From contig JALCBJ010000010.1 in NCBI GenBank assembly GCA_028066595.1, positions 1 to 64,000 on the forward strand: a stretch of 64,000 nt of DNA. Direction: 5' to 3'. Below, piece by piece: positions 1 to 64,000 of this stretch (positions are counted from its first letter, which is position 1; each line of letters opens with the position of its first letter). Position numbers and translations under genes: made by a program. Below the pieces are notes generated by a model. The model ran no database searches and had not been told where the DNA came from. It saw nothing but the letters and a program-made list of their open reading frames with translations. The DNA is from Thermoanaerobaculia bacterium (GTDB lineage: Bacteria; Acidobacteriota; Thermoanaerobaculia; Multivoradales; J023).

Positions 1-171
1 CCAGCCGAGGCGCTCGGGGCCTTCTGCGGCGCTGGATTCGAAAGATCCGAAAGCGGCTCCGGCCAGGAGAACCAAGCTCGGTTGCAGTCCGGTAGGAGGC
101 CGGCGGAGCTCAAGCTCGAGAATCCGCCGGTGCTACACTCGCGCGCGCCGAAGCGATCAGGGGAGATTCCT
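1..171. other. Upstream region of the GH31 gene, no gene recognised
   Basis: No convincing coding region is seen on either strand before the GH31 start. A purine-rich ribosome binding site (GGGGAG) lies a few bases before the ATG at 172. The rest is GC-rich sequence that may belong to an intergenic region or to the end of a gene lying outside the window. Confidence 0.4.
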
Positions 172-3100
172 ATGCAAACGATTCGAAACGTCTTGGTACG
201 TGCCGTGGTCTGGGTGGCTTGCTCAGCTGTCTTGGGTGCCACCGCCTTGGGTGCCACTGAATCGGGGGGCGCCGCACTAGGCGATCTGCAGCACCTCGAG
301 GTCACGGAGACCGGGGCCGATCTCCATACGACGACAGGAGCCCTCCTGCGCATCTCGATGCTCGGTACGAATCTCTTCAGACTCGAGGCGGGCAGGCAGG
401 GGACCCTCTCGGGCGAGGGTAGCGGCAAGGCACCGATCGTGATCGACGACGAGCCACGCGAGGTACATTTCGAGGTCGACCAGGGCGAAGAGAGCGCGAG
501 ATTGACGACCTCGGACTTCGAGCTTGTCATCCATCCGGCGCCTTTGCGCTTCGAGCTCCGCCGGGCCCCTGACGGTGAGCTCCTCTGGAAGGAGCTCAAG
601 CCCTTGTCGATGACGGAACAAGCGACGGTGCAGACGCTCTCCAGCCGGTCGGACGAGGCCTTCGTTGGCGGCGGTCAACAGAACGGAGCGTTTCACTTCA
701 AGGGCCGCTCGATGGAGATTTCCTATTCGGGTGGCTGGGAAGAAGGGGATCGTCCCAGTCCTGCGCCGTTCTACATGTCGTCGAACGGTTATGGCGTGCT
801 GCGCAACACCTGGAGCGAAGGCAGCTACGATTTTCGGTCCGACGAGTACCTGAGCACCCGACACTCGGAAGACCGCTTCGATGCCTATTTCATGGTCGGC
901 TCGTCGATCCGCGATGTACTCGACGTCTACACGCGGCTCACCGGCCGAGCAGGCCTTCTGGCCCGCTGGGCGTTCGGGTACGGCGATGCGGACTGCTACA
1001 ACGATGGCGACAACGAGAAGAAGCCCGGCACCGTTCCGCCGGGCTGGAGTGACGGCCCGACGGGCACGACGAGCGACGTGGTCCGGAGCCTGGCGGAGAA
1101 ATATCGCGAGCATCGCATGCCCGGGTCATGGATCCTCCCCAACGACGGCTACGGATGCGGGTATGAGGATCTGCCGGAGGTCGTCGAGAGGCTCGCGGAA
1201 CTCGGCTTTCGTACGGGCCTGTGGACCGAGGACGGCGTCGAGAAGATCGCCTGGGAGGTGGGCGAGGCCGGCAGCCGGGTGCAGAAGCTCGATGTCGCCT
1301 GGACTGGCAAGGGCTCGCAATGGGCGATGGACGCCAACCACGATGCGGCCCAGGGCTTCCTCGACAATTCCGACGCACGGCCCTTCATCTGGACCGTGAT
1401 GGGTTGGGCGGGTATCCAGCGCTACGCCGTGACTTGGACCGGGGATCAAAGTGGCAGTTGGGACTACATCCGCTGGCACGTGCCGACCCTCATCGGATCG
1501 GGTCTCTCGGGAATGAACTACTCGACGGGAGACGTCGATGGCATCTTTGGGGGATCTCCCGAGACCTATACGAGGGATCTCCAGTGGAAGGCGTTGACCC
1601 CGGTCTTGATGGGCATGTCGGGCTGGTCAAAGGCTGCTCGCAAGCATCCATGGTGGTTCGAAGAACCCCATCGTTCGATTCACCGGAGCTATCTCGAGCT
1701 GCGAATGCGCCTGACCCCCTATCTCTACAACCTGGCCCGGGAAACCGAGACCCGAGGGGCACCGATGGTGCGGGGTCTGATGTGGGACCACGAAGACGAT
1801 CCCCATGCGTGGACCGGTGAGTACCCCTACCAATTCTTCCTTGGGCGGGAGCTCCTGGTAGCGCCTGTCTACCGGAGTCAGGCCACCAGCAAGGGATGGC
1901 GAGAGGGCGTCTATCTGCCCCGCGGCCGGTGGATAGACTTCTGGGATGGACGGGTGATCGATGCAGGAGACGAGGGCCTGGAGATCGCCATTCCGGTCGA
2001 TCTCGAGACGCTTCCGATCCTCGTACGTGCCGGCGCCATCATTCCGATGTATCCGGTAGCGCTCTACGACGGACAGGTACCCGCCGATCCGCTGACCTTA
2101 GAGATCTATCCGTTCGGCGACTCCGAGTTGCGTCTGTTCGAGGACGACGGCGAGACCCGGGCCTATCGAGACGGCTCCTTCAGCGAGCAGCTCTTCGAAG
2201 TGCAGGCACCCCAGGAAGAGTCGGGGCCTATTGAGGTCTCGATTCATCCGGCGCACGGCGAATTCGACGGCAGGTTCGAAACCCGGAGCTTCGAGTTGGT
2301 GATTCGGGGACGTGCACCCGCCGGCCGGGTCCGACTCGATGGCGAGGATCTGCCGAGGATCGAAGATTCGGCCGATTGGGAAGCCTCCAAGAAGGGTTTT
2401 CGATACGACGCCGAGGACCGTGGCGGAGCGACACGAGTCTCGATCGGAGAGGTTTCGACTCGTGTGATGCACCGGATCGAGATCGAGCCTTTGAGCGGCG
2501 CCGAGGCTCCCGTGGCCTCGAGCTATCCCGAACCGCCGCCGAGGCAGGACTTCTTGGATTCCGACTCCATTCAGGTTGTCGGACGTCCGGCCGAAGAGCC
2601 CGGTCACGCCTTGGAGAACGCCTTCGACGGCGATCCCGACACCTGGTTCCGAACGATTCGAGACCAATCGTTCGCCATCGGACCCCACCAACTTACGCTC
2701 TATCTCGGAGATCGCCGCGTGATCGAGGGGCTGACCTTTCTTCCGCGCAACGACAAGCATTGGAGGTACGGCCAGGTGCGGGAACTCGAGGTATACCTCG
2801 CGGACGTCAACGGGCAGTGGGGAGACGCGATTGCGAGGCTGGAGCTCGAGAAGCTAGAGGGTGAGCAGGACGTCCGCTTTCCACCTCGTGCGGGACGGCT
2901 ATTGCGCTTGCGCGTCCTCAGCACCCACGACGGGGGCGACGATCCGATGGTGCTCGGTGCCCAAGGTGAACGCGTAGAAGATTTCGACGCCCTGGCCCCG
3001 GTCAAGGTCGGGCCGATCACGATCTCGGAGCTTCGTATCCTGGAGCATAGGACCTCCGGCCGGCAGGAGATCATTCATCGCTTGTCGGCCGAAGCTGAAA

Positions 3101-3450
3101 CGCCCCGGGCGCCCCTTCGGATCGATGGGCTCGAGTTCGAGCGTTTCTCCAGCGCTTCGGAGGCACTGACCTTCGAGCTCAGCGGCGATTGGCAGCGCTT
3201 GAAAGCCGAGGTCGGTGTCGCAGAAGCGTCCCAAGGTGAGGTGCAATGTCAGGTCCTGGGCGATGGGCGCCTGATCTGGAGAAGCGCCACCTTGAATGCC
3301 TCCATGCCGCCATCCAAGCCCACTCTCGATATTCGCGGCATTTCCCACCTGAGTCTCGTCTGTGAGTCGATTTCCGGCTCACCGGATGCCTTCTGGATCG
3401 ATCCCCGACTCGAGGGCTTCGAGGGAGACGAGGCGCTTCCTTCGACCTGA
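172..3450 (+). CDS. Secreted GH31-family glycosidase with C-terminal carbohydrate-binding domains
   Basis: This 1092-aa protein is an exported glycoside hydrolase of family 31 (alpha-glucosidase/alpha-galactosidase/alpha-xylosidase clan), expected to remove alpha-linked sugars from oligosaccharides outside the cytoplasm. The start at 172 is preferred over an upstream in-frame ATG because it follows a GGGGAG ribosome binding site and begins a clear signal peptide (residues 1-28). The catalytic barrel spans roughly residues 220-610. The KLDVAW segment supplies the likely nucleophile Asp374, and WTGDQSGSW the acid/base Asp425. A beta-rich domain follows, then a discoidin/F5-8C-like domain (about 790-930) with the ALENAFDGDPDTWF signature. 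The C-terminus resembles an NPCBM module. The truncated galactokinase gene begins 39 bp downstream, which could hint at galactoside use. The GH31 substrate cannot be decided from the sequence. Confidence 0.85.
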   Translation: MQTIRNVLVRAVVWVACSAVLGATALGATESGGAALGDLQHLEVTETGADLHTTTGALLRISMLGTNLFRLEAGRQGTLSGEGSGKAPIVIDDEPREVHFEVDQGEESARLTTSDFELVIHPAPLRFELRRAPDGELLWKELKPLSMTEQATVQTLSSRSDEAFVGGGQQNGAFHFKGRSMEISYSGGWEEGDRPSPAPFYMSSNGYGVLRNTWSEGSYDFRSDEYLSTRHSEDRFDAYFMVGSSIRDVLDVYTRLTGRAGLLARWAFGYGDADCYNDGDNEKKPGTVPPGWSDGPTGTTSDVVRSLAEKYREHRMPGSWILPNDGYGCGYEDLPEVVERLAELGFRTGLWTEDGVEKIAWEVGEAGSRVQKLDVAWTGKGSQWAMDANHDAAQGFLDNSDARPFIWTVMGWAGIQRYAVTWTGDQSGSWDYIRWHVPTLIGSGLSGMNYSTGDVDGIFGGSPETYTRDLQWKALTPVLMGMSGWSKAARKHPWWFEEPHRSIHRSYLELRMRLTPYLYNLARETETRGAPMVRGLMWDHEDDPHAWTGEYPYQFFLGRELLVAPVYRSQATSKGWREGVYLPRGRWIDFWDGRVIDAGDEGLEIAIPVDLETLPILVRAGAIIPMYPVALYDGQVPADPLTLEIYPFGDSELRLFEDDGETRAYRDGSFSEQLFEVQAPQEESGPIEVSIHPAHGEFDGRFETRSFELVIRGRAPAGRVRLDGEDLPRIEDSADWEASKKGFRYDAEDRGGATRVSIGEVSTRVMHRIEIEPLSGAEAPVASSYPEPPPRQDFLDSDSIQVVGRPAEEPGHALENAFDGDPDTWFRTIRDQSFAIGPHQLTLYLGDRRVIEGLTFLPRNDKHWRYGQVRELEVYLADVNGQWGDAIARLELEKLEGEQDVRFPPRAGRLLRLRVLSTHDGGDDPMVLGAQGERVEDFDALAPVKVGPITISELRILEHRTSGRQEIIHRLSAEAETPRAPLRIDGLEFERFSSASEALTFELSGDWQRLKAEVGVAEASQGEVQCQVLGDGRLIWRSATLNASMPPSKPTLDIRGISHLSLVCESISGSPDAFWIDPRLEGFEGDEALPST

Positions 3451-3489
3451 CGCGAGTGAGCGAGGCGTGCTGCGGGACGGATCGGCAAG

Positions 3490-3861
3490 ATGAGTTCAGC
3501 AAGCCAGCTGGTGTCGACGCTGACCACCCGCTTCGGCGAACAGTTCGGTGAGCTCGGGAGTGTGCGGGTCGCTCTGGCGCCGGGCCGGGTCAACCTGATC
3601 GGCGAGCACACCGACTACAACGACGGCTGGATTCTGCCGATGGCGATCGAGCGATATCTCGGCGTGGCCTTCCGAGCTGGCGACGATCCCGTAGTGCGAG
3701 TCCACTCGTTGGCGTTCGACGAGACGGTATGCATCGACCTCGAGTCCTCGGATCTGCCCGAGGCTGGGGGATGGAGGTCGTACGTCGCAGGGCTGCTGAG
3801 AGTGATGCAGCGGACCGGTTTGAATGTGGCGGGTTTCAGTTGCCTCATCGGCCCGCTATCA
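3490..3861 (+). pseudogene. galK: Galactokinase, 5' fragment only
   Basis: The first ~120 codons are a clear galactokinase (GHMP kinase family; phosphorylates galactose to galactose-1-phosphate in the Leloir pathway). The family signature [16 protein letters not shown] is at residues 31-46, followed by [13 protein letters not shown] and GFSCLI. Where an intact enzyme would continue with the glycine/serine-rich ATP loop (GAGLSSSAAL), homology stops at about 3860. The frame then runs through unrelated sequence to a stop at 4018-4020. Two thirds of the enzyme, including the ATP-binding loop, are missing, so it cannot be functional. The break coincides with the start of a recombinase remnant, which suggests disruption by a mobile element. 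Confidence 0.85.
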
Positions 3862-4060
3862 ATGCCACCGTGGTCGCCTGGACACACTGGAGGCAAAGTG
3901 TCTCTCCTTCGGCGGGACCTCGGCCTATGCGGCTGTCTCGAAGGAACTCCTCGAAGTGGTACAGCCGGGAGCTATCGAAGCCGCAGTGCTGGCAGAAACG
4001 CAGGCACAGGCTACTCGTGACCAGCGAGTTCGGGCTCTGATGCTGGAGATCCGGGCGTCA
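3862..4060 (+). pseudogene. Remnant of a serine site-specific recombinase (zinc-ribbon and C-terminal part)
   Basis: In the frame beginning near 3862 the peptide reads RYQCHRGR...KCLSFGG, followed by [20 protein letters not shown] and VRALMLEIRA. This arrangement (C-x-R, then C-L-S-F-G-G, then a helical stretch rich in Leu/Glu/Ala) matches the zinc beta-ribbon and the following helix of large serine recombinases of the phage/transposon type. Only about 65 codons survive; there is no catalytic resolvase domain and no start. Homology is lost near 4060, where the oppositely oriented IS3 remnant begins. Identification rests on pattern recognition without a database search. Confidence 0.6.
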
Positions 4061-4300
4061 CCATGTTCTTGTCAACGCTTCCTTGAGAGCCTGCTTATCG
4101 AGAGTTACCTCCGCTAGAGCAGCTTTTGAGCCGCCGGTTCTCCTGCTCCAGGTCCTTGAGCCGTCGAGCCTCGTTGACACCCACCGTACTTGGCTTTCCA
4201 CCGGTAGTACGTCCCCTCCGAGATCCCAAGGAGGTTTTTGAACCGCTCCGAAACGCGATCGCAACGAGCCCGACCCAGCTTCGTGAGCTAACCATGACTC
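4056..4300 (-). mobile_element. IS3-family transposase orfA remnant (frameshifted)
   Basis: Reading the minus strand gives three pieces of one IS3 orfA protein, each in a different frame. They are GISEGTYYRWKAKYGG, then VNEARRLKDLEQENRRLK, then LAEVTLDKQALKEAL. Together they make the helix-turn-helix end and leucine-zipper region typical of OrfA. Frameshifts lie near 4182 and near 4130, and an in-frame TAG lies upstream, so no protein can be made. No orfB (DDE) part and no terminal inverted repeats were found. The element sits between the truncated galactokinase/recombinase and the sulfatase pseudogene, so it marks an old insertion or rearrangement point. Confidence 0.75.
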
Positions 4301-4334
4301 GGCCCGCCCGAGCTCGTCTAAGCAGAGAGCGAGT

Positions 4335-5871
4335 TCAGGGCGGAGTCGAATCCGCGCCTTCCTTGGCGAGACCTAGAGAATCCAAGACGAGATGTCCCAG
4401 CTCTGTTCGGAGTCGGCTTCTGACGTCAGCGAAGCCTGGATCGTCGACCCGATTGGTCATCTCGTACGGATCCGCTTCTAAATCGTAGAGCTCGTGGAGC
4501 TCGGGGTGGTGGACCCAGTGGATGTATTTGTACTTCTTGGTACGCACGACCCGGTAGTCCATGTCGACGAGCCAGGGCATCGGGTTCTCGTAGGTATAGA
4601 ACTCGATCAGGATGGACTCTCGCCATTCGGCGCCACGGTTGCTCAGAAGGGGTAGCAGCGAACGGCCCTGGATGTGATCGCCCTCCGGGACTCCTGCGAG
4701 TTCCAGGAGAGTGGGAGCCAGATCGACCGAGAGCACCAGCTCGTCGGGCGTCGAGCCACCAGCGACCAGCGGTGGATACCGCAGCAGTAGAGGATTGCGA
4801 ATCGAGTCCTCGTACGGCAGCCTTCGTTCGAGGCTCAGCCCGTGCTCGCCGAAAAGAATCCGTTGTCGCTGGAGAGCACCACGACGGTGGAATCCAGCAC
4901 TCCCTGCGATTCGAGGGTCATGAAGATGCGGCCGAGGCTCTCGTCGACGGCGAGGTACATTTCTGCGCGCCGCGGATCGTCTCCTCACTGGTACCGGGGT
5001 CGAGGATTCCGCGGAATTTCTCGGTGATGTCGGGGGACGCGCGGTAGGCGAGGGCCTGCCGCAGGGCTGCCTTGCCCGATAGGTCGTCTGGCGAACCGAC
5101 CGCGTTGGCGCGACGGGTGAACACCTCGTTCTCGTAGCGCCCCCGATGGCGTTCGGCCGGCAAGTAGCGCATCGGTTAGCTGAGATCGACGGAGCCGTCG
5201 TCCAGCTGTCGTGCTTCGGGATGAACGGCCTTGTGCGCCAGGTAGAGGAGAAACGGAGCGTTCCGCTCTCGCTCGATGAACTCCACCGCCCGGTCGGTCA
5301 GGAGATCGGTGACATAGCCTTCGACCTCTTGTAGCTCCCCGTCCTCGAATAGGAAAGGAACGTGAGTTCGACCCTGGCCGGGTAGGCCGGCCCATTCGTC
5401 GAACCCGGGCCGCGGTGTGGGATCGTTGCCCATATGCCACTTGCCGACGAAGGCGGTGTCATAGCCCGCGGCGTCGAGGGCCAGGGGGAAGGTCTCGAGC
5501 CGGTGACTCAGGAGGTTGCGCGCCACGTTGTCGATGATGCCGTGGCGCGACGGGTATTGGCCGGTCAGGAGGCTGGCGCGGTTGGGGGAGCAGAGCGGGA
5601 CGGCGTGGAAGGAGTTCAAGAACATGGCTCCTTCCCGTGCGAGGCGATCAGTATGTGGCGTTTCAAGGTAAGGGTGACCACCGGCGCCGAACTCGTCCCA
5701 ACGCAGATCGTCGACCACCACGACCACGATGTTGGGCCGTGGGCGGTGGGCCTCGGCGACCGGCTCGGGTTCCGGCGCGATGTCTTGCTCGCTGACGGGT
5801 TTCTGGTCTCGACAGGCCGCGACCAGGATCAGCAGCAGCCCGAGAGCCGTAAGGGTCGTGGCTTTGCGCAC
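4335..5871 (-). pseudogene. Cysteine-type sulfatase lipoprotein, inactivated by one nonsense codon and two frameshifts
   Basis: The minus strand encodes a type I sulfatase. It has a lipoprotein signal (LLLILVAAC), the metal-binding start PNIVVVVVDDLR, and the formylglycine motif C-S-P-N-R followed by ASLLTGQYPSR. Other conserved segments are FVGKWHMG, a central DNGFF/FGEHGLSLERRLPYEDS segment and a C-terminal YDLEADPYEMTN. Three lesions break it: an in-frame TAA at 5176-5178 (probably from CAA), a one-base loss near 4966 (ETIR/RRAEMYLAVDESLG), and a one-base loss in a T run near 4855 (DNGFF/FGEHG). A GTG at 5871 is the likely original start, though an ATG at 6048 is in frame. Homologues hydrolyse sulfate esters of sugars or small molecules. 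Two of the lesions are single-base gaps that could be sequencing errors, but the TAA could not. Confidence 0.8.
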
Positions 5872-6078
5872 GCGTGCGCCGAGCTCGATGCGGTGGGGGG
5901 ATTCGACATCGCGGACCTCGAGACGTCTCGTCGCGTTCGCGAGAGAAGTCAGGTTCTGAGTTAGTGCCTTCCGATGATGGAGAGCCGGGGCCTCGAAGTC
6001 AATTGTGCCGAGCGGATCGCACCACCAGAGCATCCGAACGCCAGCCATTCATCGACATCACCCTCTCTCGAGTGCCAG

Positions 6079-7767
6079 TCAGCTCTCATGAACCATCGCT
6101 TCGGCAGCCCAGGTCGTCCCGTTGTCATCGGTTCCGCAGACGCAGAGCTTGGTCGGCAAAGGCGTGGCGAGCACCGGCCAGCCGAAAGCCGCACCGTGTC
6201 CTGGCTCGAGTTGGTGACCGGCAGCCAGATGCTCTTCCGGTGGCGCGCCGTTCTGTGCCGAGAGTGGTGTCCACCAACCCTCATCGAGGACGAAGGCTCC
6301 CACCCATTCGACCTCCGCGGGACGCGACGCCATGAGCTGGACACGGACCCGCGTTCGTTCGGGCTCGTCGTCGGACGCTTCTGCCCTGGTCACCGCGGAA
6401 ACCTCGAGCTGGACGCCGCCATGGGATTCGGCCAACCGATCTGGTTCTCGATGACCTCGTGCCCACCGAGGGGTCTCGTGGCCGTGGGCGTGAAGGATCT
6501 CCGCCAGCTCCGGGGTTGCCATGGAGAGGGCCCATGGGCTGACGGTGGCCCCGGCCCGGAGGAGCAGATCGAGCGACGCTGGGGCATCCCCGTCGTCTCT
6601 CCAGCCATGCAGGGCACCGTAGACGAGCGCCGCCAGCGGGGTGCCGCCGAACTCGTTCTGCCGCTCGATGGGCGGCTCGGGATCGGCTTCCAACAAGAGT
6701 CGGATGACCTCGACGAATCCATGAAACGAGGCGGGGTCGAGCGGTGTCGACTCGTGTGCTCCGACGACGTGCGGATCCAGCCCGGCGGCGAGACAGGCCT
6801 GGACCGCAACGTGATCGCCGTCCCAGGCGCGGTCTGCCAGCAACCGGTGATGTTCTGGCGGGATCGAGTTCGCCAGGCTCGGCTGCTGCGAAAGAAGCTT
6901 CTCCACGGCCGGTAGATCGCCGCTTTCGCATAGACCGAGCAGCTGCAGCCAAGGAGGTACCAGGCGATCCCAAGTTTCGACGAAGGTACGGTGGCCCCGC
7001 TTCTCGGCGATGCGGCGAGGTGACGAAGCACCACCGGCCTCGCCCCACCAACCGAGCTTCCAGTCGAGGATGTTGCCGGGAGGTACGGGGGCGTAGCCAG
7101 GACTGCCCAAGCGAGCCTCGAGGTACTTAGGATCCTCTTCGGCCAGGCGCTCCAGGAGCTCTGCGTCTCCCAACGCCGCGGCCAAGAACACATCGGGCCT
7201 CGCGCCTCGTTGTAGCAGGGCTTGCGCGACGTTGGGGCGAGATCGGATCGCCCACTGTGCCGGTGTGCTGCCGTGGTCGACGCACAGCGCATCGAGATCC
7301 GCTCCACGCTGCAGCAAGAAGTCCACTGTGGCGACGTCAGCCGCCAGGTGGAGGGGCTGCTGACCGTCCGGTCCCGGTGCTTCTACGAGACTGGGATTCT
7401 CGTCCAACAGCTCCCGCAGGCGATCGGTTTTGCCCAGGCCTGCAGCAGAATGCACGTCGACGGTCGCGCCATGGTCGAGCAGCATTGCGACGAAGTCGGG
7501 GTGCTCCGTGACCGCGTGATGGAGCGCGCTCCATGGTCCCGCTTCCCATGTGCTTTTTGCGTCGACGTCTGCGCCAGCCTCGAGCAGGGCCTCGGCCAGC
7601 TCTCGATGCCCCATGCCGACCGCGAACACCAAGGCCGGTGCCTCGAATCCGAAGACCGGCGCGTCGATCTGTTCGCGCAGCTCTGGCTGGTGAGTCAGCA
7701 GCTCCCGTAGAGCCGAGGCGTCACCAGCTTCGACATGGGCGCGGAATCGAGCATCGACATCGGGCAT
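6079..7767 (-). CDS. Ankyrin-repeat protein
   Basis: The product is a 562-aa soluble protein made mostly of ankyrin repeats. Recognisable units include APALVFAVGMGHRELAEALLEAGADVD, GPWSALHHAVTEHPDFVAMLLDHGATVDVH, QPLHLAADVATVDFLLQRGADLD and ESTPLDPASFHGFVEVIRLLLEADP, each cited here from longer repeats. There is no signal peptide or membrane segment, so a cytoplasmic protein-binding role is likely. The last ~100 residues contain no repeat and look beta-rich. It starts 6 bp after the stop of the aldo/keto reductase gene on the same strand, so the two are probably co-transcribed. Nothing in the sequence identifies its partner. Confidence 0.8.
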   Translation of the reverse strand: MPDVDARFRAHVEAGDASALRELLTHQPELREQIDAPVFGFEAPALVFAVGMGHRELAEALLEAGADVDAKSTWEAGPWSALHHAVTEHPDFVAMLLDHGATVDVHSAAGLGKTDRLRELLDENPSLVEAPGPDGQQPLHLAADVATVDFLLQRGADLDALCVDHGSTPAQWAIRSRPNVAQALLQRGARPDVFLAAALGDAELLERLAEEDPKYLEARLGSPGYAPVPPGNILDWKLGWWGEAGGASSPRRIAEKRGHRTFVETWDRLVPPWLQLLGLCESGDLPAVEKLLSQQPSLANSIPPEHHRLLADRAWDGDHVAVQACLAAGLDPHVVGAHESTPLDPASFHGFVEVIRLLLEADPEPPIERQNEFGGTPLAALVYGALHGWRDDGDAPASLDLLLRAGATVSPWALSMATPELAEILHAHGHETPRWARGHREPDRLAESHGGVQLEVSAVTRAEASDDEPERTRVRVQLMASRPAEVEWVGAFVLDEGWWTPLSAQNGAPPEEHLAAGHQLEPGHGAAFGWPVLATPLPTKLCVCGTDDNGTTWAAEAMVHES

Positions 7768-7773
7768 GGTTCT

Positions 7774-8754
7774 TCAACTCCCGGACGGACCTTCGAAGAT
7801 CTCCTTGGCGGTGTAGGGGCTTCCCGCCCGCTCCCAGAAGCTGCCACCGACGTATCGAAAACCACGTTCGAGGGCAGTGAGCCGATCGATATCGTTCGTC
7901 TCGAGGCGCAGTTCGAGAGAAGCCAGGTTCTCGCGAATCCGTTGTGCGTGGGTGGACTTCGGTATCACCGCCGTACCCCGTCGGAGTGCCCAGCTCAGCA
8001 AGACCTGTGCTGGCGATGCACCGACTCGATCGGCGATTTCGCGGACGGTCGGATCTTCGAGGAGGATCGGTTCTGACCGACCTCTCATCGACTCCGGCCG
8101 GGCGGGCGAACCGAGGGGTGAGTAAGCGGTGACGAAGATTCCGTTCTTTTGGCAGAAATCGACCAGCGCGGTCTGCTGCAAGTACGGGTGCAGCTCCACC
8201 TGAAGTACCTCGGGCCCGAGGTCGGACGTGGCCATCAGATGCTCGATGAGGGGTGGGCTGAAGTTCGATAGGCCGATGTGTCGGCACAACCCACGCGACA
8301 CCGCGTCTTCCATCACCTTCCAGGTCGTTTCGATAGGCAGGTCCCGCGGAGAGAAGAAATCCTCCGACCTCTTGGGTCGCACGATGCCCTTGCGAAAGGC
8401 GACCGGCCAATGGATCAGATAGAGGTCGAGGTACTCGAGGCGAAGATCCGCCAGGGTCCTCTCGAGCGCTGGGATCACGTGTTGCGGCTCATGGGAGTCG
8501 CTCCACAGCTTCGACGTCACCCAGACGTCGCCCCGCGCCAGGTCTCCGGAGCCGAAGGCTGTTTCCAGCGCCTCTCCCACCTCGGCTTCGTTGCCGTAGA
8601 TCGAAGCGCAGTCGATATGGCGATATCCGGCCGACAGAGCCTCTAGCACCGCGGCACCCACTTCACCGGGTTTCGAATTCCAGGTACCCAGTCCGAAGAC
8701 GGGCATCCGGTCGCCGTTGGGAAAGTCGAAGATCATGGATGAGGAGTATTCCAT
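7774..8754 (-). CDS. Aldo/keto reductase
   Basis: This 326-aa cytoplasmic enzyme belongs to the aldo/keto reductase superfamily, which reduces aldehydes and ketones with NADPH in a TIM barrel. The four catalytic residues are all present: Asp48 and Tyr53 in HIDCASIYGNEAEVG, Lys82 in VTSKLW, and His115 in LYLIHWP. The segment GLSNFSP and the C-terminal cofactor-binding part PKSTHAQRIRENL are also typical. An alternative start at codon 7 is possible. The gene is divergent from the exported protein gene at 8834 and is followed within 6 bp by the ankyrin gene. The physiological substrate cannot be inferred. Confidence 0.9.
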   Translation of the reverse strand: MEYSSSMIFDFPNGDRMPVFGLGTWNSKPGEVGAAVLEALSAGYRHIDCASIYGNEAEVGEALETAFGSGDLARGDVWVTSKLWSDSHEPQHVIPALERTLADLRLEYLDLYLIHWPVAFRKGIVRPKRSEDFFSPRDLPIETTWKVMEDAVSRGLCRHIGLSNFSPPLIEHLMATSDLGPEVLQVELHPYLQQTALVDFCQKNGIFVTAYSPLGSPARPESMRGRSEPILLEDPTVREIADRVGASPAQVLLSWALRRGTAVIPKSTHAQRIRENLASLELRLETNDIDRLTALERGFRYVGGSFWERAGSPYTAKEIFEGPSGS

Positions 8755-8833
8755 GCGTCGAGCCCGGCGATGTCGTGGGCTCAGCCGGCCGGACGCCTCG
8801 GACTACCTTGGTGGCGGATGGCAGAATAGCGGG

Positions 8834-9613
8834 ATGTTCCGATTCCGAATCGTCTGGGCGTTGATGCTCTCGGCAGCAATACCCGTCTCGGCGTTGGCCG
8901 ACTCTGGCTCGTCTCCGATGTTCACGGCCGTGATGCCCGATATCGTGGCTCGCTCCATCGAGCTTCACGGCGGCGACTTGTTCCGGCGTTCGGAGGTGAA
9001 TTTCCAGCTTTGCTCGCGAAGCGGCTGTGCCGAGGTTCGCGTGTGGCGCCGAGGCGGTCGGTATGAGCACGAGGTGGAGGGTCGGCTCGGTGGTGCGCTT
9101 CGTCGCCTCCTCGTGACCAACGATGCGGTGAAGCTCTGGACAGAGGCAGGTGAGAGTACGTCGATCGCCCCGGAGGAAGAACAGAGCTGGCGCGATGCGG
9201 CGACGTCTCGGATGTATCACGCGTTTCTGCCGTTCCGGCTGGCCGACCCGAGTGTGCGCTTCGCAGACCTCGGCGTGGAGACCTGGGGCGAGCGGGAGCT
9301 GCATCGTGTAGCCGTGGGATTCGAGGCCGGCACCTCGAGCGCCGACTACGATCAATGGGCGTTTTGGTTCGACGCCGAAACGGCCCGGTTGGAGCAATTC
9401 GCCTACAGCTATCGGGGCTCGCCCGACGGGCTGAGGTTTCGCCAGCTACATCGATTCCGCAGAGTCGAAGGGCTGCTGTTCGCCGACCAGGTCAATCTCG
9501 GCTGGGAGGGTCCGGGTCTGTCGGTCGCCGAGCTGAGTCCGGAGTCGATATCTCGTCTTCGAGAGGTTTCACGGGTGGAGTTTCGTGAGCTGAGCGTTCG
9601 GATCCTGGACTGA
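8834..9613 (+). CDS. Exported LolA-like/DUF6503-like protein of unknown function
   Basis: The 259-aa product has a cleavable signal peptide (FRIVWALMLSAAIPVSALA). The mature part begins with a DIVARSIELHGGDLF segment and continues with FQLCSRSGCAEVRVWRRGG. This layout (short helix, then many antiparallel beta strands ending in a FRELSVRIL strand) is like the periplasmic outer-membrane-lipoprotein-sorting fold and the DUF6503 family. I recognise no catalytic motif. The start at 834 bp past 8000 was chosen because the signal peptide begins there; an in-frame ATG at 8717 would add 39 residues antisense to the aldo/keto reductase start. The 3' end overlaps the tail of the convergent msrA gene by 122 bp. 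Confidence 0.65.
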   Translation: MFRFRIVWALMLSAAIPVSALADSGSSPMFTAVMPDIVARSIELHGGDLFRRSEVNFQLCSRSGCAEVRVWRRGGRYEHEVEGRLGGALRRLLVTNDAVKLWTEAGESTSIAPEEEQSWRDAATSRMYHAFLPFRLADPSVRFADLGVETWGERELHRVAVGFEAGTSSADYDQWAFWFDAETARLEQFAYSYRGSPDGLRFRQLHRFRRVEGLLFADQVNLGWEGPGLSVAELSPESISRLREVSRVEFRELSVRILD

Positions 9614-10433
9614 ACTCGTTCTGCGACCCGGCTTCGGAGCTCGACACACTCATCCTCCGGCGCAGGATCTCTGGGGCCATGCCGAGCTCGTCGGCGGCGT
9701 CGATCAGGTCGCCGTCGTCGCCGAAGGGACCGAGCCAGGAGTTAAGTCTCGTAGCGACTGTTGATTGTAGGAATGCATCGACTGGATCCAGCTGACGGCT
9801 TGCGTGTGTGGCTGGCTGCCGGGTGTATGTGGCCGGCTCCCGGGCCGCCAGCTCTTCGATCAGATCGCCGTGTCCGCGCTGAAGTGAGAATTTCTGATGC
9901 AGGCGTTCGGCTGGCCAGAACGCCGGGTTGGGAACGATGTCGACGTAGACGGTCTCTCCGCGTTGGCGGTGGACGGCGTCCTTGGACCGTTCTGCTATCG
10001 CGCGCTGAGCAGATCCATGCGGCATGATCGCCAGGTGAACCCGCGGATCGGGCCCGGGAGGAATATGGTTGGGCTGACCGCTCCAAAAGACCTCGAGCAG
10101 CGTCTCATACGAGATAAGCGATGTATCGAAGGTCACCTCCACTGCTTCCCGATGGTCGCCGAGATGATGGTAGCTCGGGTCGGGCTGATCGCCTCCTGCG
10201 TATCCCACCCTTGTCGAGATCACACCGTCCAGACCCCCGAACCGGGAGTCTCCGCCCCAGAATCAGCCGACGCCAAAGACGGCGGTGTCGATCGGTGGAG
10301 AGGAGTCTCGCTCGAGGGCGATCGAGGTACTCGTCGGGGGAGCGCCGATGACGAGAAGGGCTGTCGCCAGCAATGTTCCCATGCGACCGGCGCTACGCAC
10401 CGAGATGCCTGTGTGATGACGGGTGATACTCAT
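9492..10433 (-). CDS. msrA: Selenocysteine-containing, exported peptide methionine sulfoxide reductase MsrA
   Basis: MsrA reduces methionine-S-sulfoxide in proteins. The minus-strand frame starts at ATG 10433 after a GGAGG ribosome binding site 4 nt away. It encodes a signal peptide (MGTLLATALLVIGAPP) and then TAVFGVG, TGA, FWGGDSRFGGLDGV and ISTRVGYAGG. The TGA at 10263-10265 (codon 57) occupies the catalytic cysteine of the MsrA motif G-C-F-W-G. The rest of the domain is intact: PSYHHLGDHREAVEV, ISYETLLEVFW, and FWPAERLHQKFSLQ. The C-terminal STVATRLNSWLG extension is typical of one MsrA subgroup. The whole 313-codon frame has no other stop and no cysteine codon. Selenocysteine insertion is therefore inferred; without it, translation would end after 56 residues. 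About 50 low-complexity residues follow the conserved domain and overlap the convergent gene. If UGA is ignored, the only start is a GTG after the active site (10223), which would leave a catalytically dead protein. Confidence 0.88.
10231..10251 (-). promoter_or_regulatory. Candidate bacterial SECIS hairpin in msrA mRNA
   Basis: On the minus strand the bases right after the UGA fold into a 9-bp stem. AGACUCCCG (10251-10243) pairs with CGGGGGUCU (10239-10231), with one U-G wobble and a GUU loop whose first base is G. The loop begins 20 nt after the UGA. Known bacterial SECIS elements lie inside the coding region just 3' of the UGA, with the loop about 16-37 nt away and a guanine in the first loop positions. 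SelB would bind here and bring Sec-tRNA to the ribosome. The stem codes for the conserved residues DSRFGGL, so part of the pairing could be coincidental. Confidence 0.7.
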
Positions 10434-10482
10434 GGCGCCTCCGCTAAGAAGTGTCCGCGTGCTCTGGGACTACGTCGGAACC

Positions 10483-10525
10483 AGCTGAACGGCTTTCCGA
10501 AGGGATACGACGGCCTTGTTCAGCT
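10483..10525 (-). terminator. Inverted repeat between sigma factor gene and msrA
   Basis: AGCTGAAC (10483-10490) and GTTCAGCT (10518-10525) are perfect 8-bp inverted arms around the stop codon of the sigma factor gene. A hairpin here could attenuate or process the transcript between the sigma gene and msrA. There is no T run, so classical rho-independent termination is not supported. Confidence 0.3.
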
Positions 10526-11791
10526 CGGCTTCGTCGCGGCAGCCAGGCGCTTCGAGAGAAAGCGGCGCTCGGGCTCGGAGCACGGACAGAGCAGGGCCTC
10601 GCGGTATGAGTCGGCGGCTCCGGCGACGTCTCCGGTTCGCAACAGGAGCTCCGCGCGGGTCGCGGGCAGCAGGTGGTAGCGGTCCAGAGGAGCGAGGTCC
10701 GCCAGCAGAGCGAGACCGGCTTCGGCGTCCTCGTCGTGAGCCACGGCCACGGCGCGGTTGAGCGCCACGATCGGAGTGGGATGTAGCGCGTAGAGTCGAT
10801 CGTAGAGCTTTCGTACCAGTCTCCATTCAGCGCCCGCCGGTGCCGCGTGCTGGGCGGCGATGGCAGCCTGGAGGTGGTAAGTGGTTTCTTTTCCACCAGC
10901 GGCGGCCTGGTCGAGATGGCCGAATCCGCGGGCCACCAACTCGTGATCCCAGAGGGAGCGGTCCTGATCGTCCAGGAGTATCGGATCGCCGTCCTCGTCG
11001 ACGCGGGCACGCAATCTCGACGCTTGAAACGAGAGAAGAGATGCCAAGGCATGGCTTTCCGGCCGTGCTGTCTGCGGATGCTGCGTCAACAGCTGGGCCA
11101 GCCGGAGCGCATCCCGACAGACGTCTTCCAACACATGCTGATCACCCTCGTACGCGGAATATCCGCGGTCGAATATGAGGTAGATGGACTCGAGCACCGT
11201 GTCCAGTCGGCCGGGAAGCTCGTCGCCCGTGGGGACCTTGAACGCGATGTCTTCGCCGCGCAGCAGCCGGCGTGCGCGGACGAGACGTTGGGCCACGGTC
11301 GAAGGTGCCGTGAGGAAGGCGCGGCCGATCTCACGAACTCCGAAGCCGCCGACCGTCTTGAGTACGAGCGCGACGCGCGACGCCTCCGGCAAGGCCGGGT
11401 GGCAGCAAAGGAACGCGAGGCGGAGCTGCTCGTCCACGAGCTCGGTGGCCAGACGACCTTCGGCGGGAGCCACGAAGCGTTCGATGCGCGCTTTGAGGAT
11501 GGGCTCCTTGTCACGAGTGGTGGCGACGCGGCGCAAACGGTCGAGGGCCAGGTTGCGAGCCACTCGATATAGCCAAGCGTCGGGCCGATCGGGTACTCCA
11601 TCGTGGGGCCAGCAGCGCAACGCCTTGACCATGGCGTCCTGGACCACCTCCTCCGCCAGGCTCAGGTGGGCCGGGCCGAACGCGCGCATCAACGATGCTA
11701 CGAGTCGGCTCGATGTCTGGCGAAAGAGGTGGTCGACGAGACCGTGGACCTCCGTCGTGGCTTCGGGCTGGTGGTCGCCCTGCCGCGTCAC
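10520..11791 (-). CDS. ECF RNA polymerase sigma factor with C-terminal TPR-like domain (ECF42 type)
   Basis: The 423-aa protein has sigma70 region 2 at the N-terminus (AEEVVQDAMVKALRCWP, DAWLYRVARNLALDRLRR). Region 4 follows (LALVLKTVGGFGVREIGRAFLTAPSTVAQRLVRAR, quoted in part). A ~200-residue helical C-terminal domain comes next, with GYSAYEGD, HPTPIVALNRAVAVA and DRYHLLPATRAELLLRTGDVAGAADSYREAL; its TPR character defines the ECF42 group. Such factors have no anti-sigma factor and are encoded with DGPF/YCII proteins, as here. The GTG start at 11791 lies 4 bp beyond the stop of the DGPF gene, so translation is coupled. The protein would direct RNA polymerase to promoters such as the candidate at 12215-12241. 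Confidence 0.88.
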   Translation of the reverse strand: MTRQGDHQPEATTEVHGLVDHLFRQTSSRLVASLMRAFGPAHLSLAEEVVQDAMVKALRCWPHDGVPDRPDAWLYRVARNLALDRLRRVATTRDKEPILKARIERFVAPAEGRLATELVDEQLRLAFLCCHPALPEASRVALVLKTVGGFGVREIGRAFLTAPSTVAQRLVRARRLLRGEDIAFKVPTGDELPGRLDTVLESIYLIFDRGYSAYEGDQHVLEDVCRDALRLAQLLTQHPQTARPESHALASLLSFQASRLRARVDEDGDPILLDDQDRSLWDHELVARGFGHLDQAAAGGKETTYHLQAAIAAQHAAPAGAEWRLVRKLYDRLYALHPTPIVALNRAVAVAHDEDAEAGLALLADLAPLDRYHLLPATRAELLLRTGDVAGAADSYREALLCPCSEPERRFLSKRLAAATKPS

Positions 11792-11795
11792 GAGA

Positions 11796-12146
11796 TCAGG
11801 TGAGGTCCGTGCGCCGGATCTCGACCGTGGCTTCGAACTCGAGGTGCGGACACGTCCGAGCGATGGCGACTGCCTCGTCGTAGGACTCCGCCTGGATCTT
11901 GAAGTAGCCGCCAAGAATCTCCTTGGTTTCGCTGAAAGGCCCATCGGTCAGCCGAACTGAGCCACCGGCGTTACGGAGCACGCGCCCCTCGCCGTCGGTC
12001 AGCTTGTCGCCACCGAGAAGCTTCCCGCGCTTCTCGAGATCTTCCGCCCACGCCCCGTACTTGGCGATGATGGCTTGGATCTCCTCGGGCGAGAATTGGG
12101 CAAAATCTTCGGGATTGTCGTACAGGAAGAGCATGTAGTCGGCCAT
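11796..12146 (-). CDS. DGPF/YCII-domain protein paired with the sigma factor
   Basis: This 116-aa cytoplasmic protein contains the LTDGPFSETKEILGGYF signature of the DGPF (YCII-related, PF03795) family. That family has a ferredoxin-like dimeric fold and conserved His/Asp residues in some members. Start ATG 12146 follows an AAGGAG ribosome binding site. DGPF proteins are usual partners and targets of ECF42 sigma factors, and the sigma gene follows after 4 bp. Their biochemical role is not established; I do not assign an enzymatic activity. Confidence 0.88.
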   Translation of the reverse strand: MADYMLFLYDNPEDFAQFSPEEIQAIIAKYGAWAEDLEKRGKLLGGDKLTDGEGRVLRNAGGSVRLTDGPFSETKEILGGYFKIQAESYDEAVAIARTCPHLEFEATVEIRRTDLT

Positions 12147-12178
12147 CGGAATCTCCTTCGTAGATCCAATTGTGTTGT

Positions 12179-12192
12179 GCGGGATATCCCGC
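12179..12192. promoter_or_regulatory. Perfect palindrome in the leader of the DGPF-sigma operon
   Basis: The 14-bp sequence GCGGGATATCCCGC is a perfect palindrome 33 bp upstream of the DGPF start codon and downstream of the candidate ECF promoter. It could be an operator for a dimeric regulator or a small hairpin in the leader RNA. No regulator gene next to it explains it. Confidence 0.4.
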
Positions 12193-12214
12193 GTTCAGGG
12201 TCGTACGGCGAAGA

Positions 12215-12241
12215 GACGTTCGATGCGCGCCGGGATCGACA
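12215..12241 (-). promoter_or_regulatory. Candidate ECF42-dependent promoter
   Basis: On the minus strand TGTCGA (12241-12236) is followed after exactly 17 nt by CGTC (12218-12215), ending 69 nt before the DGPF start. Published ECF42 target promoters carry TGTCGA at -35 and CG(A/T)C at -10 upstream of DGPF genes. The match implies autoregulation of the operon. Confidence 0.6.
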
Positions 12242-12364
12242 CTACCTGCAAGAAAAAGTTCGAATTTCTCTCGAGGTGCCGATTCGCCCTTGCGTACGGC
12301 TCCCGTGAGCCGAGCCCTGAGGAGGACGGTGGACGGTGCTCTGGGTCACTCCCAGATTGGGCTG

Positions 12365-12922
12365 CTAGGTGCGGGGGTCGAGAATCAGACAGGTCGTGGT
12401 GCCGTGAGCGATCAACTGACCGTCTTCGTTCTCGATGCGACCTTCGGCGATGGCGGTCGACCTTCCCATGTGGACGACATAGCCGCGCGCCAGGATCGGA
12501 CCGGACTCGGCCGTCAGCGAGCGTACGAGATTGATCTTGAACTCGAGCGTCGTATACGGCCGTTCGATGGGCAGCTTGGTATGGACGGCGCAAGCCATGG
12601 CCGTGTCGAGCAAGGTGGCGAAGATGCCGCCATGTACGGTACCGAGCGGGTTGTAGAGGCTCTCGTTGGGATGGCACCGGAAGAGGCTGTGCCCTTCCTC
12701 GAACTCCACGGCCTGGATGCCGAGGAGACTCGCGATGGGAGGCTGGGGCAGCTCGCCGCCGAGCATCGCACGGAGGAGCTCCAACCCGGTGGCATAGCGA
12801 CCACTGGCGACCGCGCGGCCGTAGATCGACGGGTCGAAGTACTCGATCGTTCGCGTATGCGGTACACCGAAGTCGAACGGTTCGGACGAATCCGACGCGG
12901 AGGGCCCTTCTCGTTGGTTCAT
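12365..12922 (-). CDS. PaaI-like hotdog-fold thioesterase
   Basis: From the ATG at 12922 this is a 185-aa hotdog-fold acyl-CoA thioesterase of the PaaI/YdiI type. The core has NPLGTVHGGIFATLLDTAMACAV, in which HGG and the following acidic residue form the active region. It then has TTLEFKINLVR and GRSTAIAEGRIENEDGQLIAHGTTT (cited in part). The upstream sequence is open in the same frame and encodes a truncated amine oxidase, so a fused 439-aa reading frame exists from 13684. I chose 12922 because a complete thioesterase with the usual N-terminal extension starts there and an AGGA motif lies about 9 nt upstream. Such enzymes hydrolyse aromatic or medium-chain acyl-CoAs. Confidence 0.75.
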   Translation of the reverse strand: MNQREGPSASDSSEPFDFGVPHTRTIEYFDPSIYGRAVASGRYATGLELLRAMLGGELPQPPIASLLGIQAVEFEEGHSLFRCHPNESLYNPLGTVHGGIFATLLDTAMACAVHTKLPIERPYTTLEFKINLVRSLTAESGPILARGYVVHMGRSTAIAEGRIENEDGQLIAHGTTTCLILDPRT

Positions 12923-13684
12923 GGATCCGATCCTATCGGACTCGCGGCGACCGTCGGCTCCCGAGCGGACCGATTCCACGTGTGCCGACATCTCGATGCG
13001 CAGATCTCGAGCCAAGTGGCGGATGATCTGATCGTAGCCGGCGGGGAAGAGTACATCGCCCCCGGCGAATCCCCCGTCGTCGCCGGCGGTCGCCGACAGC
13101 TGATCGAGATTGGTGGCAGCTTCGAGCTCCAGCGTGGCGCGGAACCACGAGAGCAGACGCTGCTCGAAGTCGTCGAGCTGCTCGTCCGCCAAGAGTCGCC
13201 GAAGCCCTTCGCCCACGGAGATGTCTTCGCCACGCCACCAAGCGCCTCGTGCGAGCCTCGTGAGTAGGGACTCGAACTCCTCACTGTACTCGTCGAGTAC
13301 CTCGTCGCGTATCCGCTGGCCGTCGGTGTCGAACGGCGTGACCTCGTAGTCCGTCGGCCGGGTTTCGATGCCAAGATCTCGGGCCAGAGCCGTGAGCGGA
13401 TTGCCCTTGGTTCCGTGGATCCAAGACGCGCCGAGATCCACCGCGGCGCCCAAGCTGCGGTCCGTCCATACGCGTCCGCCGACGCGATCGCGAGCTTCGA
13501 GGACCACGGTTTCGAACCCGCGGCGCGCCAACTCGCCAGCGGCGGCGAGCCCGGAGACGCCTGCACCTAAGATCAGTACTCGACCACGGTTTCCGCCCTG
13601 AGTTCCGTGCATCTCGCGTCTCGTTGTAGCCAGCGTTGCCAGCAGGGTAAGCAGGAAACTCCTTCGGTCGAGTTGGCCTCGCAT
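12923..13684 (-). pseudogene. Flavin amine oxidase, N-terminal half only, fused in frame to the thioesterase
   Basis: The frame starts at ATG 13684 after an AAGGAG site with a twin-arginine-like leader (DRRSFLLTLLATLA). It contains the FAD dinucleotide-binding fold VLILGAGVSGLAAAGELARRG and the GG-doublet motif DRVGGRVWTD, as in monoamine and polyamine oxidases. It continues to FPAGYDQIIRHLARDLRIEM, then homology ends at about 12960. An intact enzyme needs ~200 further residues, including the substrate cavity and the C-terminal FAD-binding strand, so this is not an active oxidase. A deletion that joined it to the following thioesterase gene is the simplest reading. It could still be translated as a fusion. 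Confidence 0.7.
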
Positions 13685-13850
13685 GGCGTGTCTCCTTTGA
13701 GTCGTACTCTTCTCGAGGATACGACAGGCACCGATGACCTGGACGGTAACCTAAAATCCGCCTGCCCGTAGATCGAGTAACAGAACCAGTCTCAGGCTTG
13801 CCATCGTTTCGATCGTTGCAGGCCAGTCATCGAGAACCAAGTAGAAACAG

Positions 13851-15018
13851 ATGGCCATCCTACTCGCACGATGGGTTTCGAAGCTCGCGCTGATGGGGGT
13901 TTTCCTCGCAGCCAGCACCGCCGTTGCCGAGGCAGACCTACCGGTCTTCGAAGATCCCAAGCTCGAATCGTCGGTGCGTCTCGAGTTGGGGCTGGGCTCC
14001 GACGTCGAGCTATCTGCAGAAGCCCTGAGCCGCCTGGAAAAGCTGAACATCAGCGACCGCGGAATCAGCAGCCTCGCGGGCCTCGAGAGCGCTGTGAATC
14101 TTCGAGTGCTCGCTGCGGCGAACAACGAGATCGAGAGCGTCGAGCCACTGGCGCAGCTGACTCAGCTGGTGAACATCAATCTCAATCACAACCGGGTACG
14201 CGACATCTCCTCATTGTCGAAGCTCCACGATCTGGTCGGGTTCGGTGCGGAGTACAACGACATCAAAGAAATAGGCGTGATGGCCAGTTGGCGATCCCTC
14301 CGTGGAGTCGACCTGGTCGACAATGGCTTTGGTGATCTGACACCGTTGGCCGGCTTGCCCGAGCTGGTCGCTATTTGGGCGCCTGGCAACGGGATCTCCG
14401 ATCTCAGCACCCTTCGCACTCTTCCGGGTTTGAAGGTCGTCTCTCTGGGTGACAACCCGATCGAAGACTTCTCGCCCCTGGAGGACCTGCCTCATGTCGT
14501 GGATCTGGCCCTGCCCCGAAGCGGGTCTGACCACGGTGAGCTGGCTCTCTCACATGAAGGACCTGAGTCGTCTGAACCTTTGGGGCAATCGCATCGAGGA
14601 TCTGACTCCTTTGGCTGCTCTCCCCAACCTCGAATGGGTGGATCTGCGCGACAATGCGATCTCCGACGTCGGTCCTTTGGCGCGCAAGGAGAAGCTGAGC
14701 AAGCTCTTTCTCGCCGAGAATCGCATTGCCGATGTCGCCTCCCTGGAGGCGTTGCTGGCGTTGGAGTGGCTCGTTCTCGACGCCAACGAAATCGAGTCGA
14801 TCGAGCCGCTGACCGAGCTGCCGAAGCTGCTGAACCTGTCGGTGACCAACAACCGCGTCGGATATAAGAACTGGCCCGAGACCTCCCAGATCCTCGGGCT
14901 TCTGGAGAAGGCCGAGGTGCAGGTGCACTTCGCGCCTCAGAAGCCCCTTTCCGTGTACGCCGAAACGCCCGGAAGCAAACTCGACCAGGCCGATCCGGAC
15001 GCCGAGGTCATGAGCTAG
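13851..15018 (+). pseudogene. Exported leucine-rich-repeat protein (internalin-like), one frameshift
   Basis: A signal peptide (KLALMGVFLAASTAVAEA) is followed by at least ten 22-residue leucine-rich repeats of the bacterial internalin type. Examples are LEKLNISDRGISSLAGLESA, LTQLVNINLNHNRVRDISSL and LSRLNLWGNRIEDLTPLAAL. The frame that starts at 13851 loses the repeats near 14520, and they continue in the next frame from LTTVSWLSHMKDLSRL to the stop at 15018. One base gained or lost in about 14510-14530 explains this. If repaired, the product would be ~389 aa, exported, probably for protein binding at the cell surface. A sequencing error in a GC-rich stretch is possible. Confidence 0.75.
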
Positions 15019-15048
15019 ATCGCCTGCAGAAACTGTTCCGGTGTGGGC

Positions 15049-15190
15049 GTCACGCCGGTCTGCGCGCGGCCTTCGAAACTCGCCTGGGCATGTTCGAGAC
15101 CACCGAACGTTCCTCGTTGACTGTGGCGTACGAAGGGCTGGTCGGCTTTCTGCTCAGACAGTCTCGGCCGCGCTCGATCCGACGTGACTC
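15049..15190. repeat. Direct repeat, copy 1
   Basis: Starts GTCACGCCGGTCTGCGCGCG and ends GATCCGACGTGACTC. It matches copy 2, which begins 182 bp further on, along ~142 bp. The first ~50 bases are nearly identical and the middle is diverged, with shared blocks such as CAGACAGTCTCGGCCG. No coding function or hairpin is evident. It could be an interspersed repeat of this genome. Confidence 0.75.
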
Positions 15191-15230
15191 CAGCCACTGT
15201 TGTTGTGCGGCAGACCCGTTGTGCGGCGCC

Positions 15231-15372
15231 GTCACGCCGGTCTGCGCGCGGCCTTCGAAACTCGCCTGGGCATGTTCGAGACCGCGAAACTCTCTCGTTG
15301 ACTGTGACCTTCAATAGGCTGGTTAGCTCTCCAGCTCAGACAGTCTCGGCCGTGCTCGATCCGGCGTGACTC
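15231..15372. repeat. Direct repeat, copy 2
   Basis: Second copy of the ~142-bp element, in the same orientation, separated from copy 1 by a 40-bp spacer. It ends GATCCGGCGTGACTC, 18 bp before the stop of the convergent cytochrome gene. Confidence 0.75.
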
Positions 15373-15390
15373 TCGGAGTGGTGTGGGTCG

Positions 15391-16206
15391 CTACTCGGAG
15401 CCAGCCAGGAATTCCTCCAGGCTGCGCCGTAGCCATGCCACGGATCCCTCGGGTGCGAGGCCGATGGCGCGTTCGAGCTCGCGCCGGGCCCGTTCCGGGT
15501 TCTCTTCCATTACCAGTTCGAAGAGCATTCGGTACGTGTACCAGTAGTCGGGATAGAGCTCGATGTTGAGTTCGAGGATGCGGATCGCTTCAGCACGTCG
15601 CTGTTCGGCGATCAAGGTGCGGGCGAAGGCCGTGAGAGCCGTGCGCCCGAAGTCGAAGGTGTGGCTGCCGTAGTACTCCTCCCGGAGCTCGCGAAACCGC
15701 TCGACGCCGGCTTCCACGCCGTCTTGGATCACGGTGTGGTGAATCACTTCCTGGATCATTCGAGGTTGCGTCTGGCCGCGGTGGCAGGTCTCGCAGCTGA
15801 CCCGAACCGCGGGCTCGGCGCGATCATCCAATCCGGCGAGGTGGACTCCGTTGATGGCCTCCACCATGCGCAACATCTCTCTTGCCTTGCGCTTGGCCGG
15901 CTTGTCGTCGGATGCCAGGTCGTATTGAGACAGTGATTGGCCTTCTTCGCCCACATGGCAATGGCTGCAGCGAACTCCGAGACCGCCGACGAAGTCGAAA
16001 CGCATGATGTCCATCAGATCTTGTTGACTGATGTCGGACGGCAAGACTCGAAGATTCTCGAATCCCGGCCCCTCGGCTTCCTTGGGCTTTGAGTCCTGCG
16101 ATGTCGCCGCGGTGACGAAGGCGAAGAGCAAGAGAACGGATACCGGCCAGGCGAGTCGGAGGGGAAACCGGCGTTGGAAGAAGAGTCGTTCGGATGGGGA
16201 AGGCAT
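15391..16206 (-). CDS. Exported dihaem c-type cytochrome with C-terminal TPR region
   Basis: The 271-aa product has an N-terminal signal/anchor (LAWPVSVLLLFAFVTAATS) and two haem c attachment motifs, CSHCH (residues 80-84) and CETCH (138-142). The first lies in FDFVGGLGVRCSHCH, a segment shared with the photosynthetic reaction-centre cytochrome c subunit family (PF02276). Members of that family are widespread in non-phototrophs and carry electrons in the periplasm. The C-terminal ~90 residues form helix pairs like a tetratricopeptide repeat (AEAIRILELNIELYPDYWYT). The redox partner is not known. It is divergent from the two-component system genes. Confidence 0.85.
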   Translation of the reverse strand: MPSPSERLFFQRRFPLRLAWPVSVLLLFAFVTAATSQDSKPKEAEGPGFENLRVLPSDISQQDLMDIMRFDFVGGLGVRCSHCHVGEEGQSLSQYDLASDDKPAKRKAREMLRMVEAINGVHLAGLDDRAEPAVRVSCETCHRGQTQPRMIQEVIHHTVIQDGVEAGVERFRELREEYYGSHTFDFGRTALTAFARTLIAEQRRAEAIRILELNIELYPDYWYTYRMLFELVMEENPERARRELERAIGLAPEGSVAWLRRSLEEFLAGSE

Positions 16207-16355
16207 GGGCGCTCCTTTCGTTTCCCATCACCGTGACAGGACGCCGATCGCGAAGGGTGGGGAACTGGTGCCGGGAATGTCAGAGAACGGTGAAGATCGG
16301 ACAGCTCGGCGGGCTATGGTTTGCCTACACCGTCCTGGCTGCGAGATCCTGAGGT

Positions 16356-18023
16356 GTGTCGATCCGTCGCCTTCGATCTCCGTCTCTGTGGAGCTTCGTC
16401 CTGCTGCTGGCCAGCTTGGCCCTCGTCGTCACGTTGGCTTCGCAGGCGCTCATGGCCGAGCGTTCTCACCGCGCAACGACGGTCGGGGTGCTCCGTGACT
16501 ACGCGGCTCTGGCTGCAGGAGAGATGGTGCGCCGGGCGACGGCGGAGATCGGTTACTACGGCTACTATCCGGTGATCACTCGTTTGGTGGGCGCCGCCAA
16601 GAGAGGCGAGCCTCTGCCGGGACCAGACGACGTCGCGAGCGACGACGAGGTATCGCGCGCTGCCGAGTTGATCGCAACCACTTTTCGGTTACAGGCCGAC
16701 ACCGCCGAGCTCGTCGTGGCAGGCAGAGGATTCGATGGCGAAGCCGAGGCGTATGTCCGTGGGTTCCCCCACGACCTCGAAACCCGCGGTGGCTTGGGTG
16801 AAGATCCTTACGGTGTCGATCATCCGGTCCTGGCGAATCGTCTGCGGACCTTCGCTTGGGCCGCCGTCGGGTCACCGTCCGGGAACCCGAAGGTCGAGTT
16901 CGTGGGATTCGAGGTGGATCGGGAGGCCCTGGGACGAGGTCTGCGCGAGGCAGCCGATCGCGCGTCACTCCTGCCCGCCACTCTTCTGCATGCCGAGGGT
17001 TACGACACCGACGTGGTCGGCGTGAGCGTCCGTCTGATCGATCCTCGGGGCGACATCGTTTTCTCCAGAGGTGCCGGCGAGAACTTCGGCGAGAGAGACG
17101 GCTACGATCAATCGCTGTCGGCGGAACAGGTCTTCGACGACTCCTATGGCGGACTCTTCGAGGGTTATCGGGTGGAAGCCGCGATCGACCCGCAGATGGC
17201 ATCGCGACTCGTCATCGGTGGCTTGCCGCGGTCGCGACTACCGCTCCTATCGGCGTTGACGCTACTCGCCGCCGCCCTTGGTGTGGGTGCCTTCCTGCAG
17301 ATTCGTCGGGAGCGGGCGCTGGCGCGCCTCCGTTCCGATTTCGTTGCCCGGGTATCCCACGAGTTGCGTACCCCCCTCGCGCAGATCCGTCTTTTCGGCG
17401 AGACTCTGCGTCTAGGCCGGGTCCGTTCCGAAGAAGAGCGTGAGCGCGCCCTGGAAGTGATCGACCGGGAGAGCACGCGTCTCACGGCCCTGATCGACAA
17501 CGTGCTGCGGTTCTCGCGCGCGGAGCGCGGTCTCGATCGGCTGTGCTTCGAAATGCAGGACCTGACGGCTCTGGTTCGCGAGATCGCGCGCGACGTGATG
17601 CCCCTGGTGGAACACCGAGGCGTCCATCTGGAGCTGGACGTCGCCGACGGACCGCTCCCCGTGCTTGTCGATCGCGACGCCCTTCACCAGATCGTCCTCA
17701 ATCTGTTGGAAAATGCCGTGCAGCACGGCACCACGCCGCAGACCGTGACACTCGGTCTGACCGGAGACAGCGAAGCCCGGCTCTGGGTACAGGACCAGGG
17801 ACCCGGCGTGCCGAAGAAGGAAAGGCAGCGGATCTTCGAGCCCTACGTCCGGGGTGAAGGTTCGAACGGTGGCGGCGGGGCTGGTATCGGCCTTGCCGTG
17901 GTCCGCGACCTGGCAGAGCGGCTGGGGGGCGACGTGCGTTGCGAGTCATCGGATAGCGGTGCCCTCTTCGTGCTGTCCTTGCCGTGGGATCGCGACTCGC
18001 AGCCGCCGAGGGGGGCGCCGTGA
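16356..18023 (+). CDS. Membrane sensor histidine kinase
   Basis: This 555-aa kinase has a first membrane segment (SLWSFVLLLASLALVVTLAS), a ~260-residue extracytoplasmic sensor domain and a second membrane segment at about 293-312 (PLLSALTLLAAALGVGAFL). It has no clear HAMP domain. The dimerisation/phosphoacceptor helix contains VSHELRTPLAQIR with His335. The ATP-binding domain shows N (LLENAVQHG), G1 (DQGPGVP), F (IFEPYVRG) and G2 (GAGIGLAVV) boxes. The start is GTG. Its TGA overlaps the start of the response regulator (GTGA), so both are translated together. The signal sensed is unknown. Confidence 0.92.
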   Translation: MSIRRLRSPSLWSFVLLLASLALVVTLASQALMAERSHRATTVGVLRDYAALAAGEMVRRATAEIGYYGYYPVITRLVGAAKRGEPLPGPDDVASDDEVSRAAELIATTFRLQADTAELVVAGRGFDGEAEAYVRGFPHDLETRGGLGEDPYGVDHPVLANRLRTFAWAAVGSPSGNPKVEFVGFEVDREALGRGLREAADRASLLPATLLHAEGYDTDVVGVSVRLIDPRGDIVFSRGAGENFGERDGYDQSLSAEQVFDDSYGGLFEGYRVEAAIDPQMASRLVIGGLPRSRLPLLSALTLLAAALGVGAFLQIRRERALARLRSDFVARVSHELRTPLAQIRLFGETLRLGRVRSEEERERALEVIDRESTRLTALIDNVLRFSRAERGLDRLCFEMQDLTALVREIARDVMPLVEHRGVHLELDVADGPLPVLVDRDALHQIVLNLLENAVQHGTTPQTVTLGLTGDSEARLWVQDQGPGVPKKERQRIFEPYVRGEGSNGGGGAGIGLAVVRDLAERLGGDVRCESSDSGALFVLSLPWDRDSQPPRGAP

Positions 18024-18700
18024 GCCGGGTCTTGGTGGTGGAAGACAACGCCGACCTTGCCTACGGCTTGCGAAACAACCTAGAACTAGAGGGGTACACG
18101 GTCAGGGTAGCAGGAGACGGCGGCACCGGACTGGACCTCGCTCGCCGCTGGATGCCGGATCTGGTCGTTTTGGATCTCATGTTGCCCGGCACCGACGGAT
18201 TCCGAATCCTCCGCGAGCTACGCTCCGAGGGTCGGGACATGCCGATACTCCTCCTGACGGCCCGAGGGGAGGAGGCCGACAAAGTGAGAGGGCTGAAGCT
18301 CGGGGCCGACGACTACGTCACCAAACCCTTCGGCCTATTGGAGCTCTTGGCTCGCGTGGAAGCCCTGCTACGCCGTGCCAGCGGACCCGCGGAGACCGTG
18401 TTGCGATTCGGTCGGATAGTGGTCAAACCCAGCTCGCGCACCGTGAGCAAGGAGGGGCGAGAGCTGGATCTCGCCCCCAAGGAGCTCGATCTCCTGCTCG
18501 CCCTGCTGCGGCGCCGGGGAGCCGCAGTCTCCCGCCTCGAGCTCCTGGAGGAGGTCTGGGGCTATTCCGACGCCGTGATCAGTCGAACCGTCGACACCCA
18601 TGTCGCCGCCTTGCGCAAGAAAATCGAAGATGACCCGACCAACCCTCGATACTTGCTCACGGTGCGCAAGTTCGGCTATCGCCTGGAGCCGGGTCCGTAG
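18020..18700 (+). CDS. OmpR-family response regulator
   Basis: The 226-aa protein has a receiver domain with acidic pair Glu8-Asp9, phosphoacceptor Asp52 (LVVLDLMLPG), Thr80 and Lys102 (YVTKPF). A C-terminal winged-helix DNA-binding domain follows (LDLAPKELDLLLALLRR, VSRLELLEEVWGY, SRTVDTHVAALRKKIEDDP). The GTG start at 18020 overlaps the kinase stop by 4 bp and begins at the canonical SRVLVVEDN. It would be phosphorylated by the upstream kinase and act as a transcription factor. Target genes are unknown; the nearest downstream gene is the large repeat protein at 18990. Confidence 0.93.
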   Translation: MSRVLVVEDNADLAYGLRNNLELEGYTVRVAGDGGTGLDLARRWMPDLVVLDLMLPGTDGFRILRELRSEGRDMPILLLTARGEEADKVRGLKLGADDYVTKPFGLLELLARVEALLRRASGPAETVLRFGRIVVKPSSRTVSKEGRELDLAPKELDLLLALLRRRGAAVSRLELLEEVWGYSDAVISRTVDTHVAALRKKIEDDPTNPRYLLTVRKFGYRLEPGP

Positions 18701-18989
18701 TTGGATAGCATCCGGTCGAGGCTCCGCAACGGTACCGCGCTCGTTTGCGCCTAGCCGTCGAAACGTCGGAATTTGAGCCTTAACTCGCACCAATTTATCC
18801 CCTGGGGAGAGAGGGCTGTCCCGTAATATCGGATCCGTTCAATCTTCAGTGGTTTTGGACTCGTAGCCCGAACAAAGCCGCCGTGCGTCGGGACCAGACT
18901 CTCCGCAAGGATGCGCGGGCCGTGCCTGCGCCGACGTTCCTTACTCCCCCAGGCAACCTCCCCGATACCCGGCGGTCGAGGAGACAGTC
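18701..18989. other. Intergenic region upstream of the large repeat protein
   Basis: These 289 bp contain no recognisable gene. An AT-richer patch (about 18770-18850) is unusual for this window and may hold the promoter of the repeat protein, but no clear -35/-10 pair can be assigned. Confidence 0.4.
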
Positions 18990-21900
18990 ATGCGATTCAG
19001 GAACCGTGCGTTGGCGAGCGCGTTACTCGCGGTAGTCCTTGTGTGGCCGGCGGTCGCCCAGGGGCCCGTCGGCAACGAATTCCAAGTCAATTCCTACACA
19101 ACCGATGGTCAGGGTACTCCGGACGTGGCGTTTCGGGCCGACGGTAGCTTCGTCGTCGTCTGGGAGACCGAGGACCAAGGTACCTGTCCGGTCGACATCT
19201 TTGCCAATCGCTTTGTCGACAACGGTGCGCCCATCGGTACCGAGAGTCAGCAGAGCGACCTGGGCTCGGGCCTCTTCCAGCGTCATCTCGAACCCTCCGT
19301 CGATGCGGCTGCGGACGGTGATTTCGTCGTCGCTTGGTACGTGAACGACCAGGATGGGACCTACCGGGCCTATGGGCGGCTCTTTTCCTCCACCGGCGCT
19401 GCACAGGCACCCTTGTTCATGATCGACAGCAACATTCCTGGGCCCCGCTCGCCGGACGTCGCTCGCCAGGACACGGGTTCCTTCGTGGTGGTCTGGGACA
19501 ACTACGGTGATTTGCTGGGCCAGCGATTCAGCGACGGCGGCGCACCCAGCGGCAGCCAGTTCGCTTTGAGCGCCGACGGCTGCGGTGGTAGCGCCTGCCA
19601 AGGCAGTGAGACGGCGATCGACATGGACGGAGACGGCAACTTCGTCGTCGCCTGGAACTCCTACGGTGCTGATGGCGACGGATCGGCCGTTCTCGCGCGG
19701 CGATTCGATTCGGCTGGCGCGGCCCAAGGTAGTGACCTGCTGGTCAACACGGAGACCTTCGATGACCAAGCTCGGGCCTCCGTCACGGTGGCTCGAGACG
19801 GCAGCTTCCTGGTCGCGTGGTCGTCGCAGGACACCTTTGGTAACAGCGACGTCCGAGGTCAGTTCTACGACCGAAACGGCGTACGGGTCGGCGAAGAGCT
19901 CTTGATCGATGCGGAGGGAGGCGGCCCGAGTGCTGCCGTGGATGCCCATGGCCGGTTCGCGGTTCACTTCTCGAGCTTCGACGAGCAGGGGAATCAGGGT
20001 ATCTATTCTCGAGCCTTTGACTCGCAGGGTGGTGAGCTGAGCCCTCGGTTCCAGGTGAGCTCGGTGAGCAGTGATCAGCGTTTCGCCCCGTCTCTGTCGG
20101 CGACCGACGGCGCATTCGTTGCGGTATGGACGAGCGAAGATCAAGACGGCTCAGCCACCGGAGTCTTCGGTAGTCGCTGCGTGTTGAAAGACGATTTCAT
20201 TGCGTTCAAGCAACTCCCAGGGGCTTTGCCGTCACTCGCTCTCGAGAACGCTGGTTCCGAGGAACAGGGCCTGAGAGATGACACGGCCCTGGTGGACCTC
20301 GACGGCGACGAAGAGCTCGAAGTGGTGAGAAATGCGGCCGGCCTCGCACCGGGTGCCACGGCACGGCTGGACACGGTCGACGGTGTGTCCGACCCGGATC
20401 CCGACGTCGTTGCGGTCGGCGGCCACGTGCGTGCCGTGGTCGACGTAGATGGAGATGGTGAGTTGGAAGTCGTCATCGAGAATTCGGCGGCAGCGGGTGG
20501 AACCGTGTCGCGGGTCAATACTCTCGATGGTGTCTCGGACGCCGATCCGGACCTGATCTTCATTGGTGGCACCTTTGCCGGGCTGGTCGACGTCGACGGC
20601 GACGGTGAGCTGGAGGTCGTGGTCGAGGACTCGACTGCCGCGCCGGGCAGCGTCACGCGGGTCGACAATCTGGATGGCGTGTCGGACGCCGATCCAGACG
20701 TGGTGTTCGTCGGTGGCACGTTCGCTGCCGTAGTTGACGTCGACAGTGACGGCGAGCCGGAAGTGGTCATCGAGAACGACGCGGCGCCCGGGATCGTGAC
20801 TCGCTTCGACACCTTGGACGGTGTGTCGGATGCGGACCCGGACGTGGTGTTCGTCGGCGGAACCTTCGCCGCGATGGTGGATCTCGACGACGATGGTGAG
20901 AAAGAGGCCGTGGTGGAGAACACAGCGGCACCCGGCGTCGTGACACGCTTCGACACCTTGGACGGCGTCTCGGATGCGGACCCGGACGTGGTGTTCGTCG
21001 GTGGTACCTTCGCCGCCGCGGTCGACCTCGACGACGATTTCGAGCTCGAAGCCGTGGTCGAGGATGCCGCCGCGTCGGCAGGCTCGGTAGCACGGGAGAA
21101 CACGCTCGATGGCGTGTCGGATGCGGATCCGGACGTGGTGTTCGTCGGCGGTACGTTCGGTGGCACCGCCGATCTGGACGGTGACGGTGAGCTCGAAGCC
21201 ATCGTGGCAAATCTGTTGGCCCTGCCGGCTTCGGTCACGCGGGTCGACACCTTGGACGGCGTTTCGGATGCGGATCCGGACGTCGTCTTCACGGGCGGCG
21301 TACCTGTGGCGGCGCTCGACGTCGATGGTGACGGAGAATTCGAGGTGCTGGTCGAAGACGGTGCGGCCGTCGGCGGCACGGTGACTCGCGTCGACACCCT
21401 GGACGGTGTTTCAGACCCCGATCCGGACGTGGTGTTCGTCGGCGGCACGCTAGGCGCCGTGGGTGATGTGGACGGCGACTGCGAGGTCGAGGCCGTGGTC
21501 GAGAATCCCGCCGCGAGCGGCGGTTCGGTGACGCGGGAGGATACGCTCGACGGGGTCTCCGATGCCGATCCAGACATCGTCTTCGTTGGCGGCCTGGTGG
21601 CCGGCACTGCAGATGTCGATGGCGATTCGGAGCCCGAGCTCTTCGTCGTGGACCCGGGGGCGGCTTTCGGCAACGTGTCGCGTGTCGATACCCTGGACGG
21701 CGTTTCGGATGCGGACCCGGACGTCGTCTTCACCGGTGGCTTACCGATCGGAACCGCCGATCTCGACGACGATGGCGAGCTGGAAGTCGTTGCGGAGGAC
21801 GAGAGCGCGGCCCTCGGGACGGCGTCGCGTGTCGACACTCTGGACGGCGTCTCGGACGCCGATCCAGACGTGGTGTTCGTCGGCAGCACGGCGCTCGGTA

Positions 21901-24023
21901 CCGCCGATCTCGACGACGATGGGGAAGCCGAGCTCCTGGTCCAGGGAGCAGCCGGCGGCACGACGGTAACCCGTGTCGACACGCTCGACGGTGTGTCGGA
22001 TGCTGACGCCGACATCGTGTTCTTCGGCACCGAATTCGCTTTCGTCACCGACCTCGACGGTGACGAGGAGCTCGAGGCGGTGGTTTCGAGTGACGCGGTC
22101 ACTGCCGGCGACGTCGTGGCATTTCGAACGCTCGACGGCGTATCGGATGGCGATGACGACATCGTCTTCATCGGTGGTCTGGTTGCCGCAGCGGCGGACC
22201 TCGACGCCGACGGATCCACCGAGGCGGTGGCGGACGATGATCAGCGTGCAGCTGGAACCTTCGACACATTCTCGGTCGTCGGAGAAGGGGGCGCGGATCC
22301 CGTCGTGATCTTCGTCGGCACGGGCGCGGCGGAGCTGTTGACGCTCGTCGCGCCGAACGTTGGCGAGAGTCTGGACGTCGGATCCAGCGTTCAGATCCAG
22401 TGGTCGTCCACCGGTCTCAGCGGCAACGTACGCATCGAGCTGTCGCGTGATGGCGGTGCGACGTTCGAAACGTTGTTCGGCAACACGGCGAACGACGGTG
22501 CACAGAACTGGAATGTCACCGGTCCCGCGACCACGCAAGCGTTGATCCGTGTCTCGAGCCGCGTGGATCCTTCGATCTTCGACGAGAGCGATGGGACGTT
22601 CACCATCCCGGCGGCTTTGCTGGCTGTGGTGACACCGAACGGTGGAGAGAGCCTGGAGATCGGCTCTAGCGCCGAGTTGCAGTGGTCTTCGTCCAACCTC
22701 GGCGGCAACGTGCGCGTAGAGCTGTCGCGGGACGGCGGCGCGACGTTCGAGACGTTGTTCGGCAACACGGCGAACGACGGTGCACAGAACTGGAACGTCA
22801 CCGGTCCTCCGACCAGCGATGCCCGGTTGCGCATCACCAGCCGTGTAGACGGTACCGTCTTGGACGAGAGTGATGCGTCGTTCACGATCCTGCCCGCGTC
22901 ACTCACGGTGCTGTCGCCCAACGGCGGTGAAAGTCTGGACGTAGGCTCTCAGGTCCTACTCGCCTGGAGCTCGACGAACCTTGGTGGCAACGTACGGATC
23001 GAGTTGTCCCGAGACGGTGGAGCGACGTTCGAGATCCTGTTCGGCAACACGGCCGATGACGGAGTCCAGGCTTGGAACGTCGTCGGCCCGGCGACTACTG
23101 ATGGCCTCCTGCGGGTCAGCAGCCGTGTCGACGGCTCGATCGTCGATCAGAGCGATACGGTGTTCACGATCAACTCGCCGTCGCTCGCCGTACTGACGCC
23201 GAACGGCGGTGAAACCGTGACGATCGGTCAGGAAACGCTACTCGCCTGGAGCTCTTCGAACCTGGGTGGCAATGTGCGGATCGAGCTGTCTCGGGACGGC
23301 GGGGCAACGTTCGAAACTCTGTTCGGCAATACGCCGAACGATGGTTTCCAGACCTGGAACGCCAACGGTCCGCCGAGTACGGACGCCCTGCTGAGGGTGA
23401 GCAGTCGCGTCGACGGTTCGGTGGTCGACGAAAGCGATGGGTTCTTCACCATCCCGGCGGCTGCTCTCACCGTGGTGTCACCGAGTGGCGGCGAGTCGTT
23501 CGAGGTCGGCTCGCAGGTCTTGTTCGAGTGGACGTCTGCCAACCTCGGTGGCACCGTTCGAATCGAGCTGTCCCGGGACGGTGGCGCGACGTTCGAGACG
23601 CTGTTCGGCAACACCCTGAACGACGGTCTCCAGGTCTGGACCGTCGATGGGCCACCGACCACCCAGGCCGTCCTGAGAGTGAGCAGCCGTGTCGACGGTA
23701 CGGTGGCTGACGAAAGCGGTGGGTTCTTCTCCATCCCGGCGGCATCGCTGACAGTGCTGTCACCGGACGGTGGCGAGACACTGTCGATCGGCACTCCGGT
23801 TGTTCTCGAATGGTCTTCGTCGAACCTTGGTGGCAACGTTCGACTCGAGCTGTCTCGGGACGGCGGCGCGACGTTCGAAACGTTGTTCGGCAACACACCG
23901 GACGATGGCTTCCAGATCTGGAACGTCACCGGGCCAGCGACCGCGCAGGCGCTGGTGCGTGTCACCAGTCGGGGTGATGGCAGAGTCGTCGACCAGAGCG
24001 ACTCGATCTTCCAGGTGAACTGA
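18990..24023 (+). CDS. Giant exported repeat protein (three repeat types, calcium-type acidic loops)
   Basis: The 1677-aa protein starts with a signal peptide (ALLAVVLVWPAVAQ) and then has three tiers. Residues ~25-400 carry beta-propeller-like units with motifs such as DGSFVVVWETED and DGNFVVAWNSYG. Residues ~435-1100 hold 13 tandem units of ~46 aa built on LDGVSDADPDVVFVGG and an acidic DVDGDGELEVVVE loop, resembling FG-GAP/VCBS calcium-binding repeats. Residues ~1115-1677 hold six ~93-aa Ig-like units (PNGGESLDVGS, LSRDGGATFETLFGNT). The last unit ends at the C-terminus, with no obvious sorting signal or membrane anchor. A surface or secreted structural/adhesive role is inferred. It stands alone, after the two-component system and before a terminator. 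Confidence 0.85.
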   Translation: MRFRNRALASALLAVVLVWPAVAQGPVGNEFQVNSYTTDGQGTPDVAFRADGSFVVVWETEDQGTCPVDIFANRFVDNGAPIGTESQQSDLGSGLFQRHLEPSVDAAADGDFVVAWYVNDQDGTYRAYGRLFSSTGAAQAPLFMIDSNIPGPRSPDVARQDTGSFVVVWDNYGDLLGQRFSDGGAPSGSQFALSADGCGGSACQGSETAIDMDGDGNFVVAWNSYGADGDGSAVLARRFDSAGAAQGSDLLVNTETFDDQARASVTVARDGSFLVAWSSQDTFGNSDVRGQFYDRNGVRVGEELLIDAEGGGPSAAVDAHGRFAVHFSSFDEQGNQGIYSRAFDSQGGELSPRFQVSSVSSDQRFAPSLSATDGAFVAVWTSEDQDGSATGVFGSRCVLKDDFIAFKQLPGALPSLALENAGSEEQGLRDDTALVDLDGDEELEVVRNAAGLAPGATARLDTVDGVSDPDPDVVAVGGHVRAVVDVDGDGELEVVIENSAAAGGTVSRVNTLDGVSDADPDLIFIGGTFAGLVDVDGDGELEVVVEDSTAAPGSVTRVDNLDGVSDADPDVVFVGGTFAAVVDVDSDGEPEVVIENDAAPGIVTRFDTLDGVSDADPDVVFVGGTFAAMVDLDDDGEKEAVVENTAAPGVVTRFDTLDGVSDADPDVVFVGGTFAAAVDLDDDFELEAVVEDAAASAGSVARENTLDGVSDADPDVVFVGGTFGGTADLDGDGELEAIVANLLALPASVTRVDTLDGVSDADPDVVFTGGVPVAALDVDGDGEFEVLVEDGAAVGGTVTRVDTLDGVSDPDPDVVFVGGTLGAVGDVDGDCEVEAVVENPAASGGSVTREDTLDGVSDADPDIVFVGGLVAGTADVDGDSEPELFVVDPGAAFGNVSRVDTLDGVSDADPDVVFTGGLPIGTADLDDDGELEVVAEDESAALGTASRVDTLDGVSDADPDVVFVGSTALGTADLDDDGEAELLVQGAAGGTTVTRVDTLDGVSDADADIVFFGTEFAFVTDLDGDEELEAVVSSDAVTAGDVVAFRTLDGVSDGDDDIVFIGGLVAAAADLDADGSTEAVADDDQRAAGTFDTFSVVGEGGADPVVIFVGTGAAELLTLVAPNVGESLDVGSSVQIQWSSTGLSGNVRIELSRDGGATFETLFGNTANDGAQNWNVTGPATTQALIRVSSRVDPSIFDESDGTFTIPAALLAVVTPNGGESLEIGSSAELQWSSSNLGGNVRVELSRDGGATFETLFGNTANDGAQNWNVTGPPTSDARLRITSRVDGTVLDESDASFTILPASLTVLSPNGGESLDVGSQVLLAWSSTNLGGNVRIELSRDGGATFEILFGNTADDGVQAWNVVGPATTDGLLRVSSRVDGSIVDQSDTVFTINSPSLAVLTPNGGETVTIGQETLLAWSSSNLGGNVRIELSRDGGATFETLFGNTPNDGFQTWNANGPPSTDALLRVSSRVDGSVVDESDGFFTIPAAALTVVSPSGGESFEVGSQVLFEWTSANLGGTVRIELSRDGGATFETLFGNTLNDGLQVWTVDGPPTTQAVLRVSSRVDGTVADESGGFFSIPAASLTVLSPDGGETLSIGTPVVLEWSSSNLGGNVRLELSRDGGATFETLFGNTPDDGFQIWNVTGPATAQALVRVTSRGDGRVVDQSDSIFQVN
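20379..22200 (+). repeat. 13 tandem ~140-bp coding repeats (DGVSD units)
   Basis: The core LDGVSDADPDVVFVGG occurs 13 times with a period of 46-47 codons, each followed by an acidic D-x-D-x-D-G-type loop. The DNA copies differ mainly at synonymous positions. The repeat leaves a long open antisense frame (20141-22219) that is not a gene. Confidence 0.9.
22331..24020 (+). repeat. Six tandem ~280-bp coding repeats (Ig-like units)
   Basis: Six units of ~93 codons share LSRDGGATFETLFGNT and a closing FTI strand. Identity between neighbours is high at the central block, which suggests recent duplication or gene conversion. Confidence 0.9.
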
Positions 24024-24037
24024 GGCGACGTCTGGAA

Positions 24038-24079
24038 GCCGAGTGACGGTCGCCCCGGTGTGGGCGGTCGTCGCTCGGC
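24038..24079 (+). terminator. Hairpin after the repeat protein gene
   Basis: GCCGAGTGACGGTCGCCC and GGGCGGTCGTCGCTCGGC pair over 18 bp (three G-U wobbles) around a 6-nt loop, 15 bp after the stop, followed by a short TTT. It is a plausible transcription terminator. Confidence 0.65.
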
Positions 24080-24331
24080 TTTGGTGCCGAAGACCTCGCC
24101 GCTCGAAGCGAGAATCCTCGGTGCCGGGTAGCACGTGGTATCCGTCCGTGTGTCCGCCTCGAAGCCCAACCGAGGTGTGAAATGACCCGCTCCGATGGGC
24201 AAGGGCGCCGGAAGTTTTACGATTTTTACGTATCCCACCGTCCTGGCTCTCGTACCTCGTTGCTAGAGTCCTGATGGGCATGGGTGGCGCAGGGTTTGCG
24301 GCCTCCAACAGCCCAAAGCGGCGGTACGAGG

Positions 24332-27300
24332 ATGGAGCCACACAACGACACCACAGCCGACGGGACCGCCCTCGACGGCGGGCAACCATCACTTGGTGGC
24401 GGTGCCGTTGTCGACACAGCGGGGGACGGCGCGAATCCGATCGTGCGCTTCGCGGTCGAGCGCCGGGTGACCATGGCGATGCTGCTGGCGGGCGTCCTGG
24501 TCATGGGTTGGCTGTCCGTGACGAGGTTGCCGCTGGAGTTCCTGCCCACCATCTCGTCTTCGAATGTCTGGGTTTCGGCTCCCTATCCCGCCTCCTCGCC
24601 GGAGGAGGTGGAACGACGAATCGTGCGGCCGCTGGAAGACGCCATGGGGACGCTCGAGAACGTCGACCGGATGTCGGCCACGGCATCGTCCGGTGAAGGG
24701 AACGTCAGTGTGGAGTTTGCCGACGGAACCGATATGGATCAGGCGATCGTCGAGGTGCGCGACCGCGTGGATCGTGTGCGTCACCGTCTGCCCGACGACC
24801 TCGAGCGCATCAACATCCGCCGTTTCCAGACCTCTGATCTACCGATCCTACGTTTCCACCTGTCGTCGGATTGGCCGAACGACGATCTGCTCGATTTCAC
24901 CGAGCGAGTCATGCGGCCGCGTCTGGAGCGCCGCGCCGGCGTGGCGCAGGTACAGGTCCGCGGTCTCCAGACCCGGCAGATCCAGATCCGGCTCGACCCA
25001 GCTCGAATGGCCGCCCACGGCATCGACGTTCGGCAGTTGCAGTCGACCCTGCGTCAGAGCCATCTCGACCTCTCGGCGGGCCATGTGGACACTGCGGGCC
25101 GTCGCTGGCAGCTGAGGGTTCTAGGACAGCTGAAGACCCTGGACGACCTGAGTGGGCTGCCGGTGCTCGGTGCAGAAGGAGGCATCCGTCTCGGCGATGT
25201 CGCAGACGTAGAGCTGGGGTATCCCGAGCAGAACAGCTTCAATTTCCTCAACGGCTCCGAAGCGCTGCAGATCCGTGTCTACAAGGCATCCGACGCCAAT
25301 CTGTTGGATGTGATCGAGGGCGTCAAGGAGGAACTGGCGCTGTTGGCGGCCGATCCGCGCTGGGCAGGCCACCATGCGCGTATCTATGCCGATGCATCGG
25401 CCGACGTCAAGAAGGGCCTCGCTCAGCTGCGAAACGCGGGTCTGGTGGGCGGTGGGTTAGCGATCTTCGCCGTGTTCTTTTTTCTTCGCCGCTTTCGTAC
25501 GACATTGCTGGTGGGCATCGCTGTCCCAGTCTCGGTGGTGTGCACCTTCGTATTGATGTTCCTGCTGCGTCAGACCACCGACGTACAGATCACCTTGAAT
25601 GTGGTCAGCCTCATGGGTTTGGTCATCGCACTGGGCATGCTGGTGGACAACTCCATCGTGGTCATCGAGTCGATCTACAGGCGGATCGAGATCTTCGGCG
25701 AGGATGCCCGCAGCGCCGCGCTACGCGGCGCGTCCGACGTGGCACTGCCCATCCTGGCGTCGACGGCGACGACGCTGTGCGTCTTCATACCCGTCATCTT
25801 CCTGCGGTCGCAGGGGGGCTTCTTCGGGCGCTACATCGTGGAGATCGGCACGACCGTTTGTATCGTCATGGTCGCATCGCTGCTGGTAGCGCTCACGGTG
25901 GTGCCCATGGTCGCGGCGCGACTACTCGGTAGCGAACGACCGACGACTCTGCGTTTCTTCCAGTGGATGTCGGAAGTATACGGTCGGGTGCTCGGGGCGA
26001 CTCTGCGCTTCCGATTCGTGTTCCTGGTGTTGGCGCTCGGGATCCTGTGGGGATCATGGACACTGTTCATGGGTATCGAGCGGACGTTCATGGGACGGAC
26101 TCAGGAGCGTCAGCTGACCATCAACGTCGACACGCCGCGCAACTACTCACTCCATCAGACCCAGGCCCTATTCGACGAGGTTCGGGAGGTGCTCCTCGCC
26201 CACAAGGAGGATCTCGACATGGCGGACCTGACGTCTTCGTACGTGGCGACAGGAGGTCGCCTTCGGGGCAGGAGCAACTCCCGAAGCTTCGACCTCTACC
26301 TGGTCGACGAGAGCGAGGCCGAACTCACCACCGGCGAGGTGCGAGACAAGGTACGTGCCCTTCTTCCGCGCAAGGCCGGAGTGGAGTTCAAGCTCACCCA
26401 GGAGCGACGCAATGGCCCTGGCTCGAACCTCGAGGTCGAGCTGTCCGGCGACGAGATGTCGGTCCTCGAGCTCCTGGGGCGCGACGTGGCGTCGCAGATG
26501 GAGCGGATCGAGGGTTTGAAAGACGTCGATCTCTCTTTGGAGAGTGGCGAAGAGCAGTTGTTGGTAGAAGCCGATCGCGACCGGCTGGCCCTGGCGGGTT
26601 TGTCCACGGAATCGGTGGCGCGGACCGTCCAGACGGCTCTGTCCGATCGGCCGGTTTCCTACGTCGCAACCGATGACCGAGAGGTGGAGATCGTCATGAG
26701 CTACGAGGGCCCGGAGTCGGCGACGCTGCGCGAGCTGCGCAACGTCGAGGTCCATGGGGACGGCGGAGCCGTTCCCCTCGATACATTGGCGACGTTCCGC
26801 AGTACCCCGGGACCCCGCTCCATAGAGCGGGAGAATCGGCGCGCAAAGATCCACATCAGCGCCGACGCGAGCGATCCCATGGCCATGGGAATGGCGATGC
26901 GAGGCGTTGGCTCGATTCTGGGTCAGACCAGCTTTCCAGCAGGCTATTCCTGGAGCTTCGGCCGTTGGACCCGGCGTGGTCAGCAAGACGAGGAGGGGGC
27001 AGCGTTCACCTTGCTCTTCGCCATGCTGTTGGTCTACTTGCTGATGGCCTCGTTATTCGAGAGCTTCGGCCATCCTCTGTCGATCATGATGTCCGTGCCC
27101 TTCGCCTTCGTCGGGGTGGGTGTCGTGATGCGGTTGGCAGGTCAGCCCCGGGACACCTACACCGAACTCGGGCTGATCGTCCTGATCGGCGTCGTGGTGA
27201 ACAACGCGATCGTGCTCGTCGACCACATCAATCGGTTGCGCCGCGAAGGTTTGGATCGTACTCGGGCCATCCGACAGGGTGGTCGGGATCGATTGCGCGC

Positions 27301-27598
27301 CATTCTGATGACGGCCGTGACCACCATCGTTGGGCTCCTGCCCATGGTGGCGCCCATCCTTTTCCCCAGCATCTTCGGGCCCCTGGAGGGCCGATCCGCC
27401 ACCTGGGCACCGGTCGGTCTCGTCATCCTGGGTGGTCTGACGACCTCTACTTTTCTGACTCTCCTCGTGGTACCGACCGTCTACTCGGTCGTCGATGACG
27501 TCGGCGTCTTCTGCCGACGGGTCCTTGCCCACCTGGCGTACCGCCGACCATCTCCAGCGGCCGAGTCACCGACTCCGCTATCGGACTCTTCAACCTGA
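24332..27598 (+). CDS. RND efflux transporter permease (first of two)
   Basis: This ~1088-aa inner-membrane protein is an RND-superfamily (HAE1-like) proton-driven exporter subunit. It has the first membrane helix (VTMAMLLAGVLVMGWLSV), two large periplasmic domains and twelve expected helices. Helix 4 and nearby contain VVSLMGLVIALGMLVDNSIVVIES, and the C-terminal half contains GLIVLIGVVVNNAIVLVDHINRLR. It would form a tripartite pump with the adaptor encoded at 27746 and an outer-membrane channel that is not encoded here. The ATG at 24332 is preferred; an in-frame GTG at 24284 would add 16 residues. The interval 24024-24331 before it contains only the hairpin at 24038 and no gene. Confidence 0.92.
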   Translation: MEPHNDTTADGTALDGGQPSLGGGAVVDTAGDGANPIVRFAVERRVTMAMLLAGVLVMGWLSVTRLPLEFLPTISSSNVWVSAPYPASSPEEVERRIVRPLEDAMGTLENVDRMSATASSGEGNVSVEFADGTDMDQAIVEVRDRVDRVRHRLPDDLERINIRRFQTSDLPILRFHLSSDWPNDDLLDFTERVMRPRLERRAGVAQVQVRGLQTRQIQIRLDPARMAAHGIDVRQLQSTLRQSHLDLSAGHVDTAGRRWQLRVLGQLKTLDDLSGLPVLGAEGGIRLGDVADVELGYPEQNSFNFLNGSEALQIRVYKASDANLLDVIEGVKEELALLAADPRWAGHHARIYADASADVKKGLAQLRNAGLVGGGLAIFAVFFFLRRFRTTLLVGIAVPVSVVCTFVLMFLLRQTTDVQITLNVVSLMGLVIALGMLVDNSIVVIESIYRRIEIFGEDARSAALRGASDVALPILASTATTLCVFIPVIFLRSQGGFFGRYIVEIGTTVCIVMVASLLVALTVVPMVAARLLGSERPTTLRFFQWMSEVYGRVLGATLRFRFVFLVLALGILWGSWTLFMGIERTFMGRTQERQLTINVDTPRNYSLHQTQALFDEVREVLLAHKEDLDMADLTSSYVATGGRLRGRSNSRSFDLYLVDESEAELTTGEVRDKVRALLPRKAGVEFKLTQERRNGPGSNLEVELSGDEMSVLELLGRDVASQMERIEGLKDVDLSLESGEEQLLVEADRDRLALAGLSTESVARTVQTALSDRPVSYVATDDREVEIVMSYEGPESATLRELRNVEVHGDGGAVPLDTLATFRSTPGPRSIERENRRAKIHISADASDPMAMGMAMRGVGSILGQTSFPAGYSWSFGRWTRRGQQDEEGAAFTLLFAMLLVYLLMASLFESFGHPLSIMMSVPFAFVGVGVVMRLAGQPRDTYTELGLIVLIGVVVNNAIVLVDHINRLRREGLDRTRAIRQGGRDRLRAILMTAVTTIVGLLPMVAPILFPSIFGPLEGRSATWAPVGLVILGGLTTSTFLTLLVVPTVYSVVDDVGVFCRRVLAHLAYRRPSPAAESPTPLSDSST

Positions 27599-27745
27599 TC
27601 GCTTCGTCCTTGCAGGCTCCAGCGACGACTGCTCGGTAGAGCGACCGTCTCGAGCCATCTTCCCGTCTTCCGCTGCCCGAGGCAGGAAATGAGTCTGCTG
27701 CCGATCCCTTTCGCCAACGCCTAGTTCGCGCACTTTGGAGCCGCC

Positions 27746-29248
27746 ATGCTGTCTGTCCCTCAGTTGTTTCGACTGTCGATTCGCTCGACGCTCTTTGCCG
27801 TCGGTGCGCTCTTGGTATTCGGGTTGGCATTCCTCTCGGCATGCGGAAAGTCCGACGCGGAATCAGACTCGTCCGGTACGCAGGCGCGGAGTGGTCGTTC
27901 TAGCGACGGCCGCAGCTCCGTACCGGGCCGCGGTGGCCGTGGCGGCCCGCCCGGGCGGCCGGGTCGCTCGGCCGACATGGCGGGTGACACTTCGGTCCGG
28001 GGTGTTCCAGTGGAGCTTCGCCGCGTGGAGCGGCGGCCGATCGCGTTGTTCTTCGAGACCCAGGGAACTCTGGAGGCAGAGAACGAGGTCGATCTCACCG
28101 CGCGTCTGGGCGGGCCGGTGCTGGAGTTGCACGCCGAGCAGGGCGAGCGGGTGCGGCAAGGCGAGCTGCTGGCCAAGATCGATGACCGTGAGATCAAAGC
28201 GCAGCTCGACGTGGCCGAGGTCCGCCTTTCCGAAGCCAAGCAGTCCTATGAGCGTGTCCGCAAGCTACACGAACAAGACTTGATCAGTCGGGACGCCTAC
28301 GATCAGGCCCTGGCGAGCTACGAAGCTGCGCAGGGGGAGCGGGAACGGCTGGCAGTGCAGCTCGAGTACACCCGCATCACGGCACCCTTCGACGGCCTGG
28401 TAGCCGAGCGGTACGTGCGGCTTGCCCAGATGGTGCAGAACGGTTCTCAGCTCTTCCGTCTGGTGGACTTCGACCCCCTATTGGTGCCGATCCGTGTCCC
28501 CGAGCGTGAGTTGCCGCGACTGCGGCTCGGACAGCAGGCCGAGTTGCGCGTGGAGGCCTATGGCGAGCGCCGATTCGGCGCCGAGGTTCTCCGCATGTCG
28601 CCGGTGGTGGATCCTGCGTCGGGCACCGTGGAGGTGACGTTGGAGGTGAACGGTGAAGCCGTTCTTCGCCCCGGCATGTTTGCCTCCGTCTTCTTGGAGA
28701 TGGATCGGCGCTCTGACGCCTTGGTAGTTCCCAAGGCGGCTTTGGCGTTGGACAGCCTCGGGAGCACGATGTACGTGGTTCGGGATGGCGCAGCACAGCG
28801 ACGCGATCTGACGATCGGGTTCCGCAACGACGATTTGCTGGAAGTCGTGGAGGGTGTCGAAGCCGGTGAGATGGTCGTCATCGTGGGCCAGGACGGGTTG
28901 GCCGATGGTACGCCGGTAGATGTCATCGAGGCTCAGACCTTGGACGGCGAGCCTGTGGAGGGATTCCAATCCACTGACGCGGAAGCCGCGGTCGAAGACA
29001 GATTCGCCTCTGGATCCGATCAGCCGGGCGCAGCGGGGCGCCCACCCGGCGGACCCGGTGGCGGCGGGCGCGGCGGGGGCGTTCCGGAATGGCTTCGGGA
29101 TCTCGATTGGAACGACGAGACACAGGTCGATCGTCTGCGGGCGTGGATGCGAGAGCGCGGGCTGTCGGACTCCGAGATCGATCAGCGTATCGAGCGAATG
29201 AAGCAGCGTTTCGCTGATGGTGAAGGAACGGGCGGGGGCGGTCGATGA
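27746..29248 (+). CDS. RND efflux periplasmic adaptor lipoprotein (MFP)
   Basis: The 500-aa product is a membrane fusion protein linking an RND permease to an outer-membrane channel. It has a lipobox (FLSAC, lipidated Cys33), a Gly/Arg/Ser-rich linker (residues ~45-80) and a lipoyl-like half (GPVLELHAEQGERVRQGELLAKID). An alpha-hairpin follows (QSYERVRKLHEQDLISRDAY), then the second lipoyl half (LEYTRITAPFDGLVAERYV) and a beta-barrel domain (PASGTVEVTLEV). An unusual ~90-residue tail is Gly-rich and ends in a helical DSEIDQRIERMKQRF segment. Start ATG follows GGAG. The stop overlaps the next permease gene (ATGA). Confidence 0.92.
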   Translation: MLSVPQLFRLSIRSTLFAVGALLVFGLAFLSACGKSDAESDSSGTQARSGRSSDGRSSVPGRGGRGGPPGRPGRSADMAGDTSVRGVPVELRRVERRPIALFFETQGTLEAENEVDLTARLGGPVLELHAEQGERVRQGELLAKIDDREIKAQLDVAEVRLSEAKQSYERVRKLHEQDLISRDAYDQALASYEAAQGERERLAVQLEYTRITAPFDGLVAERYVRLAQMVQNGSQLFRLVDFDPLLVPIRVPERELPRLRLGQQAELRVEAYGERRFGAEVLRMSPVVDPASGTVEVTLEVNGEAVLRPGMFASVFLEMDRRSDALVVPKAALALDSLGSTMYVVRDGAAQRRDLTIGFRNDDLLEVVEGVEAGEMVVIVGQDGLADGTPVDVIEAQTLDGEPVEGFQSTDAEAAVEDRFASGSDQPGAAGRPPGGPGGGGRGGGVPEWLRDLDWNDETQVDRLRAWMRERGLSDSEIDQRIERMKQRFADGEGTGGGGR

Positions 29249-32200
29249 CGGAGACAGAGCCAGACTCCGGCTCTGATTCCGCCGTCGGGTCGGCCCGGGA
29301 GCCCGGTATCCGTCCCGTAGAGAGCCGCCGGGAACGATCGGCTCTCGTGGAGCTGGCCATTTCCCGGCCGGTGACCGTTTTCATCGGCGCCGTGGCGGCC
29401 ATCGTATTCGGGTGGGTCGCGTTTCGGCAGCTGGCGACCGATCTGCTTCCCGACGTTACCTACCCGTCCCTGACGATCCGGACCGAGCTTCCCGGCGCAG
29501 CCCCGGTGGAGGTAGAGACCCTGATCACCCGGCCGGTGGAAGACGCCGTCGGCGTGGTGGGCAATCTCGTGCGTGTGGAGTCGAGCTCCCGACCGGAAAT
29601 CAGCGAAGTGACCCTGGAATTCGCCTGGGGCACGTCCATGGACTTCGCCGCCCTCGACGTGCGCGAGCGCCTCGACGTGGTGAGATTGCCCCAAGACTCC
29701 GACCCGCCGGTGCTGCTGCGCTACGACCCGTCGCTAGACCCCATCCTGCGCCTGGCGGTCGCGAGCGATGGCGAGGACCCGACCGACGATCTGGTGCGCT
29801 TGCGCCTCGTAGCGGAAGAACGGGTCAAGCGACCTCTGGAGCGTCTGGAAGGCGTGGCGGCGGTGGAGGTTCAGGGCGGCCTAGAAGAAGAAATTCAGGT
29901 CGAGGTCGACGAGCGGGCTCTGGCCAACTACGGCTTGTCGGTAGAGCTCCTCAGCCAGCGCTTGACGCAGGAGAACGTGGACATCACCGGCGGCGAGCTG
30001 CGTGACGGGCAGAGCCGTTTCCTCGTGCGAACCGTGGGCGAGATGTTCCACACCGAGGAGCTGGGGCGAATCGTCCTACGCCGCATAGAGCCGAGAAACA
30101 CTGGAGGGACCAGCCCGTCGGAAGCCGCGGTCGTACGTCTCGAGGACGTGGCTTCGATTCGTCGGGGTAGCGAGGAACGCGAGATCGTCACCCGACTCGA
30201 TGGTCGGGAGGCGGTGGAGGTCGGCATCTACAAGGCGGGTGGCACCAACACGGTGACGGTTTCGAAGGCAGTTCACGACCGTCTGGATCAGGTGCGTGCC
30301 GAGCTGCGTGAGCTGAACCCGGACTTGCGTATCGAAGTCGTCAGCGATCAGGCGCGATATATCGAGAGTGCGGTCCGCGAGGTGCTGGAGACAGCGGCAT
30401 ATGGAGGTCTGCTTGCGGTCCTCGTGCTGTTTCTGTTTCTCCGCAGCTGGAAGGCGACGGCGATCATCGGTGCCGCCATACCCATTTCGGTCGTGGCGAC
30501 ATTCTTCTTGATGTACGTCGGTGATATCTCGCTCAACATCATGTCCCTGGGTGGGTTGACCCTGGGCATCGGTTTGTTGGTCGACAACGCCATCGTCGTG
30601 TTGGAGTCGATGGCGAAGAGACGCGAGGAAGGGCTCGACGATGACGACGCGGCCCGCGATGGGGCCTCCAAAGTGGCCCGAGCGATTGCCGCTTCGACCT
30701 TCACCAGCATCTGCGTGTTCCTGCCGATCATCTTCGTCGAGGGAGTGGCGGCTCAGTTCTTCGCCGATCAGGCCCTTACGGTGACCTTCTCCCTCCTGGT
30801 GTCGCTGCTGGTGGCATTGACGGTGATTCCGATGCTGGCTTCGCGCAGGGCACCTGGTGTCGAAGAGGTAGGAGGTTCCGGGCAGTCGGCCTCCAGTGAG
30901 CCGGCATCGGTCCGTTGGACGGTCGCGTCGTTGACCGTCTTGGGTCGGGTGCTCGGAATGCTGTGGATTCCGATCGCCTGGCTCTTGGACCGCCCGGCCG
31001 TTCTTTTTCAGCGCGTATTCGACCGCGTCGCGAAGGCCTACGGTCAGCTGTTGCGGGCTTCGCTGCACCGGCCTTACATCGTCGTTCTGATCGCGGCGCT
31101 GGTGTTCGGCGCCAGTCTGTTCTTGTACCGCGACCTGGGGCGAGAGTTGGTCCCCGAGCTGGTGCAGGGCGAGTTCTTCGCCGACGTGCAACTCGAGCCC
31201 GGCACCCATCTGGAGGTGACCCAGCGGCGCCTCGCCGGACTGGAGAAACGAGCGCTGGCTCTCGATGGCGTGGCCCATGTCTATTCGGTGGCGGGAGCGA
31301 GCCGAGAGCAGGGTGGTCAGGCCGGGGAAAATCGCGAGCACCGCGGTCAGATCACGCTGACGGTGGCCGAGCCGTTCTCCCGACAAAAGGAAGAAGATCT
31401 TCTGTCGCAGATGCGGGAGATCGTTGCCGACGATTCCCAGCTGGAGGCACGCTTCGGCCGCCCTTCGTACTTCAGCTTCCAGAAGCCCATCGAGATCGAG
31501 CTACGGGGCTTTCACCTCAAGTTGCTGCGCCGTCTTTCCGACGAATTGGTTACGGCACTCGAGACGGCGCCGGGGATCACTGACGTAGAGTCCACCGCCG
31601 AAGGTGGCGCGCCGGAGTTGCAGGTGCGCTTCGATCGAGATCGCTTGTCGGCCTACGGCTTGACCTTGCAGCAGGTAGCTCAGGTCCTGCGTACGAAGGT
31701 TGAGGGCGACATCGCGTCTGAGATCCAGCGCCAGGACCGGACCATCGGCATCCGTGTCCGCACCGAGGAGCGATTCAGAAACAGCGCGCGTTCGCTGCGC
31801 CAGCTGGTGGTGCACCAACAGGACGGCATCGCGATTCCTTTGATGCAGGTAGCCGAGGTGACAGAGGCGGAAGGTCCGGCGGAGATCCGGCGCGTAGATG
31901 GAGAGCGAGCTGCTCTCATCACCGCCAATCTCGAAGGAGTGGACCTCGCCAGCGCGGAACGGACCATCCGGGAAGCCGTGGAGAGTTTGGGCCTGCCGAC
32001 GGGCTTCGACTGGCGCCTCGGCGGCCAGCAGCGGGAGATGGAGCAGTCCTTCGATTCGATGAAGTTGGCCTTGTCTCTTGCTGTATTCCTGGTCTATCTC
32101 GTGATGGCGTCTCAGTTCGAGAGTCTGCTGCACCCGCTGGTGATCCTGGGTAGCGTTCCGCTTTCCTTGGTGGGCGTTCTGGGAACTCTATGGCTCTTCG

Positions 32201-32535
32201 ACATCCGGCTTTCTGTCGTCGTGTTGATCGGCGTGGTCCTCTTGGCGGGCATCGTGGTGAACAACGCCATCCTGCTCGTCGACACGGCGAACCGCCTGCG
32301 CAGGGAAGGCCTGGCGCGCTTCGAGGCCATCCATACGGCAGGCACTCTGCGCCTCCGGCCCATCCTCATGACCACCGCCACGACCTGTCTGGGTCTCCTG
32401 CCCATGGCCATCGGACTGGGTGAGGGCGCCGAGCTCCGCGCACCCATGGCCATGACCGTCATCGGTGGGCTGCTGGTCTCGACGCTACTCACCTTGGTGG
32501 TGATTCCGTCGGTCTATCGAATCCTGGAACGCTGA
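29245..32535 (+). CDS. RND efflux transporter permease (second of two)
   Basis: A 1096-aa inner-membrane RND permease. The N-terminal helix (RPVTVFIGAVAAIVFGWVAF) is followed by periplasmic porter domains. The helix-4 region reads LGGLTLGIGLLVDNAIVVLESMAKRREEG, and the C-terminal region has VVLIGVVLLAGIVVNNAILLVDTANRLR. It begins 4 bp inside the end of the adaptor gene, so it is translationally coupled to it. With the related but clearly different permease upstream, the pump may use a heteromeric permease as in MdtBC, or the adaptor may serve two pumps. No substrate can be named. Confidence 0.92.
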   Translation: MTETEPDSGSDSAVGSAREPGIRPVESRRERSALVELAISRPVTVFIGAVAAIVFGWVAFRQLATDLLPDVTYPSLTIRTELPGAAPVEVETLITRPVEDAVGVVGNLVRVESSSRPEISEVTLEFAWGTSMDFAALDVRERLDVVRLPQDSDPPVLLRYDPSLDPILRLAVASDGEDPTDDLVRLRLVAEERVKRPLERLEGVAAVEVQGGLEEEIQVEVDERALANYGLSVELLSQRLTQENVDITGGELRDGQSRFLVRTVGEMFHTEELGRIVLRRIEPRNTGGTSPSEAAVVRLEDVASIRRGSEEREIVTRLDGREAVEVGIYKAGGTNTVTVSKAVHDRLDQVRAELRELNPDLRIEVVSDQARYIESAVREVLETAAYGGLLAVLVLFLFLRSWKATAIIGAAIPISVVATFFLMYVGDISLNIMSLGGLTLGIGLLVDNAIVVLESMAKRREEGLDDDDAARDGASKVARAIAASTFTSICVFLPIIFVEGVAAQFFADQALTVTFSLLVSLLVALTVIPMLASRRAPGVEEVGGSGQSASSEPASVRWTVASLTVLGRVLGMLWIPIAWLLDRPAVLFQRVFDRVAKAYGQLLRASLHRPYIVVLIAALVFGASLFLYRDLGRELVPELVQGEFFADVQLEPGTHLEVTQRRLAGLEKRALALDGVAHVYSVAGASREQGGQAGENREHRGQITLTVAEPFSRQKEEDLLSQMREIVADDSQLEARFGRPSYFSFQKPIEIELRGFHLKLLRRLSDELVTALETAPGITDVESTAEGGAPELQVRFDRDRLSAYGLTLQQVAQVLRTKVEGDIASEIQRQDRTIGIRVRTEERFRNSARSLRQLVVHQQDGIAIPLMQVAEVTEAEGPAEIRRVDGERAALITANLEGVDLASAERTIREAVESLGLPTGFDWRLGGQQREMEQSFDSMKLALSLAVFLVYLVMASQFESLLHPLVILGSVPLSLVGVLGTLWLFDIRLSVVVLIGVVLLAGIVVNNAILLVDTANRLRREGLARFEAIHTAGTLRLRPILMTTATTCLGLLPMAIGLGEGAELRAPMAMTVIGGLLVSTLLTLVVIPSVYRILER

Positions 32536-32585
32536 GTCAGGCCGATGGTAGTGCCGTGATCGGCCCTATTTTTGTTCCGTCCGCA

Positions 32586-33989
32586 TCACTCGACGAAGCT
32601 GCGTAGCTCGCCGAGCACGGGGTCTTCGCTGCCTGGGCCCACGTGCACCATGAAGCTCTCGTCGTCGTAGTGGTAGTCGTGGCTGGAGAGCTTCCAATAG
32701 AGGATTCCTCCGAGAAACGGATCGTCGAGTCGCTGGTGCGCTTCGCGAAGAGCACGGACGGCCAGGGCGCGTTCCCAGAAGCGCTGGGGCTGGTCGCGCC
32801 AAACGACCACGTACTCTCGCATCTCGCCCTCGGAGCCGTCGGGATTCGTCGTCGGCTGGTAGATCAACGAGAACCCTTCGTCGGCCCACGGACGCAGGGT
32901 GGACTTGGCACGGTAGGTGTAGCCCATTTCGGTGAAGATGACCGGCTGATCGGTGATCCGCTGCTCTTCTCGGAAGGTGGCGATGCGTCCCAGGACGTCC
33001 TGCCAGCCGGCTTCGAGGAGGGGATACAGAGTCTCGGGACTTTCTTCGTCTAGCACTTCGCTGCGCAACTCGAAATAGGCATTGACACCCATGACGTCGA
33101 GGGCGTCCCAGAAACCCACGAGATGGTACTGATCGAAGTTGGCTGCGTATCCGATGGGACCTGAATAGACCTCGCGAACCTTGCCGATGAGCTCGCGCCA
33201 GTGGCTATCCAGACGGGCTCGGTGAGCATTGACTTCTTGCAGAGATATTCGACCCGTGGCTCCGGAACCGGTAACCGAGCGAGCCCAGCCTTGCTCGATC
33301 GCGATGCGCGCGTCGATGTACTCCTCTACGGACGCATAGCCCTCGCTCTCGGGCAACGTCAAGTGGCGTTCGGCGATCAGCTCTTGCTGTGCCAGTACTT
33401 GTTCGCGCCGATCCTCCTGTTTCTCGGCATTGAGGTAGTACTCCTCCAAAGGCGGTGGCTCGACAGCGGGAATCGTTGTGGCCAGGGCGTTCATTTCCGA
33501 CCCGATGACGAAAAGACCGACACCCTCCTCCTCGGCGATGCGTGCCCAGCGGAGCACGAAACGGCCGTACTGCTCGAACCAGGATGCAAGCATTTCATCG
33601 GTTTTCGGACGAATCATCCCGTGCCACAGAAACGCGTTGCGCTCGAAGGCGTGATCCAACGCTACGCGGCAGATGAAGACAGTGGTCAGGCCCTGCTCCC
33701 CGGCACCCCGCATTTCTTTCATCACCCACGGTTCGTCTTCGTCCCACCAGAGATGATCCGTGTCCCAGTCGCCCTGCATAGCGTAGTCGGTGAGCTGGAC
33801 GGAGTTCATACCCTGGGCTTTCAGGTTCTCGAACCAGCGAGCATGTTCCGCCTCGTTGACCTGTATGCCGCCGAGAACGAAATCAGGGCGTGGTATTCGA
33901 TCTGCGGCCGATCCGTCGCGGCACGCCCCCATGATCAGGGCCAACGATGTGAGAAAGAGAAAGCAAAGGAACGAACGATAGAAGTGCAT
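32586..33989 (-). CDS. GH113-like TIM-barrel glycosidase lipoprotein
   Basis: The 467-aa protein has a lipoprotein signal ending in LIMGAC and a TIM-barrel-like body. It starts with GIQVNEAEHARWFENLKAQGMNSVQL. Later strands contain FVIGSEMNALA and QPVIFTEMGYTYR, which place two glutamates where GH113 (beta-mannanase-type, clan A) enzymes have acid/base and nucleophile. DVMGVNAYFEL fits the strand before the nucleophile. A long helical insertion (EEYYLNAEKQEDRREQVLAQ) lies between the two glutamates. It would act on a glycan in the periplasm or at the surface. It is convergent with the RND operon and divergent from the lipoprotein gene at 34134. Confidence 0.65.
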   Translation of the reverse strand: MHFYRSFLCFLFLTSLALIMGACRDGSAADRIPRPDFVLGGIQVNEAEHARWFENLKAQGMNSVQLTDYAMQGDWDTDHLWWDEDEPWVMKEMRGAGEQGLTTVFICRVALDHAFERNAFLWHGMIRPKTDEMLASWFEQYGRFVLRWARIAEEEGVGLFVIGSEMNALATTIPAVEPPPLEEYYLNAEKQEDRREQVLAQQELIAERHLTLPESEGYASVEEYIDARIAIEQGWARSVTGSGATGRISLQEVNAHRARLDSHWRELIGKVREVYSGPIGYAANFDQYHLVGFWDALDVMGVNAYFELRSEVLDEESPETLYPLLEAGWQDVLGRIATFREEQRITDQPVIFTEMGYTYRAKSTLRPWADEGFSLIYQPTTNPDGSEGEMREYVVVWRDQPQRFWERALAVRALREAHQRLDDPFLGGILYWKLSSHDYHYDDESFMVHVGPGSEDPVLGELRSFVE

Positions 33990-34133
33990 GAAGAAGAGTC
34001 CGTGGGGCGGATCGGGTTGGTTTCAACCCAGGTGCCACTGGTCAACCGTCCGAACGGCCGGTAGTATGTGAACGTCTGTATTCCAGACGACATTCTTTTT
34101 TCTTTGGTCACGCTCTTTCTGGGACGATTCAGT

Positions 34134-35360
34134 ATGTTCTCTCGGTACCTGGTTTGGCCGCTCTCGCATGAGGTCACGAACGTCGCGAGAAGCGAAGCGA
34201 CGATATCGCGGTCCGGTCTGCGTCGTCTGTCGATCCTGTCTCTCGTGGCGGCTGTGGGCTGCGCCGTCCTCGTGGGCGGCTGTGGAAGGGCCGGCGCCGC
34301 CGCAGCGGAGCTATCGGCGCAGGAGGTAGCGGAGCTCAGAGCCGCCGAGAGATCGGAGACCGTGCTCTCGAAGGTATTTCGTGTCGACCAGAAGTACCGT
34401 TCGATGATGGGGCCCCACGAAATCGTCGAGCTGCAGCTGGGATCTGATCTGTCCGAGGGCTCGGACGACATTCTGTGGATCACCGGCTACCGAGCCGAGA
34501 TGGTTTCGGCCGACGGGAAGAGACCGATGCCGCAGGAGTTCATGTGTCACTCCAACCTCGATATCGACGTCGCCTCCCATCAGGAAACTCTCGACGTCGA
34601 TATCTCTTTCAGCCCGCGGCTCTTTACCCTGTCCCAGGGGCAGCTGGAGATCGACTTCCCGTCCGGATACGGGATCCCGGTGCATCGTCGCGAGACGATG
34701 GCACTCACCACCCAGGTACTGAACCTCAACCACGACGCTCCCAAGATCGACGTTCGACATCGAGTGACCGTGACCTACGTTCCGGACAGCGCTACCGCCG
34801 GGCGCATGCGGGCGTTGCAGCCCGTGGCCGCCTACGGGCTGGCGCTGACCGAGGGCGAGTCGGGGCACTTCGGCGTAGAAGCACCCGAGGAAGAGGTTCA
34901 CGGCCCGGGTTGTTTGGTGGAGCAGCCGGCGTCGGACCATTCCTACGAAGACGGGTTGGGTCGTGTATTCACAGGCCACTGGCAGGTTCCGCCGGGTCGT
35001 CAGGAGAACCGGACCCTGGTGACGCATCTGATGAACGTTCCCTACGAGACGGAGATGCACTACGTGGCGGTTCATCTCCATCCCTTCGCCGAATCGTTGG
35101 AACTTCGCGATCTCACGGCCGACAAGGTTTTGTTCCGAGCGGAAGCCTCCCAGTTCCCCGGAAAGATCGGACTCGCCGAGGTCGACCACTTTTCCGACCC
35201 GGACGGTGTGCTGGTCTACCCGGACCATGAGTACGAGCTGGTGAGCGTCTATCGCAACACGTCGGGCGAGACTCAAGACTCGATGGCAGTGATGTATATC
35301 TACCTGAGAGATCGCCGAGTGGAGGAGCGAATCGCCGAGCTCCGAGGCCGCGGCGTATGA
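34134..35360 (+). CDS. Lipoprotein possibly related to type II copper monooxygenases
   Basis: The 408-aa product has a long N-terminus, a hydrophobic segment and a lipobox-like GGC (Cys50). The first domain has EFMCHSNLDID and a His-containing LTTQVLNLNHD strand. The second has VAVHLHPF and, near the end, SVYRNTSGETQDSMAVMYIYL. The H-x-H followed ~75 residues later by a Met in a strand resembles the CuM site (His, His, Met) of peptidylglycine alpha-hydroxylating and dopamine monooxygenases. I offer this as a weak fold-level suggestion; the CuH-site histidines are not clearly conserved. The start at 34134 is preferred over an in-frame ATG at 34068. It overlaps the kinase gene by 4 bp (ATGA). 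Confidence 0.5.
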   Translation: MFSRYLVWPLSHEVTNVARSEATISRSGLRRLSILSLVAAVGCAVLVGGCGRAGAAAAELSAQEVAELRAAERSETVLSKVFRVDQKYRSMMGPHEIVELQLGSDLSEGSDDILWITGYRAEMVSADGKRPMPQEFMCHSNLDIDVASHQETLDVDISFSPRLFTLSQGQLEIDFPSGYGIPVHRRETMALTTQVLNLNHDAPKIDVRHRVTVTYVPDSATAGRMRALQPVAAYGLALTEGESGHFGVEAPEEEVHGPGCLVEQPASDHSYEDGLGRVFTGHWQVPPGRQENRTLVTHLMNVPYETEMHYVAVHLHPFAESLELRDLTADKVLFRAEASQFPGKIGLAEVDHFSDPDGVLVYPDHEYELVSVYRNTSGETQDSMAVMYIYLRDRRVEERIAELRGRGV

Positions 35361-36397
35361 GCCGGGACGACGGTCCGAGGGCTGCCACCTATTCTGAAGG
35401 GAGCCTGGTCGACGGTCGGTTCCGCATCGTGGCGCTGCTGGGGAGAGGTGGCCTCAGCGAGGTGTATCGGGCGGTCGTAACAGAGCCGTCCGGAAGTCTG
35501 CACGGCGGCGAGGAAGTGGCCCTGAAGATCGTAATGCCCGAGCTCCTGGGTAGCGACAAGGCCATCTCTCGATTCAAGAGGGAGATGCGGTGGACCCAGC
35601 GCATCGACCACCCGAACGTCATTTCGGTCAAGGACTTCGTGTTGTTGTCCCATGACGGCACGGAGCTTCCTTGCCTCGTGATGGAGCTGTTGGAAGGCGA
35701 GAGTCTGGTGGAGTACCTGGAGCGCCGCGGGGTGATGTCGGGTGAGGAAGCGAAGCCGATCGTCTGTCAGATGGCTGCCGCTCTCGACGCCGCGCATCGG
35801 GCGGGCATCGTGCACCGGGACCTCAAGCCGGCCAACGTGATCTTGGTTCCCCGCACGGCCGACGACGTGCCGCGGGTCGTGTTGACCGATTTCGGCGTGG
35901 CGCGGGAAGACAAGAGCACCGACCTACGGGACGACTCCCAGTCGTTGACCGCATCGAACGTGATCCTCGGTACCCCGGATTATCTGGCCCCGGAACAGCT
36001 GGAGCTCGAGGAGGCGTTGCCGGCGAGCGACCTCTATGCCTTGGGTCTGTGCTTCTACCAGATGGTCACCGGCAGCCTGCCATTCGAAGCCGATTCACCG
36101 CTCGAAGCCGTGTTTCAGCGTGTGCAGAAGGACGCACCGTCTCCTAGTCTCAAGCGTCCCGATCTCGAGGCGAATCTCGAGAAAGTGATCCTGCGCTGCT
36201 TGGCACGCGATCCGGAAGATCGCTACTCCTCGGGAGCCGAGATCATCCGTGATCTCGACGGTCAGAACTCGGGCTATCTGACAGCGATCCCCAGGCGGAG
36301 AGTGGGAACTGAAGTCTGGGTGAGCCTCGCCACGATAGGGATTCTGCTGCTCGTGGCGATCGTTGTAGCCGTGATCTACGCCAGCAAAGGTATGTAG
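35357..36397 (+). CDS. Membrane-anchored Ser/Thr protein kinase
   Basis: A 346-aa Hanks-type kinase. It has the glycine loop LGRGGLSEVYRA (residues 28-39), Lys57 in VALKIV and the catalytic loop HRDLKPAN (Asp155, Asn160). The metal-binding DFG is at 178-180, and GTPDYLAPEQL follows in the activation segment. One C-terminal membrane helix (VSLATIGILLLVAIVVAVIYA) leaves only a few residues outside, so there is no extracellular sensor domain. Its start overlaps the stop of the lipoprotein gene, which points to a shared function, and the K+ channel gene follows 42 bp downstream. Confidence 0.93.
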   Translation: MSRDDGPRAATYSEGSLVDGRFRIVALLGRGGLSEVYRAVVTEPSGSLHGGEEVALKIVMPELLGSDKAISRFKREMRWTQRIDHPNVISVKDFVLLSHDGTELPCLVMELLEGESLVEYLERRGVMSGEEAKPIVCQMAAALDAAHRAGIVHRDLKPANVILVPRTADDVPRVVLTDFGVAREDKSTDLRDDSQSLTASNVILGTPDYLAPEQLELEEALPASDLYALGLCFYQMVTGSLPFEADSPLEAVFQRVQKDAPSPSLKRPDLEANLEKVILRCLARDPEDRYSSGAEIIRDLDGQNSGYLTAIPRRRVGTEVWVSLATIGILLLVAIVVAVIYASKGM

Positions 36398-36439
36398 CAA
36401 AGGCTACAGACACAGGCACGAACGGGGCAACTCGGTGAA

Positions 36440-37135
36440 ATGAGCCTTTGGAAGAGGATCGGTCGCGCCGAACAAGAGCTCGATAGTTACAAGGACATCG
36501 GCCTTTCCGTCTTTCTGACAGTCTTGCTGATCCTGTCCTTCGGGATCTTCCCCTTTGTAGATCTGCACGAGCTTTCCGGTCGACTGGTTTCCTTGGGTTT
36601 CACCGGCCTGTTTCTCGCCGGCAGCCTCATCGGTGACCTCGGGCGCGGGTCGCGTCGCGTCGTCCTCGGGTTGGCGATCGCCGGAGCGGTTCTGACCTGG
36701 GTGCCGGCAACGGCATCCGAGGAGTGGTTGTGGATCTGCCGACTGGCGGTTTCGATCGTATTCATTCTGGTGATCAGCGTCGCGCTGCTACGTCAGGTCT
36801 TCCGGCCGGGCGAGATCAACTGGCACCGCTTCCGAGGCGCCACCGCGGTCTACGTGCTGATGGGATTTCTTTTAGCCCTAGGATTCGTCTTGCTCGAGGG
36901 CCTGGCGCCCGGCTCGTTCGACGGGTGGGCTCAGCAGCCTCGGGACCACCAGATCCGCGATGCGGTCTACTTCAGTTTCGTCACGCTGACCACGCTCGGG
37001 TATGGTGATATCACCCCCATCGGCGAGGGGGCCCGCAACCTGGCCGTGGTCGAGGCGCTCATCGGCCAGATCTTCCTGGCCATCCTCATCGGGCGGCTGG
37101 TCACCTTGTCGGGGCAAACCGAAGGCGACCACTGA
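36440..37135 (+). CDS. Potassium-channel-like ion channel
   Basis: The 231-aa membrane protein has about four N-terminal hydrophobic helices, then an extracytoplasmic turret, a pore helix, the selectivity filter TTLGYGD in FVTLTTLGYGDITP, and a final helix (LIGQIFLAILIGRLVTL). This is the ion-transport-2 (Kch-like) pore architecture. No cytoplasmic RCK domain is present. The filter predicts K+ selectivity. The gene follows the kinase, and its 3' end overlaps an opposing small gene. Confidence 0.85.
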   Translation: MSLWKRIGRAEQELDSYKDIGLSVFLTVLLILSFGIFPFVDLHELSGRLVSLGFTGLFLAGSLIGDLGRGSRRVVLGLAIAGAVLTWVPATASEEWLWICRLAVSIVFILVISVALLRQVFRPGEINWHRFRGATAVYVLMGFLLALGFVLLEGLAPGSFDGWAQQPRDHQIRDAVYFSFVTLTTLGYGDITPIGEGARNLAVVEALIGQIFLAILIGRLVTLSGQTEGDH

Positions 37136-37572
37136 CAGCCTCTCAGGTCGTCGCGCCTGGATCTGCCACGGCGGCCGATAGTGCCGCTTCGATCTATGCT
37201 TCCCACGCCTCGACGGTAGCCGTCAGCGTCGACCTCGAAATCGATGACTTCATACGCCAGCCAATGCTTGGCCACCATCTGCAAGCTCGAGACTGCCTGC
37301 TCGATCAGGAAGGAAAACGCCTGCGCGTCGGCAGGGAACTCCTTCTGATGCTCGACGAATAGGTTGACACGGTTCAACACCTCGGAATCTTCGGGATGAA
37401 GAGGCCCAAGACTACGAAGGAACTCTTGGTCGATGAGCTCTTCCCGGGTCGGCTGCCGTTGAGGAAAGGTTCGGAACGAGTCGTGGATCCACATCGTTCC
37501 CAGCAGAACGACCCAGAGCGCCGCGACGACAGCGTAGCCCACAAATAGTCGAGTCACTCGGGAACGATTCAT
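36967..37572 (-). CDS. Small membrane-anchored hypothetical protein
   Basis: The frame begins with a membrane anchor (LFVGYAVVAALWVVLLGTMW) and a soluble part with PTREELIDQEFLRSLGPLHPEDSEVLNRV, which looks like real protein. The last ~60 residues are antisense to the channel gene, Arg-rich and unlike a folded domain, so the true 3' end may have been changed by a frameshift near 37150-37200. I recognise no family. The stretch 37136-37573 between the channel and the acyltransferase holds only this gene. Confidence 0.45.
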   Translation of the reverse strand: MNRSRVTRLFVGYAVVAALWVVLLGTMWIHDSFRTFPQRQPTREELIDQEFLRSLGPLHPEDSEVLNRVNLFVEHQKEFPADAQAFSFLIEQAVSSLQMVAKHWLAYEVIDFEVDADGYRRGVGSIDRSGTIGRRGRSRRDDLRGCQWSPSVCPDKVTSRPMRMARKIWPMSASTTARLRAPSPMGVISPYPSVVSVTKLK

Positions 37573-37660
37573 GTAGGCAACTTAGCCCGACAATGTGTCG
37601 GAGCGCGGCCGCTGTCGCGGCGGGATCTAGGCAATCGTCGACGTACGAGCCCCTTCGTCT

Positions 37661-39091
37661 TCAGGGTCCCAGGCCCAAGGCCGCTTCCAACTCGTGGAGG
37701 GACGTCTCTACGAGCCGCGTGAGATCCCGTGCATCATCGAGCATCTCAGGGCATGAACTGGCGGAAATCGACAAGGTTCCGTTGTAACTGAAGACCGGCA
37801 TGATGAGACCGACTCCGTCGAAAATCGGCGCGGTACCGTAGTGCGCCAAAAGCTCGGCACCTGCCAGGTAGAGCGGCACTTGCGGGCCCGGGACATTGGT
37901 GATGACCACGTTGAAGATGGGTTTGTGTTTCTCGGCCAGGTGGCCGCGGGTGTAGAGCCGAGCAGCCAGTCCCCCGATGCCGAAAGGAACCAGCCTGCTG
38001 TATTCCATGAGCGTCCGGGCGCCGATCGCCTGGTGGTAGGTCTTGGCTTCTTTGGCTCCTGTCTGGATGGCCTCGAGCCGAGCCTGTGGATCTGCAACGT
38101 CAGTCGCCAGAGATACCAGCATGGCCGACACCAAGTTGCCACCGCTTCCTGCCTCGTCGTCGTCCCGAATCGACACCGGCACCATGGCCACCAAGCTGCG
38201 TTCTGGCAACGCCGCACGCTGCTCGAGGTAGGCTCGGAGGGCTCCCGAGCAAACGGCCAACACGGCGTCGTTGACGGTGCAACCCACGGCTCGCCGGATG
38301 GCCTTGAAGCGCTCTAGTTGCAGGCGGGTACCACTCCATGAGCGCTTCTGCGAGACGCTCTGGTTGAAAAGGGTTGATGGAGCGGAGAATGGTAGAGGTG
38401 GGGGAGTGACTTTGCCCAAGGCCCAGACCGCGCCGCTCTTGGCCAGGCCGCGAACCGTTTCGGCAACCGTGCTCGAAAAAACGCCAGCGTCGAAATCGCG
38501 GCCGGCGGCCCGTAGCAGGTCGAGCCGGGTGGGACCCCGGCCCACGGGCGCATCGTTTTGGCCTGCCTTCAGAGTCGTTCCCGGCGGAGGTGGATCGGGT
38601 GCTGGATCGTAGAGTGCTGCCATGATCTCGGCACCGGAGATGCCGTCGATGGCGGCGTGGTGTACACGGGTGATCAGCGCGACGGAACCCTTCTCGAACT
38701 GGTCCAAGGAATCGACGTTCTCGACGAAGAGGATCTGCCACAGTGGCCGGTCGCGATCGAGCGTGCGGGCGAATTCGTAGTTCACCAGGGCTCGAAGCTC
38801 CTTGCGGCCGCTGGGCGCTGGCAGCTGGGTTTTCTGGAGGTGGTAACCGAGATCGAACGCGTCGTCGTCTACCCAGTAGGGTCGGCCGAGTCCGAGTGGA
38901 ACCGAAGCCAGTTTGCGTTGGAGCGTCGGGATCATCCGGACACGAGACGCCAGCAGTTCCCGAACTGCTTCGAACTTGAGCGGTCCGTGAGGTGTTCGGC
39001 CGGAGACGATCGACACGCCGCCCACGTGCATCGGAGCGTTGTCGGTCTCCAAGGTGAGAAAGGAAGCGTCGAGGCCGGAGAGCTGTTGCAC
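37661..39091 (-). CDS. Wax ester synthase/diacylglycerol acyltransferase (WS/DGAT)
   Basis: A 476-aa enzyme that transfers acyl groups from acyl-CoA to long-chain alcohols or diacylglycerol, making storage wax esters or triacylglycerols. It has LSGLDASFLTLETDNAPMHVG at the N-terminus, the catalytic HHAAIDG (HHxxxDG) motif, and the conserved VPVSIR and NVVITNVPGPQVPLYLAGA segments (cited in part). The GTG at 39091 is chosen because it gives the usual family length and follows the lipase stop by 25 bp; the frame stays open upstream to 39280. It is the second gene of a lipase-WS/DGAT pair. Confidence 0.92.
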   Translation of the reverse strand: MQQLSGLDASFLTLETDNAPMHVGGVSIVSGRTPHGPLKFEAVRELLASRVRMIPTLQRKLASVPLGLGRPYWVDDDAFDLGYHLQKTQLPAPSGRKELRALVNYEFARTLDRDRPLWQILFVENVDSLDQFEKGSVALITRVHHAAIDGISGAEIMAALYDPAPDPPPPGTTLKAGQNDAPVGRGPTRLDLLRAAGRDFDAGVFSSTVAETVRGLAKSGAVWALGKVTPPPLPFSAPSTLFNQSVSQKRSWSGTRLQLERFKAIRRAVGCTVNDAVLAVCSGALRAYLEQRAALPERSLVAMVPVSIRDDDEAGSGGNLVSAMLVSLATDVADPQARLEAIQTGAKEAKTYHQAIGARTLMEYSRLVPFGIGGLAARLYTRGHLAEKHKPIFNVVITNVPGPQVPLYLAGAELLAHYGTAPIFDGVGLIMPVFSYNGTLSISASSCPEMLDDARDLTRLVETSLHELEAALGLGP

Positions 39092-39116
39092 GGAGTGAAT
39101 CCCGTACCCGGGTCGT

Positions 39117-39953
39117 TCAAGTACTGGTTGGGAAATCGGTGGGAAAGACCGCGTCTGGCCGGCCTGGCTGACGGAGGCGCGATCTGCCCACGGGCTCGGG
39201 GTAGAGGAAGCGGCGTGTGCCAGATCGCTCGAATCTGCGCCAGGAGCCTTCGGGCTGAGCCAGACGATCGGCGATGGCATGGAGCGCCAGAGGATTTACC
39301 CCGAGTCCCAAGTGGCTACCGGGAACGCGAATGTTCTCGGCGATTTCCGACTCTTCGAGCACGCACGTGGGCCAGGCCGTGATGCCGTCGCCACAGGAGT
39401 AGATGGCCGTGGTGGGAACCGGAGGATTCTCCCGCACCATGCGATAGGTCTCCGGGTCGATCTGATCGAGTGTCTGACCCGACAGCTGTTCGAAGAGACG
39501 CCAGGCGTGATTGGCCCGGTGGTCGTCGTTGAACGGACTGCCGAGTGAGATGACGCAACGTACCCATTCGGGCTTGTGATTGGCTAGCCATCGACAGTAG
39601 ACCCCTCCCAGGCTCCAACCTACGAGGCTGACCTTGCGTCGATAGCGCCGATGGAGCTGCCGAAGGCGTTCGATCAGCTCGGCTTCGAGATGCGGGTCGA
39701 GCCCGAAGTTGCGGCCGAGCTTCCAACAGTGGGAGCGCCAACCGTTGCGTTGCAGGAACTTCCGGAGTGGCCGGGTAGAGATGCCGGACGCGACAAAGCC
39801 GGGTAACACCATGACGGGGTGACCGTCGCCCTGGGGACCCCGGTCGAGAATCGGTGACGTCGCGTAGGTCGTCGCCAGCTCCCAGAGAGCACGTCCTTCC
39901 AACGCGAGCAGGAAGAGAGAAGGCGGTTTGACGGTCTCACGGTCACGCTCCAT
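39117..39953 (-). CDS. Alpha/beta-hydrolase (lipase/esterase-like)
   Basis: The 278-aa protein is an alpha/beta hydrolase: GHPVMVLPGFVAS forms the oxyanion-hole strand. The nucleophile elbow is VGWSLGGVY, the acid is likely Asp in SCGDGITAW, and the histidine is in VPGSHLGLG. The start ATG 39953 follows a GGAGGA ribosome binding site; an in-frame ATG lies upstream at 40073 without one. Its link to a WS/DGAT gene suggests turnover of storage lipids, though PHA/lipid esterase activity is not proven. No signal peptide is seen. Confidence 0.88.
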   Translation of the reverse strand: MERDRETVKPPSLFLLALEGRALWELATTYATSPILDRGPQGDGHPVMVLPGFVASGISTRPLRKFLQRNGWRSHCWKLGRNFGLDPHLEAELIERLRQLHRRYRRKVSLVGWSLGGVYCRWLANHKPEWVRCVISLGSPFNDDHRANHAWRLFEQLSGQTLDQIDPETYRMVRENPPVPTTAIYSCGDGITAWPTCVLEESEIAENIRVPGSHLGLGVNPLALHAIADRLAQPEGSWRRFERSGTRRFLYPEPVGRSRLRQPGRPDAVFPTDFPTST

Positions 39954-40181
39954 AGAAGTCCTCCGAATGTCTGGTCCCTCGGCAATCGCCGACGGGCCAA
40001 CGAGAATTATAGGCGCCGCCGGGCGACCGTCGTCGTGTGGCGGTCTCCCGCAGCAATTCTCGTATTCACCCATGAGTTCACGACACCTGTCGTAGACTGA
40101 GAGCGGGTAAGATCCCCTAGTTCGCCCGCCCGAGCACGTGCCGTTCGTGTCTTTCCTTCTTCGGCTCCAGGAGACTTGTCG

Positions 40182-40940
40182 ATGAGCGATTCCCAGAATC
40201 CTGCACCTCCCACCCCGCCTTCCGACTCGCCACCACCGCCTCCGGCATCGCCGCCGCCTCCCGCCGCTCCGCCGCCGGGTGGGGGAGCAGGATCAGGTGG
40301 GCCGCGAGCCGACGGCCCGCGGATTCCTTGGGAGGAGCGAGAGCAGAGAGGCTTCGTGGGTGCGTTCGTCGACACGGTGAAGCTCGTCGTGCAGCAGCCC
40401 GCGGAGGCCTTCGGGCGGATCCGCGCCGATGGCGACTATGTACAGCCGCTGCTCTTCGGCGGCTTGATCCTCCTGGCCGTTACGTTGTTCAACGTATTGT
40501 TCAGCGTGCTCTGGGGTGCCCTCTTCAGTAGCTCCTCGGGCCTGGGAGCCATGGCCGCCGCCGGCGGCATCGGGATGATGATGGGGATCGTGGTGATCAT
40601 CGTTGCTCCGGTCGTGATCGTGATCATGCTGTTCCTCATGGCAGGGATCTTCCATGGCATCCTGAGCTTGGCCGGCGGATTGAACTCCTCCCAGACTGGC
40701 TTCGAAGGATCCTTCAAGGTGGTCGCCTACGCCTCGGTTTCCGGCGTCCTTGGGATCATTCCTATCGTCGGCTCGCTGTTGCACCTGGGAGCGTTCGGCT
40801 ACTTGAGCTACATCGGTCTGCCCCGCGCCCATCGATGCACCGACCAGCAGGCTCTGTATGCCTTGATCCCATTGGCAATATGCGGCGGCTGCGGAGTGCT
40901 GGCGATGATCTTCAATACGATCAGCGCGATCTTTCTCTGA
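40182..40940 (+). CDS. Yip1-family membrane protein with Pro-rich N-terminus
   Basis: The 252-aa protein has a low-complexity Pro/Gly tail (residues 1-45) facing the cytoplasm. WEEREQRGFVGAFVDTVKLVVQQPAEAF comes next, the usual entry of bacterial Yip1/YIP1-like proteins, and then five hydrophobic helices. ATG 40182 follows AGGAG by 8 nt. Bacterial members have no established role; they may organise membranes. It is followed 25 bp later by a DUF2752 gene. Confidence 0.8.
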   Translation: MSDSQNPAPPTPPSDSPPPPPASPPPPAAPPPGGGAGSGGPRADGPRIPWEEREQRGFVGAFVDTVKLVVQQPAEAFGRIRADGDYVQPLLFGGLILLAVTLFNVLFSVLWGALFSSSSGLGAMAAAGGIGMMMGIVVIIVAPVVIVIMLFLMAGIFHGILSLAGGLNSSQTGFEGSFKVVAYASVSGVLGIIPIVGSLLHLGAFGYLSYIGLPRAHRCTDQQALYALIPLAICGGCGVLAMIFNTISAIFL

Positions 40941-40965
40941 GTTTCTCTGAGGGAGCTCACTGGCC

Positions 40966-41370
40966 GTGAACCCGGACAGTCCTCAGCCCAGAGGATTCCA
41001 ACTCGGACTCCTCTGGGGATCTGTCTCTGCGCTGTCGATCTTGATTTCGCCGCTGGCACCGTGGCTCGCCGAACGCTCCGATTCCTTCTGCGTGATCAAG
41101 GCCCTGACCGGTGTACCCTGTCCAGGTTGCGGCACTACGAGAGCTGCGCTGGCCTTGGCGCAGCTCGACGTGGCGCACGCATTCGTGTCCTTTCCGCTGC
41201 AGAGCTTCGCTTGGTCGGTGTTCATCGTCGGCGGGCTGGTCGCGGGCGCTTGGTCCTTGTCGCGGCGTGACTTACCCAGTCTGCCGCGTCGGGTTCCAAA
41301 GTGGGTCTTCGGCCTGGCGGTCGTTCTGGTGATGGCAAATTGGGGCTACTGCATCGTGACCGGCGTCTGA
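40966..41370 (+). CDS. DUF2752 membrane protein
   Basis: This 134-aa protein has the DUF2752 signature PCPGCGTTRAALALAQLDVAHAF, with two cysteines next to a membrane helix, flanked by two further helices. GTG start at 40966 after GGGAG. The pairing with a Yip1-family protein suggests a common membrane role. Function is not known. Confidence 0.85.
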   Translation: MNPDSPQPRGFQLGLLWGSVSALSILISPLAPWLAERSDSFCVIKALTGVPCPGCGTTRAALALAQLDVAHAFVSFPLQSFAWSVFIVGGLVAGAWSLSRRDLPSLPRRVPKWVFGLAVVLVMANWGYCIVTGV

Positions 41371-41575
41371 GACCGAGGCTCGCGCCGTTGTTGGTTTTCC
41401 GGGGCGGATGCCTGCCTTGTAAGGCATTCCACGGTGTGCTTGCGAGCCGCGGGTCTCCCCGTTAGGATCCGCAACGAAAGTCCAGGCCACGCCAGTTCAG
41501 GTCTCGGAATGCTGTGCAAAGCGGCATTCGGAACGGGACTCGCTCTCAGCTCTAAACAGCCCACAGGAACCGTTC

Positions 41576-42730
41576 ATGGTCAACGTCTTCGTTCCGAAAG
41601 AGATTGCCCCGGGTGAGACCCGCGTGGCGGTGACGCCAGAGACTGTCAAGAAGATGGTCGCAGCTGGTCTCGCGGTGGCGATCGAGCAGGGCGCCGGCGC
41701 CGGCGCTCATTTCACCGACGCGACCTACGAGGATGTGGGCGCCGGAATCTCGACCGACCGGTCTGCCAGCTTTGCCGACGCCGATCTGATCCTCAGCGTT
41801 CTCTCGCCCCCGGCGTCGGACCTCGCGCAGATGAAGCAGTCCTCGATGGTTGTAGCGCTCATGGCGCCTCACCAGAACCACGACGAGATCAAGGCTCTGA
41901 AGGAAGGCCGTGTGAGCTGCCTGGCGATGGAACTGGTGCCCCGCATCAGTCGAGCGCAGGCCATGGACGCGCTGTCGTCCCAGGCGTCGATCGCCGGATA
42001 CAAGGCCGTGCTCCTGGCGGCTCAGCGGCTCGGCAAGTACTTCCCGCTGCTGATGACCGCTGCTGGGACGATTCCGCCGGCCAGAGTCGTGGTCATGGGA
42101 GCCGGTGTCGCTGGCCTTCAGGCGGTGGCAACCGCCAAGCGGCTCGGGGCCGTCGTGGAAGTGTCCGATATCCGCGACGTGGTGAAAGAGCAGGTCGAAT
42201 CCCTGGGTGGGAAGTTCATCGAGCTGCCCGACATGGGAGGCGGGGAAGGCGAGGGCGGCTACGCTCGCGAGATGGGCGAGGAGTTTCTCCGCCGGCAGCG
42301 GGAGATCGTCACCCGTCACGTCTCCCAGGCCGACGTCGTGATCTGCACGGCGCTGATTCCGGGCAAGAAGGCGCCAACCCTGGTCACCGAAGAGATGGTG
42401 AAAGGCATGAAGGAAGGCTCGATCGTGGTCGATCTTGCCGTGGCCCAGGGAGGCAACTGTGAGCTGTCCAAGGACGGTGAGGAGGTCACGGAACACGGAG
42501 TCTTGATCCTGGGCCCGTCGAACCTACCGGCTGAGACTTCGGTGGATGCCAGTCAGCTCTACGCTCGCAATATTTGGGCTTTGCTGGACAGCATCCTCGA
42601 CAAAGACGCGGAGCAGCCAGCGCCCAAGCTCGACTTCGAGGACGAAGTCATCGACGGTGCGCTTCTGACACACGATGGCGAGATCCGACACGCACCCACG
42701 CGTGAAGCGATAGAAGGAGGTACGGCATGA
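41576..42730 (+). CDS. pntAA: NAD(P) transhydrogenase subunit alpha, part 1 (NAD(H)-binding)
   Basis: The 384-aa soluble domain I of proton-translocating transhydrogenase binds NAD(H). It carries VPKEIAPGETRVAVTPETV, the RVVVMGAGVAGLQAVATAKRLGA Rossmann motif and the mobile loop region GGYAREMGEEF. Together with PntAB and PntB it couples proton entry to NADPH formation. The ATG at 41576 follows AGGA. The three subunits are separate, as in alphaproteobacteria and other phyla with split PntA. The 205 bp before it hold no gene and only a tiny TGCCTT/AAGGCA hairpin at about 41411. Confidence 0.95.
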   Translation: MVNVFVPKEIAPGETRVAVTPETVKKMVAAGLAVAIEQGAGAGAHFTDATYEDVGAGISTDRSASFADADLILSVLSPPASDLAQMKQSSMVVALMAPHQNHDEIKALKEGRVSCLAMELVPRISRAQAMDALSSQASIAGYKAVLLAAQRLGKYFPLLMTAAGTIPPARVVVMGAGVAGLQAVATAKRLGAVVEVSDIRDVVKEQVESLGGKFIELPDMGGGEGEGGYAREMGEEFLRRQREIVTRHVSQADVVICTALIPGKKAPTLVTEEMVKGMKEGSIVVDLAVAQGGNCELSKDGEEVTEHGVLILGPSNLPAETSVDASQLYARNIWALLDSILDKDAEQPAPKLDFEDEVIDGALLTHDGEIRHAPTREAIEGGTA

Positions 42731-43029
42731 CCGAAGCCGTCGTGATGGGCCCGCTCTTGATAGGACTCTATGTGTTCGTGCTGGCGATCTTCGTCGGTTT
42801 CGAGATCATCACCAAGATCCCGCCGACACTGCATACCCCGCTGATGTCGGGCGCCAATGCCATCTCCGGCATCACCATCGTCGGCGCCTTGGTCGCTGCG
42901 CAAGGCGCCGATCCCAACACGTCCACTCTGCTCGGCCTTTTCGCCATCATTACCGCCACCATCAACGTGGTGGGCGGCTTCCTGGTCACCGACCGCATGC
43001 TGCGCATGTTCGGCAAGAAGAAAAAATAG
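42727..43029 (+). CDS. pntAB: NAD(P) transhydrogenase subunit alpha, part 2 (membrane)
   Basis: A 100-aa membrane subunit with three hydrophobic helices and the conserved VGFEIITKIPPTLHTPLMSGANAISGI segment, cited in part, which closes the proton channel with PntB. Its ATG overlaps the pntAA stop (ATGA), behind a strong AAGGAGG site. Confidence 0.95.
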   Translation: MTEAVVMGPLLIGLYVFVLAIFVGFEIITKIPPTLHTPLMSGANAISGITIVGALVAAQGADPNTSTLLGLFAIITATINVVGGFLVTDRMLRMFGKKKK

Positions 43030-43041
43030 GACGCCGCAGAC

Positions 43042-44466
43042 ATGAGCTTTCTCGTCCCTACCCTCTATTTGCTGTCGGCCGTTCTCTTCATCCTGGGCTT
43101 GAAAGGGCTGACGCGAGTCAAGTCCGCACGCCGCGGCAATGCTCTCGCGTCGCTGGCCATGCTGATCGCGGTCCTCGCAACCCTCGTCGAGATGGGTGTC
43201 GTCAACTACACGTTCATTCTCATCGGCCTCGCGGTCGGCGGGCTCGTGGGAGCAGTGGCCGCCGTCAAAGTCGAGATGACGTCGATGCCCGAGATGGTTG
43301 CGCTGTTCAACGGATCGGGCGGTGGCGCTTCGGCGCTAGTCGCTTCATCGGTGCTCTGGGGTTCGGTCATCGAACCAGGGTCCGGACAGACGGCTGTGGC
43401 CGTGCTGGCGCACGCACCCGGCGTCACCACGGTGCTTTCGATGTTGATCGGTGCCCTGACGCTCTCGGGCTCGGTGGTGGCCTACGCCAAGCTGGCGGGC
43501 AAGATGTCGGGCAACCCGATCCTGCTACCGGGCCGACATGTGCTCAACGGTCTGCTACTCGCCGGCTCTCTGGGCCTCGGAGTTTGGGCGATGTTCAGCG
43601 TATCCGATCCGGCCACACTGTCGATGGTCGCCGTCCTGGTCCTGGTACTCAGTCTGATCCTGGGAGTCATGCTGGTGATCCCGATCGGTGGTGCCGACAT
43701 GCCGGTGGTCATCTCTCTCCTCAACAGCTATTCGGGCCTCGCCGCGTCGGCCACCGGCTTCGTCCTGCAGAACAACGTGCTGATCATCTCGGGGGCTTTG
43801 GTCGGTGCTTCTGGCTTGATCTTGACCCAGATCATGTGCGTGGCGATGAACCGGACACTCGCCAATGTGTTGTTCGGTGGCTTCGGAATGGAAGCCGACG
43901 CTGGGGCCACTTCGGGCGCCGCCGCCGAATACGGTGTTGTTCGTTCGTTCAGCGCCGAAGAGGCGGCGCTGGTACTCGAGAACGCGGAGTCGGTGATGTT
44001 CGTGCCGGGCTATGGTCTCGCGGTCGCTCAAGCGCAGCACGCCGTCCGAGAGCTGGCCAACCAGATGGAGAAACGCGGAACCAAAGTGGCCTACGCAATC
44101 CATCCGGTGGCTGGGCGCATGCCGGGCCACATGAACGTCCTGTTGGCGGAAGCCGACGTGCCGTACGAGCAACTCTTGGAGATGGACAACGCCAATCCGG
44201 AATTCCGCAATACCGACGTTGCGATCATCGTCGGTGCCAACGACGTGGTGAACCCTGCAGCGGAGAAGGCACCGGGCAGCCCGATCTACGGCATGCCGGT
44301 GCTCGAGGTCTGGAATGCCGCTACCGTGATCATGATCAAGCGCAGCCTTTCGCCGGGATTTGCCGGCATCAAGAACGAGCTCTTCGAGTACGAGAACACG
44401 ATGATGCTGTTCGAAGATGCGAAGAAGGCAGTGCAGGGCATCGTCACCGAGATGAAGGAGCTGTGA
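43042..44466 (+). CDS. pntB: NAD(P) transhydrogenase subunit beta (NADP(H)-binding)
   Basis: The 474-aa subunit has eight or nine membrane helices (domain II). A C-terminal NADP(H)-binding domain III follows, with VMFVPGYGLAVAQAQHAVREL, IHPVAGRMPGHMNVLLAEA, and IIVGANDVVNPAAEKAPGSPIYGMP (cited in part), all highly conserved. It completes the transhydrogenase in the inner membrane. Its stop overlaps the start of the gamma-glutamyltransferase gene (GTGA). Confidence 0.96.
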   Translation: MSFLVPTLYLLSAVLFILGLKGLTRVKSARRGNALASLAMLIAVLATLVEMGVVNYTFILIGLAVGGLVGAVAAVKVEMTSMPEMVALFNGSGGGASALVASSVLWGSVIEPGSGQTAVAVLAHAPGVTTVLSMLIGALTLSGSVVAYAKLAGKMSGNPILLPGRHVLNGLLLAGSLGLGVWAMFSVSDPATLSMVAVLVLVLSLILGVMLVIPIGGADMPVVISLLNSYSGLAASATGFVLQNNVLIISGALVGASGLILTQIMCVAMNRTLANVLFGGFGMEADAGATSGAAAEYGVVRSFSAEEAALVLENAESVMFVPGYGLAVAQAQHAVRELANQMEKRGTKVAYAIHPVAGRMPGHMNVLLAEADVPYEQLLEMDNANPEFRNTDVAIIVGANDVVNPAAEKAPGSPIYGMPVLEVWNAATVIMIKRSLSPGFAGIKNELFEYENTMMLFEDAKKAVQGIVTEMKEL

Positions 44467-46226
44467 CGACGCGCCGGCGTCCCCGTGCTCTTGGCCTCCG
44501 CCGATGGGTAGCCGTGGCTTTGCTCGGGTTGGTTGGCCCGGCAACCTTCGGCGCGTCCCGACCGCCGGTCACTGGATCGGGTGGCGCAGTGTCTTCCGAC
44601 GAGCGGCTGGCGACCGAGGCCGGTCTCGAGATCTTGCGCAGCGGCGGCAACGCGACCGATGCAGCTGTGGCCGTGGCTCTCGCGTTGGCAGTCGTCGGGC
44701 CGGAGGCCGGCAACCTGGGTGGGGGAGGTTTCGCGGTGACGCGTTATCCCGGTACCGCCCGCGAGGGAATCAGTAACGTCCGGTTTCTAGACTTCCGGGA
44801 GGTTGCTCCTGCTGCGGCCCATCGAGACATGTATCTCGGAGCCGACGGCAAGCCGGATCGCGACAAGTCCTGGAACGGCCCTCTGGCCGCCGGCGTGCCG
44901 GGCTCGCCGACAGGTCTCTACGAGTTGCACCGGGCTCAAGGTGCTCTGGAGTGGCCACAGGTGGTAGCCCCGGCGATACGTCTGGCGGAAGACGGATTCC
45001 CGATCAGCCGGAGGACCCATGACTCGCTGGTCGAGGACCAGGCGCGTCTGGCGCGATTCCCGGAAACCACCGCCGTCTGGTTCGATGGTGACCGGCCGAA
45101 GACACCCGGAACGGTGGTCAAGCTTCCGAGGCTGGCTTCGACGCTGCGCCGTTACGCGGAGCTGGGGCCGAGGGCCTTGGTGATCGGGGAGGTCGCGAAG
45201 AGCATCGTCGAGATCTCGGAGAAGTACGGCGGAATCTTGTCGCTGCAAGATCTGGAGAGCTACCTACCGACTTGGCGGGAACCGGTCCGCTATAAAGCGT
45301 TTGGCTGGCAGTTGGCCGGTGCCGATCTGCCGTCGTCGGGAGCGATCTTGATGGCGTCGTCGTTGTGGATGATGGATCGAGGTGGCCTTCCTTCGACGGA
45401 GCCATCGAGTGCCGACCGAACCCATCTGATGGCCGAGGCATGGCGTCGTGCGTTTGCCGATCGCTTTCTGCTCGGCGACCCCACGACGACCGGCGCGACC
45501 GCCTCCGATCTCACCGAGCCAGCATGGCTGACCGACCGCTGGGGATCGTTCGACCGGCAAACCGCGACCGATTCGGCAACCGTGCGGCTGTGGAGCCGGG
45601 TCACACGAGATGCAGGCGCTGAGTCTGCGGACACCACGCAGATCTCGGTCATCGACAAAGACGGCAACGCGGTCTCGGTGACGACGACCCTCAACGGCCT
45701 GTTCGGCGGTGCGCTGTGGGTGCCGGGATTCGGCTTTCTCAACAACGAGATGGACGACTTCGCCGCAGCGGTGCAGGAGCCGAACGAGTATGGTTTGGTA
45801 CAGGGCGAGGCCAACGTCGTACGCCCGGGAAAGAAGATGCTGTCGTCCATGAGTCCGACGGTGGCCTGGAAAAGCACGGATGCCGGCGAGGAGATCCTGG
45901 TACTCGGCGGGCGAGGTGGCTCGCGAATTCCGACCGGTACGATGCAGGTTTTCGTCGCCTTGGCGGTCGACGATGCTGGGCTCCAACAGGCTCTCGACCG
46001 TCCGCGAGTTCACCACCAATGGCTACCTGATGCGGTCTACTACGAGCCGGATGCACTGTCGCCAGAAACCCGGGCGGAGTTGGAGCGCCGCGGTCATCGC
46101 GTAGACATCAAGGAATCGATCGCGCAGATCCAGGCGGTCCGAATGCGGGCCGATGGTTCCTACGAAGCCGCTGGGGACCCGCGCAAGGGCGGCGGCCACG
46201 GTGGTGTGGTCGATCCGATTCGTTGA
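44463..46226 (+). CDS. ggt: Gamma-glutamyltransferase, exported
   Basis: The 587-aa precursor starts at GTG 44463, 4 bp inside pntB, and has a signal peptide (WVAVALLGLVGPATFGA). It shows the GGT fold: ATEAGLEILRSGGNATDAAVA, GPEAGNLGGGGF, and the autoprocessing site D-TTQISVIDKDGNAVSVT. There Thr391 would become the N-terminus and nucleophile of the small subunit. The C-terminal part has GGRGGSRIPTGTMQVF. GGT cleaves gamma-glutamyl bonds of glutathione and its conjugates in the periplasm. An open frame that begins inside pntB at 43584 is just its upstream extension. Confidence 0.93.
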   Translation: MTTRRRPRALGLRRWVAVALLGLVGPATFGASRPPVTGSGGAVSSDERLATEAGLEILRSGGNATDAAVAVALALAVVGPEAGNLGGGGFAVTRYPGTAREGISNVRFLDFREVAPAAAHRDMYLGADGKPDRDKSWNGPLAAGVPGSPTGLYELHRAQGALEWPQVVAPAIRLAEDGFPISRRTHDSLVEDQARLARFPETTAVWFDGDRPKTPGTVVKLPRLASTLRRYAELGPRALVIGEVAKSIVEISEKYGGILSLQDLESYLPTWREPVRYKAFGWQLAGADLPSSGAILMASSLWMMDRGGLPSTEPSSADRTHLMAEAWRRAFADRFLLGDPTTTGATASDLTEPAWLTDRWGSFDRQTATDSATVRLWSRVTRDAGAESADTTQISVIDKDGNAVSVTTTLNGLFGGALWVPGFGFLNNEMDDFAAAVQEPNEYGLVQGEANVVRPGKKMLSSMSPTVAWKSTDAGEEILVLGGRGGSRIPTGTMQVFVALAVDDAGLQQALDRPRVHHQWLPDAVYYEPDALSPETRAELERRGHRVDIKESIAQIQAVRMRADGSYEAAGDPRKGGGHGGVVDPIR

Positions 46227-46339
46227 TCTGAACGAGTCTCGGAGTCGGCTAAAATAGACTGGGCCTAGTCACCCCAGCTGCGGCACCTCTAGGTGTCGGC
46301 TCCCTTCGAAGCCACGAAGTCACTATGTCTGGAGATCCC

Positions 46340-46960
46340 ATGTCCTCCTCGCTGCGATTCCTACCTCTCTTCGCTCTTCTCGTTCTCGTCGCCGCCTGCC
46401 AGCCGGCGCCAGATACGGAGGACACGACCACGGCCTCGTCGGAAGGAACCCGCGTGGAGAACGTCGATCTCGGCGTCGCCGTGGCCCAGCTCGACCCGTT
46501 CTTTCGGGTTTCTTCGAACGAGGGTGGAACCATCTCCCTCGTCCCATCCGATGACTCCACCGCGGGCGAGCTGACGATTCGCGCCGACGAGCCCAGGGAT
46601 GCGGGAGGCGTCAATCTGGTGGCAGCGATCGAAGAGCACAAGGCTCACCTGGAAGAGCGTGGCGGAGAGTTCAAAGGCCAGCGCGAGTTGGGCGGACCCC
46701 TCGGCACAGCTTTTTATTCTCGTGGGCATTTCGCGGCCGAAGATGGCACCGCAACGGAGGAGACGATCATCTTCACCGTACATCCCGCAGGAGATCGGGT
46801 CCTGCGGCTCACCTACGTCTACCCGCAAGGTGACGATTCGGCACAGCGTATTCAGGATCAGCTCTTCGCTGTTTTCGGCGAGCTGGTAGCTGCGGAATCG
46901 GGACAGGATTCGAGCACTGTGACGTCGGATGCGACGGACGCTTCCGGCGGGACGGGTTAG
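46340..46960 (+). CDS. Hypothetical lipoprotein
   Basis: A 206-aa protein with a lipobox (LLVLVAAC) and a mature domain of about 140 residues of alternating strands and one helix (LVAAIEEHKAHLEERG). FTVHPAGDRVLRLTYVYP gives a PsbP/Mog1-like impression, but this is not firm. GGAG precedes ATG 46340; an upstream in-frame ATG at 46325 is less likely. It lies between ggt and the RelA/SpoT gene. Confidence 0.7.
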   Translation: MSSSLRFLPLFALLVLVAACQPAPDTEDTTTASSEGTRVENVDLGVAVAQLDPFFRVSSNEGGTISLVPSDDSTAGELTIRADEPRDAGGVNLVAAIEEHKAHLEERGGEFKGQRELGGPLGTAFYSRGHFAAEDGTATEETIIFTVHPAGDRVLRLTYVYPQGDDSAQRIQDQLFAVFGELVAAESGQDSSTVTSDATDASGGTG

Positions 46961-47007
46961 GTCTCGGCCGGCGTGGACGACGGCGCGACTCGCGTGGAGT
47001 GCGGCCG

Positions 47008-49236
47008 ATGGTAAAGCGTCTGCCGAAGCCACCGATCCGCCCGCGTAAGAACGTCGACTTCGACCTCGTCGTCGAACGTCTGGAACAGCACGATCGGGCT
47101 TTCGATCACGATCTGCTGCGCCGTGTTCACGAGTTCAGTGCCGAGAAACACCGTGATCAGAGGCGCAAGTCAGGTGAGCCCTACCTGACGCATCCGGTGT
47201 ACGTCTCCTACATTCTCGCCGATCTGAAGTTCGACGCGACCTGTGTCGCGGTGGGTCTGCTCCACGACGTCCTCGAAGACACGCTGACGACGAAAGAGGT
47301 CTTGGAGAAAGAGTTCGGCAGGGATATCGCCGAGTTGGTGGACGGCGTCACCAAGATCTCGATGACCGAATACGTACGGCGTGACCAGGCACAGGCCGAG
47401 ACGTTTCGGAAGATGATTCTGGCGTCGGCGAAAGATCTGCGGGTGATTCTCGTCAAGCTGGCTGACCGGCTTCACAACATGATGACCCTGGAGCACATGT
47501 CGCCCGATTCCCGGCGGAGAATCGCTTCGGAAACGTTGGAGATCTACGCCCCGATCGCACTTCGCTTGGGAATGTCGAAGCTTCAAGGCGAGCTCGAAGA
47601 TCTGGCCTTCTACTATCGCTATCCGCGGCAGTTCGCCGAGCTCGATACCAAGCTTCGCGACAAGATGCGCGCCGCCAAGTCCTCGATCCAGCGCATCGCG
47701 CGGCAACTCACCAGAGCCCTCGAGCAGGCCAGCATCGCCGCGGAGATCAGCTATCGAGTGAAGCGGTACTACTCGATCTTCAGGAAGCTCCAACGCCAGG
47801 GCATCGACATCTCGCAGCTCTATGATTTCTTGGCGTTTCGCGTGATCACTTCCGATCTCAAAGATACCTACGCGGCATTCGGTGTCGTGCACCAGAACTG
47901 GCGGCCTATTCCGGGTCGGTTCAAGGACTACATCGCCATGCCCAAGCCCAACCTCTATCAGTCGTTGCATACGACGGTGGTGGGCGAGAAAGGTCAGCCG
48001 TTCGAGGTACAGATACGCACCGAAGAGATGGACCTAGTGGCAGAGGAAGGTATCGCGGCGCACTGGCAGTACAAAGAGGGCGAGAGCTCTGACCGCGCCG
48101 ACAACGATCCGAATATCTTGTGGCTGCGACAGTTGCTGGAGTGGCAAAAGGAAGTGCAGGATCCGCGGGAGTTCCTCACCGCGCTGAAGATCGACCTCTA
48201 TCCTGACGAGGTCTACGTCTTCACGCCTCAGGGCGACGTCAAGTCATTCCCTAGAGGCGCCACGCCCCTCGACTTCGCCTATCGGATCCATACCGACATC
48301 GGACATCACTGCTCCGGCGCACGCGTGAACGGGAAATTGGTACCGCTCAAGACTTCCCTGCGCAACGGCGACATGGTGGAGATCCTGACTTCGCCGCAAC
48401 GTCATCCGAGTCGCGACTGGCTGAACTACGTCGTCACCACCCGAGCTCGTTCGAAGATCCGACATTGGCTCAATACAGAACAGGCCAAGGAAGCCGAGGC
48501 GATCGGTCGACGCATTCTCGAGCGTGAGTTGAGGAAGCTCGATCTGGCGCCCAAGAAGGTCCTCGATGGCGAAAAGCTGGCCAGTTACCTCCAGCGTGAG
48601 GGCCTGGCCAGGGTTCAAGACCTGTACCAGCGCGTCGCCTACGGCAAGACACCCTTCAAGCAAGTGATCGCCGCGCTCGTCGATCAGGACGAGAAGGAAG
48701 CCGAGTCCGGGTGGCGTCGCGCCGTCGACCGCGCAGTGGATCGCTTCCTGCCGTTTGGCGGCAAGGGACCGATCTTGGTGAAAGGACACGGAGATCTCCT
48801 CGCCAGCCTGGCCAAGTGCTGCGAGCCGGTGCCGGGCGAGCCGGTCGTGGGCTACGTCACGCGCGGCCGTGGCATCAGCGTGCATGCAGTCGGATGTCCG
48901 AACCTGAAGAAGCTGTCGTATGACCGCGAGCGCGTGGTGGAGGTCGAGTGGGCCAAGGCCAACGAAGCCCGGGTCTTTCCCGTCTCGTTGATGATCGAGA
49001 CCGAGGATCACAAGGGGATACTGGCCCGGCTCACCGACGTCATCGCCCGCGAATCCTCGAACATTCGGCAGTTCGAAGCCGAGGCCGTCGAAACGGGACG
49101 TGGCCTGATCGACGTTGTCGTCGAAGTCAAGAACCGCAAGCATCTCGACCGTTTGGCACACGCGATCGAGAACGTTCCGGGGGTACTGCACGTGACCCGC
49201 GGAAGCCACGCTGTCACGCAGTCCGTGCGCACCTGA
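47008..49236 (+). CDS. spoT: Bifunctional (p)ppGpp synthetase/hydrolase (RelA/SpoT)
   Basis: The 742-aa enzyme sets the level of the stringent-response alarmone (p)ppGpp. The HD hydrolase is intact (His62, HDVLED with His86-Asp87), and so is the synthetase (SYRVKRYYSIFRKLQRQG, YDFLAFRVI, AMPKPNLYQSLHTTV). The regulatory half has TGS (VYVFTPQGDVKSFPRGATPLDFAY), helical, zinc-finger-like (LAKCCEPVPGEPVVGYVTRGRG) and ACT (MIETEDHKGILARLTDVIA) domains. GGAG lies 8 nt before ATG 47008. As the only such gene here, it is probably the long RSH enzyme of the cell. Confidence 0.95.
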   Translation: MVKRLPKPPIRPRKNVDFDLVVERLEQHDRAFDHDLLRRVHEFSAEKHRDQRRKSGEPYLTHPVYVSYILADLKFDATCVAVGLLHDVLEDTLTTKEVLEKEFGRDIAELVDGVTKISMTEYVRRDQAQAETFRKMILASAKDLRVILVKLADRLHNMMTLEHMSPDSRRRIASETLEIYAPIALRLGMSKLQGELEDLAFYYRYPRQFAELDTKLRDKMRAAKSSIQRIARQLTRALEQASIAAEISYRVKRYYSIFRKLQRQGIDISQLYDFLAFRVITSDLKDTYAAFGVVHQNWRPIPGRFKDYIAMPKPNLYQSLHTTVVGEKGQPFEVQIRTEEMDLVAEEGIAAHWQYKEGESSDRADNDPNILWLRQLLEWQKEVQDPREFLTALKIDLYPDEVYVFTPQGDVKSFPRGATPLDFAYRIHTDIGHHCSGARVNGKLVPLKTSLRNGDMVEILTSPQRHPSRDWLNYVVTTRARSKIRHWLNTEQAKEAEAIGRRILERELRKLDLAPKKVLDGEKLASYLQREGLARVQDLYQRVAYGKTPFKQVIAALVDQDEKEAESGWRRAVDRAVDRFLPFGGKGPILVKGHGDLLASLAKCCEPVPGEPVVGYVTRGRGISVHAVGCPNLKKLSYDRERVVEVEWAKANEARVFPVSLMIETEDHKGILARLTDVIARESSNIRQFEAEAVETGRGLIDVVVEVKNRKHLDRLAHAIENVPGVLHVTRGSHAVTQSVRT

Positions 49237-49313
49237 AGGGTCGGATTAGTGGGGCCCAGGAGGCTCTATTCCGCCTTGTGAGCCGACTTATAGCAAAAAG
49301 CGAATGCTGAATC

Positions 49314-49342
49314 TTGACACCATGAGAAACCGCTGCTACGCT
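49314..49342 (+). promoter_or_regulatory. Candidate sigma70 promoter of the pil operon
   Basis: TTGACA (49314-49319), a 17-bp spacer, and TACGCT (49337-49342) form a near-consensus promoter 100 bp upstream of pilM. The surrounding 49237-49441 interval is AT-richer than its neighbours and holds no gene. Confidence 0.65.
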
Positions 49343-49441
49343 CCGAGAACGTTCGAAGATTCGGTTCTAAGTGCGCATCAATACTGAGTTTTCGCCGCCC
49401 ACCGGGGCATCGGAAACGGAGAGACCAAGAGGCAGACGACG

Positions 49442-50497
49442 GTGTTCTTGTCACGCTCCAAAGGGGTTGTCGGATTGGACATAGGGAGCGCCACCATCAA
49501 GCTCGTCGAGCTGAAGGAAAAGAAGGGTGGCCAGTTTCTGCTTCAGAGGATCGGCGTAGAGCCCCTCTCCCCCGAAGCCATTGTCGACGGCTCCATCATG
49601 GATAGCTCCCTGGTCGTCGACGCCATTAGCAAGCTCAACGACCAGACCGGCGTCAAGACGGCGAATTTCGCCACGTCGGTGTCGGGCCACTCGGTGATCA
49701 TCAAGAAAATCGAGCTCCCTCAGATGGCTCCCGAAGAGCTGGCCGAGTCGATTCAGTGGGAAGCCGAGCAGCACATTCCCTTCGACATCAATGATGTGCG
49801 TCTCGACTACGTCACTCTTTCGGACGATCCCGGCCGCGAGGAGATGGAGGTTCTCCTGGTGGCGGTGAAGCGGGAGAAGGTCAACGATTACGTGTCGGTC
49901 ATCTCCCAGAGCGGCAAGAGCCCCTCGATCGTCGATGTCGATGCGTTCGCGATCCAAAACGCGTACGAGCTGAACTACGAGCTCGATCCGCTCAAGAACG
50001 TCGCGCTGATCAACATGGGCGCAGGTGTCACCAATATCAACATCGTAGCGAGGGGGCAGAGTGTCTTCTGGCGCGACATCTCTTTCGGCGGCAATCAATT
50101 CACCGAAGCGTTGCAGCGCGAATTCAACCTTTCCTTCGATCAAGCGGAGCTTCTGAAGCGCGGTGAGTCGGTAGGCGCGTACTCACCGGCCGACGCCCGC
50201 AAGGTGCTCGACGGCGTGTCGGCGGAGATGGCCAACGAGATCCAGAAGACCTTCGACTTCTTCGGAGCGACTTCCTCCGAAGGCCCGGTCGACGAGCTCG
50301 TTCTGTCCGGCGGCTGTGCATTGACGACCAATCTGCAGGAAGTGCTTCGCGAGCGCTTCGGAGTACCTACGGAGCTGCTCAATCCGTTCCGCAACGTCCA
50401 GTTCAAGGACAGCGATTTCAATCGTGAATGGCTGGAGTCGATCGCGCCTATGTTGGCCGTTTCGGTCGGTTTGGCCATCCGGCGGGTAGGAGACTAG
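49442..50497 (+). CDS. pilM: Type IV pilus assembly protein PilM
   Basis: A 351-aa actin-like ATPase of the inner-membrane type IV pilus platform, cytoplasmic. It has the phosphate-binding loop VVGLDIGSATIKLVELK, SVSGHSVIIKKIELPQM, QWEAEQHIPFDI, a second loop ALINMGAGVTNINIV and a third LVLSGGCALTTNL. It starts the pilMNOPQ operon (GTG start), and its product would bind the N-terminus of PilN. Confidence 0.95.
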   Translation: MFLSRSKGVVGLDIGSATIKLVELKEKKGGQFLLQRIGVEPLSPEAIVDGSIMDSSLVVDAISKLNDQTGVKTANFATSVSGHSVIIKKIELPQMAPEELAESIQWEAEQHIPFDINDVRLDYVTLSDDPGREEMEVLLVAVKREKVNDYVSVISQSGKSPSIVDVDAFAIQNAYELNYELDPLKNVALINMGAGVTNINIVARGQSVFWRDISFGGNQFTEALQREFNLSFDQAELLKRGESVGAYSPADARKVLDGVSAEMANEIQKTFDFFGATSSEGPVDELVLSGGCALTTNLQEVLRERFGVPTELLNPFRNVQFKDSDFNREWLESIAPMLAVSVGLAIRRVGD

Positions 50498-50502
50498 GCA
50501 CC

Positions 50503-51129
50503 ATGATTCGCATCAACCTACTCTCCGAGGGGCGCCGTCCTGTCGTAGCTCGCTCGGCCAAGCCGAAGATGGGTTTCGGCGACCAAGATCCCTCTCTGAT
50601 CATTCTCTGTATCGGTGCCGCAGTAGGGCTGCTCGTGGCGGGTGGTTGGTGGTGGCAGCTCAACAGCGAGGTCAAGAGCTGGCGGAGCAAGATCAGCACA
50701 GCCCAGGCAGAGCTTCAGGAGCTCGATGAGTACGTGAAGAAAGTCGAAGCTTTCAAGGCGAAGCAGGCGGAGCTGACCACCAAGATCGAGGTCATTACCA
50801 ACCTGACCGCAAATCAACGCGGGCCTGTTCACGTGATGGACGAAGTCTCCAAGGCGCTACCCGATCTGCTGTGGCTCAGTGAGATGGGCATCAAGGGTTC
50901 TGAAGTCACCCTGAGAGGCTCGGCCTTCAATACGAACGCAGTAGCGCAATTCATCGAGAACCTGGTGAATGTGGAGTGGTTTGCCGAACCTGAGTCCGGG
51001 CCGATCAGTCGAGACAGCGGTACGTTGTACCAGTTCCAGCTCGGGTTCAAATTTTCCACGGCCAAGTTGCTCGAGCTGCAAGGCGTCGAGCCGGTTGTCG
51101 AGGCCGACGTGGAGGATGACGAACTCTAG
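50503..51129 (+). CDS. pilN: Type IV pilus assembly protein PilN
   Basis: A 208-aa bitopic inner-membrane protein. The short cytoplasmic N-terminus MIRINLLSEGRRP contains the INLL motif that PilM binds. One helix (LIILCIGAAVGLLVAGGWWW) follows, then a coiled coil and a ferredoxin-like periplasmic domain (VMDEVSKALPDLLWLSEMGI). ATG 50503 comes 5 bp after pilM. Confidence 0.93.
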   Translation: MIRINLLSEGRRPVVARSAKPKMGFGDQDPSLIILCIGAAVGLLVAGGWWWQLNSEVKSWRSKISTAQAELQELDEYVKKVEAFKAKQAELTTKIEVITNLTANQRGPVHVMDEVSKALPDLLWLSEMGIKGSEVTLRGSAFNTNAVAQFIENLVNVEWFAEPESGPISRDSGTLYQFQLGFKFSTAKLLELQGVEPVVEADVEDDEL

Positions 51130-51169
51130 GCCGTGTGCCTGAAGTTCTCGTCGAACAAGGGGCGAAGAA

Positions 51170-51760
51170 ATGGCAGAAGGATTCCAGACTGGGCTCGAAG
51201 GGAAGCCGTGGTACGTGTCTGCGGCTGTTGCGGCCGGGCTGGCGGCAGCCATCGTCATCGGAGCCAAGGTCGCCAAATTCGATGATATGAACAACGCGAT
51301 TCGGCGAATGCAAGGTCAGCATGCCGAGCTCGAAAAGAAAATCAACGAAGCGCGCACTGCGCAACGGAGCCTGCCGCAATTCGAAGAGGTGGTGCAGAAC
51401 CTCGAGCTGGAGCTCGAGAAGCTACTGCTTGTGTTGCCCGCGCGACGGAACACGGAAGACTTGCTACGTCGGGTCCGGCTTCTCGCCGAACAGGGAAACT
51501 TCAACTTGCTGCGGTTTACGCCGCGCCGGCAGTCCGAGCGCGAGTTCTATTACGAGTGGCCGATCCAGATCAACGTCGACGCTACGTATCACAACCTCGC
51601 GTTGTTCTTTGATCGCGTATCGCGTTTTTCGCGAATCATCAACATCGAAGACCTACGCATCCTCACTCAGAAGCAATCGGGTGCGCACACCGTGAGCGCG
51701 ACATTCACACTCAAGACCTACCTTTACATCGAAGATACGGAAGAGGGAGACTCGCTATGA
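51170..51760 (+). CDS. pilO: Type IV pilus assembly protein PilO
   Basis: A 196-aa inner-membrane partner of PilN: one helix (VSAAVAAGLAAAIVIGAKVA), a coiled coil and a C-terminal domain (LLRRVRLLAEQGNFNLLRFTPRRQ, YHNLALFFDRVSRFSRIINIEDL, cited in part). The stop overlaps the start of pilP (ATGA). Confidence 0.92.
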   Translation: MAEGFQTGLEGKPWYVSAAVAAGLAAAIVIGAKVAKFDDMNNAIRRMQGQHAELEKKINEARTAQRSLPQFEEVVQNLELELEKLLLVLPARRNTEDLLRRVRLLAEQGNFNLLRFTPRRQSEREFYYEWPIQINVDATYHNLALFFDRVSRFSRIINIEDLRILTQKQSGAHTVSATFTLKTYLYIEDTEEGDSL

Positions 51761-52338
51761 AGAATTCTCATAGCCGAGGCATTCCTGCTTGGCTGTTGCC
51801 GATACTCCTGGTTTGTTGCGTTGGAGTTCTGCCTGCCCTCGCCCAGGACGAAGATGCCGATCCTGAACCCTCCGAAACGGAAGAGGTGATCGACGAAGGG
51901 ATGGGTGACCTGGGCGCATTCGGAGAACAGGCTGTGGACTTCGGTGCAGTCGACGAGTTGCTGGAGCAAGATTCGGAAGTCATGAGCGATCCTGGCACCT
52001 ATAGCTATGACCCGGGAGCCAGGCGAGATCCCTTCCGTTCGCTGGTGCAGCGCGCTCCAGATCCTGACGAAGATCGCGAGCGCCCCGAGGGCGTGCCAGG
52101 CCTGTTGGTGGACGAGATCGCGGTGCAGGGGATCTTCATGCTGCCCGAAGGGCCTGTGGCGCAGGTCGTTTCCACGAGCCAAGACACGAGTTTTCTGATC
52201 CGGCCAGGCGATCAGCTCTGGGACGGAGAAGTGGTGAGTATGACGTTGAACGAGGTCGTATTCAAACAGGATACGGACGATCCCAACTCTCTGAAGCCGT
52301 TTAGGGAAGTAGTGAAGAAACTCGACCCGCGGGTCTGA
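51757..52338 (+). CDS. pilP: Type IV pilus assembly protein PilP
   Basis: A 193-aa protein with a signal peptide (PILLVCCVGVLPALAQ), an acidic linker and a small beta domain (RRDPFRSLV, VQGIFMLPEGPVAQVV, IRPGDQLWDGEVVSM). It links the PilNO platform to the PilQ secretin. There is a Cys pair in the leader, but no clear lipobox. Confidence 0.9.
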   Translation: MKNSHSRGIPAWLLPILLVCCVGVLPALAQDEDADPEPSETEEVIDEGMGDLGAFGEQAVDFGAVDELLEQDSEVMSDPGTYSYDPGARRDPFRSLVQRAPDPDEDRERPEGVPGLLVDEIAVQGIFMLPEGPVAQVVSTSQDTSFLIRPGDQLWDGEVVSMTLNEVVFKQDTDDPNSLKPFREVVKKLDPRV

Positions 52339-52432
52339 GGGGACGGAAGTGTTCGACAACCAACCGAGGCCGCAGATGCATAGCATCCAACCGATCGATG
52401 AGAAGACCCACCGTTCCCAGGAGGCTAGTCAC

Positions 52433-55036
52433 ATGACGAGCAACACGGACACGAGACGACGGCCGCGCCGAGGCAGCGCTTGGCGAGCCGTGCTCGCTCT
52501 CGTCCTCGCGACCAGCCTTTTCGGCTGTTCCTCTGCACGGCAAGATGTGGCGACGAGCGGAGACACCAGCGGTTCCGACACGGTGGCTTCCGCGCAGGTC
52601 CGTCAACCCGCCGAGATCGTCGATCTCTCGATCGACGAGAGCGAGGAGGGCGCCTCGATCCGGGTGGATGCCGATCGCTCCCTGGTCTGGACCAGCTTCC
52701 GGAACACGGAAGGTGATCTGGTGATCGAGCTCCCCAACTCTCGCCCTGCGGCCATGGTGACCGGCCTGGAGCCTGCCGCCGGTCTGGTGGGTGCCGTGGA
52801 GGTGGAGAGCCTCGACGACGGTGAACGTCCGATGACGCGGATGACGGTGCGCACCCGCCAGACGAGCGAGCACTCCTTGAGCAGTGAAGGCAATGCGCTG
52901 ATCCTCGATCTGATGGCCATTGCTGGCGCTGGTGACATCGAGCTGGCCTACGAGCCGATCGAGGAAGAGGATCCGTCGGAGGTCGCCAGTTACGAAGAGG
53001 CGGCTTCGGAAGGCACTCCGTCCCAGGTTGTTTCGGCGTCGAACGGCGGTGGCATACCACAGACCTACGGTACGCCGGATGCACCGCAGGTCGGACCGGC
53101 GCCTACAGGAGTCGCGGCTACGCAGCTCTACGAGGTCATGGTTGAAGAGCGGAACGGTGCGACTGCGATCGAGGTTGCCGGTGACGGCGAGTTCGCCTAC
53201 TCGACTTTCCGGCTCCAGAATCCAGACCGGTTCGTGCTCGACCTGGAAGGTGTGGTGAATTCCGGAGCGCGGTCCACGATTCCAGTAGGTAGCGGTCAGG
53301 TGCAACAGATTCGCATTGGCCAGTTCAAACCACGTCCGGAGCCGGTTGCGCGAGTCGTGTTCGATCTTTCGATCTTCGAAACACCTGTCGTAGCTCGGAC
53401 ATCGACAGGGTTGGTCATCAGCTTCGGCTCGGCAGACTTCATGCCCGAGACTGCTGTCGCGTCGCAGGCCGACACCGGTGAAGAGCCAGTCGAAGTGGCG
53501 AACATGGCCGATGCTGGTACCCAAACGGGTGATGACTACCAAACTACCGAGGAAACCTACTCAGAGCCGCCGACCATGGTCGCCGAGACCTCTGACTCCG
53601 AGTACCTTTCAGATGACTCGACGGGTACGGCAGACTCCGGATCCACCGAGATTCCGGTCTATCAGCCGCCGGCAGCGCCACCGCGGCCCGCTGCGGGCGG
53701 AGAGGACGTAGCTCTCTTCGAAGCCCAGCAAGTCGACGCCAACGATCCGGAAGACCGGCGGGACAGAATCCTCGAGTCCTTCGGCTCCGTCGTCGTCAGT
53801 CGCAATGATCGGGAATACGTTGGTGAACCGATCAGCATGTCCCTACGGAACGCCGATCTCGTGGAGACCCTCCGTTCGTTCGCCAAGATCAGCGACCTGA
53901 ACCTCGTCATCCAGCCTGGAGTCCGCGGTTCTGTGACCGTGGAGCTCAACTCAGTGCCGTGGGATCAGGCGATGGAGCAGATCCTCAAGATCAACAATCT
54001 GGGCATGGATATCGATGGAACCATCGTGAGGATCGCTCCTCTAGACCAGCTCCAGAGCGAAGCCGCTGCGGAGGCTCGGCTGCGCAAGGCACGTGCCGAG
54101 TCGATTCCGTTGCGTACCGTCATGCGCAGTCTCAGTTACGCACGGGCTCAGACCGTTGCGTCGGTGCTGCGCCGCAGTGTCGCGAGCCAGTTGCTGAGCC
54201 GACGGGCGACCATCGAGGTCTACCAGCCGACGAACACGTTGGTGATCAGCGAGGTTCCGGATCGTATCGACACGGTTCTCGCAGTGATCGACAACCTCGA
54301 CGTCCCCGAGCCGCAGGTGACGATCGAATCGCGCATCGTCGAGGCGAACAAGAACTTCTCCAGAACGCTCGGCATCCAGTGGGGTTACAACTACACGGCC
54401 GATCAAGAAAACGGAAACACCACCGGTCTTATCTTTCCGAACAACGTCCAGAGCGACGGTGGTGTTGGGCTCCTGACGGGTGGTGCCAATGGCTTTCTCA
54501 ATCTCGCGATGGGGAACATCCTGGACACCTTCCGACTCAATGCCCGTCTGCAGGTAGCAGAGAACGAAGGTCTGATCAACGTCGTCTCCGCACCGCGGGT
54601 CACGACACTGAACAACAGTCCCGCCTCCATCCAGAGCGGCTTCCAGATTCCGGTGCAGACGGTCAGTGACCGGACGATCTCCGTCCAGTACATCAACGCC
54701 ACGCTGCAGCTTCGAGTGACGCCGCAGGTCACCGCCGAAGGTACCGTCCTGCTGGAGCTCAACATCGCGAAGCGCACGCCAGTCTTCGCCCTCCAGGTGC
54801 CGGGGGCAACCGGTGTGCCGCTCCAAACCAAGGACGCTTCGACACGCGTTCTGGTCCGCGATGGAGCGACGGCGGTGATCGCCGGTATCTACGAGATCCA
54901 AACCGATCAGGGTGAAGATCGCGTGCCGGGTCTGGCCAACGTTCCCATCCTGGGATATCTCTTCCGAAACAAGGACCGCAACGATCTCAACACCGAGCTG
55001 ATGATCTTCATCACGCCTCGAATCGTGCAGCTCTGA
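52433..55036 (+). CDS. pilQ: Type IV pilus secretin PilQ
   Basis: The 867-aa outer-membrane secretin has a lipoprotein-like signal (LVLATSLFGCSS) and two AMIN domains (about 50-150 and 230-330). A Ser/Thr/Pro-rich linker, a secretin N domain (YVGEPISMSLRNADLVETLRSFAKIS) and the secretin core (VTIESRIVEANKNFSRTLGIQWG, TTLNNSPASIQSGFQIPVQT, LANVPILGYLFRNKDR) follow. ATG 52433 was chosen because of the AGGAGG site 8 nt upstream; an in-frame GTG at 52349 has no such support. It forms the gate for the pilus fibre. Confidence 0.95.
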   Translation: MTSNTDTRRRPRRGSAWRAVLALVLATSLFGCSSARQDVATSGDTSGSDTVASAQVRQPAEIVDLSIDESEEGASIRVDADRSLVWTSFRNTEGDLVIELPNSRPAAMVTGLEPAAGLVGAVEVESLDDGERPMTRMTVRTRQTSEHSLSSEGNALILDLMAIAGAGDIELAYEPIEEEDPSEVASYEEAASEGTPSQVVSASNGGGIPQTYGTPDAPQVGPAPTGVAATQLYEVMVEERNGATAIEVAGDGEFAYSTFRLQNPDRFVLDLEGVVNSGARSTIPVGSGQVQQIRIGQFKPRPEPVARVVFDLSIFETPVVARTSTGLVISFGSADFMPETAVASQADTGEEPVEVANMADAGTQTGDDYQTTEETYSEPPTMVAETSDSEYLSDDSTGTADSGSTEIPVYQPPAAPPRPAAGGEDVALFEAQQVDANDPEDRRDRILESFGSVVVSRNDREYVGEPISMSLRNADLVETLRSFAKISDLNLVIQPGVRGSVTVELNSVPWDQAMEQILKINNLGMDIDGTIVRIAPLDQLQSEAAAEARLRKARAESIPLRTVMRSLSYARAQTVASVLRRSVASQLLSRRATIEVYQPTNTLVISEVPDRIDTVLAVIDNLDVPEPQVTIESRIVEANKNFSRTLGIQWGYNYTADQENGNTTGLIFPNNVQSDGGVGLLTGGANGFLNLAMGNILDTFRLNARLQVAENEGLINVVSAPRVTTLNNSPASIQSGFQIPVQTVSDRTISVQYINATLQLRVTPQVTAEGTVLLELNIAKRTPVFALQVPGATGVPLQTKDASTRVLVRDGATAVIAGIYEIQTDQGEDRVPGLANVPILGYLFRNKDRNDLNTELMIFITPRIVQL

Positions 55037-55110
55037 TGCGATCGGTGAACGACAGTGAGCTTGATGTCATGAGTACCAAACAGATCCATCCGAAGCGGGA
55101 GAAATCCAAC

Positions 55111-55686
55111 ATGCGATTCCAAGGCCTACGCGCCACAATCCGATTGGTGCTCGTACTCTTGGCATTGGCCCTCTGGGGATGCGACGAGCCCCTGCAAGAA
55201 AACGATGCCGGAGGTATCGCTCTCACGGTCGAGTTTCAGTCCGCACCAACTATCGTCGGTGTGAACGACCAAAACCGAGTGACGATCGGGCAGATGAATA
55301 TCGACAGCATCGCGGTGAATCCCGACGCTGGGATCTCGAGTCTAATGGACGTCGAGATCTCTACGATGGAGGTCACGTATACACGGGCTGACACAGGTAC
55401 GCGAGTACCGGTCCCATATGTGGTGCAGCTTCTCGGAACGGTACCTGCTGACGGGACATTGACGTATAGCAACATCCCGGTGCTAGGCATCGAGCAGATG
55501 CGCGCCGAACCGCTCTCCGATCTCCTTTTCGAGAACGGTGCCGTCGACAAAGAGACAGGGAACGACTACATCCGGCTGAATGTCAACGTTCGGGTGTTTG
55601 GCCGCACCCGAGGTGGAGAAGAAGTAGCAAGTCGCCTTCGCGGCGAGACCGTCGAGTTCGTTCCGTCCTTGGTCACGAGCTTCTGA
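55111..55686 (+). CDS. Hypothetical lipoprotein after pilQ
   Basis: A 191-aa protein with a lipobox (LALALWGC, Cys near residue 22). The mature part is a single beta-rich domain with repeated acidic-hydrophobic strands (VEISTMEVTYTRADTGTRVPVP). ATG 55111 follows GGGAG. It is in line with pilQ and the two Ig-like lipoprotein genes that follow, so a surface role connected with the pilus is possible. No family recognised. Confidence 0.7.
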   Translation: MRFQGLRATIRLVLVLLALALWGCDEPLQENDAGGIALTVEFQSAPTIVGVNDQNRVTIGQMNIDSIAVNPDAGISSLMDVEISTMEVTYTRADTGTRVPVPYVVQLLGTVPADGTLTYSNIPVLGIEQMRAEPLSDLLFENGAVDKETGNDYIRLNVNVRVFGRTRGGEEVASRLRGETVEFVPSLVTSF

Positions 55687-55740
55687 TCCCGGAACGTGGA
55701 ACTACAGACCGGATTCAAGATCCCGAAAAGGGGAGCCGAC

Positions 55741-57720
55741 ATGAAGGCCTCTAGCCGACTCAAATCAATTCTCGCAGCCGCGCTCTTGCCGTTCGCATTG
55801 TTTCTCGTGTCTTGCGACGCAGATTCTCCGACGGCACCGACGCAGCAGGCTCAGACTCCGGTCACCGGAGGCCAGGCGACGACCTGGAACATCACGGTGA
55901 CGGTCAGTCCGAACCAGTTCACCATCGGAGACTCGCAAACCACCGGCTTCGTCACGATCACGGCGACACGCGCGTCCAACGGAAGCCGTGTTCCGGAAGG
56001 GACCAAAGCGGTGGTCTCGACGTCCGCCGGAGTGCTGACCGCTCCCAACGGAGTTCAGGGCTCTAGCGTCGCTGTGGAGTTTGACGAGACCGGATCCGCA
56101 CGAGCGACCATCAGTGTCGAAGGATTCGATTCTCCCGGATCCGTCGTGGTGCGCGCGCAGTTGGAGAGTAGCTTCGGCACGGCCAACATCTCGATCGTCG
56201 AAACTCCAGACGATACGACTGGAGTATTTGGGCTGACCCAACTCACGCCGACTTTCGGACCGCCTGAGGGTGGCACGGTCGTCACGGTGACGGGCTCGAA
56301 CTTCGAGTTCCCGATGAATGCTGCGCTCTGCCGAACGTCGACTGTCTCGACCGGCTCCGACTGCGTCGCGATGACAGGAGTGTTGATCCAGAGCTCGACG
56401 TCGTTCTCGGCCGTGACGCCGCGAATCGATCTGCCAGCGGGCGAGAATCTCACTGTGAATCTCGTTGTGACGAAGAACAGCGATTTCGCTCAGGACGCTT
56501 TCCTGCCGAACGCATTCACCTACACGCGGAACTCTTCAGGACCGACGCAACTCCTGCTGATTTCCGTGACGCCGGCCTCCGGGCCGAATGAAGGCGGTAC
56601 ACAGGTGACGATCCGGGGTGACGGTTTCAACCAAGAAGCGCAGGTCTTCTTCTCCGACGGACCGTTGATCGAAGCGACGGTTCTGGAGGTGACCAGGACC
56701 AGAATCCTGGCGATCACGCCCTCTGCGACCGGACCCAACGCGGGGAACGCGAATTCCATCGTGGATGTGGTCGTACGGGATCCCATCAGTGGCCAGCAGG
56801 CGGAGCTCCAGGATGCCTTCCAGTACGGGAGAGGTCCTGAGGGCATGTTCATCTCGGCTGTCGGGCCCAATGAGGTTCCATACTTCGGCGGCATCCCCGT
56901 GACGATCTTTGGTCAGGGGTTTGATGAGCCGGTGGCCGTGGAAGCCGGTGGTGTGGGCCAGACACCCACCTCCGTCACCGGAACCGAAGTCGTGTTCAAC
57001 GCGAGCGGCGTACAACTGGATAGCTGTTCACCGGCTACCGGTCCCGTGAGTGTGACGAACATCGAAACCGGAGAGAATGCGAACGGGCCCGACTTCGTCT
57101 ACCGACCTATCGAGCCCGTGATTCTGTCGGTCGATCCGGCATCAGGTCCGGAGGGCGGTGGGAATACGGTGGTCATTAGCGGTGTCAGCGGCGGTTTCCG
57201 GGGCTTCGATCCCCCGGTACGAGTCATGATCGACGGCCGTCTCGCCACGGTGCTTTCCGTGAGTCCGGACGGATCGTCCGTCAGTGTCATCGCGCCGCAG
57301 TTCACCGGGACGTTCCAGACCGAAGCTTGTACGGACGGATCTGGTGGCTCCGGAGAACGTCAGCTGGACACTGCAGTGGACATCGAGGTGGAGAACACAC
57401 CGACAGGCTGCACCGACTCGGCAACCGAGGCCTACATCTACCGGCCGGCTGACACGACCTGCCAGGTGACCACGGTCGCCACGGGACCGACCGCCTCGTT
57501 CACCACAGGAATCGCCGGACTCGTCGTCACTTTCACTGACACGAGTACGGCAGGTTCGAGTCCCATCACGGGTTGGGACTGGGATTTTGGAGATGGCGGT
57601 ATGTCGTCTTCCCAGAACACCTCCAACGTATATGGCGCAGCGGGGCCCTATACGGTGACGTTGACGGTAACGGACTCGAATGGATTGACCTCTATGACGT
57701 CCCAGGACATCAACCTGTAG
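55741..57720 (+). CDS. Lipoprotein with Ig-like, IPT/TIG and PKD domains
   Basis: The 659-aa product has a lipobox (FALFLVSC). An invasin-like Ig domain (about 45-155) comes first, then several IPT/TIG domains, recognised by TPTFGPPEGGTVVTVTGSNF, VTPASGPNEGGTQVTIRGDGF, and VDPASGPEGGGNTVVISG. A C-terminal PKD domain (PTASFTTGIAGLVVTFTDTS, GWDWDFGDG) follows. ATG 55741 follows GGGGAG. This is a surface adhesion-type architecture. Six cysteines in the TIG region may form disulfides. Confidence 0.88.
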   Translation: MKASSRLKSILAAALLPFALFLVSCDADSPTAPTQQAQTPVTGGQATTWNITVTVSPNQFTIGDSQTTGFVTITATRASNGSRVPEGTKAVVSTSAGVLTAPNGVQGSSVAVEFDETGSARATISVEGFDSPGSVVVRAQLESSFGTANISIVETPDDTTGVFGLTQLTPTFGPPEGGTVVTVTGSNFEFPMNAALCRTSTVSTGSDCVAMTGVLIQSSTSFSAVTPRIDLPAGENLTVNLVVTKNSDFAQDAFLPNAFTYTRNSSGPTQLLLISVTPASGPNEGGTQVTIRGDGFNQEAQVFFSDGPLIEATVLEVTRTRILAITPSATGPNAGNANSIVDVVVRDPISGQQAELQDAFQYGRGPEGMFISAVGPNEVPYFGGIPVTIFGQGFDEPVAVEAGGVGQTPTSVTGTEVVFNASGVQLDSCSPATGPVSVTNIETGENANGPDFVYRPIEPVILSVDPASGPEGGGNTVVISGVSGGFRGFDPPVRVMIDGRLATVLSVSPDGSSVSVIAPQFTGTFQTEACTDGSGGSGERQLDTAVDIEVENTPTGCTDSATEAYIYRPADTTCQVTTVATGPTASFTTGIAGLVVTFTDTSTAGSSPITGWDWDFGDGGMSSSQNTSNVYGAAGPYTVTLTVTDSNGLTSMTSQDINL

Positions 57721-57745
57721 AGCGAGTTCTCTAGTTCGTGCTTCG

Positions 57746-57785
57746 GAATCGAGGCGACCGCCTGGACGGGTGGTCGCCTCGATTC
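57746..57785. terminator. Perfect 14-bp inverted repeat
   Basis: GAATCGAGGCGACC (57746-57759) and GGTCGCCTCGATTC (57772-57785) are perfect inverse complements around a 12-base loop, 26 bp after the TIG gene stop. The hairpin probably ends the pil-lipoprotein transcript. There is no T tail. Confidence 0.6.
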
Positions 57786-57873
57786 GTATACTCCCGCGAG
57801 ACCGAAAACGGAAGGGTCCCGGGCGCGTTCCGGGACTCGTACCGCCTCAGAATCACACTCCCCAGAGCACTCG

Positions 57874-58947
57874 ATGCGCTTTCGATCCGTCGCCTACCCC
57901 GTCCTGCCGTTGCTACTCCTGTCCGCGTTCTTCGGCTTCTCCTGCAGCTCTGCCGACCATCCGACAGCTCCCGCTGGAACGACGCTGACCATCACGGCGT
58001 CGTCCACGAAGATTGGATTGAACGGCTCGGCTCAGATCAATGTCACAGGATTTCGACCGGAAGGTAACCGCCTGCCGGAAGGAACCTTGATTCGGTTCAG
58101 CGCGTCACTCGGGACGATCGAACCTGCCGTGACGACGATCGGAGCGGATGGGTTTGCTCGCGCGGTGTTTCGGGCCGACGGTAGAGCTGGTACGGCGAGC
58201 GTCACCGCCAACTTGAGCACGGGATCAGGCGGCGGCGGTGGCGGGGGAGGTGATGGCGGCGATGGTGGTGACGGCGGTAGTGGATCGGGAGCCGGCACAG
58301 GTGCCGAGTCGGCCAGTGTCAGCATCGAGGTATCCACCGAGCAGCCTACGCTATTGATCAGCGCGAATCCCTCCGCAATCGACGTCCTCGAGACGTCCGA
58401 AGTGACGATCACGGCACGCGACGAGAACAGCCTTCCCCTGGGTGCTGGGGAAGAGATTCTCCTCACCGCGAATCTCGGAACGATTTCGGTGAATGGCACG
58501 CAGGTCGACTCAGTACAGACCGAGGCGGATGGCAGAGCTCGCGTCACCTTTACGGCCGGCAACGAGCCAGGGGAGGGTGGTGTCTCCGCGATTCTTCGTA
58601 ACAGCGAAGAGGCGAGCGTTACCATCACGATCAGCGACGCACCCAACGATCTGTTCTTCGACGCCAGTCCGCGCTCCATCCAGGTCAGCGGGGGTACCGT
58701 AGAGCTGACCGCGACGGTAGTGAATCGGAACAGCGACCCCATCGGCCAAGTCGTCGTCGGCTTCGAGGCCGGCGAGGGTAGCTTGAATCCGTCGTCGGCG
58801 CTGAGCAACGCGCAAGGCATCGCGTCCTCGACTCTTACCGTGGCCGATAGTGAGGTAGATGACAGCACAGGCTCCTTCACGGTCAGTGCATCCATCGTTG
58901 TAGATGGTCGCGAGATCCGTAAGGTCATTACGATCAGGGTCGAGTAG
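57874..58947 (+). CDS. Lipoprotein with three invasin-like Ig domains
   Basis: A 357-aa protein with a lipobox-type signal (LLLLSAFFGFSC). It has Ig-like domain 1 (TLTITASSTKIGLNGSAQIN), a Gly/Asp-rich linker of about 35 residues, and domain 2 (TLLISANPSAIDVLETSEVTI). Domain 3 (LFFDASPRSIQVSGGTVELT) ends at the C-terminus. These resemble Big_1/Big_2 domains of bacterial adhesins. It sits after the TIG lipoprotein and the inverted repeat; both have similar domains. Confidence 0.8.
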   Translation: MRFRSVAYPVLPLLLLSAFFGFSCSSADHPTAPAGTTLTITASSTKIGLNGSAQINVTGFRPEGNRLPEGTLIRFSASLGTIEPAVTTIGADGFARAVFRADGRAGTASVTANLSTGSGGGGGGGGDGGDGGDGGSGSGAGTGAESASVSIEVSTEQPTLLISANPSAIDVLETSEVTITARDENSLPLGAGEEILLTANLGTISVNGTQVDSVQTEADGRARVTFTAGNEPGEGGVSAILRNSEEASVTITISDAPNDLFFDASPRSIQVSGGTVELTATVVNRNSDPIGQVVVGFEAGEGSLNPSSALSNAQGIASSTLTVADSEVDDSTGSFTVSASIVVDGREIRKVITIRVE

Positions 58948-59102
58948 CGCGCCAGGTCTTCGTACTTCGGGCGGTGGCCACGAGCGGAAGGGCATTGTCC
59001 GATGCGGACTTGTGCCGATTGGCGCCTGACCGGGGAGAGGCTATAATCCCGGAATAGTCGCAATACGCTTTCCGTCTTCCGGCCACCGACCTGGAACCCT
59101 GC

Positions 59103-61043
59103 ATGACCGACGACGCAAGCCAGAGATTGGACGAACTGAAGCTCCTTTGGGAGAGTGATCCGTCGTCGAAGGTCTATCTTCAGCTCGCTTCTGCCTACCG
59201 CCAAGCCGGTCAACTCGATCACGCTGTCGAAGTACTGGAGACCAGTCTCCGGCATCGACCTCGCGATCCACGGGGAAGGGTCGCGCTCGCTCGCTGCAAG
59301 ATGGAACTGGATGATCCCTCCGGCGCTGCCCAGCTTTTGGAAGGAGTGATCCGGCAGGACGCGGCTCACCTCGAGGCGAACAAGAAGCTCCTCGAGTGTT
59401 ATCTGCTCCTGGGCGATACGGACAGGGCGGAGGAGCGGCTCAACATCTACCGGCTGCTGAACGACCGGGATCCCGAGCTGAGTCATCTCGAGTACCGGCT
59501 GACCAGCCTCAAGGACGGTGGCGCATCCGCGGAATCCACCGATCCAGTGCAGGCGGCGACCCCGGAGCCCGCGGTAGCGTCGGAACCCGCCGTGGCACCA
59601 AAACCAGAGCCTTCAGCGCCTGACGGGGTGGACGCCGAACCAGCGGCATCTGGATCTACGCCAGAGACGCCGGCATTCGAGTTCGAGCCGATCGAGGACG
59701 ACTCTCCCGGTCACGAGGCTCCAAGATCCGATACGGGACGCGACAAGCACAGGACCCAGCCCGACCTGGGAAGGTTGGGACTTTCGATCGAAAGTATCGG
59801 GTCGGACGAGGCTGAATCGATGCCCGAATCCGCGGTGCCTGAGCCCGCTGTACCTGAGCCGGCAGTGCCCAAGCTGGCCGCTGCGGAGCAACCTACATCG
59901 GAGCCGCCGGCCGAGGCGGAGCAACCCTCCCCGACGCACGACTCGGCTGAGGCCCAATGGGAGCTCGAACCGACCGATCCTCCGGCCGAGGAAAGCGATG
60001 CAGCGCCAGTGATCGAGGAGGAGGTTCAGCCATCGGACGAAGATCTCTTCGACGAGCCGACATCGCAGGAGGCCACAGGGGATCTTTGGGGTGGAGATCT
60101 CTTCGACTTGGCGTCGCCGACTGCTTCCACAGATCCCGACCTGGAGGGTCTCTGGGAACAGACGGAAGTCGTTGATTCGGAGCCGGAGGAAGCGGAAGAA
60201 GGTCAGGAAGTGGAGCAGGTAGGCGCTCCTCGGGACGACTCTGACAGCGGTGCCGAGGCGGCCAGCGACTCAGCCGACGAGGAGGACGGTGAGACCGAGA
60301 CCGCTACATTGGGTCTGCTCTACCTGAAGCAAGGTCATTTGGACGAAGCCGAAGCGATTTTCCAGCGCGTCCTGGCACAGGAAGAAGACAACGAAGCGGC
60401 CCTCGCTGGTTTGGAGCAACTCGAGATCCAGCGGTTGGCAGCCGGTGCACTCGAGGCCGAAGTCCCACCTGAGGGCGACGTGATCTCGCCTCAGGATTCC
60501 GACGAAGCACCCATCCAAGCTGTTCCCGACGACGCATCACACGAGCCGGTGCCTCCAACCGAGCCCGATCCCGCGCCGGGCGAGTCGGAAACGACGGACG
60601 ATCCGCTTCTGGTAGCCGAAGAAGAGGCACCCGAGGTGGAGAGCGAGCCTCAGTCGACGGAGCCCGAGGTCGTTCCTCCCGCATCAGTACCCACGATGGA
60701 TCATGCTGGGGTCGAGCAGCCTCAGTCAGGGGAGCCAGCGGCGGCGGCGGCGGCCGATCATCAGGACACGCCGGAGCAGCTCGCCGAGCGGCCCGAAGAG
60801 AGTGCTTCGGTAGAGACCGAGCCCGCCGGTTCGAGCGAACCTTCGGCTGACGCCGATCCAGAGAACCAGGAACACGATTCCGTCGGCTCGGAGAGGCCGG
60901 TATCATCGCTCACCGCACAGGCCCTTCTCGAACGAGCCGTTGCCGAAGGAGCTAGTGTTTCCGACGCAACCGATCGCAAGATCGCCGTGCTGGAGCAGTA
61001 CATTCAACAGATCCGGACTGCGAGCGAAGATCATGTTCACTGA
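59103..61043 (+). CDS. TPR protein with long acidic low-complexity region
   Basis: The 646-aa protein begins with four TPR motifs (SSKVYLQLASAYRQAGQLDHAVEVLETSL, cited in part, through DTDRAEERLNIYRLL). A ~260-residue Glu/Pro/Ala-rich segment comes next, then another TPR pair (LGLLYLKQGHLDEAEAIFQRVLAQE), a second acidic region and a short C-terminal helix (KIAVLEQYIQQIRT). No signal peptide or membrane helix; likely a cytoplasmic scaffold. It overlaps the start of the roadblock gene by 11 bp. Confidence 0.85.
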   Translation: MTDDASQRLDELKLLWESDPSSKVYLQLASAYRQAGQLDHAVEVLETSLRHRPRDPRGRVALARCKMELDDPSGAAQLLEGVIRQDAAHLEANKKLLECYLLLGDTDRAEERLNIYRLLNDRDPELSHLEYRLTSLKDGGASAESTDPVQAATPEPAVASEPAVAPKPEPSAPDGVDAEPAASGSTPETPAFEFEPIEDDSPGHEAPRSDTGRDKHRTQPDLGRLGLSIESIGSDEAESMPESAVPEPAVPEPAVPKLAAAEQPTSEPPAEAEQPSPTHDSAEAQWELEPTDPPAEESDAAPVIEEEVQPSDEDLFDEPTSQEATGDLWGGDLFDLASPTASTDPDLEGLWEQTEVVDSEPEEAEEGQEVEQVGAPRDDSDSGAEAASDSADEEDGETETATLGLLYLKQGHLDEAEAIFQRVLAQEEDNEAALAGLEQLEIQRLAAGALEAEVPPEGDVISPQDSDEAPIQAVPDDASHEPVPPTEPDPAPGESETTDDPLLVAEEEAPEVESEPQSTEPEVVPPASVPTMDHAGVEQPQSGEPAAAAAADHQDTPEQLAERPEESASVETEPAGSSEPSADADPENQEHDSVGSERPVSSLTAQALLERAVAEGASVSDATDRKIAVLEQYIQQIRTASEDHVH

Positions 61044-61389
61044 ACGTCTCGAGCAGGTCGCCGACAACATCGACGGATTCATGGCGCTGGCGCTCGTGGC
61101 CGGTGACGGCATCCCGGTGGAATCTGTCAAGAGGTCGGAGGACGTTGATTTCGAGGTGCTCTCGGCCGAGCTCATGGCACAAGTCCGCGCTATTTCTCAA
61201 AACCATCAAGAGCTGGCTGTAGGCAAAGTGCAGCACTTCGCGGTCACGACCGACCGTATGACACTGATGATCAGCTCGCTCGCCAAGGGCTACTACCTGC
61301 TGCTGGTACAGCGTGCGGGTAGCAACATCGGCAAGGCTCGTTTCGAGCTACGTCGCGCTCTGCTTCTCTTCGAAAAAGACCTCATGTGA
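61033..61389 (+). CDS. Roadblock/LC7-domain protein
   Basis: A 118-aa single-domain protein of the roadblock/LC7 family: MALALVAGDGIPVESVKR, EVLSAELMAQVRAI, MTLMISSLAKGYYLLLVQR. These small dimeric proteins bind and regulate small Ras-like GTPases (MglA-type) and scaffolds in bacteria. The ATG at 61033 starts exactly at the domain. The gene overlaps the TPR gene, so the two proteins are probably partners. No GTPase gene is in the window. Confidence 0.85.
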   Translation: MFTERLEQVADNIDGFMALALVAGDGIPVESVKRSEDVDFEVLSAELMAQVRAISQNHQELAVGKVQHFAVTTDRMTLMISSLAKGYYLLLVQRAGSNIGKARFELRRALLLFEKDLM

Positions 61390-61504
61390 GCCGGCCGCGG
61401 GGGCGCTTCCGGGAACCGGCCGAACCAGTTGTTCGGCCTGGACCCGGGCGCTCCCTACGCTCACCCGCGCCGGTGAGGCCGGCCTGGACAGGAAAGGTAC
61501 GACC

Positions 61505-62023
<519 letters not shown>

Positions 62024-62035
62024 GATCGCGGCCCC

Positions 62036-63394
62036 ATGTTCAAGAAGATCCTCATCGCCAATCGGGGCGAGATTGCCCTGCGCATCATTCAGGCCTGTCG
62101 CGAGCTCGGCGTCGAGACGGTGGCTGTCCACTCCACTGCGGATGAAGCCAGCCTGCATGTCACGTACGCCGACGAAGACGTTTGCATCGGACCGCCTCCT
62201 CCGGGGCAGAGCTACCTGAATATTCGGTCGATCATCGCCGCGGCGGAGATCACCGGTGCCGAAGCCGTTCACCCAGGATACGGATTCCTCGCGGAGAACG
62301 CCCACTTCGCAGAGGTGCTCGACGAGTGCAAGATCGGTTGGATCGGTCCATCCGCCCAGGTGATTCGCACGATGGGCGACAAGGCCAACGCCCGCCGGGT
62401 GGCGGTGCAGGCAGGAGTACCCGTGTTGCCCGGCTCGGAGGAGCCCCTCGCTTCGGCGGCGGAAGCGCGTCGGCTGGCCGATCAAGTCGGTTACCCGGTG
62501 ATTCTGAAGGCCGCTGCAGGCGGTGGCGGCCGCGGAATGCGTATCGTCCGCGACCCCGACGAGATCGAGAGAAACTTCAAGACTGCCTCCGAAGAGGCCT
62601 CCATCGCATTTGGTGACGGATCGATGTATCTCGAGAAGTACCTGGAGCAACCACGTCATATCGAGTTCCAGATCTTCGCGGACACCCACGGCAACGTCCT
62701 CCATCTCGGAGAGCGGGAGTGCTCGATTCAGCGTCGACACCAGAAGCTCCTCGAAGAGTCGCCGTCTGTGGTCATGGATGCCGAGAAGCGCGAGGAGATG
62801 GGAGAGGCGGCGGTCCGTCTGGCCAAGGCCGTCGGCTACGTGAACGCCGGCACCATCGAGTTCCTCTACGACCAGGGTGACTTCTACTTCATGGAGATGA
62901 ATACGCGCATCCAGGTAGAACACCCGGTGACCGAGATGGTCATGGGCGTCGACCTGGTGAAAGAGCAACTCCGTGTGGCAGCGGGCGAGCCGATGTCATT
63001 CCCGAGCGGCCTGCACCCCCGTGGACACGTAATCGAGTGTCGGATCAACGCGGAGGATCCGGTTACCTTTGCGCCTTCTCCCGGACGGATGACGACGCTA
63101 CATCTTCCTGGCGGACCCGGTATTCGCATCGATACCCACGCGTACCAGGAATACTTCGTTCCCCCGAACTACGACTCCATGGTCGCGAAGCTCTTGGCCC
63201 GTGGCCGAGACCGGGAAGAGGCAGTCGCGAGGATGTTACGGGCGCTGGAGTTCTTCGAGATCGACGGCATCAAGACCACCATTTCCCTACACCGGAAGAT
63301 CTTGCGCGATCCCGTGTTTCGTGCCGGGGACTTGTCGACTCGCTTCATGGAAGGGTTCCAGGAACGCCAGAAGCAACTGGCCGACGACGGCTGA
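62036..63394 (+). CDS. accC: Acetyl-CoA carboxylase biotin carboxylase subunit
   Basis: The 452-aa ATP-grasp enzyme carboxylates biotin on AccB using bicarbonate. It has [22 protein letters not shown], the ATP loop [53 protein letters not shown] and FSPSPG-like FAPSPGRMT. It follows accB by 12 bp and overlaps thiE by 1 bp (TGATG). Confidence 0.96.
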
Positions 63395-64000
63395 TGCCGG
63401 CCCGAGAAGGGTCGCTCGAACCCGGGACGAGGCTCTATGCCATCGCCGATGCCGAATGCCTGGGTACTGACCCGCGGGAGTTTGCCGAATGCGTCGCTGC
63501 GATGGTGCGGGGCGGGGTCCAGCTCGTGCAGCTTCGCCTCAAGCCGTCTCACCCCGATCTGAAGGGAGACGACGCGCTACGCTTTCAGATGATCGAGTGC
63601 ACCCTCGAGAGGCTGGAGAAGACCGGATCGACCTCGGTCGTGGAGCTCTGGCTCGACGATCGAGCCGACCTCGCGGCGCTGTTCCCCGGAGCCTTCGCAG
63701 GCGTACATGTGGGTCAGTCTGATCTCCCACCCGGGGCCGTGCGACGCGTCGACCAGCAGGATCGAGATGCCTTCCTCGTCGGTCGCTCTTGCCACGACAT
63801 CGATCAAGTGAAGGCGGCGGACGCCGACGCTGCCGTCGACTGGATCGCCATCGGACCCGTCTATTCGACGAAGTCCAAAGCGAATCCGGAGCCGCATGTT
63901 GGGATCGAGGGCGTCCGTGGCGCTCGTGCGGCTACCGCCAAGCCGTTGGTGGCTATCGGTGGGATCCGGGAGGGACGCTTCGGATCGATCCTGCGGGCAG
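63394..64000 (+). CDS. thiE: Thiamine-phosphate synthase, 5' part (runs off the window)
   Basis: The open frame from ATG 63394 continues to the window end. It has the TIM-barrel motifs of ThiE: GGVQLVQLRLK, LWLDDRADLAALFPGAFAGVHVGQSDLPP, GRSCHDIDQV, and IAIGPVYSTKSKANPEPHVG (pyrophosphate-binding region), then PLVAIGGI. ThiE joins the thiazole and pyrimidine phosphates into thiamine phosphate. A TenI-like role is possible, but the GPVYSTKSK motif favours true ThiE. The 3' end is outside the window. Confidence 0.9.
   Translation, partial: MPAREGSLEPGTRLYAIADAECLGTDPREFAECVAAMVRGGVQLVQLRLKPSHPDLKGDDALRFQMIECTLERLEKTGSTSVVELWLDDRADLAALFPGAFAGVHVGQSDLPPGAVRRVDQQDRDAFLVGRSCHDIDQVKAADADAAVDWIAIGPVYSTKSKANPEPHVGIEGVRGARAATAKPLVAIGGIREGRFGSILRA

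Follow-up and report, generated by a model that had tools for sequence, protein, structure and literature searches.

The interrupted msrA frame and its surroundings

The minus strand of the window, by which we mean the whole 64,000-nucleotide stretch of DNA that was analysed, carries a frame for a methionine-S-sulfoxide reductase (MsrA) that is broken by a single internal UGA. The frame begins at an ATG, holds 56 open codons ahead of the UGA at 10263-10265 and runs onward to a TGA at 9492-9494. From ATG 10433 it encodes MSITRHHTGISVRSAGRMGTLLATALLVIGAPPTSTSIALERDSSPPIDTAVFGVG-U-FWGGDSRFGG, with GVG-UGA-FWG around the invariant MsrA cysteine. The original prediction had placed an ATG, a GGAGG site, the UGA and an open frame here, and all four proved exact on re-reading. 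With the UGA read as selenocysteine (Sec), the features of the gene are as follows.

9492-10433, minus strand: predicted coding sequence of Sec-MsrA; 313 residues, one of them Sec, followed by the stop codon TGA (9492-9494)
10438-10442, minus strand: GGAGG, Shine-Dalgarno-like, 4 nt 5' of the ATG; similar sites precede the ATG of orthologues
10431-10433, minus strand: start codon ATG
10317-10433, minus strand: predicted signal peptide, residues 1-39, arginines and then hydrophobic MGTLLATALLVIG; assigned by eye
9876-10286, minus strand: MsrA (PMSR) domain, residues 50-186
10263-10265, minus strand: UGA, predicted Sec residue 57, in the position of the catalytic Cys within GCFWG
10232-10250, minus strand: bacterial SECIS stem-loop GACUCCCGGUUCGGGGGUC, lying within the coding frame
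10236-10246, minus strand: core of the SECIS, CCCGGUUCGGG
9630-9869, minus strand: C-terminal helical domain, approximately residues 189-268, as in Clostridium oremlandii MsrA

With the UGA treated as a residue, the protein matched Pfam PMSR over residues 50-186 (profile positions 1-147 of 153, E 3e-29) and scored 102.6 bits against a cut-off of 23.7 for PF01625. The frame remained open to 9492, in line with the claim of a full MsrA domain without a further stop. As had also been foreseen of a usual annotation, a mechanical list of standard-code open reading frames contained just a fragment at 9492-10223 (243 aa, from GTG 10223), whose PMSR match (E 2e-19) starts only at profile position 23 and has lost the active site. 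There is no cysteine among all 313 residues of the read-through protein and hence no resolving Cys.

A redox partner of the sort expected for MsrA was sought among the neighbouring genes and not found; they encode a DUF6596-bearing sigma factor, a YCII protein, a DUF6503 protein and an aldo/keto reductase. At its 3' end (9492-9613) the MsrA frame shares about 120 bases with the convergent DUF6503 ORF at 8717-9613, and the overlapped tail of the protein has a low-confidence structure prediction. At 12365-13684 of the minus strand, a 439-aa ORF links half of a flavin amine oxidase, the N-terminal one (profile positions 1-235 of 443), to a 4HBT hotdog thioesterase domain; it is an odd fusion or a remnant.

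Family, fold and active site of the read-through protein

Family and fold were computed for the read-through protein, which came closest, whether by sequence, profile or fold, to the MsrA of Clostridium (Alkaliphilus) oremlandii, a reference of the 1-Cys type (PDB 4LWJ, 4U66, 4W8C). That enzyme is a native selenoprotein without Cys whose Sec form has about 20 times the activity of the Cys form (PMC4479559), and bacterial Sec-MsrA with the motif GUFWG/H is covered in a 2026 review (PMC13188914). A profile of six proteins from the host's GTDB family matched 4LWJ at E 5e-74 over almost the whole length, compared to ~1e-35 for classical MsrA; the window protein alone matched C. oremlandii MsrA at 2e-32 to 6e-31 and others at 1e-18. 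In the AlphaFold2 model, whose mean pLDDT is 74.5 (85-97 across most of the MsrA domain, with a drop to 60 in residues 121-130), the C-terminal helices of C. oremlandii MsrA recur. The first seven Foldseek matches, with TM 0.81-0.86 by target length, were crystal structures of that enzyme, except for 7c13 chain A, a chain named MsrA by sequence search.

The phylogenetic tree placed the window protein in a 26-row one-Sec clade (support 100/100) that excludes classical MsrA and the two Cys copies of the host. Ordinary Cys MsrA (PF01625, TIGR00401), including these host copies (L020, L021), share the fold and the GxFWG motif, but they lie on the other side of the tree and have a TGY codon and a VCSGTTGH-type loop, without the SECIS or the C-terminal helical domain. 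The window protein and C. oremlandii MsrA have in common the catalytic Sec, the lack of Cys, a short LGDH loop, the C-terminal helical domain and the catalytic Glu. Since every tested feature of the C. oremlandii-type group was found, the window protein is, on sequence and modelled structure, a divergent member of a group of bacterial selenium enzymes, with one Sec and no Cys, that was known before. The original prediction was right in calling it an MsrA, while the nearest characterised enzyme is the one-Sec MsrA of C. oremlandii and not a generic GCFWG MsrA.

Several differences from C. oremlandii MsrA were also found. The window protein begins with an added predicted signal peptide, ends in a disordered tail of about 45 residues, carries Phe-Ser where C. 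oremlandii MsrA has Tyr140-Tyr141, and has lost the RQYM of loop L2. In the alignment, the stretch R88-Q89-Y90-M91 of C. oremlandii corresponds to R-V-H-L, with the tyrosine replaced by valine. Among the aligned UGA genes, this L2 tyrosine is missing only in the window protein and in L025, which form a pair (support 100/99) on a long separate branch of 1.06 changes per column. The UGA MsrA of other phyla (L054-L061, L064, L065, L068, L069) and L140, from the same class, have the same UGA, SECIS and domain order but keep the tyrosine; the aligned ones share 30-40% identity with the window protein. The L2 tyrosine is no criterion of PF01625 and bears instead on activity, which could be reduced, or the substrate changed, by its replacement with Val.

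It could therefore be argued that the gene encodes a real selenoprotein that is no longer an efficient MsrA and acts, through a changed pocket, on other sulfoxides or as a different thiol/selenol oxidoreductase. The absence of RQY(M) from this pair alone and its long branch speak for such a shift, but we consider it unlikely because the window protein keeps Sec57, Phe58, Trp59, Tyr88 (Tyr47 of C. oremlandii) and Glu96 (Glu55) when aligned with the C. oremlandii enzyme (PMC4479559). In addition, either Tyr82 or Tyr134 can act as proton donor in Neisseria meningitidis MsrA, where Glu94 is the acid (PMC6210582). We equate Tyr134 of that enzyme with Tyr90 of C. oremlandii; as either tyrosine can donate the proton, the loss of one may be tolerated. 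A working MsrA thus remains the favoured reading, and L025 and the window protein offer a natural test of the L2 tyrosine in enzymes whose nucleophile is Sec.

Conservation of the UGA and its probable decoding as Sec

UGA conservation, the SECIS and the Sec machinery were computed from genome sequences. Orthologues with a UGA were found in 5 other species of the same GTDB family (G001, G002, G003, G005, G006), and in each a TGA at this GxFW position is the only internal stop. At 35-46% identity to the window protein, their divergence speaks against a recent error that all of them share. The upstream frame is kept in these relatives, with a TA(T/V)F peptide before the UGA, and most of L024-L029 have an ATG and a purine-rich site upstream; loss of this frame in close relatives would have counted against the original prediction. 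Between the window gene and L025, the conserved T, A, V, F and last G codons before the UGA differ in the third base only (ACC/ACG, GCC/GCT, GTC/GTT, TTT/TTC and GGC/GGT), which argues for selection on translation upstream of the UGA as well.

A profile scan of GTDB contigs yielded 80 MsrA loci, 12 of them with TGA at the Sec position, from Actinomycetota, Bacillota, Thermodesulfobacteriota, Nitrospirota, Chloroflexota and Planctomycetota. With UGA relatives in at least six phyla, Sec-MsrA is less rare than the original prediction held in limiting it to a few algae and bacteria. Two further UGA genes (L140 and L157) belong to the window's class, and in a search of 149 genomes of that class all other strong TGA matches lay inside the window's family. 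The comparison set of 20 UGA genes comprises the window gene, those of the 5 family species and 14 more. L030, listed with one TGA in a first table, turned out to be an ordinary GCFWG MsrA. An Anaerolineae locus (L062, approximately 4001-4656) has the UGA and the SECIS motif with the frame broken between them, and was left out of the 20.

The stem-loop starts 15 nt, and its core 19 nt, past the first base of the UGA. Counting the U of UGA as 1, CCC[AG]GTT[CT]GGG occupies positions 20-30 in all 20 UGA genes, and all 67 Cys genes lack it; in the same clade, the Cys members have a near-identical peptide (DARFG, DASFG) written in codons that pair poorly. Helix 16-23/27-34 covaries, with 13 double-changed cells compared to 4.1 in shuffles and a covariation score of 0.276 compared to 0.128; none of 500 shuffles reaches the observed values. 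The outer pairs of the stem covary, and every pairing measure drops when the partner is slid by 1-3 columns; the counts of doubly changed pairs and of pair types do not exceed those in the shuffles. Against synonymous recodings, folding was more stable than expected in the UGA genes (mean z -1.39, 18 genes) but not in the Cys genes (mean z -0.09, 40 genes). For the window gene alone z was -1.29 (p ~0.11, not significant), so single-sequence folding energy is not decisive. The pattern TGA-N16-CCCRGTTYGGG occurs once in the 7.5-Mb host genome, at the Sec-MsrA gene, and this uniqueness, together with the UGA conserved in five family species, indicates more than chance. Over 396 genomes of the phylum, the same pattern appears in about 1 genome in 10, mostly elsewhere; as it is not specific by itself, we rely on position and covariation, by which the stem-loop after the UGA is a bacterial SECIS.

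An exchange of Sec and Cys was seen within one small clade. Sutcliffiella (Bacillaceae; L068) has the UGA and a SECIS, with CGG, TTC and GGG at the SECIS site, where its Cys-coded relatives have different codons. The bacilli Domibacillus, Cohnella and Gottfriedia (L067, L070, L071) encode the same MsrA with Cys and without a SECIS.

The original prediction had proposed searching the genome for selA, selB, selC and selD, and in the host genome (7.5 Mb, 95% complete) we found all four. Profile searches detected selB (324 bits, cut-off 242), selA (452 bits, cut-off 268) and selD (355 bits, cut-off 125), and a tRNA-Sec (selC) with anticodon tca (UCA) is present. The selD gene (L017, G000:C115:9442-10362) has an in-frame UGA of its own, at TCG-U-AAKL.

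These data bear on two readings without Sec. If a Cys codon had mutated to a stop, the locus would be a pseudogene yielding no more than a dead fragment that starts at GTG 10223, and the longest standard-code ORF does begin there without the active site; we judge this very improbable, since the UGA is kept between open stretches of frame in 20 genes from different phyla, a covarying SECIS follows it in each of them and in no Cys gene, and the genome has the Sec machinery. Reading of the UGA as tryptophan, or non-programmed readthrough, for which we found no supporting point, has a negligible chance of being correct, as Cys homologues have their catalytic Cys in this column, the gene has a SECIS and the genome the Sec machinery, and the same frame uses UGA as a real stop at 9492-9494. 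UGA conservation, machinery and SECIS all favour the Sec-containing MsrA that had been proposed, its UGA falling on the Cys column of the alignment as expected, and by the sequence evidence the in-frame UGA almost certainly encodes the active-site Sec of an exported MsrA.

Predicted export, proposed catalysis and a candidate reductant

Export, catalysis and the reductant are what we infer about the enzyme's function. Its N-terminus has a hydropathy of 2.09 over 13 residues and a possible cleavage site SIA|LE, and neither a twin arginine nor a lipobox was seen by eye. The hydrophobic core, the plausible cleavage site and the lack of both motifs point to Sec-type export. Of the two routes named in the original prediction, the Sec export route is thus the likely one and Tat less so, given the missing twin arginine. 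Many UGA relatives in other phyla and in the class also have a hydrophobic N-terminus, some of them lipoprotein-like, and none of the four other family orthologues (L026-L029) has a clear signal-like N-terminus.

We conclude that the gene very probably encodes an exported methionine-S-sulfoxide reductase in which Sec is the only redox residue, decoded through SECIS and SelB. In the proposed mechanism, SelB and Sec-tRNA(Sec) would decode the UGA at 10263-10265 with the aid of the SECIS stem-loop. Once exported, the enzyme would use Sec57 to attack methionine-S-sulfoxide, and Glu96 (equivalent to Glu55 in C. oremlandii MsrA) would serve as the acid; the products would be methionine and a selenenic acid. 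Since the protein has no Cys, an external thiol must regenerate it, probably a glutaredoxin-like one.

Glutaredoxin regenerates the C. oremlandii enzyme (PMC4479559). A dimer formed through the catalytic residue is a further mark of MsrA of this type. The sole glutaredoxin-family match in the host genome, of which 5% may be missing, is L165 (G000:C148:69106-69279), with a signal-like start MKWIVCLLSASLLSFVATDGFARAEE and a CSVC motif. Given how the C. oremlandii enzyme is regenerated, this protein of predicted export is a candidate partner, and that it serves as the envelope reductant of Sec-MsrA is a plausible hypothesis only. More tentatively, and with less than even chances, the window protein could represent an exported, Cys-free Sec-MsrA sub-lineage that has lost the L2 Tyr, works in the cell envelope together with a dedicated exported glutaredoxin and possibly acts on substrates other than those of known MsrA.

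Routine annotation leaves an inactive fragment at this locus, and the lineage's use of selenium and the possible repair of envelope methionine by a selenoenzyme would thereby be overlooked. The Sec-MsrA clade is widespread, often with a predicted export signal, and its SECIS is clear enough to spot beside the motif.

Two further resemblances appeared in the same genome. A match to the NCBIfam VPGUxxT family was weak and confined to the MsrA-like C-terminal part, with no full member in the genome, and was set aside. L166 (G000:C28:84049-84483) is a short exported MsrA-like protein with YCYW in place of GCFW. It falls below the Pfam PMSR cut-off and matches the C-terminal part of NF041383 at 2e-24, and is possibly an MsrA relative with a different function.

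Follow-up and report, generated by a model that had tools for sequence, protein, structure and literature searches.

The hairpin at 10251-10231 (minus strand) of the 64,000-nucleotide stretch of Thermoanaerobaculia DNA analyzed here (the window) is, with high confidence, a bacterial SECIS element lying inside the coding region of a selenoprotein of the MsrA family, whose in-frame UGA would be decoded as selenocysteine 57 (Sec57). This reading is settled by comparative evidence rather than by geometry alone. Both the mechanism and the selenoprotein family are already known, and the gene is a new example that belongs to the subfamily of the Clostridium (Alkaliphilus) oremlandii enzyme, CoMsrA.

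The gene occupies 9492-10433 on the minus strand, starting at an ATG (10433) that is preceded at a distance of 4 nt by GGAGG, and ending at a second UGA (9494-9492). Read through the in-frame UGA (10265-10263), it encodes 313 amino acids, and no further stop interrupts the 256 codons beyond that triplet. With TGA translated as U, the product contains a single selenocysteine, and there are no Cys codons elsewhere in the frame. The preliminary description had placed the hairpin in an MsrA reading frame, which is borne out by a 102-bit match of the read-through translation to PF01625 (PMSR; residues 50-186; curated cut-off 23.7 bits); the stricter NCBIfam model TIGR00401 scores 79 bits, under its cut-off of 108. 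The UGA occupies the position of the MsrA catalytic Cys (G-U-F-W-G), aligning with Cys16 in the PDB chains of C. oremlandii MsrA and with a UGA in 30 other loci. The N-terminal extension (10320-10433, minus) carries a hydrophobic stretch, MGTLLATALLVIGA, which is possibly a signal peptide, and the C-terminal part (9495-9800, minus), aligned with relatives, includes a counterpart of the CoMsrA-type helical domain with an STxxxRLN motif, and a low-complexity tail. Directly upstream of the gene, an ECF-type sigma factor with DUF6596 lies beside a YCII-domain gene (10520-12146, minus). Also on the minus strand, a single frame (12365-13684) encodes both the N-terminal half of a flavin amine oxidase and a 4HBT thioesterase domain, representing either a true fusion or a deletion that united two genes.

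Downstream of the UGA, an 11-nt spacer (10262-10252, minus) leads into the 5′ arm AGACUCCCG (10251-10243), the apical loop GUU (10242-10240), and the 3′ arm CGGGGGUCU (10239-10231). The arms form nine pairs with a single wobble (U10247-G10235), and the 21-mer has an energy of about -13.4 kcal/mol. The first loop base, G10242, is the conserved one and is separated from the UGA by 20 nt. Thus the stem had been described correctly, both in its coordinates and as a 9-bp structure with one wobble and a GUU loop, beginning at the 12th nucleotide past the UGA with its loop G at 20 nt. Its proposed agreement with bacterial SECIS geometry also holds. According to PMC13188914, the bSECISearch model of Zhang and Gladyshev specifies a loop of 3-9 nt, a stem of 4-16 bp, G in one of the first two loop positions, a spacing of 16-37 nt, and a minimum free energy of at most -7.5 kcal/mol, and the hairpin matches this consensus in loop size (3 nt), stem length (9 bp), first-position G, spacing (20 nt), and energy. 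An Rfam scan of the 64-kb window at gathering cut-offs returned no match.

Geometry alone was rejected as proof of a SECIS element. The looser published model is satisfied by 115 of the 1562 TGA triplets of the window, and 12 of them (the MsrA UGA included) carry a hairpin of at least equal stability, so the element is not identifiable from its shape. Hairpins with 9 bp, a 3-nt loop, and at most one GU pair occur five times on the two strands of the 64 kb, a stem of at least 9 bp stands in SECIS position after 3/1562 TGAs, and dinucleotide shuffling of the 60 nt downstream produced such a stem in 44 of 20,000 trials; by its rarity alone, the hairpin is moderately beyond chance. Among the 12 TGAs with comparably stable hairpins, only the MsrA UGA opens a frame longer than 100 codons (256). 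Elsewhere in the window, a 21-bp hairpin of about -37.8 kcal/mol (24035-24082, plus strand) lies just past the TGA that ends a 1718-codon frame and looks like a terminator.

The recurrence of such stable hairpins after TGAs in a GC-rich window lends some substance to the idea that the UGA is a real stop, that the MsrA gene has decayed or been truncated, and that GC-rich coding sequence produced the hairpin incidentally. Several active-site tyrosines are missing from the protein, which sits on a long branch of the tree, and the same genome contains two ordinary Cys-MsrA genes. However, the frame remains open over its entire length past the UGA, and comparison with the nearest relative (L021; 51% identity, well supported on the tree) indicates that this part is under protein-level selection, because differences are concentrated at third codon positions (0.37, 0.29, and 0.59 for the three positions) and 44 of 78 identical residues are written with different codons. 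The UGA is also conserved across six genomes of the family and many phyla. A genuine stop codon is therefore very unlikely.

Relatives of the gene were sampled from both sides of the Sec/Cys divide. A class-wide search found the internal-TGA gene in five further genomes of the family to which the window belongs (L021-L025), and other UGA relatives come from Bacillota, Chloroflexota, Nitrospirota, Planctomycetota, Actinomycetota, and Thermodesulfobacteriota; two from the phylum of the window and eighteen from the order of Sutcliffiella were added. Cys members of the same subfamily were found in the order of Cohnella, in that of a Natrialbaceae archaeon, and in a few other places. Weak class-level matches with several stops were left out of the relatives. 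One candidate (L026, genome G045) was rejected as a UGA-MsrA since its internal TGA lies off the catalytic site and the gene is an ordinary Cys-MsrA. The resulting comparison sets, 31 UGA and 59 Cys sequences of one subfamily, provide a clean natural experiment, in which the hairpin is kept with UGA and absent with Cys.

The position of the UGA is identical in all 31 UGA relatives. All six apical pairs are present in 26/31 of them and in 0/59 Cys relatives, and at least five pairs in 30/31 as compared with 4/59; G is the first loop base in 30/31 and 37/59, respectively. The Cys-MsrAs (from Paenibacillales, halophilic archaea, and some Bacillales) share the reading-frame context of the window's gene but have TGC or TGT in place of TGA. 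Six more UGA loci outside the 31-sequence set comprise five with a complete core and one with five pairs. Only 29-71% of relatives retain the three basal pairs, and the conserved element is thus confined to the six apical pairs, which together with the GUU loop span 10234-10248 (minus). In one UGA-MsrA locus (L176), where H replaces R/Q, the loop is UUU rather than GUU and the closing pair is broken; this locus is a natural test of the requirement for the loop G.

Pairing in the core has been preserved through double changes at four pairs which, counted from the U of the UGA, are 18-32 (CG, UA, AU), 19-31 (GC, UA, GU, UG), 20-30 (CG, GC), and 23-27 (GC, AU). In the UGA set, the nine pairs together give 35 double-change cells (12.7 in shuffles) and a covariation score of 0.383 (0.183 in shuffles); none of 500 shuffles reached the covariation of the UGA set, and control structures shifted sideways by 1-3 columns scored much lower (0.04-0.12). 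The Cys alignment exceeded its shuffles on none of these measures. Similarly, RNAalifold recovered exactly the six apical pairs from the UGA set, and nothing resembling them from the Cys set. The preliminary description had proposed looking for compensatory stem changes among Sec-MsrA relatives and for loss of the stem among Cys-MsrA relatives; both were found, the former at these four core pairs and the latter in every one of the 59 Cys sequences, as far as the complete apical stem is concerned.

The arms also encode a conserved peptide, and pairing could conceivably arise from codon choice for D-S-R-F-G-G, in which case the UGA would be read as Sec while the 21-nt hairpin would not be the element recognized by SelB. 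Codon use alone yields an average of 4.4 of the six pairs for the window's gene. Yet the same peptide context is unpaired in Cys genes (for example GPDARFGA, in halophilic archaea), and the pairs of the UGA set are maintained by double changes. Synonymous redrawing of codons according to the usage of each gene gave an expectation of 3.77 core pairs for the UGA set, which averages 5.77, whereas for the Cys set 2.50 were expected and 2.46 observed. The Fisher combined p for the UGA set (~8e-19) counts related sequences as independent and is hence too small, but both sets were run alike and the contrast between them is unaffected by the independence assumption; for the window sequence alone, p = 0.03. 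This excess contradicts the possibility, raised at the outset, that the stem is no more conserved than the protein sequence requires. An origin in codon choice alone is more improbable still than a genuine stop.

A covariance model trained on 24 sequences, with the window excluded, found this site alone in the 64 kb (46.6 bits, E 2.5e-9), but the model includes protein-level conservation and Cys loci reach up to 48 bits on it (L234), and it is weighted less as a result. The tree implies about four switches between Sec and Cys, two of them forced by well supported branches, and independent pairs are consequently too few for significance.

The window derives from a genome of 7.5 Mb (228 contigs, 95% complete) in which every part of the bacterial Sec machinery is present: tRNA-Sec (71.7 bits against RF01852; called as SeC with anticodon tca by ARAGORN), SelA (452 bits), a full-length SelB (324 bits), and SelD (355 bits). 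The selD gene of this genome (L255:1528) itself contains an in-frame UGA (TCG-U-AAK) followed by GAGCCC-GGUC-GGGCUC, a hairpin with a 6-bp stem and a GGUC-type loop in contrast to the minimal GUU of the MsrA hairpin, and SelD is apparently a selenoprotein too, the product of a second, independent gene combining a UGA with a hairpin. SelB scored over its cut-off in the window's genome, in 5/5 family members carrying the UGA gene, and in 12 of the 13 UGA-MsrA genomes checked outside the family, compared with 0/4 genomes with the Cys form. The exception, a UGA-bearing MAG (G423) in which no SelB exceeded the cut-off, may be an incomplete genome. Another genome of the family (G021) has SelB over the cut-off and no detected Sec-MsrA, its sole MsrA match being of the Cys type without stops. 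A variant code or a suppressor tRNA that inserts Cys or Trp at the UGA would also account for the frame reading through, but it is the least credible alternative given that the same gene terminates at a UGA without such a hairpin (9494; best stem only -2.0 kcal/mol), that tRNA-Sec and all sel genes are present in the genome, and that hairpin and UGA occur together.

The computational analysis itself established the hairpin, its covariation, its confinement to genes that carry the UGA, and the presence of the Sec machinery; SelB binding, Sec insertion, and enzyme activity are expected for this gene by analogy with known systems. In bacteria, Sec is brought to the UGA by SelB, which carries Sec-tRNA(Sec) and attaches to the hairpin (PMC9312934, PMC13188914). 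Here, SelB loaded with Sec-tRNA(Sec) would bind the apical stem with its GUU loop on the mRNA when the ribosome arrives at the UGA, 20 nt upstream of the loop, and the UGA would be decoded as Sec57, replacing the catalytic Cys of MsrA. Translation would then continue for the remaining codons to the second, hairpin-less UGA.

CoMsrA (PDB 4LWJ, 4LWK, 4LWL, 4LWM, 4U66, 7C13) is the closest known system, matching the family profile in the PDB with 252 bits, while the next MsrA scores 126. It is a natural selenoprotein without a resolving Cys, with an extra helical domain and recycling by glutaredoxin (PMC4479559). The window's protein shares with it the GUFWGPDA(Q/R)FG motif, the absence of a resolving Cys, and a helical C-terminal domain. 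The active-site Glu55 of CoMsrA has its counterpart in E96, which is invariant across a 21-sequence alignment. Several tyrosines differ in the alignment, with Tyr90 replaced by V, Tyr140 by F, Tyr141 by S, and Tyr48 by H, and CoMsrA lacks the hydrophobic N-terminal extension and long tail of the window's protein. In both this protein and L021, RV takes the place of QY (Tyr90) and F that of Tyr140, and the QY/Tyr140 signature of the CoMsrA type is absent from the two. Region 9864-10050 (minus) of the window holds these changes, along with a HIPPGP stretch common to both proteins; each also has a hydrophobic N-terminus, which could act as a signal peptide or membrane anchor. Membership in the CoMsrA type is clear by descent, but the activity may differ from that of CoMsrA, which for this type is the reduction of methionine-S-sulfoxide. 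The loss of active-site tyrosines and the apparent export of this altered branch are the sole unusual feature of the system. The two genes may tentatively be regarded as a divergent branch of exported or membrane-anchored Sec-MsrAs in which Sec now acts on a different substrate, or in a different reaction, outside the cytoplasm, although we consider this proposal rather doubtful.

The finding adds a clear selenoprotein, which ordinary gene calling could easily overlook on account of its UGA, to a genome with complete Sec machinery. The alignment of UGA and Cys members also yields a covariation-supported model of the MsrA-type bacterial SECIS element with a minimal GUU loop.
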